This document shows positions 1 through 34,155 of a DNA stretch of 34,155 nt, in pieces. The stretch covers positions 1 to 34,155 of the forward strand of contig MNWN01000002.1 of NCBI GenBank assembly GCA_001872545.1. Reading direction: 5' to 3'. The first letter of the stretch is position 1, and each line of letters opens with the position of its first letter. The translations under genes and the position numbers were made by a program. The stretch comes from Parcubacteria group bacterium CG1_02_58_44. GTDB lineage: Bacteria > Patescibacteriota > Patescibacteriia > SG8-24. Under the pieces are notes generated by a model. That model saw only the letters and a list, made by a program, of their open reading frames with translations. It had not been told where the DNA came from and made no database searches.

Positions 1-174
1 CTGGACATTGATCTCGTCGATCTCCACGCCCGGCATCTCCCGCAGGATCTTTGCGAGCACGCGCGGCAAATAGGCCGCAAGCCCAGGATTCAGGATTCGC
101 CTGCGGTATTTCGGTATCCACACGACATGGTACTGCGTTCTGAAGGCCCCATGGCCTGAAAGACGTATATCCAT
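1..174 (-). CDS. tnpA: IS200/IS605 family transposase TnpA (Y1 HUH type), partial, runs off left edge
   Basis: This is the first 58 codons of a single-strand DNA transposase; the rest lies outside the window. Translation from the ATG at 174 gives an N-terminus containing HVVWIPKYRRRIL. The residues YHVVW.PKYRR are the classic start of the IS200/IS605 Y1 transposase fold. The HUH motif and the catalytic tyrosine would lie further downstream and cannot be checked. A strong hairpin just upstream (216-235) fits the left-end structure of such elements. The reading frame is open to the edge, so this copy may be intact. Family assignment is confident; activity is unknown. Confidence 0.85.
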   Translation of the reverse strand, partial: MDIRLSGHGAFRTQYHVVWIPKYRRRILNPGLAAYLPRVLAKILREMPGVEIDEINVQ

Positions 175-215
175 GCATGGAACATACCAAAATACCGCAG
201 GGAATGTCCCATTCA

Positions 216-235
216 ACCACGCCCAAGGGCGTGGT
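216..235. repeat. IS200/IS605 left-end hairpin
   Basis: A perfect 9-bp stem (216-224 with 227-235, accacgccc/gggcgtggt) with a two-base AA loop sits about 40 bp upstream of the tnpA start. IS200/IS605 elements carry such imperfect or perfect palindromes at their ends, where TnpA binds the folded single strand. The element end probably lies shortly beyond it, around 240-255, but no exact cleavage site can be fixed from one end. Confidence 0.7.
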
Positions 236-240
236 CTTTT

Positions 241-649
241 GGGTTAGTTGATAAAGAAATAACAGTGTCGTAAAATAAGAGATCTCCAATGGAGATGGAG
301 AGAGTTGGAAACTAAGTCAAGTCGAAAGGAATTGTCATCATGGACCACCAGACCATGACTTTTAATTTTTAGTGGAGAGGAGAGTAGTTAAGAATTTTAG
401 CCCAGGAATTGAACCGAGAATTTATCCAGATTGTTATTAGTGATATCCCAGGTCGGTTCGGTTTGGTAGGTAAGGTGCCGGAGGTCATGTCTAATGGCTA
501 GTTGTTTTAGATCGGTAGGGGTTAAAAAACATCCTTGGTGTCGTTTAAGGTATATTGTGCGTCACATAATAAGTAGCGAAATTTGAAGTGATTATTCCCC
601 ACTCCAAAGCTATTGGAATATCACCCCCATCCAATTGTTGACCCAAAAC
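241..649. other. Gene-free AT-rich stretch between two insertion sequences
   Basis: No convincing reading frame is present on either strand. The stretch is clearly more AT-rich than the IS to its right and the core genes. The only local structure noticed is a short hairpin near 284-298 (atctcc/ggagat). The last 8 bases (642-649) are the left copy of the target duplication of the IS256-group element. This is probably old intergenic or decayed sequence that has collected insertions. Confidence 0.5.
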
Positions 650-674
650 GGGCTATGTAACATTTCGTGTTGGT
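650..674 (+). repeat. Left terminal inverted repeat of the IS1249-like element
   Basis: It starts gggctatgtaac and pairs with 1708-1732 read on the other strand (gagctatgtaac). The only difference is at the second base. The transposase stop codon (1727-1729) lies inside the right copy. Confidence 0.85.
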
Positions 675-727
675 AAAATAGCCGATTTTCTTCTAGTGAC
701 AGCGTCAATCTGGAATAATTAGAACGT

Positions 728-1729
728 ATGAAGTCTAATCGTCAAAAAAAAGAGATGCTCGGAGTGCGGTGAACCGATGGACAAATACGGTCTGACCGCG
801 GCAGGGGCGCAGCGATTCCGTTGCGCCCCTTGTGGTACGACCGGAGTTCGACGGCGCAGCGACAACACACGGCGTCGTCGGACGCGACTGTTCCTGGCGT
901 GGGTCGCCCGCAAGGCGACCGTCGCCGACATCGCGGCCGGCGAGGGGGTCACTCACCACAGACGCTCTGGCGCTGGTTCGCGCCGTGCTGGGCGTCTAGG
1001 CCCGAGGCGTCGGGGCGCATCGTCTCGAGGGTGATCGTCCTCGACGCCACGGGCGTGGTCAAGCGGCTGGCGGTCGCGCTCCTCGCGGGCGACCCCGCGA
1101 CATCGCGGCCGGTCGGCTGGGGCTTCGCTCCGCGCGAATGCCTGGGCGCCTGGCTGCCGTTCCTGCTCGCGCTCGCGGAGCGCGAGGCCGACCCCGAATT
1201 CGTGGTCTGCGACGGCCGGAAGGGCCTGCTGAAGGCCATCCGCGCGGTCTGGCCGACGTCGCGCATCCAGCGCTGCGTCATTCACGTGCACCGCCAAGCC
1301 ATGGCATGGCTCACCCGGAACCCGCAGGCCGAGGCCGGTTGGGAGGTACGCCGCCTGGTTTCGGCGCTCCTGCTCGTCCGCACGACTGACGACCGCGACG
1401 AATGGCTCGGACGGCTCCAGTCGTGGGAGATGCGCCACAGCGGCTTCCTCAGGGAGCGCATTTTCGGGGACGGCGGGCGCTGGTGGTACACCCACCGGCG
1501 GCTGCGAGCCGTCCGTTCGTTGCTCCGCAACGCGGCACCCAACTTGTTCCGCTACGTCGACGACCCCAGAGTGCCGCGCACGTCGAACCACGTCGAGGGT
1601 GGACTGAACGCCAGGCTCAAGGAACTGCGTCACTCCCACCGGGGCGTCACAAGACGCCAGCACATGGCACTGGCGTCCTGGTATCTCCACCTCCGGGCGA
1701 CGAAAAAACCAACACGAAATGTTACATAG
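728..1729 (+). pseudogene. IS1249-like (IS256 group) DDE transposase, split by two frame changes
   Basis: Three segments together make one transposase. (1) ATG at 728, MKSNRQKK. (2) From the A8 run at 744-751 the homologous frame moves by one base and encodes a zinc ribbon (CSECG then CAPCG, about 756-835) followed by a helix-turn-helix-like stretch. (3) Near the G5 run at 944-948 the frame moves back, giving TLWRWF and the MULE/DDE core to the stop at 1729. Core landmarks are LDATG (first Asp), VVCDGRKGL (second Asp), QRCVIHVHR and NHVEGG (Glu). The two shifts are opposite, so the first and last segments share a frame. Without recoding the product would lack its zinc ribbon. This could be decay, programmed slippage, or homopolymer errors in the assembly. 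The ATG at 821 of the longest open frame is an artefact, because homology in that frame only begins near 950. Confidence 0.75.
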
Positions 1730-1732
1730 CTC
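1708..1732 (-). repeat. Right terminal inverted repeat of the IS1249-like element
   Basis: It is the inverted partner of 650-674, with 24 of 25 positions matching. It is followed directly by the second copy of the 8-bp target duplication at 1733-1740. Confidence 0.85.
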
Positions 1733-1740
1733 CCCAAAAC

Positions 1741-1773
1741 AAAAATCCAGCCCAAATTTTGGGCTGGATTTTT
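1741..1773 (-). terminator. Rho-independent terminator after the DsbA-like gene (bidirectional in form)
   Basis: A 13-bp stem pairs 1741-1753 with 1761-1773 (aaaaatccagccc/gggctggattttt) around a 7-base loop. A and T tracts on both sides allow it to work in either direction. It lies 15 bp beyond the stop of the minus-strand gene and immediately outside the IS insertion point. Confidence 0.8.
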
Positions 1774-1788
1774 GTTTAAAAAGATTTT

Positions 1789-2532
1789 TTAGAGTGTCGC
1801 CTCAAGCATGGCCTTCAACTGATCGTAAGGAATCGCTCCAGGAACAAAAGTCGGCTGTCCGTCGGCACCCACGATGATGGTACCAGGTGTTCCTTGAACA
1901 CCGGCAGTTACTCCGCTAGCCAGATCGTCACTGATCTTGCCGTCAAACTTTGCACTAGAGACACAGTCGTCAAACTTGCTCATGTTCAGTTTCAAACTTC
2001 TAGCTAGGTTCTCGTAGCGGTCAGTACCCAAAATGGTCTGGTCTTCGAAAAGACCGTCGGCAAACTCCCAGAATTTTCCCTGCTCGGCGGCACATTCAGC
2101 GGCATTGGCTGCCGGACGAGCATTGGCATGAAACGAAAGCGGAAAGTGACGGAAAACCACCTTAATTCGCCCCTCGTACTCGTCCATCAGCTGTTTTATG
2201 GACGGGTGGAATCGTCCGCAGTAAGGACACTCGAAGTCGGTGTAGATGTAGACAGTGGCTTCGGCGTTATCTGGTCCGACAACATGGTCCGTATCATCGA
2301 TGGGCTTTATCTCTCCCACCTCATCAGAGGGTCCGTTGTCGATTGGTGTTGGGATCGTTCCGTCAAGGGCCGTGTTCTGATCTGAGTTGACCATTCCCAA
2401 ATCAGATCGACTGCCGATTACGAAACTAAGAAGAATAAAAAAACCTATGGTGCACAGCACCAGCACTCCACCTACCAGACCCAGGGTGAAGCTTACCTTC
2501 GGCGAAATGATTGTATTGCCATCATGAGCCAT
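1789..2532 (-). CDS. Membrane-anchored DsbA-family thiol oxidoreductase
   Basis: This is a 247-residue thioredoxin-fold protein of the DsbA/Thioredoxin_4 type, expected to form or exchange disulfides in extracytoplasmic proteins. An N-terminal hydrophobic segment (about residues 14-37) anchors it, followed by an acidic linker of about 50 residues. The active site is CPYC at 102-105, in FECPYCGRF. The cis-proline loop GTPGT lies around 214-218 and the usual helical insertion lies between them. It is the last gene of the serS-alr-ftsQ direction, 146 bp after ftsQ, and ends at a strong terminator. No strong Shine-Dalgarno precedes the ATG. Many Patescibacteria encode this form for secreted cysteine proteins. 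The family call is confident; its substrate and partner are unknown. Confidence 0.85.
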   Translation of the reverse strand: MAHDGNTIISPKVSFTLGLVGGVLVLCTIGFFILLSFVIGSRSDLGMVNSDQNTALDGTIPTPIDNGPSDEVGEIKPIDDTDHVVGPDNAEATVYIYTDFECPYCGRFHPSIKQLMDEYEGRIKVVFRHFPLSFHANARPAANAAECAAEQGKFWEFADGLFEDQTILGTDRYENLARSLKLNMSKFDDCVSSAKFDGKISDDLASGVTAGVQGTPGTIIVGADGQPTFVPGAIPYDQLKAMLEATL

Positions 2533-2678
2533 ACGATTCTCTTCGAATTAAACGGTTGTTTAAGTTGATTGATTTGTTAGTCGAACTCATCCAGTGGGGA
2601 TGGGCGAGAATTTACTCTAACAGAAAGAGGTCTTTGACAACAGACGGACTTATTCACCCTAGGCGACCTTATCGGCCA

Positions 2679-3704
2679 TTAGCTATCGCCTCCGACGAAA
2701 CGGAAGAATATTCTTTCGTCGTAGCGTAGGTCCACGTATTCCAGTTCACCCCGTCTGTCCCCTATCTTCTCTCTGAGAACCAATGACAGTCTCGCAGCTT
2801 GCACCTCGAATGGAATGAGCGTCGTCAGATAGACATGCCACCCTCCCTTGAGCATTACGTCGACCGTGTCTGCTGCCGGATCTAGGGTAAACCACCTTAC
2901 TTCGGCGGCCGCAGCATCCGGCAGCTGGCTGTAGGCCTGAAGGACCAGCGTTAGTATCTCATTTGAAACTGCCGCTTCGCCTGGCAAATAGGCACCTCCA
3001 ACCTTATCCCAGTCCAGTATAAGAGGTATCGGGTTGCTGTTTTTTAGGTCAGCATCTGGATCGACTGCAGTGTTCGGGTCTATGTCACCCACTCCGACCG
3101 ATTCGGCTCCAAGTTCACCTGCTGCTACGCCTTCTAATCCATCCGGTAGGTCGACTAGAGCTATCCTCTCCCTTTTAGTCAGTTCCCTGATCACATATCC
3201 GTCTTCATCGATGGCCAAGAATTGGCCCTTAGCCAAGAATGCACCGACAGATGCCTTCTCTTCAGCCTTGATAATAACAGTATTAGGCAGCTTTTTTCTG
3301 ATTTCAAGGGAATTAAGATAGAACTTTTCGGTGATGTCCGATTCAGTTTCCTTCGTGTCAAAAACGAAGATAGATGCTTGCGGTAGGACGAAAAAACGTC
3401 TTTTCTGTAGACGGTTTTCGGCTATCTGCCTTACGGCAGTCGAAGTGTCGGCAGAAACACCCTCAATTGTTATGTCTGAAATACGGAATGATTGGCTCCA
3501 AAACAGGTACCAAAATCCGGTCGACAACAGAACTATTCCGACTGCCAATAGAGCGGCAATTTTTAGTAGCTTGGGGTCATATGTCCTGCGTTTGCCGTTC
3601 TGCTTGACGAAAAGCGGGTTACCGTAGCTGCGTCGGCTGTAGTCGCGGGTGCCCCGGAGCGGTTTTTTTTTGCGATAGTCTTTCATGACATGAGATAAGG
3701 ACAT
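2679..3704 (-). CDS. ftsQ: FtsQ/DivIB-type cell division protein with POTRA domain
   Basis: The 341-residue protein has the FtsQ layout. A basic cytoplasmic tail (1-45) precedes one transmembrane helix (about 46-69). A POTRA domain starts FRISDITIEG at about 73, and a beta domain ends LEYVDLRYDERIFFRF. FtsQ links the early and late divisome proteins at the septum. An acidic low-complexity insertion (about residues 187-228, rich in Gly, Asp, Glu and Asn-Pro) interrupts the beta domain and looks like a disordered loop. It lies 56 bp downstream of alr, a usual partner in the division and cell-wall cluster. M7 (ATG at 3686) is an alternative start. Sequence identity in this family is low, so the call rests on architecture and motifs. 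Confidence 0.8.
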   Translation of the reverse strand: MSLSHVMKDYRKKKPLRGTRDYSRRSYGNPLFVKQNGKRRTYDPKLLKIAALLAVGIVLLSTGFWYLFWSQSFRISDITIEGVSADTSTAVRQIAENRLQKRRFFVLPQASIFVFDTKETESDITEKFYLNSLEIRKKLPNTVIIKAEEKASVGAFLAKGQFLAIDEDGYVIRELTKRERIALVDLPDGLEGVAAGELGAESVGVGDIDPNTAVDPDADLKNSNPIPLILDWDKVGGAYLPGEAAVSNEILTLVLQAYSQLPDAAAAEVRWFTLDPAADTVDVMLKGGWHVYLTTLIPFEVQAARLSLVLREKIGDRRGELEYVDLRYDERIFFRFVGGDS

Positions 3705-3760
3705 CCCTGTGTGTCTGATAAAAACGTCTCGATACGGTTCGCCAGCGTTTAGCTGGACGA

Positions 3761-4897
3761 TCAGGTTTTGATGCGCGGCAACAGGGGGTTAATTCTTGTC
3801 ACTGCCTCATAGTTTACCGTATTTATGCGATCGGCAAACTCTTCCGCAGATATCTCTTCTTTTCCTTGTTTGCCAATAAGGACCACCTCATCCTCCTCCT
3901 TTACGCAGCGTATGTCGGTTACGTCGACGACGGTCATGTTCATGCAGACCCTTCCTAGTACCTTAGCCCTGGATCCGTGGATCAGGACATTGCCGATCGA
4001 GGACTGTCCGCGGTCAAAACCATCCCAGTAGCCGATTGGGACGACCGCAACGATCGAGTCTCGCCTGACCTTTTCCGTCAGGCCATAACTCACCGGTGTT
4101 CCGGCCCGGAGTTTCTTCACCTGGGCGACCATGGTCTTCCAGGTCAGTGCAGGCTTGAGCAGGATGTCGATCCCCCGGTCTGCCGCCGCACCCTTGGTTA
4201 TCTTTGACGACCAGAGACCGTAGAGCGAGATGCCAGTTCTGACCAGATCAAAATGGGTTTCCGGATAGATTATTGCCGCCGCACTGCAGGCAACATGGAG
4301 AATCGGTGGCCTTTTGCCAAGTCTTTCGACTATCCTGGCCGCTTCTTTGAAGCGTTTGAGCTGGAGGAAAGCATAAGTTGAATCGACCGTGTCTTCGACA
4401 TTGGCAAAATGAGTCGACAGGCCCTCGACAGTCAAGTTAGGCTGTCTGCTTACGTGACGTAAAAAGGAGGGAAGGTCCTCGACATTTATCCCCTGTCGAG
4501 AGGTGCCGGTCTCCACTTTGACATGTATCTTGGCCGGTCGACGCTTGGTCGCATGACGGTTCAACAGGTCTACCGTCTGGCGGCCATAGACCACCTGACT
4601 GAATCCCTTCTTGACCACGGATCCCAACGACTGATGTGGAGTAAATCCTAGAATCAGGATCGGCTTTTTTGACTCTGCTTCCTTGACAGTCTCTGCCTCT
4701 CCCAGTGAGTCTACGCCGAACCAATCCGCTTGTCGGCAGACCGCCCTGACTGTCTGGCGGATTCCGTGGCCGTAGGCGTTTGATTTGACCACGGCCATGA
4801 GCGCCGTGTCGCCGGCCAGTCTCTTCAGCTCGCGGACGTTTGAGGCCAGAGCTGAGGACGAAATTTCCACCCAACTTTTTGACGTTTCGTTTCTCAT
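3761..4897 (-). CDS. alr: Alanine racemase
   Basis: Alanine racemase is a PLP enzyme that makes D-alanine for peptidoglycan. With the ATG at 4897 the product has 378 residues, normal for the family. The PLP lysine is K38 in AVVKSNAYGHG, the family signature. The second catalytic base is Y271 in VSYGLTE. The C-terminal beta domain contains GRVCMNMTVVDVT. An upstream in-frame TTG at 4921 would add 8 residues and overlap serS; the ATG leaves a 7-bp gap and is preferred. It sits in a serS-alr-ftsQ run, linking the D-Ala supply to the division genes. Confidence 0.93.
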   Translation of the reverse strand: MRNETSKSWVEISSSALASNVRELKRLAGDTALMAVVKSNAYGHGIRQTVRAVCRQADWFGVDSLGEAETVKEAESKKPILILGFTPHQSLGSVVKKGFSQVVYGRQTVDLLNRHATKRRPAKIHVKVETGTSRQGINVEDLPSFLRHVSRQPNLTVEGLSTHFANVEDTVDSTYAFLQLKRFKEAARIVERLGKRPPILHVACSAAAIIYPETHFDLVRTGISLYGLWSSKITKGAAADRGIDILLKPALTWKTMVAQVKKLRAGTPVSYGLTEKVRRDSIVAVVPIGYWDGFDRGQSSIGNVLIHGSRAKVLGRVCMNMTVVDVTDIRCVKEEDEVVLIGKQGKEEISAEEFADRINTVNYEAVTRINPLLPRIKT

Positions 4898-4904
4898 GGG
4901 TCGA

Positions 4905-6215
4905 TCAGCCGATTGTCTCAAGGCCTTTCATGAGCGGAATCAGTACCTTCGGGACATTAATCTTTCCGTCGGCCCGCTGACCGTTCTCCATTATCGCCAC
5001 CAGCGTCCGGCCCATGGCCAGCGCGGTGGCGTCGTTCATGTGGACGTATTGGACACTGCCGTCATTTCTTTTCACCCGTGTGGACAGACGTCTGGACTGG
5101 TAGTCGGTCATGAGGTCGGCCGAGTGAGTTTCGCGGTACTTTCCCTGTCCCGGCATCCAGCATTCCATGTCTATCTGTCGTGCGTCGGGCTTGCCCATGT
5201 CCCCAGTGCAGACGTTCATTACCCGATAGGGAATCTCCAGATCGCGTAGGAAACGTTCCTGGACGGCAACCAAAAGATCCTGCTCTTCGCGCGATCGCTC
5301 CGGCAGGCAGAAGGTCTCCATCTCTATCTTATCGAACTGGTGCTGCCGGATGATGCCTCGGGTATCCCTGCCGTAGGAGCCGGCCTCCCGGCGGAAGGCT
5401 GCAGTACAGGCTACATAACGCAGAGGCAGGTCAGCCTCTTTGAGGAGCTGGTCCATATGCAGTGGGCCTAAGGTGTGCTCGGCACTTCCGATCAGGTAAA
5501 GGTCATCTGATTCCATGTGGTAGCGCTCGTCGCGCGGTTCCAGTCGGGCCATGCGCCCTAAGACCTCGGGACGAATCATGAGCGGGGGCACGACCGGTAC
5601 GAATGGCGTGTCCGGTAGGTCTAGTCCCGCCTCAGAAACTATCCGGCCGATCTCATCTCGGTCAGTGAGCAGATTAAGCGCATACTGCATCAGCGCATAC
5701 TGCATACGGGCCAGGTCTCCCAGGACGTAGACGAAGCGACTGCCGGCAACTTCGGCTGCCCGTTGGAAGTTCAGGAGTCCTGCAGTCTCACCAAGCTCAG
5801 TGTGGTCCTTGATCTCGAAATCGAATTTCTTTGGTTCGCCCCAGGAACGCAGCACCTCGTTGTCGGACTCGTCAGCACCGACCGGCACGTCGTCCAGCGG
5901 AACATTGGGCAAGTCCAAAAGTAGAGAGTTGAATTCCTGCTGGACGGGTTCCAATAGCTCTTCAGCTTCTTTCAATCCGTCCTTGAACTCACGCATCTTG
6001 TCGATCGCTGCCTGTTTTTCCCTTGGATCTGTCTCCCGGGCAATGTCCTCGCCGGCGCGGTTCTGTTCGCCTCTACGTCTTTCTATGTCTGCCATCAGCT
6101 GTCGTCTTTTTTCGTCCAGAATGAGAAGTCGGTCCAGGTCGACGTCGGCATTCTTGTGTTTGATGGCCGCACGGACTTTCGGTTGATTTTCTCTGACATA
6201 GTTTATGTCCAACAT
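4905..6215 (-). CDS. serS: Seryl-tRNA synthetase (class II)
   Basis: The 436-residue enzyme charges tRNA-Ser, and tRNA-Sec where present. The N-terminal arm (about 1-105) is a charged antiparallel coiled coil that contacts the long variable arm of tRNA-Ser. The class II core follows: motif 1 around PPLMIRPEVLGRMARL, motif 2 around TAAFRREAGSYGRDTRGIIRQHQF, and motif 3 with the arginine in NDATALAMGRTLVAIMEN. It ends with TGA 7 bp before alr. The preceding 237-bp gap carries hairpins and the terminator of the upstream block, so serS probably opens a new transcription unit. Confidence 0.95.
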   Translation of the reverse strand: MLDINYVRENQPKVRAAIKHKNADVDLDRLLILDEKRRQLMADIERRRGEQNRAGEDIARETDPREKQAAIDKMREFKDGLKEAEELLEPVQQEFNSLLLDLPNVPLDDVPVGADESDNEVLRSWGEPKKFDFEIKDHTELGETAGLLNFQRAAEVAGSRFVYVLGDLARMQYALMQYALNLLTDRDEIGRIVSEAGLDLPDTPFVPVVPPLMIRPEVLGRMARLEPRDERYHMESDDLYLIGSAEHTLGPLHMDQLLKEADLPLRYVACTAAFRREAGSYGRDTRGIIRQHQFDKIEMETFCLPERSREEQDLLVAVQERFLRDLEIPYRVMNVCTGDMGKPDARQIDMECWMPGQGKYRETHSADLMTDYQSRRLSTRVKRNDGSVQYVHMNDATALAMGRTLVAIMENGQRADGKINVPKVLIPLMKGLETIG

Positions 6216-6340
6216 ATGGGATGTTTTTGCTCAGTAAATGCCCGAGTAATGATGCCATCTGCGGCACCGAGCCGCAAGAAATGGTCTTTTTTGGGGGGTT
6301 ATTGAGATTCGGGTAGGCCTTTATGTCGATAAGGCCCGAG
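6216..6340 (-). other. Leader region of serS with hairpins
   Basis: On the minus strand this leader contains a stem ggcctt/aaggcc (6331-6336 with 6316-6321) and a smaller GCGGC..GCCGC hairpin around 6260-6275. No T-box consensus (AGGGTGGNACCGCG-like) was found. No convincing -35/-10 pair was seen. Its role is unknown; it may only be the 5' untranslated region. Confidence 0.3.
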
Positions 6341-6364
6341 AAAACAAAATCCCCCTTGCGGGGG
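6341..6364 (-). terminator. Rho-independent terminator after the nucleotidyltransferase gene
   Basis: On the minus strand a CCCCC-gcaa-GGGGG hairpin (6360-6364 with 6351-6355) is followed by ATTTTGTTTT (6341-6350). It lies about 90 bp beyond the stop at 6453 and closes the mreB-to-nucleotidyltransferase block before serS. Confidence 0.7.
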
Positions 6365-6452
6365 TCCTTCGGATTTTTGGCAGTCCAAAGTCACCCCCCG
6401 TTAAGTGGAGGACGACGAACTGAGATTCAAGTTAAATCGGATATTCATATTT

Positions 6453-6935
6453 TTAATCTACATTTGGCGGTTCGACCCTGTCAAGTAATCGCTGTCTGAT
6501 GACAGAGCTAGACAGCTTTTCGCCGTCACGCCTCGGTAGCTTGACGACTTTCGGAATCCGAGACAATGCATGCAGCTGTCGTCTTATCTCCGAGTGATCG
6601 GCGGACTGATCGAAACCTAGACAAATGATGTCCGGTCGGCAGCGCACGATGGCCGACCACTCTCCAGGCGGATCGCCGGGTACGGCCTCATCAACCGACC
6701 TGAGGGCGCGTACCAGCTTCAGCCTTTCCTCTAGCGAGAGGACCGGTCGTCGACCTTTCGAACTTTCGGCTCGGTCGTCGCGGCAGACGACTGCAATAAG
6801 GCGATCGCCTTGTCTTTTGGCCCGTTCGAGAAAGAATACGTGGCCGGGATGCAGCAGATCAAAAACGCCGAACACCAGAACGGTCTTCGGCCGTTCGACA
6901 TTCGGCGTCTCGAAATGAATGTCTGCTGAAGTCAT
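6453..6935 (-). CDS. Cytidylyltransferase-like nucleotidyltransferase (HIGH superfamily; TagD/RibL type)
   Basis: This 160-residue protein carries the nucleotide-binding signature FGVFDLLHPGH (about residues 22-32) of the cytidylyltransferase/HIGH superfamily. RPVLSLEERLKLVRALRSVDE matches the region following the core in glycerol-3-phosphate cytidylyltransferases and archaeal-type FAD synthases. An SSSVIRQRL motif near the C-terminus corresponds to the ISSTxIR nucleotide-binding motif. It transfers a nucleotide from a CTP or ATP donor to a phosphorylated acceptor. It lies 27 bp after lysS and is the last gene before a terminator. Which substrate it uses cannot be told from sequence; glycerol-3-phosphate, FMN and a sugar-1-phosphate are all possible. 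Confidence 0.8.
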   Translation of the reverse strand: MTSADIHFETPNVERPKTVLVFGVFDLLHPGHVFFLERAKRQGDRLIAVVCRDDRAESSKGRRPVLSLEERLKLVRALRSVDEAVPGDPPGEWSAIVRCRPDIICLGFDQSADHSEIRRQLHALSRIPKVVKLPRRDGEKLSSSVIRQRLLDRVEPPNVD

Positions 6936-6962
6936 GGCGACTTTGGGACCGTCTCCTGCCGC

Positions 6963-8480
6963 TCAAGACTGGGGCGGATCCCCTCCCCCAGACTCCTCGT
7001 CTCGGTCTCCTTCCGGACGCATGGTTGGGAATAGGATAACTTCCTTCAGACTGTGCGATCCGGTAAGAATGGCGGTCAGACGGTCGATACCCATTCCGAA
7101 ACCGGCTGTCGGCGGCATTCCCGTCTCCAATGCCTCAATGAAGTCCAGATCCAACCTTTGGGCCTCTTCATTTCCGTCCTGGTGCAGACTTTCCTGTTCC
7201 ATGAAGCGATTCCTCTGATCGATCGGGTCGTTGAGTTCCGAGAAGGCATTGCAGAGCTCACAGCCGCGTCCCAACACCAGCTGGAAACGTTCGACGTACC
7301 GGCCGTCGTCCGCCATCTTCTTAGCCAGCGGTGATAGCTCGATCGGATGGTTGATAATGAAAGTAGGATTGACAATTTGGGGCCGGACGAACTTCTTGTA
7401 GATGTTGTCCATGATGTCGCCGCGACCGTGCGAACTTTCGACTCTGACCCCAGATTCCTCCGCTGCTTTGGCCAATGAGGCACGGTCAAGGTAAGATTCT
7501 ATGTCCGGTCCGCCGCGCTCAACTATCGCCTCCCTGAAGCTGATTCGCGGGTATGGCGGCGTGAAGTCTATCGTCTCGCCGTCAAACTCGACCTGCAACG
7601 ATCCGTTGACCTCTTGGGATATTTTTGGCATCAGCCTTTCAGTCATTTCCATCAGGTCGTTATAGTCGGCGTAGGCCTGATAGAACTCAACTTGAGTGAA
7701 CTCCGGGTTATGCAAGTGATCAATGCCTTCATTACGAAAGCAGCGGGCGATTTCGAAGACCTTCTCCATTCCGCCGACGACCAATCGTTTCAGGTAGAGT
7801 TCGGGCGCCACGCGAAGGTACAAGTCGATGTCCAGGGCGTTGTGATGAGTGATGAAGGGACGGGCCGTGGCTCCGCCAGCCAGCGGCTGCAAGATCGGCG
7901 TCTCGACTTCGACAAAACCTTCAGACTGAAAGAAGTCCCGAATCGTTTTGACTACCAGACTGCGCTTCAGGAAGTTACCATTCACCTCCGGATTGGAAAC
8001 CAGGTCGAGGTATCTCTTTCGGTAGCGTATTTCGGTGTCGGTCAGACCGTGCCACTTGTCAGGTAACGGTCTTAGCGACTTACTAAGCATGACCACCTTT
8101 TGACCCTCGACACTCTTTTCTCCGCGGCGGGTCGTGAAAGCCTTGCCGGTCACCTGAACGAAATCGCCCAGATCGAAGTCACTCTCAAACAAGTCATAGG
8201 TCGAGGCTCCGATTATGTCTTGGCGCAAATGTATTTGGATCCTGCTTGAGCCGTCCTCTAGATCAAAGAAGCTGGCTCCTCCGTGCCCGCGCTTGGCCCT
8301 GATCCTTCCAGTCACGGTCAGCTGCTTGCCGGATTCCTCCAGTGACCCAAAATCGGCCAGGACTTGGCCTATCAAGTGCGTTCGCTGGGACCCGGACGGG
8401 TATGGGTCGATGCCGTTCTCGATCAGGTGATGCAGTTTTTCGAGCCGGACGACTGACTCGTCATTTGGCGAACTCGTCAT
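6963..8480 (-). CDS. lysS: Lysyl-tRNA synthetase (class II)
   Basis: The 505-residue class II enzyme charges tRNA-Lys. An OB-fold anticodon-binding domain (about 55-150, with [20 protein letters not shown]) precedes the catalytic core. Motif 1 lies around [12 protein letters not shown], and motif 2 around [24 protein letters not shown]. Motif 3 is [13 protein letters not shown]. The C-terminus ends in a short Asp/Glu/Gly-rich tail after the normal HLFPTMRPE-like end. It lies 11 bp downstream of greA, so the two are almost certainly cotranscribed. Length and motifs are normal. Confidence 0.95.
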
Positions 8481-8491
8481 AAGATTGTTGG

Positions 8492-8953
8492 TCAGCTGAT
8501 TTCGATGACCGTATAGGTCAGTTTGCCGGCCGGTACCGTCACAGTGACGCTGTCGCCGACCTTCTTGCCGATTAACTCTTGCCCCAGCGGCGATTCGTTG
8601 GAGATGATTCCACGGTTCGGTTCCGCTTCGGTAGCGCCCACTACCATGACTGACTTTTCCTTGTCGTCACCTTTGAGTTTGACGCTGGAGCCGATGCCGA
8701 CCGTCATGCCGTCGCCCTTCTCTACGACCCGGGAGCGTGAGATCTGGTCCTCGATGCGGCGAATGCGTCCCATCAACATGCTCATCTCGTCCCTGGCGTC
8801 GTGGTATTCGGAGTTCTCCTTGAGATCTCCCATCTCCTTGGCCCTGCCGATTCGCTCGGCCAGCTCCTTCCGTTTGGTGCCGTCCAGAAACTCAAGCTCC
8901 TTTTTGAGTCTGAGCAGCCCATCTTCGGAAACGTAGACTGTCTTATTCTGCAT
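8492..8953 (-). CDS. greA: Transcript cleavage factor GreA
   Basis: GreA enters the secondary channel of RNA polymerase and stimulates cleavage of backtracked transcripts. From the ATG at 8953 the product has 153 residues. The N-terminal coiled coil (about 1-72) carries the acidic tip (the [14 protein letters not shown] region) that positions the catalytic magnesium. The C-terminal FKBP-like domain ends with [32 protein letters not shown]. An in-frame TTG at 8986 would add 11 residues with no family match, so the ATG was chosen. It sits between mrdA and lysS on the same strand. Confidence 0.93.
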
Positions 8954-9048
8954 ACCCGTTATTGCCTTTAGACTGGCCGGAAACAACTTTGAGGATACGG
9001 TCGGTCGACTGGGGTGTCAAGCCAAGAGAGGAAAGTCACGGGCAGTTT

Positions 9049-11019
9049 CTACTCCGTCTTTTTGAGGAAATACCGTTCCAGTATCTCACGTGCCACTGGC
9101 GCTGCCGTGCTCGATCCCTCCCCGCCTTCCTCGATCATGACGGTGACCACGATCTCTGGTCGGTCATAGGGTGCGAAGGAGGTGAACCAGGCGTGGTTGC
9201 CGTGCTGGCTGCTCCACTGTGCGGTTCCGGTCTTTCCCGCGGACGAAACCGGCAGCAAAGACAGTCCGCGGGAACTGCCATAAAGAACCGAATCGCGCAT
9301 CCCCTCTCGAACTGCGGCGATATTTTCGGGCGATACCAGCTGTCGAGCGACCGGTTCCGTAGGTAGATAGCTGCGGTGGCCGTCTCCTGAAACCAAGGCA
9401 TTCACGACATGAGGACGCACCAGGTTTCCTCCGTTCGCAAAGGCCGCGGTCATGACCGCTACCTGCAGAGGAGTGACCAGCAGGTCACCCTGACCGATCG
9501 AGAGGTGATAGGTGTCGCCTATGAACCACTGCTCACCCTTGGTTTCCAGCTTCCATTCCTCGGTAGGAAGGAAGCCGGCTCCCTCTCCGGGTAGGTCGAT
9601 ACCTGTCGTGGCGCCGAATCCGAACAGTTTGGCATATCGCACAATACGTTCCGTGCCCAGCCCCTCGCGTCCGTCGTATCCGCCGCCGATAATGTAGAAA
9701 TAGGTATTGACCGATTCGGACAGGGCCTTGGCCAGGTTGGTCAGTCCGTGTCCGCCGGCCTTCCAGTCCGGAAAGAACCACTGTCCGACGTAGAAGCCTC
9801 CGACTGAAACGAAAGTGGTCCGTGGCGTGACGATGCCTTCGGCTAAGGCTGCGGCTGCCATGACCGGCTTGAAGACCGAACCGGACGGCAGTGAGGCGCT
9901 GATGGCCCGCGAAAAAAGCGGCGCATCGCTGTCTTCGGAGAGCGCGGCATAGTCCCTGTCTGAGATTCCGTCGGCGAACAGGTTGTTGTCATAGGCCGGC
10001 CAGCTGACGAGAGCCAGTATTTCGCCGTCGTCAGGGCGCATGACGATAACACTGCCTCTGCTGAGACCTAATTCCTCCAGTTTCCGTCGCAGCGCATCCT
10101 GGGCCGTCTGCTGTAGTTCAGCGTCGATGGTCAGTATCAGATTTTGTCCGGAAGTGCCTGGTTCCTCCGCGATTGTCGTCTTGCGGTGGCCCAAGGCATC
10201 GACCTCGACTCGTCTTCGCCCGTATTCGCCGCGCAGTTCGGTCTCGTAGCTGCGTTCGAGTCCGGTTCGGCCGATCCGGTCGGTGGGAAGGAAGTCACCC
10301 GACTCGACGTCCTCGGCGGTGACTCCGCTTTCGAATCCGATGATATGCGACATCGAGGGGATCTCCGTTGCCAGCGGATATTCGCGCTTGGTTCCGCGCA
10401 GGAGCTGGACGCCGATCCAGCGTGATGACATGATTTCGACCATTATGGCCTGTCTGTGGCTTATGTCCTCGGCTATGGAAATCGGTACCGAATCCGGCCC
10501 GCCTCCCTTGAGCAGACTTTCCTCGATGTCGCGGGGGGTCAGTCCGACGATCTCCGCCAGCTGTCCGAAGACTAGGCGTCTCTCCGCCTCGTCCGTCGGC
10601 AAGTCGGAGGGGATCACCGTCGCCGTGAACCTCGGTACGTTCTGGACAAGGACCTGACCGTCGCGGTCATAGACGACTCCCCTTTCGGGAGGTATTCGTT
10701 CGATGCGGCTGCGATTCCCCTCGGCCAACGCCGCATAACGTACGCGTTCGACGATCTGCACCTGTCCGCACCTGACTAGGACGATGATCAGTCCGACCAC
10801 TAGGGCTGCCCATACCGGAATGATCCCCTCCGTTCCCATCGAAGTGCTGACACGTCGGTTCTTCTCGTTTTTGGGGGCACTGCGTCCTCCCCAGTCGGCC
10901 AAGGTATCATCGACAAAAAGTAGCCTGTCGTCGGTTACTGCTGATTCGCAACGTCCGTCAATCCCTACGGGAAAAATAGGCGTATCCTCCTTTGGCCTGC
11001 TGCCCATGCCGAACATCAT
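9049..11019 (-). CDS. mrdA: Penicillin-binding protein 2, elongation transpeptidase
   Basis: The 656-residue class B PBP crosslinks peptidoglycan in the elongasome. An unusually long N-terminal cytoplasmic tail (1-64) precedes one transmembrane helix (about 65-84). The pedestal domain starts at about 105 (RIERIPPERGVVYDRDG). The transpeptidase motifs are all present: SVFK with Ser381 and Lys384, SVN at 436-438, and KTG at 596-598. The gene overlaps mreD by 4 bp (ATGA), so translation is coupled, giving the classic mreB-C-D-mrdA order. A third ATG five codons in (MGSRPKED) is possible as the start. Function is well supported. Confidence 0.94.
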   Translation of the reverse strand: MMFGMGSRPKEDTPIFPVGIDGRCESAVTDDRLLFVDDTLADWGGRSAPKNEKNRRVSTSMGTEGIIPVWAALVVGLIIVLVRCGQVQIVERVRYAALAEGNRSRIERIPPERGVVYDRDGQVLVQNVPRFTATVIPSDLPTDEAERRLVFGQLAEIVGLTPRDIEESLLKGGGPDSVPISIAEDISHRQAIMVEIMSSRWIGVQLLRGTKREYPLATEIPSMSHIIGFESGVTAEDVESGDFLPTDRIGRTGLERSYETELRGEYGRRRVEVDALGHRKTTIAEEPGTSGQNLILTIDAELQQTAQDALRRKLEELGLSRGSVIVMRPDDGEILALVSWPAYDNNLFADGISDRDYAALSEDSDAPLFSRAISASLPSGSVFKPVMAAAALAEGIVTPRTTFVSVGGFYVGQWFFPDWKAGGHGLTNLAKALSESVNTYFYIIGGGYDGREGLGTERIVRYAKLFGFGATTGIDLPGEGAGFLPTEEWKLETKGEQWFIGDTYHLSIGQGDLLVTPLQVAVMTAAFANGGNLVRPHVVNALVSGDGHRSYLPTEPVARQLVSPENIAAVREGMRDSVLYGSSRGLSLLPVSSAGKTGTAQWSSQHGNHAWFTSFAPYDRPEIVVTVMIEEGGEGSSTAAPVAREILERYFLKKTE

Positions 11020-11558
11020 AGCTTGCTGAGGCTAGAGGAGACCAAGATCAGCCGTCTGAACCTGTTGCCCAACCAAGAAGTCAGCCACCGTACCACCAGT
11101 ACCACACAGCACTGGACCGGCAGAGCCAGCATGACGCAGGCTGCAGCCAAGACCGTGGCCGGATGGAAAAACGGACCGCCGGAAAATGCCCGAGCGGTCG
11201 CCTCGACCGTGAATGTCATTGTCTGGAGCGTAATGAAGGCTACGGCGTTCGTGCCGACGACGGAGACAGTGGTCCTATGACTGACGAATCTGGTGATCAG
11301 GAACGATACGACCATCACCGAAATCAACATGGCAAAGGTGCAGGCCCCGGCCTGACGAGATACCAGTGAATCGCCGATAAGTCCGGCAACCAAAGCCGAC
11401 AGGACGGCCAGCCGAAAACGAAACGACAGGGACAGAGCCGTAATCACCATCAGCGCCGGATTGACGATAGCCAAGGGAGTCGGCAGCAGTGACAGAATCG
11501 TCGCCTGCAACAGTGCTAAGGCAAGAATCAGGGCCGTCACGAGTATGGATTTCCTCAT
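11016..11558 (-). CDS. mreD: Rod-shape determining protein MreD
   Basis: The 180-residue integral membrane protein of the elongasome links MreC/MreB to the synthetic machinery. It shows about five hydrophobic segments, the first at residues 4-24, and a basic patch near the C-terminus (NRFRR). Primary sequence is poorly conserved in this family, so the call rests mainly on length, membrane pattern and its position between mreC and mrdA. It overlaps both neighbours by 4 bp (ATGA), a strong sign of a single translationally coupled operon. Confidence 0.85.
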   Translation of the reverse strand: MRKSILVTALILALALLQATILSLLPTPLAIVNPALMVITALSLSFRFRLAVLSALVAGLIGDSLVSRQAGACTFAMLISVMVVSFLITRFVSHRTTVSVVGTNAVAFITLQTMTFTVEATARAFSGGPFFHPATVLAAACVMLALPVQCCVVLVVRWLTSWLGNRFRRLILVSSSLSKL

Positions 11559-12406
11559 TGCTGTGCGGTTGACGCTGACGGCGACTCCGACTTTTGGTCG
11601 TCGGTAATCGACTCGATTGTGCCGTCGGAGACCATTACTTGGACCAAAACAGGTCGTGCAGCACTTTCGAAGGGCCTTACGACAGCCGTTTGGAACGGCT
11701 CCTGGCCGTTTCCCTGAACTCTCTCGACGATACCGACGATCAGGCCGGCTCTTATCCCCGGCTCCAGCCCCGAAGTCACGACCATGTCTCCCGGCGCTAT
11801 CCGTTCGGCTTGCGGTATCAGGGAGATGGTAAGACTCATGCCGCGGTCCCCTTCCAGCACGCCTGATGTGCCAGAGCCCCCCTGAACGGTCACCGCCAGA
11901 CGGCTCAACGAATCGCTGAAAAGCAGGACGGAGGCCGACTGTCGCCAGACATCCTGGATCTTGCCGATTATTATGCCGTCGCCGACCAGGACCGGCTGAC
12001 CCGGGGACAAGCCGATGTCGTTTCCACCGTCGATGATCAGTCCGGAGAAGGTGGGATCGACGGATTGGGAGAGCACTCTGGCCATGACCAGACGCCCCGA
12101 TTCCCTGTCCCTGAAGTCCAGGGCGGTCTTTAGGGCGGCGTTCTCCGACACTAGAGTTCTCAGGCGGGAATTTTCCAGCTTAAGCGTTTCGATCTCCCCG
12201 AATTCCTCACTGCAACTCTTGGCGACGTCGTCCGTCGGCCAGACCGAAGCCGTGACGCGACGGACAGGCACGGCGATCCCGTCCAGCAAAAAAAATCCAG
12301 CATCGGACAGTGCGGACAGGACACCTAAGAGCCTGAGGGCAACGAGAGTCGTCGCCAGAAGGACAGCTACGGCAGCGACTCGCTGTATTTTTTCAGGTCG
12401 CATCAT
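11555..12406 (-). CDS. mreC: Rod-shape determining protein MreC
   Basis: The 283-residue protein has an N-terminal membrane anchor (about 10-30). A coiled-coil region (about 70-100, EIETLKLENSRLRTLVSENAALKTAL) follows. Two beta-barrel domains carry the family motifs VDPTFSGLIIDGGNDIGL and GDMVVTSGLEPGIRAGLIVG. MreC activates PBP2 in elongation. The C-terminal tail is Ser/Asp/Gln rich and probably disordered. It lies 223 bp after mreB, a long gap for this operon, and overlaps mreD by 4 bp. Confidence 0.92.
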   Translation of the reverse strand: MMRPEKIQRVAAVAVLLATTLVALRLLGVLSALSDAGFFLLDGIAVPVRRVTASVWPTDDVAKSCSEEFGEIETLKLENSRLRTLVSENAALKTALDFRDRESGRLVMARVLSQSVDPTFSGLIIDGGNDIGLSPGQPVLVGDGIIIGKIQDVWRQSASVLLFSDSLSRLAVTVQGGSGTSGVLEGDRGMSLTISLIPQAERIAPGDMVVTSGLEPGIRAGLIVGIVERVQGNGQEPFQTAVVRPFESAARPVLVQVMVSDGTIESITDDQKSESPSASTAQQ

Positions 12407-12629
12407 ACTGTGGGGGCCTTAGAGCCTGTCTAAGATCCTACCTCCCGGACCGATTGGGAACCGTTCCGACTGCAGACTCCACTGGTCTCATCGATGTAGG
12501 TACCGTTTACGACTTGTCGGCCTTCGACGTTTCGCCAGGAACGAGCTTCGAACGTTCTTGGAAGGCAGGGATTTCAGACAGTCTCTTAGGAGACGCAGTC
12601 GATCGAAGCACTCACACGAAAGGCCTTCA
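12407..12629 (-). other. mreB-mreC intergenic region with a hairpin at the mreB stop
   Basis: This 223-bp gap is unusually long for a core mre operon. A hairpin GCCTTCA-ggtaa-TGAAGGC overlaps the mreB stop codon (about 12622-12640) but lacks a clean U-tract. Smaller stems lie at about 12590-12603 and just before mreC. Only very short open frames (under 20 codons) were seen on the minus strand. It could hold a partial terminator or processing site that tunes mreB relative to mreC. Confidence 0.35.
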
Positions 12630-13700
12630 TTACCTGAAGGCGGCGTAGGCCTGTTTTTGAGTTTCCTGGGATGAAGGCAGGGCCACGGTCTGCAGGAGGT
12701 TCCTGTCCTCGAGAAGCATGCCGGTACCCCTGACGACACAGGTCAGCGGATCGTCGGTAATGCGGACGGGAACCTCAGCCGCCTTCGAGACGACCGAATC
12801 CAGTCCGCGCAGGAGCGCGCCACCGCCGGTCATGACGATCCCCCGCTCGTAGATGTCGGCGACCAGCTCCGGCGGCGTGGCCTCTAATGCAACCTTGACG
12901 CTGTCGACTATCGTCTTGACCGATCGGCTGAGCGCCTGCCGGATCTGGACATCGTTGACGATGATTTCCTTTGGCAGCCCGGTTATCATGTCGCGACCGC
13001 GCATCTCTATCTCCAGAGGCTCGTCCGGTTTGGTCGCCGTGCCGACGCGGATCTTTATGTCTTCGGCGACCCGTTCGCCCAGGAGCAGGTTGAAGGTCTC
13101 GCGCGCATACTTGATGATGTTTCTGGTCATCTCGTCCCCGGCTACCCGCAGCGATCTCCAAGTAACTACGCCACCGAGAGAGATGACCGCAATCTCCGTC
13201 ATACCCCCTCCGATGTCGACTACCATGTTCCCGACCGGTTCGGTGATCGGCAGACGCGAACCGATCGCCGCCGCCATCGGTTCCTCGACCAGGTAGACCT
13301 CACGGGAGCCGGCGTTGAGGGCGGCGTCCTCGACGGCCTTCCGTTCCACTTCGGTCAGGTCGAGCGGCACGCTGACGACGACTCGCGGACGCGGCATGAA
13401 GAAGAAGCTGTCGCGGTGCACACGTTCGATGAAGAACTTGAGCATCTTCTCGGTCACCTCGAAATCGGAGATGATGCCCGAGACCAACGGTTTGACGGTG
13501 CTGATGTGGGCTGGCGTCTTGCCGATCATGTCCTTGGCGTTCCGGCCAACGGCTACGATCTGTCCGGTTCTGGTGTTCAGGGCCACGACCGACGGCTCGT
13601 TGATCACGATTCCCTTGTCCTTGCAGTAGACTAGGGTGTTGGAGGTGCCCAAATCGATGCCCAAATCCTTTGAAAATTTGCCTAGGTATTTCTTGAACAT
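12630..13700 (-). CDS. mreB: Rod-shape determining actin homologue MreB
   Basis: The 356-residue bacterial actin directs lateral wall synthesis. The phosphate 1 motif is DLGIDLGTSNTLVYCKDKG (from residue 12). The phosphate 2 motif is MVVDIGGGMTEIAVISLGG, and the adenosine motif is GIVMTGGGALLRGLD. The N-terminus (MFKKYLGKFSKDLG) includes a short amphipathic stretch that could bind membrane. The length is slightly above the usual 335-350 owing to a short C-terminal tail. A sigma70-like promoter lies 43-71 bp upstream (13743-13771) and probably starts the mreBCD-mrdA transcript. Confidence 0.96.
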   Translation of the reverse strand: MFKKYLGKFSKDLGIDLGTSNTLVYCKDKGIVINEPSVVALNTRTGQIVAVGRNAKDMIGKTPAHISTVKPLVSGIISDFEVTEKMLKFFIERVHRDSFFFMPRPRVVVSVPLDLTEVERKAVEDAALNAGSREVYLVEEPMAAAIGSRLPITEPVGNMVVDIGGGMTEIAVISLGGVVTWRSLRVAGDEMTRNIIKYARETFNLLLGERVAEDIKIRVGTATKPDEPLEIEMRGRDMITGLPKEIIVNDVQIRQALSRSVKTIVDSVKVALEATPPELVADIYERGIVMTGGGALLRGLDSVVSKAAEVPVRITDDPLTCVVRGTGMLLEDRNLLQTVALPSSQETQKQAYAAFR

Positions 13701-13742
13701 CTTTGTTGTTCATCAATGATAACGCCTCACAAAGGCAGGCCC

Positions 13743-13771
13743 AGTATACACAGGTCCCAATCTTAGCACAA
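13743..13771 (-). promoter_or_regulatory. Sigma70-type promoter for mreB
   Basis: Minus strand: -35 TTGTGC (13766-13771), 17-bp spacer, -10 TATACT (13743-13748). It predicts a start near 13736 and a leader of about 35 nt. It is the best match in the gap between mreB and the small membrane protein gene. Confidence 0.55.
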
Positions 13772-13820
13772 CAACAAAAATGGCGGTTTTTAGGGCGGTT
13801 TCTGGCCGTTTTGTAGGTCC

Positions 13821-14204
13821 TTAAGGTCGACTGCTGGCCGAGATGAAGAATGACTCGAGTGCGGTGGCCGCTCCGACGATGAGTAGGGCGTTCCACCAGG
13901 TCAGTACGTCATGGCTCCTCAGGAAAAGCGCGAAGACCAAGATCAGCGCCAGCATGAAGGCCTGACGGAAGGAAACAGCCACCTGTCTGGAAAGTTGCCC
14001 CCCCTTGCCCAATGCGGTCACCCTGGTGACAAATCCGATCAGGGAAAAGGTTCCGGCCAGGGCCAAAAGCAGGCTGACGTAGAAGACCGTGAAGACGGCC
14101 GGACGTGAGACGGTCGGGTCGATCATCGTGACCATCAGTCCGACGGCACCCCAGGACAGGGCCGTTCCCACGGCCATCATTATTAGATATTGGCGCAGGG
14201 TCAT
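13821..14204 (-). CDS. Small four-helix membrane protein of unknown function
   Basis: No family is recognised with certainty. The 127-residue protein has four predicted membrane helices (about 8-27, 37-61, 80-96 and 101-121) joined by short loops. A conserved-looking charged loop, TRVTALGKGGQLSRQV, lies between helices 2 and 3. It lies 34 bp after the DciA-like gene and before the mreB promoter, so it is probably the last gene of the uvrD unit. Small proteins of this kind are common in Patescibacteria, but no function can be assigned. Confidence 0.65.
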   Translation of the reverse strand: MTLRQYLIMMAVGTALSWGAVGLMVTMIDPTVSRPAVFTVFYVSLLLALAGTFSLIGFVTRVTALGKGGQLSRQVAVSFRQAFMLALILVFALFLRSHDVLTWWNALLIVGAATALESFFISASSRP

Positions 14205-14238
14205 AGCTGGTTCGGTACGGTCATCATACCATTCCGTC

Positions 14239-14532
14239 TCAAGTCACGGCCACCAGTCGCTTGACGACGTCCGACCCCAGACGGAGGTTGATCTCATTGA
14301 TCAGTTCGTTCGCGGACAGACGGACCTCCTCGGCCAGCACTGACGTGCCGCAGGACAGATCCACGGTGCCGTCCCTGAATCGACGTACGGTCAGTCCGTT
14401 CGTCGCCGAACCGAACCTTTCCCTTACCGTAAGCAAGGTCGCGTCGGCTACGACAGCTGCCCGGACCTTGCCGGCGGCTCCGGCCCGTCGAAGCGATCCG
14501 CCCATCAGGTTGTCCAGTTTCTCGAAGGGCAT
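14239..14532 (-). CDS. DciA/DUF721-like protein
   Basis: The ATG at 14532 gives a 97-residue protein (MPFEKLDNLM) that begins 4 bp after the uvrD stop. A longer frame from 14598 would overlap uvrD by 62 bp and adds a Ser/Ala/Thr-rich stretch that looks non-coding. The C-terminal half (DGTVDLSCGTSVLAEEVRLSANELINEINLRLG) follows the DUF721/DciA pattern, where a strand-turn-helix is followed by VKRLVAVT. DciA proteins load the replicative helicase in many bacteria. Coupling to a helicase-nuclease gene fits a role in DNA replication or repair. The match is recognisable but weak because the domain is short and variable. Confidence 0.6.
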   Translation of the reverse strand: MPFEKLDNLMGGSLRRAGAAGKVRAAVVADATLLTVRERFGSATNGLTVRRFRDGTVDLSCGTSVLAEEVRLSANELINEINLRLGSDVVKRLVAVT

Positions 14533-14536
14533 GGCT

Positions 14537-17521
14537 TCAGGACTTGAGCTTGAATTCGCAGATACCGGCGAAGTCGCAGTTTCGACAGTTGATGGCACTG
14601 GGCTTCGGAGGGAAGCTGCCGGAGACTATCTCCTCGAGAGTGGCCTCGATTTCCTCCTCCAACTTCTCCAGATCGGCATCGTCGCCGATGAAGCTCTGCC
14701 TGGAGTTGTCCTTGAGATAGTGGAAGGTGAGCTTGGTCGGCCGGAGTCCGAGGGCACGTCCGGCGGCCAGCTGGTACAGGAGCAGCTGGCGCTTGTCGTC
14801 CTTCGATAGCTTCTCCTTGGGAGTCCCCGTCTTGTAGTCGACGATTTCGTGCGTGCCGTCCGGCAGCAGGTCGATCCGATCTATCTTGCCGCGGAAGACG
14901 CAGCCTCCGAGCTTCAGACGGAAGTCCTGCTCGAGCAGAAACGGAACCGGTCGTTCTGCGGTCACATCGCCGTAAAACTGCTCCAGCATCTGGCGGCCCT
15001 TTCTGCGGAAATCCTCTCTCTCCTTGTCGTCCCTGTACCAGTCGTTGATCCAGCAGCCTTCGTATGTCTGAAGGAGCTCCTTTAGGGTCAGCGGCAGATC
15101 GGACGGCTTGATCGGATCTTTCGGTCCGTCGACGAACAGGCCGGGCTGTTTCGCGGAGACTCGGATCGCCAGTTCGCTCATGAACTTTTCCAGTGTGGCA
15201 TGCATGGTCTTGCCGAAGCTCATCGACGCCTTGCCGAAGACCGGCAGCCTCAGGACGTGCGCGAACCTGTACTGAAGCGGACAGCGGTCATAGGCCTCGA
15301 GCTGGGAGAAGCTGAAGGAGCTGGGCGGTCGGTAGTCCGGCGGCTTGGCGTCGACCGATGGGGTCGGTCTTATTTCCTCCAGCAGTTCCATGGAGGGTGC
15401 GATCGGTGTCCGGTCGAAGCCCAGCTCGAACAGGAAGCGGGACGGCTTCTTCTTGCGTCGGCCGCCGTAGTCCTCGGCCGAGGTCAGAAACAGACCGTCC
15501 TTGGCGCGGGTCATGGCCACATAGAACAGCCGACGTTCCTCCTCAAGATGCATGTCGCCCTCCGGGACGATCTCCTTGGTGAGCGCATCCGGCAGCTCGA
15601 TTTCCCCTCCCCGACGGTTGGTCGGGAAGCGCTGGTCCACCAGATTGACCACGAAGACATACGGGAATTCCAGTCCCTTCGAGGAATGCACGGTCATGAT
15701 CCGTACCATATCCGGTCCGGTACTGACGTCGAAGGCCAGCGCGCCGGCATTGCCTCCTTCCCGCTCCAGCTCCAGTTCCTGCATGAAATGCCTGAGGTTC
15801 GGATCGTCGTGGGTGTCCTCATAGCGTTTGATTCGGTCTAGGAACTGCTTCAGCAGGGCCAGACTCTCGTGCTTCTCGGCCGTGTCCGCGGCCTTGAGGT
15901 GATCGACGTAGCCCGAGTCATAAAGCCAGCGTACGGCCGCCTCCCTAACTCCCTGCCGTCGGACGATGTCGGTGTGTTCGGAGAGATGCCCCATCAGACG
16001 GTCGAGTACCGTCTGACCCTCGGACGAGATAGCCGTCAGCTCGTGTCGCCGCCTAATGACTTCGTAGAGCGACTCCCCCTTCAGCCGGTCGGCAGTGTGG
16101 GTCAGCTCGATCAGGTCCGGTCCGGGCAGCGAGTACGGCGGACAGACCAGGACGCGATACAGCGCCGAGCTTTCATGGTAGTTGTCGAGCAGCTTCAGGT
16201 AGGCAATACAGTCGAGCACCACCGGCTTGGCGTAAAGACCCTTGAGCGCCAGGTACTGGAACGGAATGCCGCGGCGCTGCAGTTCGGCGGCGAACGGGTC
16301 AGCCTGACTGTGCGAACGGACCAGGATCGCAAAGTCGCTCCAGGTATGCTCGACCGAGCTGCCCTTGATTTCGGAGATGACCTGCATCGTCTCGCGGACT
16401 TCGTCCCGGAGCGTGGCGTAATGCAGGTGGGCCACCCGAGCCTGACCCGGCCGGTATGCAGTCAGTCGTTTGGACAGGCCCTGCCCATTCGGACCGGCCA
16501 ACCGGATCTCCAGACGATTGGGGTTGTTGCCTTGAATGAAACGGTAGGAGATGTCCAGGATCTCCTGCAGCGAACGGTAGTTGACGTTCAGGACCACCTC
16601 CCGCGACCCCGGGAAGTCGTCCTTAAACTGGAGAATGTTGGAGATGGACGCACCCCGAAACTTGTAGATTGACTGGTCGTCGTCGCCCACGACCGTGACG
16701 TTCTTGATATCTCCGGCCAAGGCTTTCACCAGCTCATATTGCGCCCAGTTAGTGTCCTGGAACTCGTCGATGATGATGTAGCGAAAGCGCTCTCGCAGCT
16801 CCTTGAGTACGGACGGCCGCTTTTTCAGCAGCTCCAATACGTACATGTTGAGGTCGCCGAAATCAAGGTCGCCGCGCTCGAGCAGCAGCTGTTGGTAAGC
16901 GTGGTAGGCGTTGGCCTGCTCCTGTAGACGTGAAGCCTCGTCCGTGTCCGCGCTGCCGGAGCGGTCCTTGTCCAGCGCCACACTTTTCGCATACTCCAGG
17001 TACTCGTCCGGCGTCACCGCCTCGTCCTTGGCGCGGGAGAAGTGCTTCAGCAGGGCCTGAACGAACTTGGTCGGATTGCCGGCCGGCCGGTAGTAGTCCA
17101 GGTCGAACCGGTCGAAGCTGCCACGGACCAGCAGATACTGGTCGATCTCGTTCAGCAGTCGAAAATCGTTCGGCAGTCCGATCTGCAGTCCGTACTCCTG
17201 GAGGATGCGCTGACAGAATGAATGGAAGGTCGAGATCCAGAGATCCACATAGCCCATCGGCATGAGCCTGTCGACCCGTTCCTCCATCTCTTCGGCCGAC
17301 TTGTCGGTAAAGGTCAGGGCCAACACCTGGTCCGGTTTGGCCCGTCCGGTCGCCACTAGCCAGGCGACCCGCCGGGTCACCACCATGGTCTTGCCGGTGC
17401 CGGCTCCGGCCACGATGATCTGCGGCCCGTCGCCGTGAGTCACGGCCTGAAGCTGACGATCGTTAAGACCGTCGAGCAACTCGCCGACGTCGATGTTTTC
17501 CTCGTTTTCGGCGCTAGTCAT
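14537..17521 (-). CDS. UvrD/Rep-family helicase fused to a C-terminal Fe-S RecB-type nuclease
   Basis: The product has 994 residues from the ATG at 17521, which has AGGAG eight bases upstream; an in-frame TTG at 17557 has no such support. Superfamily 1A helicase motifs: Q-motif LNDRQLQAV, Walker A GAGTGKT (39-45), motif II IIDEFQDTNWAQ, motif III VGDDDQSIYKFRGA, motif IV-V TVHSSKGLEFPYVFVVNL and motif VI RRLFYVAMTRAKD. The C-terminal nuclease domain shows H774, D881 in GKIDRID, and D895/K897 in VDYKTG. Four cysteines (C747, C979, C982, C988) have the AddB/AdnB/Cas4 iron-sulfur pattern C-x(n)-C-x2-C-x5-C. It is likely a single-chain DNA-end resection or repair enzyme. The next gene is DciA-like. 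Confidence 0.9.
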   Translation of the reverse strand: MTSAENEENIDVGELLDGLNDRQLQAVTHGDGPQIIVAGAGTGKTMVVTRRVAWLVATGRAKPDQVLALTFTDKSAEEMEERVDRLMPMGYVDLWISTFHSFCQRILQEYGLQIGLPNDFRLLNEIDQYLLVRGSFDRFDLDYYRPAGNPTKFVQALLKHFSRAKDEAVTPDEYLEYAKSVALDKDRSGSADTDEASRLQEQANAYHAYQQLLLERGDLDFGDLNMYVLELLKKRPSVLKELRERFRYIIIDEFQDTNWAQYELVKALAGDIKNVTVVGDDDQSIYKFRGASISNILQFKDDFPGSREVVLNVNYRSLQEILDISYRFIQGNNPNRLEIRLAGPNGQGLSKRLTAYRPGQARVAHLHYATLRDEVRETMQVISEIKGSSVEHTWSDFAILVRSHSQADPFAAELQRRGIPFQYLALKGLYAKPVVLDCIAYLKLLDNYHESSALYRVLVCPPYSLPGPDLIELTHTADRLKGESLYEVIRRRHELTAISSEGQTVLDRLMGHLSEHTDIVRRQGVREAAVRWLYDSGYVDHLKAADTAEKHESLALLKQFLDRIKRYEDTHDDPNLRHFMQELELEREGGNAGALAFDVSTGPDMVRIMTVHSSKGLEFPYVFVVNLVDQRFPTNRRGGEIELPDALTKEIVPEGDMHLEEERRLFYVAMTRAKDGLFLTSAEDYGGRRKKKPSRFLFELGFDRTPIAPSMELLEEIRPTPSVDAKPPDYRPPSSFSFSQLEAYDRCPLQYRFAHVLRLPVFGKASMSFGKTMHATLEKFMSELAIRVSAKQPGLFVDGPKDPIKPSDLPLTLKELLQTYEGCWINDWYRDDKEREDFRRKGRQMLEQFYGDVTAERPVPFLLEQDFRLKLGGCVFRGKIDRIDLLPDGTHEIVDYKTGTPKEKLSKDDKRQLLLYQLAAGRALGLRPTKLTFHYLKDNSRQSFIGDDADLEKLEEEIEATLEEIVSGSFPPKPSAINCRNCDFAGICEFKLKS

Positions 17522-17723
17522 TGACATTTCTCCTGAGAGAATTAATTGATAGATCAATGGTATGGCATTCCGTCTTGCCGTTCGATAGCGGGCTTTATTT
17601 TATCCGTTTGGCCGCAAACAATGAATACCCGGACAAAAAATTCGGGAATACAAGGAATCCGAAACAACTATCGGCAACTGTCTTAGTTTATAACCGCCTT
17701 ACTCGAGTCGACGTTGCAGAACG

Positions 17724-17750
17724 CAAAAGGCCGTCCGAAAACGGACGGCC
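17724..17750 (-). terminator. Rho-independent terminator of the ATP synthase operon
   Basis: A perfect 9-bp stem, GGCCGTCCG/CGGACGGCC (17729-17737 with 17742-17750), with a 4-base loop is followed on the minus strand by TTTTGC. It lies 20 bp beyond the atpC stop. Confidence 0.85.
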
Positions 17751-17770
17751 TCGAACCGATTCGTGTAGGG

Positions 17771-18214
17771 CTATTGGGAGACTGGTCGCTTCCTGAGGTC
17801 GCGATACCTTCTGGCAGTACGTTCACGCGCCAGCTCGCGCTCTAGGGCGGCGAAGGCGGCTGCACTCGACACTTCATCCAAACCTCGTTTCTCCTCTAGA
17901 GCTAGGCGGGCACGTTCCCGAGCCTCCTCGATCTTTCCCAGGTCGAGCTCCTCGGCCCGATCGGCCGTGTCGGCCAGGACGATAACCCGACCGTCGGGGC
18001 GCACCTCGACGAAGCCGCCCGAAACGGCCAAGAAGGTCTCGTCGACGCCGTGGCGCAGGGTGATCATGCCGGACTTCAGCGTGGCCACCAGCGGAATGTG
18101 GCCCGGCAGGACGGTGATTTCCCCCTCCTGCGTCGGCAGGGTGACGGACTCGGCCGGCCGATCCTCAACTACCCGCTCCGGAGTGGTGAGCTCGAATTTT
18201 AGCTGCTTGGCCAT
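17771..18214 (-). CDS. atpC: ATP synthase F1 epsilon subunit
   Basis: The 147-residue central-stalk subunit has an N-terminal beta sandwich (about 1-86, with LPGHIPLVATLKSG, typical of the family) and a C-terminal helical hairpin (about 90-147). The hairpin can inhibit the enzyme by extending into F1. The C-terminal part is Arg/Glu/Ala rich and extends about 10 residues beyond the usual length. It is the last gene of the operon, 30 bp after atpD, and is followed by the terminator. Confidence 0.92.
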   Translation of the reverse strand: MAKQLKFELTTPERVVEDRPAESVTLPTQEGEITVLPGHIPLVATLKSGMITLRHGVDETFLAVSGGFVEVRPDGRVIVLADTADRAEELDLGKIEEARERARLALEEKRGLDEVSSAAAFAALERELARERTARRYRDLRKRPVSQ

Positions 18215-18244
18215 AGGCTAATTCGGTAAACCGCAGCGACGGAC

Positions 18245-20592
<2,348 letters not shown>

Positions 20593-20596
20593 ACGA

Positions 20597-22108
<1,512 letters not shown>

Positions 22109-22141
22109 AAGCGGTGTCTTTTATGAGATGGATAGCCGTCC

Positions 22142-22543
22142 TCAGGACGACCGGACGAACATTTCCTTCAGCGCCACCAGGTGGCTTTTGAGTGAGGCAT
22201 CATAGACCGTGTCGCGGCCGCGGATGCGGATGCCGCCGAGCAGTTCCGGATTGACGCGCATCGTGATTTCGGTCCGGTTCTCGTCCGTGCAGATCAGTCC
22301 GACAGCTCTTTTGGCGAGCTCCGGATCTAGCTCATGGGCCGTCTCGACGGTCACGTCCTCGATGCTGTCCAGTCGTTTGGCCACCGCCGGCAGCTCACGC
22401 AGGACCGAGGGCAGCAGGGCGATCAGCCCGCGCTCCTCCATCTTGACTACGAACCGACCGACTGCCGCCGCAGCCTCCTTGTCTTTCAGGTCCCGCAGCC
22501 CGGAGTAGAGGGCCTCGGCGTATTCCTTCGACGTGTAGATCAT
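22142..22543 (-). CDS. atpH: ATP synthase F1 delta subunit, short form
   Basis: This peripheral-stalk subunit ties the b subunits to the top of F1. At 133 residues it is well below the usual 170-180. The N-terminal helical bundle is present but compact (MIYTSKEYAEALYSGL). The C-terminal hallmark VNPELLGGIRIRGRDTVYDASLKSHLVALKEMF is clear. The region linking the two parts is shortened. Its place between atpF and atpA confirms the identity. Confidence 0.85.
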   Translation of the reverse strand: MIYTSKEYAEALYSGLRDLKDKEAAAAVGRFVVKMEERGLIALLPSVLRELPAVAKRLDSIEDVTVETAHELDPELAKRAVGLICTDENRTEITMRVNPELLGGIRIRGRDTVYDASLKSHLVALKEMFVRSS

Positions 22544-22555
22544 AAAAATGGCCGG

Positions 22556-23095
22556 CTAGGCTCGATCCTCGGCCGACCTGATCGCCGTCTCGATCAGCTT
22601 CAGGTCCCTTTTCGGGTCGATCTTCTCGCGCAGTATCTTTTCTGTGGCCGCGATCACCAGTCCGGAAATCTCCGCCTTAGCCTCCTTCAGCATGGCCTCC
22701 TGCTCGTCCCGTAGGCGGCGCTTCCCGTCGGTCACTATCCGCTCCACTTCGGTGCGAGTTTTGACCGCCACCTCTTCCTGCCGGCTCTTGGCGTCAGCCT
22801 CGGTCGTCTCCATGATCTCCTTGGCCTGCCGGCGCGCCTCGACGATCAGCTTTTGCTTCTCGATGTCGGCCAGTTCGCGCAGCGCCTTCGACTCCTCCGC
22901 GTCCTTGAGGCCACGCTCGATCTTGCCCGAGCGCTCGTCCATGACCTTCATGAGCGGCCGGTAGACGAACCGCCAGACCACGAGCAAAACCAGCCCGAAG
23001 TTGACGAGCTGAGCGAGAAAAAGTTTCCAGTTCAGGCCGAGAGTGGCTGCGACGCCGACCCCTTCGACGACATGTTGCGCTTCCGCTGGATCCAT
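22556..23095 (-). CDS. atpF: ATP synthase Fo b subunit
   Basis: The 179-residue stator subunit has one N-terminal membrane helix (about 22-43, FLAQLVNFGLVLLVVWRFVYRPL). A long charged coiled coil then runs to the C-terminus. The membrane exit FVYRPLMKVMDERSGKIERGLKDAEE matches the family. The gap to atpE upstream is 122 bp and contains a hairpin. The gap to atpH is 12 bp. Confidence 0.93.
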   Translation of the reverse strand: MDPAEAQHVVEGVGVAATLGLNWKLFLAQLVNFGLVLLVVWRFVYRPLMKVMDERSGKIERGLKDAEESKALRELADIEKQKLIVEARRQAKEIMETTEADAKSRQEEVAVKTRTEVERIVTDGKRRLRDEQEAMLKEAKAEISGLVIAATEKILREKIDPKRDLKLIETAIRSAEDRA

Positions 23096-23177
23096 AGGCG
23101 TGGAATTTATCGGATGGGATGTGTAGTTACCTCCGCTAACGTCTGCCCTCGGCCGCGGCCAATTGGCAGGCGCCAGC

Positions 23178-23200
23178 CCTGGTGTCTTGTCCGCACCAGG
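23178..23200 (-). promoter_or_regulatory. Intergenic hairpin between atpE and atpF
   Basis: A perfect 7-bp stem CCTGGTG/CACCAGG (23194-23200 with 23178-23184) has a 9-base loop and lies 18 bp after the atpE stop. No U-tract follows, so it is not a simple terminator. It may protect the 3' end of an atpE message. A further GC-rich palindrome (ggccgcggcc) lies at about 23152-23161. Confidence 0.4.
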
Positions 23201-23217
23201 AACCGGACCGTGTTCGA

Positions 23218-23562
<345 letters not shown>

Positions 23563-23617
23563 TTAAGGTTAGGACCGGCGACCCGACACGCGATCGGACA
23601 GGTAGCCGCCTCTAGCC

Positions 23618-24499
23618 TCAAATCTGAGCGGCGACGGTCGAAATCTCGGTCGGCACCAGCTCGTCGTGGGACTTGCGGTCATGGCTTTCCTTCTCCTCAC
23701 CATGAGGCTCCGAGGTCGCAATCGTCAGGTAGACGAGGGTCAGCAGGGAGAAGACCAGCGCCTGAACCATTCCGACGATGATCTCCAAAAACATGAACGG
23801 CACCGGAATGAGGAAGGCGACAAGTGAGGAGATTACGTGGATGAGCACCTCGCCGGCGAAGATGTTGCCGAAGAGACGAAGCGAAAGAGAGACCATCTTG
23901 GCCACCTCGGAGACCAGTTCGATCAGGCCGACGCCAAGCTCGATGAGGGCAACGAAGATTCCGACCAGGTAGTCGGCCGGGGACCTGTGGCGAAATCCGG
24001 TCAGTGCCTTCCAGAAGGTTCCGAGCTGGATGAACTTGTTCCAATGACGGAAAAAGCCGAGGTGGACGATCCCGAAAACGTGCGACATGACCACTGCGGC
24101 GATGCCCATGGCCAGGGTCATGTTGAGGTCGCTGGTTGCGGGACGGAAGATCGGTATCAGGTGGCCGCCGTGCTCGGCGTTCAGTCCGAACGTGCCGACT
24201 CCTGGCAGCAGCCCCATCCAGTTTGAGAGCAGTATGAAAAGAAAAAGGGTACCGACTACGGGAAAGAACCGCCGCGACTTGGCACGATCGCCGGTCACCT
24301 GGTCCATGAAGCCGAGCATGAAATCGAAGAGCGCCTCGACGGCATTCTGGATGCCGCGCGGTGCGCCGCTCTTAGGCCGCCTCAGCAGCCAGGCCAGCAC
24401 GACAAAGCCGGCGATCGCGACCCAGGCGTTGACCATCGAATTGGTCACCGGCAGGTTTCCGATCAGGAATAGCTCCTCGGCTGGAACTGGTACGGCCAT
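23618..24499 (-). CDS. atpB: ATP synthase Fo a subunit
   Basis: The 293-residue membrane stator subunit forms the ion half-channels. The essential arginine is R208 in MVSLSLRLFGNIFAGE. Further family landmarks are LSNWMGLLPGVGTFG (about 91-105) and a C-terminal helix containing VQALVFSLLTLVYLTIA. It ends in a long charged His/Glu/Lys tail beyond the usual stop. It lies 38 bp after the small AtpI/Z-like gene. Confidence 0.95.
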   Translation of the reverse strand: MAVPVPAEELFLIGNLPVTNSMVNAWVAIAGFVVLAWLLRRPKSGAPRGIQNAVEALFDFMLGFMDQVTGDRAKSRRFFPVVGTLFLFILLSNWMGLLPGVGTFGLNAEHGGHLIPIFRPATSDLNMTLAMGIAAVVMSHVFGIVHLGFFRHWNKFIQLGTFWKALTGFRHRSPADYLVGIFVALIELGVGLIELVSEVAKMVSLSLRLFGNIFAGEVLIHVISSLVAFLIPVPFMFLEIIVGMVQALVFSLLTLVYLTIATSEPHGEEKESHDRKSHDELVPTEISTVAAQI

Positions 24500-24537
24500 A
24501 TTCTACAGTGTGAGTAGTATTGTGGTCAGATGAAAGT

Positions 24538-24843
24538 CTACGGCTTGATCGTACGTTCCGGCTTCCCTTTTTCCCCTTCGGTCTGCGGTGTCGTAGGGTC
24601 GGCGTCGATGGCCTGGTATTCGCGTCCGAATCGCTTGGCTCGGCGGTAGATGCTCACGCCGGAGAACAGGGCCGCCAGAACAAAGCCGGCGATCAGGCCG
24701 GCAGGTGCCGTACCGTAGCGCGAGTCCGCGTGCCGGCCCAGTATGGTCAGCAGGACCACCGGTACCGCGATGATGGCGCCGAACTCGCCCACGATGCGCA
24801 GGCCCAGCTGGATGTATCTTCTGTCCTGATCCGGGGTGGACAT
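24538..24843 (-). CDS. AtpI/AtpZ-like ATP synthase accessory membrane protein
   Basis: The 101-residue protein has two membrane helices (about 14-35 and 45-66) and a charged, proline-rich C-terminal tail. The segment LGLRIVGEFGAIIAVPVVLLTILGRHAD followed by GLIAGFVLAALFSGVSIYR is the layout of AtpZ/AtpI-type proteins (putative magnesium transport or c-ring assembly helpers). It is the first gene of the ATP synthase operon, about 50 bp from the predicted start of transcription. The exact family (AtpI or AtpZ) is uncertain. Confidence 0.75.
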   Translation of the reverse strand: MSTPDQDRRYIQLGLRIVGEFGAIIAVPVVLLTILGRHADSRYGTAPAGLIAGFVLAALFSGVSIYRRAKRFGREYQAIDADPTTPQTEGEKGKPERTIKP

Positions 24844-24900
24844 GACGTCAGGTTCGGGAAAAAGAGAAACGCCGTGCCGTAATGACGGAATGGCGCGACA

Positions 24901-24929
24901 ATTTTAGGCTATGGAAGATCAACAGTCAA
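24901..24929 (-). promoter_or_regulatory. Sigma70-type promoter of the ATP synthase operon
   Basis: Minus strand: -35 TTGACT (24924-24929), exact 17-bp spacer, -10 TAAAAT (24901-24906). Both hexamers match consensus at five of six positions, among the best promoters in the window. The predicted start is near 24893, about 50 nt before the first ATG. Confidence 0.75.
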
Positions 24930-25000
24930 GCCGGTTTTTCATGCGGTTAGGGAACAGAAGCCGGACCTACCGTCTTGACGGCCGAAAAGCCGCGATCCGA

Positions 25001-25594
25001 TCAGGCTACCTCCTTGGCTGCCGCTCCGAGTATCACCAGTTCCCTCTTGCGCTGCATCTTGCGTCCGAACCAGGCGCACCAGGCGGCAGTCCGATAGTAG
25101 CGGACGTCCCGAACAGCCAGCTCCAACAACGCGACTGGCATGACGTCCGGGTCGCCGAGATAGGGATCGTTCGTCTCTGCCTCCTCCTAAACGGCGATCT
25201 GGTCAGTCTGCCACCGTCCCCGGCAGCGATAGCGCCACTTCGGTCGCAGCGTACCGTCGGCCTGCGGATCGAGGAAGATCTTCAAGCCGTTCCGGTCTAT
25301 CTCCCTCCTGAGATCCGACAGCATGGCGGCCATCAGCTGACGTGACCGTGAGTCCGAAACCAGGCGATTCCGCAACTTGTCCGTCGGCATGTCGAGCTCA
25401 GTTCGAGACTCCCTGACCACGTATTGTCCGGACGACGTATCATGCTCTTCGTATCGATCGACCAGCTCCAGGCCTGACTCCACGACCTCCAGGTCATAGC
25501 GCAAAAAACGTCGGCGCAGCGGGCGATTTTCCAAACGGTCGTTGGTCTTTAGGTAGCTTTTGCGAAAAGTTAGCGTTCCCAGACAGCCTTGCAT
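25001..25594 (-). pseudogene. Unknown protein, reading frame interrupted by an in-frame amber codon
   Basis: The family is not recognised. From the ATG at 25594 the frame encodes 135 residues, meets TAG (25187-25189), then stays open in the same frame for 61 further codons to a TGA at 25001. The part after the stop (ETNDPYLGDPDVMPVALLELAVRDV and onward) looks as protein-like as the part before, so the ancestral product was probably about 197 residues. The first part is rich in Arg, Leu and Asp and has no membrane segment or signal peptide. TAGGAGGAGG at the stop resembles a ribosome-binding site, but no ATG, GTG or TTG follows at proper distance; the first ATG is 15 codons on. Possible readings are a broken gene, a 135-residue gene with a relict tail, or amber readthrough. 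Confidence 0.5.
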
Positions 25595-25603
25595 ACAGCG
25601 AAC

Positions 25604-25632
25604 AATATACGGCTTTCGGAGCGGTCGGGCAA
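25604..25632 (-). promoter_or_regulatory. Promoter-like site giving a near-leaderless transcript
   Basis: Minus strand: -35 TTGCCC (25627-25632), 17-bp spacer, -10 TATATT (25604-25609). Transcription would begin around 25597, only about 3 nt before the ATG at 25594, so the message would be effectively leaderless. Confidence 0.5.
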
Positions 25633-25644
25633 CCGAATCGGCAG

Positions 25645-26550
25645 TCAGATCACGAACAGGTCCCGCGTGTTCTTGAGCGTCCGACGGTAGACCTCGTCCG
25701 GCTCCAACCCCTTGATCTCGGCGATCTTGTCCGCCACGAAGCGCACGTAGGCCGGTTCGTTCTTCTCTCCGCGATGCGGAACCGGAGTCAGGTAAGGAGC
25801 GTCGGTCTCGACGATCATCCGTTCGAGCGGTACGGAGCGAATCACGTCATGAAGCGTCTCCTCCGAGTTCGGCGACACCTTGCGCGGCTTGTAGGTCACG
25901 TTGCCGGTAAACGACAGGTATAGGCCGAGATCCAGATACGACTCCGCCTCGGCGGTCGTACCGGAAAAGCAGTGTACGTCGCCGCGCGGCATCCGTCCGT
26001 CCGTCCGGCAGTCGTTCAGAATCCTCAGGACGTCCCCGTGCACGTCGGTCGAACCGTCGGCCGCGTTGCGGGTGTGGATCATGAGCGCCAATCCGCGTTC
26101 GAAAGCCAGGTCGACCTGAAGACGGAACAGTTCCTCCTGCCTGGACCGAAAGACCAACGGATCGATGTCGGTCGGGACGTGATAGAAATCAAGACCGCAC
26201 TCCCCTATCCCGACCACCTTTGGACTTCGGTCGATCAGTGAGCCGTAGAAGTTCGGATCGAAGACCTCGGCTCGACTGCGGAAGTGGACCAGCTCGCCGC
26301 CCTTTTCCTCGCTTTCGTCGACTTCCTGTTCGAAGAGATGGAGAGGATGCAGTCCGATTACTGCCCAGACATTGTCGTAGCGCTCAGCGCATTCGACCGC
26401 CCGGCGGCTGGTCGAGGATTGCGAACCGACGACGACCAATCCAATATGGTCATCGGTCGCCCGCTCTATGACATCATCAAGTTCGTCGCGGTAGGCGCTG
26501 AAGTTGACGTGGCAGTGTGCATCGATAAGTTGCAGTTCAGCAGTGTCCAT
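25645..26550 (-). CDS. TatD-family metal-dependent hydrolase (copy 1)
   Basis: The 301-residue TIM-barrel amidohydrolase-type nuclease keeps the TatD metal ligands: H12 and H14 in IDAHCHVN, Glu in VGIGECGLDFYH, His in MIHTRN, His in DVHCFSGT, and Asp in VETDAPYLTP. TatD proteins act as DNA 3'-5' exonucleases or broader deoxyribonucleases in DNA repair and turnover. It is about 40 residues longer than the usual 260, with an insertion near 75-105 (acidic, EQEVDESEEKGGE). A terminator-like hairpin separates it from the second TatD gene upstream, so it may be transcribed separately. Confidence 0.9.
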   Translation of the reverse strand: MDTAELQLIDAHCHVNFSAYRDELDDVIERATDDHIGLVVVGSQSSTSRRAVECAERYDNVWAVIGLHPLHLFEQEVDESEEKGGELVHFRSRAEVFDPNFYGSLIDRSPKVVGIGECGLDFYHVPTDIDPLVFRSRQEELFRLQVDLAFERGLALMIHTRNAADGSTDVHGDVLRILNDCRTDGRMPRGDVHCFSGTTAEAESYLDLGLYLSFTGNVTYKPRKVSPNSEETLHDVIRSVPLERMIVETDAPYLTPVPHRGEKNEPAYVRFVADKIAEIKGLEPDEVYRRTLKNTRDLFVI

Positions 26551-26593
26551 GAGATTGGCGTTTTAGGTCAAGTCACGAGTACGTAACTTACAA

Positions 26594-26619
26594 CAAAAAA
26601 TCCGGCTGAAGCAACCAGA
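26594..26619 (-). terminator. Rho-independent terminator after the second tatD gene
   Basis: On the minus strand an 8-bp stem with three G-U pairs (26612-26619 with 26601-26608), loop CTT, is followed by TTTTTTG. It lies about 33 bp after the stop at 26652. The G-U pairs weaken it, but the U-tract is clear. Confidence 0.55.
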
Positions 26620-26651
26620 TCGCAAACCGTTCTCGATTAGGACAGTCGGAC

Positions 26652-27494
26652 TTACGGACCGATGCGCCTGAAGATCCTATGGGCATTGGTCGACAGTTGC
26701 TTCTCCACCTCGGCGACCGGCAGGCGGCGCAGGCTGGCGATGTTGGCCGCCACCTGACGTACGAAGGCCGGCTCGCTTCGCCGTTGGCTCCAGGGAGTCG
26801 GGGTCTGAAAGGGACAGTCGCTCTCCGCCAGCAAGTTGGACAGCGGTGCCTTCTTTAGCAGTTCGCTTTGATAGCCGCCGTGCGTGATGATGCCGGTAAC
26901 CGAGATCATGAAACCGAGACTGAAGTATTTGCGGGCCTGCTTCCAGGTTCCGGAGAAACAGTGCACTACGCCTCGCGAGTCGAAACCTTTGGTGGCTTGG
27001 TCCCAGTCGGCGAGCAGCTTCAGCATCTCGTCATGCGCGTCCCGACAGTGCAGCAGCAGCGGCAGTCGAAGTTCGCGCGACAGCTGGAGAAACAGGCCAA
27101 AAGTGCGGACCTGATTTCGCTTGATGCGTTCAGCCAGTTCGATTTCCGCACCGCCACGCCGTCCGGTAGGCAGGTCGTGATAGTCCAGTCCGGTCTCACC
27201 GATGGCCACCGCCTTGGGTCGGCTGGCCAGATGACGATAGGCTCCGAAGTCGATCAGCTTGTCGTCGGCGATCTGGTCGCCTGTCACCTTCGACGGATGC
27301 AGACCGACCGCAGCGTAGACGCCCTCGTGCCGTTCGGCGATGCCCACCGCCAGCGTCGAGGAAACGTAGTCGCAACCCAGAGTCACGACCGAGACGTTCT
27401 CGTGCCGGGCGTGATCGACTACAGTCTCAAGATCCCGGTCGAAGATCGGGTCATCCAGGTGAGCGTGAGTGTCGATCAGGCGATGCGTTTCCAT
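26652..27494 (-). CDS. TatD-family metal-dependent hydrolase (copy 2)
   Basis: A second TatD protein of 280 residues, clearly diverged from the neighbouring copy. Ligands: H10 and H12 in IDTHAHLDD, Glu in AIGETGLDYHD, His in LLLHCRDAHDE, His in VVHCFSGTW, and Asp in LLAESDCPFQTPTP, where the usual ETDAP is changed to ESDCP but the metal-binding Asp is kept. It follows cvpA by 21 bp and probably shares its promoter. Two diverged TatD copies in a reduced genome suggest separate substrates, perhaps salvage of external DNA and repair; that is inference. Confidence 0.9.
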   Translation of the reverse strand: METHRLIDTHAHLDDPIFDRDLETVVDHARHENVSVVTLGCDYVSSTLAVGIAERHEGVYAAVGLHPSKVTGDQIADDKLIDFGAYRHLASRPKAVAIGETGLDYHDLPTGRRGGAEIELAERIKRNQVRTFGLFLQLSRELRLPLLLHCRDAHDEMLKLLADWDQATKGFDSRGVVHCFSGTWKQARKYFSLGFMISVTGIITHGGYQSELLKKAPLSNLLAESDCPFQTPTPWSQRRSEPAFVRQVAANIASLRRLPVAEVEKQLSTNAHRIFRRIGP

Positions 27495-27515
27495 GATGAA
27501 AAAGATGAAGCCGAG

Positions 27516-28028
27516 CTATAGCACCGAGTGCAGTATCTGAACGGCCTGCGGCAGGAGCGGCGAGACGGCCAGACCGATCAGGTTCAGTGCGTCGGCCAGG
27601 ATTGACTCATCTAGCAACGGTCCAAAGCCGTCAAAGAACGGAAACCGTCCGGCAAAGTAGACCGCCAGACCCAAAACCAGTGTCCCTTCGATCAGACCGA
27701 AAAGCGCGCCCAACAGCCGGTTGAAAGTCTTGAGGAACGGCAGGACGGCAACGACGTTGAAGATCTTCTCCAGCAGACTGAACAGCAGGGCGACCAGCCG
27801 GGTGATCAGCAGGAACAGGACGAAAAAGGAGATGATGTCGGCCAGGTTCTGGTTGCCGCCGATGAACGGAGCGAGCACTCCGCTGACCTGTTCGTAGAGT
27901 CGGCCGGCGATGAAGGCTCCGGCCACGAAGCCGATCAGCGAGCCGGCCATATGGATGATGCCGAACCACAGACCGTACAGGACGAAACCGCCCAGGACGA
28001 TTAGCGCTATCAGGTCGATGACGTTCAT
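27516..28028 (-). CDS. CvpA-family membrane protein
   Basis: From the ATG at 28028 the product has 170 residues: MNVIDLIALIVLGGFVLYGLWFGII and then three further hydrophobic segments. The layout and the glycine-rich second segment (IHMAGSLIGFVAGAFIAGRLYE) match the CvpA/colicin V production family, whose cellular role is still unclear. A longer frame to 28088 would add 20 Arg/His/Lys-rich residues that overlap the predicted transcript start, so the internal ATG was chosen. The first gene of the cvpA-tatD unit. Confidence 0.8.
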   Translation of the reverse strand: MNVIDLIALIVLGGFVLYGLWFGIIHMAGSLIGFVAGAFIAGRLYEQVSGVLAPFIGGNQNLADIISFFVLFLLITRLVALLFSLLEKIFNVVAVLPFLKTFNRLLGALFGLIEGTLVLGLAVYFAGRFPFFDGFGPLLDESILADALNLIGLAVSPLLPQAVQILHSVL

Positions 28029-28086
28029 GTTTTTTGAATGATGGGACTTACGTCGTGTTGGGTGCGCGAGGCACCCTCTCGGCCCC

Positions 28087-28116
28087 ATTGTAGCATTTTC
28101 CGCCCGTGCGCGTCAG
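28087..28116 (-). promoter_or_regulatory. Extended -10 promoter for cvpA-tatD
   Basis: Minus strand: -10 TACAAT (28087-28092) preceded by TGC, an extended -10, and -35 CTGACG (28111-28116) with an 18-bp spacer. The site overlaps the metG stop. The predicted start is near 28080, giving a leader of about 50 nt that contains a GGTGCGCGAGGCACC-type hairpin. Confidence 0.5.
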
Positions 28117-29612
28117 GCGGAGAGGCGCGGGAAGAGTATCTCGTCCTTGCTCACCTTGGTACCTGGTTCGAGTCCGCCCCACTTGCAGCCTTCGGGTAGT
28201 CGGGCTGCGGCGACATCGATCGACAGCTGGGTCAAAATTTTCTCGGCGGCGTTCGGTACGATCGGCAGCAAGGCCAATCCGATCTGACGTAATGCCTCAG
28301 CGATCTGGTACATGAACGGCGACACGTCGATCCCTTCCTTGGCTTTCTTGAACGGCGCCTCAGTGTCGATCGCCTGGTTAACCGAAGTCACGTAGCGTTC
28401 GACTGTTCGAATTGCCTCGTCGAAACGGAAGGAGGTAAGTGCACTTTCGTAGGCTGACCAGAAGGCCGGGGTATCGAACCGGTCCGGCTGCCGCGCCGGA
28501 ACCCGGCCGTCACAGTACTTTTCGACCATAGTCGCGGTCCGAGCCGTCAGGTTGCCTATACCGTTCACCAGCTTGGAGGTGTAGGTCTCCTCGAGAGTGC
28601 GGACGGAAAAATCCCCGTCCTCGTACGACGACAGGCCGCCGAGCAGAAAGTAGCGGACCGCGTCGGTGCCGTATCTCTCCACCAGGTCGTAGGGATTGAC
28701 TACGTTGCCGAGCGACTTGGACATCTTCTGACCGTCCGCAGTGATGAAGCCGTGAATGAACACCTGCCGCGACATCGGCAGTCCGGCCGACAGCAGCATG
28801 GCCTGCCACATGGCCGACTGCTGGCGCAGATTGTCCTTGCCCGCGACCTGCACGCCGGGCCAGAAGGCCCCAAAGCTCGCCTGATCCTCGGGCCAGCCTA
28901 AGGTTGCAATATAGTTGACCAGCGCATCGAACCAGACGTACATGACATGCTCGTCATCGTCCGGCACCGCTATGCCCCACGGCATCTTGGCTCTGAGGCG
29001 CGAGATGCTGAAGTCCTGAAGTCCACCGCGCACGAACGAAGTGATCTCTTTGAACCGCGACGTCGGCATCACGAAGTCCGGCTGGCCGGCGTAGCGCTCA
29101 AGCAGTCGGTCGGCGTAGTTCGACCAGCGGAAGAAGTAGTTCTCCTCGTCGCGCAGCTCTATCTCTAGATTGGGATGCACCGGACAGTGTCCGTCCTCCA
29201 GTTCGGAGTCGGTCTTCTCCAGCTCGCAGCCGACGCAGTACTTGTTCTGATAGTGCGCCTTGTAGATGTCGCCGGACGCGGCACAACGACGCCAGAATTC
29301 CTGGGCTGCAGCGACGTGACGCTCATCGGTCGTGCGGATGAAGTTGGTGTAGGTCAAGTTGAGCGACTCTTTCAGTCCGTCGAACTTGGCCGCAAAGCCG
29401 TCGCAGTACTCCTTCGGGTCGAGTCCTGCCTCCTGCGCCTTGAGGTAAATCTTCTGCCCGTGCTCATCCGTACCGGTGTTGAAGATAACCTCGTCACCCA
29501 AGAGTCGTCGCCAGCGCGCCAATGCGTCGGCCTGGATTATCTCCAGGGCAAAACCGATGTGCGGCTCGGCGTTGACGTAGGGTAAGGTCGTGGTGATGTA
29601 GTATTTTCCCAT
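28113..29612 (-). CDS. metG: Methionyl-tRNA synthetase
   Basis: The 499-residue class I enzyme charges initiator and elongator tRNA-Met. The first signature reads HIGF at 18-21 (usually HIGH). The second is intact, KMSKS at 296-300. A zinc-knuckle insertion carries C126, C129, C143 and H146, where the last position is usually Cys. MetRS-specific segments FNTGTDEHGQK and MYVWFDALVNYI are present. No C-terminal tRNA-binding (EMAP-like) domain follows, so this is the short form. It starts 4 bp after rsmI and ends at the cvpA promoter. Confidence 0.95.
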   Translation of the reverse strand: MGKYYITTTLPYVNAEPHIGFALEIIQADALARWRRLLGDEVIFNTGTDEHGQKIYLKAQEAGLDPKEYCDGFAAKFDGLKESLNLTYTNFIRTTDERHVAAAQEFWRRCAASGDIYKAHYQNKYCVGCELEKTDSELEDGHCPVHPNLEIELRDEENYFFRWSNYADRLLERYAGQPDFVMPTSRFKEITSFVRGGLQDFSISRLRAKMPWGIAVPDDDEHVMYVWFDALVNYIATLGWPEDQASFGAFWPGVQVAGKDNLRQQSAMWQAMLLSAGLPMSRQVFIHGFITADGQKMSKSLGNVVNPYDLVERYGTDAVRYFLLGGLSSYEDGDFSVRTLEETYTSKLVNGIGNLTARTATMVEKYCDGRVPARQPDRFDTPAFWSAYESALTSFRFDEAIRTVERYVTSVNQAIDTEAPFKKAKEGIDVSPFMYQIAEALRQIGLALLPIVPNAAEKILTQLSIDVAAARLPEGCKWGGLEPGTKVSKDEILFPRLSA

Positions 29613-29616
29613 ATGG

Positions 29617-30294
29617 TCATTTCTTTCCTTCGATGACGATGACGAATTCTCCTTTGGCGCTGCCTTGCGCCAGTCGGGCCGCGGCTTCGGCCGCCGTCCC
29701 GCGGTAGGCTGTCTCGTGGATTTTGGTCAGTTCCCTGAGGACGCAGATCCGGCGCTCCGGGTCGAGCTCGCCGATCGACTCCAGCGCCTTACCGATGCGG
29801 TGCGGCGACTCGTAGACCACGGTCGGATGCGGACTCTCGAGCGCCATCCTGAAGAACGCCCCGCGTCCCTTCTTGTGCGGCGGAAAGCCGAGGAAGGTGA
29901 AGGCGGACGATGGGAAGCCGGCGACCGATACCGCCGCCAAGGCCGCACTCGGTCCGGGGATCGGAATAATCCTGAGCTCCGGCTCCTCAATCAGGAGGTC
30001 GCGAATCAGCAGCGAACCCGGATCGCTGATTCCCGGCGTTCCGGCGTCGCTCACCAGCCCCACTTCCCTACCCTCACGCAGCAACTCCAAGATGCGGCCT
30101 AGCTTCCGGCCGTGCACTTGCTCACGATAGCTCTCGATAACGACCTCGATCTCATGCCTGTCGAGCAGTCGCCGTGTCACCCGCGTGTCCTCGCAAAAGA
30201 GGATGTCGACTTTCCTCAGAATCTCAAGTGCCCTCAGGGTAACGTCCCCGAGGTTGCCGATCGGTGTGGCGATGACGTAAAAGATTCCCGACAT
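29617..30294 (-). CDS. rsmI: 16S rRNA (cytidine-1402-2'-O)-methyltransferase
   Basis: RsmI methylates the ribose of C1402 in the 16S rRNA decoding centre using S-adenosylmethionine. The 225-residue protein has the tetrapyrrole-methylase fold signatures YVIATPIGNLGDVTLRAL, FCEDTRVTRRLL, LVSDAGTPGISDPG and PGPSAALAAVSVAGFP. GFPPHKKG and YESPHRIGKAL are RsmI-specific. It is shorter than the usual 280 because the C-terminal extension is missing. It lies 3 bp after thiI and 4 bp before metG. Confidence 0.94.
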   Translation of the reverse strand: MSGIFYVIATPIGNLGDVTLRALEILRKVDILFCEDTRVTRRLLDRHEIEVVIESYREQVHGRKLGRILELLREGREVGLVSDAGTPGISDPGSLLIRDLLIEEPELRIIPIPGPSAALAAVSVAGFPSSAFTFLGFPPHKKGRGAFFRMALESPHPTVVYESPHRIGKALESIGELDPERRICVLRELTKIHETAYRGTAAEAAARLAQGSAKGEFVIVIEGKK

Positions 30295-30297
30295 ATC

Positions 30298-31482
30298 TTA
30301 GGACATTGTACCTGTTTGCCGGCCCAACGTCTCACGTTCCGTCTGAGCCAATGCAGTCTCGATCAGGCGGGTGTAGTCGAGCTTGGCCTCCTCGGCTGCG
30401 GCCTGCTCCGGAGTGGAGCGCAGTTCGGGATGGTCGGGCACGAACAGCGAGCAGCAGTCGTCGTGCGGTTCGATCGAAACGGCATAGGTGCCGATGGCGC
30501 GGGCCAGATCCACGATGTCGCGCTTGTCCTCGCCGATGAGCGGCCGGTAGATCGGCAGCTTCGCGGCGGCACTCACGGTCAGGAGATTCTCTGGCGTCTG
30601 CGAGGCGACCTGTCCCAGACTGTCGCCGGTCACCAGGCCGAGCGCGCCTTCACTAATGGCCAGCCGTTCGGCCAGCCGCATCATCAGACGACGGTACATG
30701 ATGATCCTTAATGCCTGGTCGGTCTTGGCCGTGATCTCGCGCTGCGCTTCGGCGATCGACACTGTATATAGGATAGAGCGTCCCTGAAAGCGATCGAGCG
30801 ACTCGGCCAGCCGCCGGACCTTGTCGATGGACTCGCGTCCGACGTGCGGGTAGCTGTGGAAGTGGACGAATATCGTTCGGCAGCCGCGACGCATCAGTTT
30901 CCAGGCCGCAACCGGCGAGTCGATACCGCCGGAAAGCAGTACGACCATGGTGCCCGTCGTACCGGTTGGCAGTCCGCCCGGACCCGGCTGTCGGTCGGTC
31001 GCCACAAACGCCCCGTCGACATTGATCTCGACGAAGACGGTATGGTCAGGATCGGAAAGGTCAACGTGCAGTGCGGGGTTCGCCCCCAGTACTCCGGCAC
31101 CGACCGTCCCGGCGGTCTCGACCGAATTGAGCGGGAACGACTTGTCGGCCCGTTTGGCCGTGACGCGAAACGAGCCGGACTTGGCGGTCATCAGCTGGGC
31201 GGCCATGCGGGAGATTTCTTCGATTTGACGAGGGCAGCTCTGGGCGAAGGTGAAGTTGCTGATACCGAACACCTCGGACAGTGCGGTCCGGAGCCGGTTG
31301 ATCTCGGGAGTCAGGTCGCGGTCCGACTGCAGCAGCATCAGTCCCTTGCGAAAACCGATCTTGAGGTCAGGAAATTCGCCCAGCCGACGGCGGGCGTTGT
31401 CCCGGAGCTGACGCTCGAACAGGGTCCGGTTATTGCCCTTGAGCGCAATTTCGTCGGTATGGATGATGACTGAATCGATCAT
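30298..31482 (-). CDS. thiI: tRNA 4-thiouridine synthase ThiI
   Basis: ThiI adenylates and thiolates U8 of tRNA and in some bacteria supplies sulfur for thiamine thiazole. The 394-residue protein has an N-terminal ferredoxin-like and THUMP region (about 1-165) and the PP-loop SGGIDSP at 184-190. It has the C-terminal DDCC motif (Cys343, Cys344), one of which corresponds to the persulfide-linked cysteine of the family. There is no rhodanese domain, as in most Gram-positive and archaeal forms. It is the first gene of thiI-rsmI-metG. No convincing promoter was found in front of it, although a TAAAAT occurs about 40 bp upstream. Confidence 0.93.
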   Translation of the reverse strand: MIDSVIIHTDEIALKGNNRTLFERQLRDNARRRLGEFPDLKIGFRKGLMLLQSDRDLTPEINRLRTALSEVFGISNFTFAQSCPRQIEEISRMAAQLMTAKSGSFRVTAKRADKSFPLNSVETAGTVGAGVLGANPALHVDLSDPDHTVFVEINVDGAFVATDRQPGPGGLPTGTTGTMVVLLSGGIDSPVAAWKLMRRGCRTIFVHFHSYPHVGRESIDKVRRLAESLDRFQGRSILYTVSIAEAQREITAKTDQALRIIMYRRLMMRLAERLAISEGALGLVTGDSLGQVASQTPENLLTVSAAAKLPIYRPLIGEDKRDIVDLARAIGTYAVSIEPHDDCCSLFVPDHPELRSTPEQAAAEEAKLDYTRLIETALAQTERETLGRQTGTMS

Positions 31483-31930
31483 AGAGAGGCAGGATAGCGT
31501 GACCGATGGGTTTTGACTAGGTCAGATCCCTCTATTTTAGGTTTTGTCATCTCAGCAACTCGGCGGGTCCGGTCGGACGAACGGACGAACGAACGAACCA
31601 TCGCCTCACCGGTCTCGTCATATAGGCCTGAAGAAGTTAAGGCCTCTCCTGCGGCTCGACCTTGAGCCGGGATCCACGATCCCGATCTATCCTGCGGGAC
31701 GATTTTGATACAGCAATCTCGGAGGCAATCGATCACCGATCCGATCTTTTTACTTCTGGGTCCCGGCTCAAAGGCCGGGACGACATTACTCCATTTGTCA
31801 TTCCGGAACCGCGAGTGTAACGAGTGGTATCCGGGATCCAGAGTCCGATTTTTCTTGCTTCTGGGTACCCACCTCCGTTTCTGTCACCCCGGACCTGCCA
31901 CGATGATTTCCCAAAACTGATGAAATTTAT
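31483..31930. repeat. Gene-free region packed with REP-like palindromes
   Basis: No credible gene lies here. It holds a GGCTC/GAGCC hairpin (31653-31668), a GGGATC/GATCCC hairpin (31669-31683), a 7-bp stem TCCCGGC/GCCGGGA (31761-31780), and a longer imperfect palindrome (about 31799-31837). An imperfect direct repeat of about 26 bp occurs at 31739 and 31844 (tccgat..tttt..cttctgggt). A short tetranucleotide tract of gaac/acga units lies at about 31575-31600. Phrases such as GAGCCGGGATCC are typical of extragenic palindromic repeats. A related piece recurs near 33825. Confidence 0.6.
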
Positions 31931-31960
31931 AAAAAGAAAAGCGGCCCGTTTGCGGACCGC
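31931..31960 (-). terminator. Rho-independent terminator after the orphan membrane protein gene
   Basis: On the minus strand GCGGTCCG-caaa-CGGGCCGC (31953-31960 with 31941-31948), one G-T pair, is followed by TTTTCTTTTT. It sits about 50 bp after the stop at 32011. Confidence 0.8.
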
Positions 31961-32010
31961 CGGAGAGGTTCTCTTCGTCGGTTGGCCACCAGAGGGCCGG
32001 CATGATTCGT

Positions 32011-32850
32011 TCAGGAAGGGTCGGCTGTCAGATGCAGCAACCGCTTGGAGACGACTTCCCAGTTGAGGACGCCGAAGGCTGCACCGAGCAGGCCGCCGAA
32101 GAACACCAGCATTAACTGCTGAACTAACGATCCGGTCGACTGAGCTAGCCAGAGGTAGCTGACCGTCCCGCCGAGCGTCCCGTCGATCGCACAGAGTACC
32201 CGTTTTTGCGAGTGGATCAGCCTGAACAGGTGCCAGCCGGCCAAAATGGCGAACTTGGCTATCAGGAAGACGCCAAAGGCGACGTACTTCCATAGCGTCC
32301 AGCCGAAAAATTTACCAAAAACTATTATTCCTTGTGAGGTCAATATCAATGCCTGTCCATAACCCAAATCAGATGAAGTATCTGTTTCGGGCACACTTTC
32401 CTTTTCCCAGGCAACGAAGCCACTCACGGAGTTTCCGGTCAGTATCAGTATTGTTGCCATTGTGCTGACTCCGATTGCGATCATCACTACAAAAAAACAA
32501 GAAAGAATGTGGAGAGGCAACCAAGGCAGATGACCAAGATTCTCCACAAACCAATAAACACCAAAAAATAACCCCGCAATTACTCCAGAATAAATGACCG
32601 GATGCGGCTTTCGGAGCCACTGTCGGACTTCTTTTATTCCCTCGGTCAGCCACCAACCGGTTCCCTCGGCCGCCCGACGCAGGGCCATCGGAACGGACCG
32701 ACAGACCTGCCGGAACTCGTAGCCCAGGTAGCCGCCGGCCCCTCCGGCCAACAAGCCCAGATACCAAAACTTGGGGGTGAATAGGAACGCCACCAGGCAG
32801 CACAGTGTGCCACCCACGAAACAGGCCAATGCGATCTTCTTCGTCTCCAT
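32011..32850 (-). CDS. Polytopic membrane protein of unknown function
   Basis: No family is recognised. The 279-residue protein has about six to eight hydrophobic segments: residues 5-22, 27-46, 86-104, 110-138, 168-185, 187-210 and about 228-262. A basic loop lies at 48-83 (FRQVCRSVPMALRRAAEGTG and onward) and a short acidic loop at about 147-163. Glycine-rich helix pairs (LLAGGAGGYLGYE and VFFGGLLGAAFGVLNWE) occur at both ends. A perfect AGGAGGT ribosome-binding site precedes the ATG, rare in this window. The gene has its own promoter-like site and terminator, so it is monocistronic. The middle is more AT-rich than the ends. It sits among mobile remnants and may be accessory or fast-evolving. 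Confidence 0.7.
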   Translation of the reverse strand: METKKIALACFVGGTLCCLVAFLFTPKFWYLGLLAGGAGGYLGYEFRQVCRSVPMALRRAAEGTGWWLTEGIKEVRQWLRKPHPVIYSGVIAGLFFGVYWFVENLGHLPWLPLHILSCFFVVMIAIGVSTMATILILTGNSVSGFVAWEKESVPETDTSSDLGYGQALILTSQGIIVFGKFFGWTLWKYVAFGVFLIAKFAILAGWHLFRLIHSQKRVLCAIDGTLGGTVSYLWLAQSTGSLVQQLMLVFFGGLLGAAFGVLNWEVVSKRLLHLTADPS

Positions 32851-32923
32851 CGGAGACCTCCTTCCTTTTTCAAGGTGCGTGGTTTTGGCTCAAACGGGCG
32901 GATTCCCGTCTTTGCCTGAAGGA

Positions 32924-32953
32924 ATGGAAGCGAATTTTGAAAGAATTGTCAAG
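32924..32953 (-). promoter_or_regulatory. Promoter-like site for the orphan membrane protein gene
   Basis: Minus strand: a perfect -35 TTGACA (32948-32953), 18-bp spacer, and a weak -10 TTCCAT (32924-32929). It lies directly beside the IS200 remnant. The -10 is poor, so this is tentative. Confidence 0.4.
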
Positions 32954-32981
32954 GCTTTAAAAGCTCCTAACTTAAATCTCC

Positions 32982-32995
32982 GGGCGTAAGCCCGA
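32982..32995. repeat. Left-end hairpin of the IS200 remnant
   Basis: A 5-bp GC stem with a GTAA loop, positioned about 45 bp before the tnpA start. It shares loop and core sequence with the right-end hairpin. Confidence 0.65.
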
Positions 32996-33039
32996 GAGAT
33001 GCAGTTGGTTCCAGTGTCCTCTTGTCCCATGCTGTAAGT

Positions 33040-33286
33040 ATGGAGTTCAAGAGACTAAGCCACTGCGTATATCATTGCGAATACCATCTGGTGCTCGTAA
33101 GCAAATACCGCCAGAGCACTGAAGCAAAAATTCCCGTTTCTCAAGGAATTGTACTGGGGAACGGACGGAATTTGGTCAGACGGGTACTTTGCTACGACAG
33201 TTGGTATTAACGAACAGATGATAAAGCAGTACATCGAGCAGCAAGGACAAGAGGACGCTGGACAAGCGAAGCTTGCGCTGGGTTGA
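33040..33286 (+). pseudogene. tnpA: IS200-type TnpA with an internal deletion and frameshift
   Basis: The frame from ATG 33040 begins MEFKRLSHCVYHCEYHLVLVSKYRQ, the normal TnpA N-terminus. From 33128, in a frame shifted by one base, the sequence encodes the normal TnpA C-terminus (FPFLKELYWGTDGIWSDGYFATTVGINEQMIKQYI) to the TGA at 33284-33286. The central part of about 50-60 residues with the HUH metal-binding motif is missing. The catalytic-tyrosine region (SDGYFATTVG) remains. It is therefore inactive by itself. Confidence 0.8.
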
Positions 33287-33288
33287 AA

Positions 33289-33308
33289 CCCCGAGCGTAA
33301 GCTCGGGG
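33289..33308. repeat. Right-end hairpin of the IS200 remnant
   Basis: A perfect 8-bp stem (33289-33296 with 33301-33308) with a GTAA loop, 2 bp after the tnpA stop codon, as in complete IS200/IS605 elements. Confidence 0.7.
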
Positions 33309-33334
33309 AGCTTCATTTACCGCTAGTTTTAAAA

Positions 33335-33366
33335 CCAAAAACGCCCAATCAAGGGCGTCTTTTTAT
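33335..33366 (-). terminator. Rho-independent terminator after the glutaredoxin gene (bidirectional in form)
   Basis: The stem acgccc/gggcgt (33341-33346 with 33353-33358) is flanked by A4 on one side and T5 on the other. It lies 12 bp beyond the stop at 33378. Confidence 0.75.
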
Positions 33367-33377
33367 CTCCTTATCTT

Positions 33378-33623
33378 TTATTCCAATCCCAGTGTCTTGA
33401 TGATCGCTTCTTGATCGAAACCAATAATAACTGTCTCTCCGATCATGACCACCGGTACGCCCATCTGCCCGGTCTTCTCGACCATTTCGCGGGCCGACTC
33501 CTCGTCAGTCGCTACGTCAATATCGCGGTAGTCGATTCCCTTCTCCTTGAGAAATGCCTTGACCATGACGCAGTACGGACAGGTCGGAGTCGAATAGACG
33601 ATTACTTCTTTCTGATTTTCCAT
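33378..33623 (-). CDS. Glutaredoxin-family (NrdH-like) redox protein
   Basis: An 81-residue single-domain thioredoxin fold. The active site CPYC is at 15-18 (VYSTPTCPYCVMVKAFL), the cis-proline motif GVPVV at about 56-60, and the C-terminal glycine turn IIGFDQE follows. It reduces disulfides or glutathione or thioredoxin-type adducts. With a short length and no glutathione genes visible, an NrdH-like electron donor to ribonucleotide reductase or a general thiol reductant is as likely as a classical glutaredoxin. It is monocistronic, with its own terminator. The start is the only ATG that leaves room for the first strand. Confidence 0.88.
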   Translation of the reverse strand: MENQKEVIVYSTPTCPYCVMVKAFLKEKGIDYRDIDVATDEESAREMVEKTGQMGVPVVMIGETVIIGFDQEAIIKTLGLE

Positions 33624-33920
33624 GCGTTTGCGGTTCAGTTTATTACGTTTGTTAAGGCTAACACGGGGACGCCTTAAGAGCTAGACCTTCGGCGGGATGC
33701 CATTATGAAGTAGGTTACAGGACGACCGTCGTAATCCTGTACATCTTCTGATTGACCGCCGCTAGTAAGCAAGGACGGGATCGCTACGCTCACTCGGTTC
33801 GCTCGCAATGACGTGCTTAAAGTGTCATCCCAGCCTTGAGCCGGCCTGCCCGCCATCTTCGTCCCCCGAAGCCTTGGCAAAGGGGAAAGCTTTAACGAAG
33901 GCGGGGACCTAAAATTATTA
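33624..33920. other. Gene-free region with REP-like sequence
   Basis: No gene was found. A hairpin acagga/tcctgt with an inner cgac/gtcg stem lies at about 33718-33741. GGGATCGCTACGCTCACTCG and, after a few bases, GCTCGCAATGACG at about 33778-33813 have the form of common extragenic repeats. TCATCCCAGCCTTGAGCCGG at 33826-33844 resembles the palindromes near 31660-31790. Confidence 0.45.
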
Positions 33921-34155
33921 GGGTCATGACTAGCTGAACTTATTCGCAGGTGTAAGATATGCCTGTATGGAGCCAAGAAATCGGTATGTCATACGTTCCC
34001 GAATTTCAGAGAAGAAATTTCGTGACCTCGTGTGGCTCTTTGCTATGGATCTTGAAGCAACCAAAGTGGCACGGCTTACGGGTCTCAACCGCAACACCGT
34101 CAACGGATACTTCATGAAACTTCGCAGGCGCATCGCCGAGTACTGTGAGCGCGAA
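33921..34155 (+). mobile_element. IS1595-family element, left end, runs off the right edge
   Basis: The probable left terminal repeat begins gggtcatgactagctgaact at 33921, followed after 46 bp by the transposase ATG. The boundary is inferred because the other end is not in the window and the duplication cannot be checked. Confidence 0.55.
33967..34155 (+). CDS. IS1595-family transposase, N-terminal part, truncated by the window edge
   Basis: The first 63 codons are open: MEPRNRYVIRSRISEKKFRD, then LVWLFAMDLEATKVARLTGLNRNTVNGYFMKLRRRIAEYCERE. The pattern RSRIS..KFR..V.LFA.DL.AT..A.LTGLNRNTVN....L.RRIAEYCE is typical of the N-terminal helix-turn-helix region of IS1595/ISXO2-type DDE transposases. 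The catalytic domain lies beyond the window. Confidence 0.8.
   Translation, partial: MEPRNRYVIRSRISEKKFRDLVWLFAMDLEATKVARLTGLNRNTVNGYFMKLRRRIAEYCERE

Follow-up and report, generated by a model that had tools for sequence, protein, structure and literature searches.

An A-run behind the start codon as a probable recoding site in IS1249-like and related insertion sequences of Patescibacteria and other bacteria

The window, by which we mean the whole stretch of 34,155 nucleotides that was analysed (contig C46 of a genome of 51 contigs and 1.06 Mb), carries an insertion sequence whose transposase cannot be followed in a single reading frame, and the question that this locus raises is whether such a break reflects programmed recoding, decay or an error of assembly. 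The element at 650-1732 is a genuine IS1249-like insertion sequence of the IS256/Mutator type. Its inverted repeats agree at 23 of 23 positions between 652-674 and 1708-1730, and at 24 of 25 when lengthened to 650-674 on the + strand and 1708-1732 on the - strand, and an 8-bp target duplication, CCCAAAAC, flanks it at 642-649 on the left and 1733-1740 on the right. The terminal repeats and target duplication noticed in the preliminary description were found, and they agree with the IS256/Mutator type, which has terminal inverted repeats with a target duplication of 8-9 bp; for the IS256 family, the available portion of PMC3942029 gives 8 or 9 bp.

Profile comparisons place the element in the same neighbourhood. 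The DDE piece scores 45.4 bits with Pfam PF00872 Transposase_mut, above the gathering score of 21, and the ribbon piece scores 35.2 bits with the four-Cys domain NCBIfam NF048018, above its cut-off of 27. With NCBIfam NF033544 (IS1249) the window pieces reach 175.8 and 52.7 and the relative L012 reaches 226.9, all below the curated cut-off of 300; with NF048019 (IS256_Zn_var) the window DDE piece reaches 101.6 and L012 129.1, below the curated cut-off of 150, which is passed by remoter relatives with a split frame (L042, for example, at 308.7). A sigma-70 scan of 600-1800 found no promoter, no tRNA was found across the window, and searches of phages by nucleotide and by protein, together with viral contigs, returned no matches. 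Immediately beyond the element lies a perfect 20-bp inverted repeat with terminal T's (1737-1777), probably a terminator; the insertion sequence abuts this repeat, and the target duplication on the right extends into it. On the - strand of 1-180, where the contig begins, an open frame reads QYHVVWIPKYRRRILN, whose motif resembles the end of an IS200/IS605 TnpA.

Within the element, an ATG at 728 opens a leader frame of 14 codons on the + strand, MKSNRQKKEMLGVR, that extends over 728-772 and ends at a stop codon at 770-772. An A8 run occupies 744-751 of this leader, and behind it the zinc ribbon (CSEC...CAPC) and the start of a helix-turn-helix (756-953, + strand, frame mod 3 = 0, first Cys at 756) are read in another frame. 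The DDE core, at about 960-1729 on the + strand, is a single open frame that returns to the frame of ATG 728 and contains VLDATG, VCDGRKG and SNHVEGG, which are presumably the motifs of the catalytic triad. Frame reading thus bears out that the ribbon is out of frame with both the start codon and the DDE core. The core of the element has 69% GC and does not contain any A7 run.

The preliminary description had located two frame changes, one at A8 and one beside a G5 run at 944-948 (+ strand). The first of these stands, while the second has to be moved: similarity to relatives persists in the zinc frame across G5 as far as about 953, so that G5 was rejected as a slip site and the change falls at 953-960 (+ strand), 3' of G5 and outside any long homopolymer. 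Nor does it recur. Five relatives compared over this region, L016 (=L012), L017 (=L006), L018, L019 and L020, keep one frame, and L006, which is the copy from the same genome, is among them. In a sixth, L034, a frame change occurs near the same place with an offset of +1 as against +2 in the window, beside a stop codon, and a conserved second slip was rejected on these grounds. A single mechanism requiring two slips is not supported, and the two frame changes, both of them genuine, are unlike in kind. Judged from the alignment, the second change is best read as decay. It parts the ribbon from the DDE core, and the window copy is therefore probably inactive or non-autonomous, either dead or mobile in trans alone; the genome's other copy is likewise broken.

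To place the first change in context, copies were gathered from the window's own genome and from 57 relatives, from samples of the class (380 genomes) and of the phylum (379), and from plasmid records. The class sample of 380 was used twice, apparently as an identical set; four other classes were sampled with 49, 16, 13 and 55 genomes, and all samples overlap. First-Cys anchors were located via CxxC, with six adjusted by hand (the in-frame copy L069 among those corrected), and a run was counted when it comprised at least six A or T lying no more than 40 nt ahead of the first Cys. Copies with the 5' end deleted or off the contig were excluded (L025, L026/L085, L030/L052, L048, L050, L053, L061-L067, L077, L094, L097, L100 and L015/L038), as were duplicates (for example L012/L013, L014, L021, L027-L029, L031-L033, L037, L070, L087, L089-L093, L096 and L098) and one Klebsiella plasmid record, L073. 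H4 alone was taken in from the Corynebacterium matches, and two G462 element types were counted separately. This left 46 copies, among them that of the window, in which the N-terminus can be read; they are related to one another and some are near copies.

In 39 of these 46 copies a run of at least six separates the zinc ribbon from an ATG upstream, and the open ATG that most closely precedes the run is never in the core frame, being +1 in 31 of the 39 and -1 in 8 (in L084, L047 and L060 another ATG, farther off, occupies the opposite wrong frame). The split that the preliminary description had looked for in independent copies is thus present for the A-run. The run consists of A in 38 of the 39, is at least seven long in 36 and six long in three, begins 0 to 5 codons downstream of the ATG and ends no more than 25 nt past the start of the ATG. 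Once the last core-frame stop has been passed, none of the split copies has an ATG, GTG or TTG in that frame before the first Cys is reached. The exception in composition, L022, reads T7A4, and its T-run is followed by a stop in the core frame ahead of the first Cys; this copy is no simple fit to a slippage model. Six copies (L019, L020, L034, L051, L068 and L069) have an in-frame ATG and no run, and L049, a broken copy with A5, was left unclassified. The split family is spread over Patescibacteria and is also found in plasmids of Campylobacterota and Bacteroidota, including complete plasmid records of Aliarcobacter and Emticicia.

Within the IS1249-like group, from ATG to first Cys there are 28 nt in the split copies (the window copy, L016, L017 and L018) and 27 nt in the in-frame copies L019, L020 and L034; the four split leader peptides, MKSNRQKK, MSINYTKK, MGINLQKK and MIPNRHKK, are similar, as judged by eye, to the three in-frame N-termini, MTINANRK, MTLSGARK and MTLSGPRK. 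As a separate observation, the start codon is central in a palindrome in L017, L018, L019, L020 and L034, with fold z-scores of -2.4 to -4.3 whether the copy is split or in frame, and a weak counterpart in the window copy (z 0.5); this palindrome may hide the start or act as an operator. In three other split copies, L043, L046 and L099, a weak hairpin with a Shine-Dalgarno sequence in its loop lies just 5' of the ATG, at a level that is not significant against shuffles.

The run was set against several controls. Runs of at least seven A or T occur in 36 of 39 N-terminal windows of 42 nt from split copies (the window copy counted), as against 7 of 657 windows deeper in the same genes and 7 of 166 starts of other long open reading frames. 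All 39 copies have an open ATG no more than 33 nt upstream of the run, where shuffles lead one to expect 11.2. Counted from the first Cys, the core frame stays open for at least 300 codons in 30 of the 39 (L101 unmeasured), and the ribbon is retained in 37, partly by construction since the anchors were located by CxxC. A Shine-Dalgarno-like tetramer accompanies 11 of the 39 ATGs against 3.3 expected, and initiation at the remaining 28 is less certain for that reason. A stimulatory hairpin upstream of the run was rejected as a general feature, since z falls below -2 in 4 of 38 copies and in 2 of 35 control stretches.

Identities between copies point to recent movement of split elements. In Aliarcobacter cibarius the element, on plasmid pACIB, shares 100% identity with two interrupted copies, one on a plasmid of A. 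butzleri and the other on pACIB itself, and all three Aliarcobacter copies have A7. In G462, three left ends are identical over at least 261 nt with differing flanks, A8 and the +1 relation, five right ends are identical over at least 275 nt, again with differing flanks, and a further copy on C51 also has A8 and the +1 relation. Two copies in Emticicia oligotrophica DSM 17448 have A8, and the right end of L012 is found again at another site with 102 nt in common. On a tree of 44 rows, built by a quick method, split versus in-frame requires at least four changes, all three states require nine and the -1 state at least five; L078 (+1) and its sister L079 (-1) share an A7 run. Out-of-frameness over a short A-run seems to have been maintained, and to have been gained or lost several times along with the run itself.

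We regard the A-run behind the start codon as probably a programmed recoding site that works by transcriptional slippage. RNA polymerase would slip on the A6-A8 run and yield mRNAs of unequal length, of which only the slipped minority would link the AUG to the frame of the zinc ribbon and DDE core, and this requirement would keep the transposase scarce. That slippage happens, that it is transcriptional and that it serves to limit transposition are all inferred from comparison of the copies. What makes the transcriptional route the most likely one is that both directions occur, and varying direction within a transposase family is described as a mark of transcriptional realignment in the portions of Antonov et al. 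2013 (PMC3711429) available to us. Two features by which realignment may be recognized are seen here, a homopolymer run kept at the frame change in independent copies (39 of 46) and a direction of shift that is not conserved, with the -1 state needing at least five changes. Against slippage speak L022, the farther ATGs of L084, L047 and L060, the many ATGs lacking a clear Shine-Dalgarno sequence, the missing general hairpin, and also run length, as most runs are of seven or eight and three are of six, compared with the nine A from which, according to the part of Baranov et al. 2005 (PMC1088944) at hand, selection against runs mostly sets in; for IS1447, seven A's are reported to be enough, with slippage in both directions, in the available text of Liu et al. 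2018 (PMC6211511). Among the three origins that the preliminary description had left side by side, recoding suits the first change and decay the second, while assembly error is very unlikely at the A-run because many assemblies, as well as complete plasmid records, show the same split.

The same run could in principle be read by the ribosome, with tRNA-Lys re-pairing +1 or -1 on AAA AAA while the mRNA stays unaltered. AAA AAA Lys codons do stand in the ATG frame of most split copies, re-pairing on A7 or A8 is possible, and poly-A sites may serve either mechanism (PMC3711429, in the part available). Programmed ribosomal frameshifting is nevertheless unlikely in our estimation. The mixture of 31 +1 and 8 -1 copies bears the mark of realignment just described, and ribosomal frameshifting of the +1 type is stated, in the sections of Atkins et al. 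2016 (PMC5009743) at our disposal, to be unidentified in IS elements. Frameshifting of the IS1/IS3 type would be -1 throughout with a zero-frame heptamer, yet 31 of the 39 copies are +1 and an X_XXY_YYZ heptamer in the zero frame, read by eye, is present in only two of the eight -1 copies (L095 and L101). The shift would, moreover, fall within about the first nine codons. We thus favour transcriptional slippage as the probable mechanism.

Explanations that dispense with recoding fare worse. If the A8 were a copy-specific or assembly indel, through fresh decay or homopolymer error, the brokenness of the second copy in the same genome would be understandable, and decay does suit the second frame change; but the disagreement repeats in 39 of 46 copies, complete plasmid records among them, the core stays open for at least 300 codons in 30 of 39, and the recent movement of split copies makes decay unlikely for the first change, so that we give this reading hardly any credence. 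In DNA, A7 and A8 runs can be unstable, and replication slippage might toggle the gene on and off as phase variation. The run and an in-frame start are, however, found together in none of the 39, and near-identical copies keep its length (A7 in three from Aliarcobacter, A8 in three from G462 and A8 in two from Emticicia), which leaves phase variation just as hard to credit. Marginally better placed, and still very improbable, is a start without recoding, either from a non-AUG codon that is in frame with the core or by restart within the ribbon. Directly upstream of the run, the window copy, L016, L017 and L018 do have an ATC or ATT in the core frame, but a core-frame stop 3 to 5 codons ahead of the first Cys leaves scarcely any room in 21 of 39; and since 28 of 39 have no ATG, GTG or TTG in the core frame between the first Cys and the second CxxC, restart at a usual start codon would lose the ribbon.

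If slippage at the start codon is the correct reading, one more widespread IS family joins the short list of recoders, and the real N-terminus of such transposases, together with the zinc ribbon, may escape annotation pipelines. The annotated gene of Aliarcobacter cibarius begins 300 nt within the matched core, and the public annotations of L071, L074 and L075 use an internal start, omit the zinc ribbon and name the product 'hypothetical protein' or 'transposase'. As the direction of the slip differs among close relatives, the family offers a natural comparative test of transcriptional versus ribosomal frameshifting. To our knowledge little is known about transcription fidelity in Patescibacteria; in our judgement, A7-A8 runs may be productive slippage sites there.

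Among described families, NF048019 and NF033544 share with the present elements an N-terminal four-Cys ribbon and a Mutator-type DDE core. For NF048019, many of the split copies score above the cut-off; the window element lies below both cut-offs and scores higher with NF033544 than with NF048019. The names of the two models make no mention of recoding. True IS1249 elements from Collinsella (L068) and C. striatum (L069) have the start in frame and no run, unlike the split copies. The Collinsella record L068 (NZ_OY725723.1) is a circular 'plasmid' of 1,628 bp with an IS1249 transposase as its sole annotated gene, and a 900-kb record from this species also contains an IS1249 match; the circle is perhaps an excised IS circle.

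The nearest precedent that we found within the same superfamily is the -1 prediction for the ISMich2 group (Mutator superfamily, p-MULT 4), a separate family with two ORFs and -1 shifts only (PMC3942029, in part); the available part of that paper holds no recoding prediction for the IS256 family. We found no report of recoding in IS256 or IS1249 elements among the matches listed from the open-licence literature, and no paper on the subject for Patescibacteria or the Candidate Phyla Radiation in that literature. Insertion sequences with transcriptional slippage include IS1447 (IS3 family), elements of Deinococcus, Nostoc and Roseiflexus, and the IS630 family, and as far as the available portions of PMC6211511, PMC1088944, PMC3711429 and PMC5009743 describe them, they resemble the present family in having a slippery run, an out-of-frame transposase and, in some families, both directions. 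In those systems, as described in the same portions, the slip generally joins the catalytic ORF to one that precedes it and often encodes a DNA-binding regulator, whereas here the run lies 0-5 codons past the ATG and there is therefore no upstream regulatory protein. We lean towards the view that the whole family, the IS256 Zn-variant and IS1249-like elements together, carries a direction-blind slippage switch directly behind the start codon, kept out of frame and acting as a pure damper of expression in which no ORF A regulator takes part. Recoding at this point, ahead of any domain, would be a new form of a known kind of recoding.
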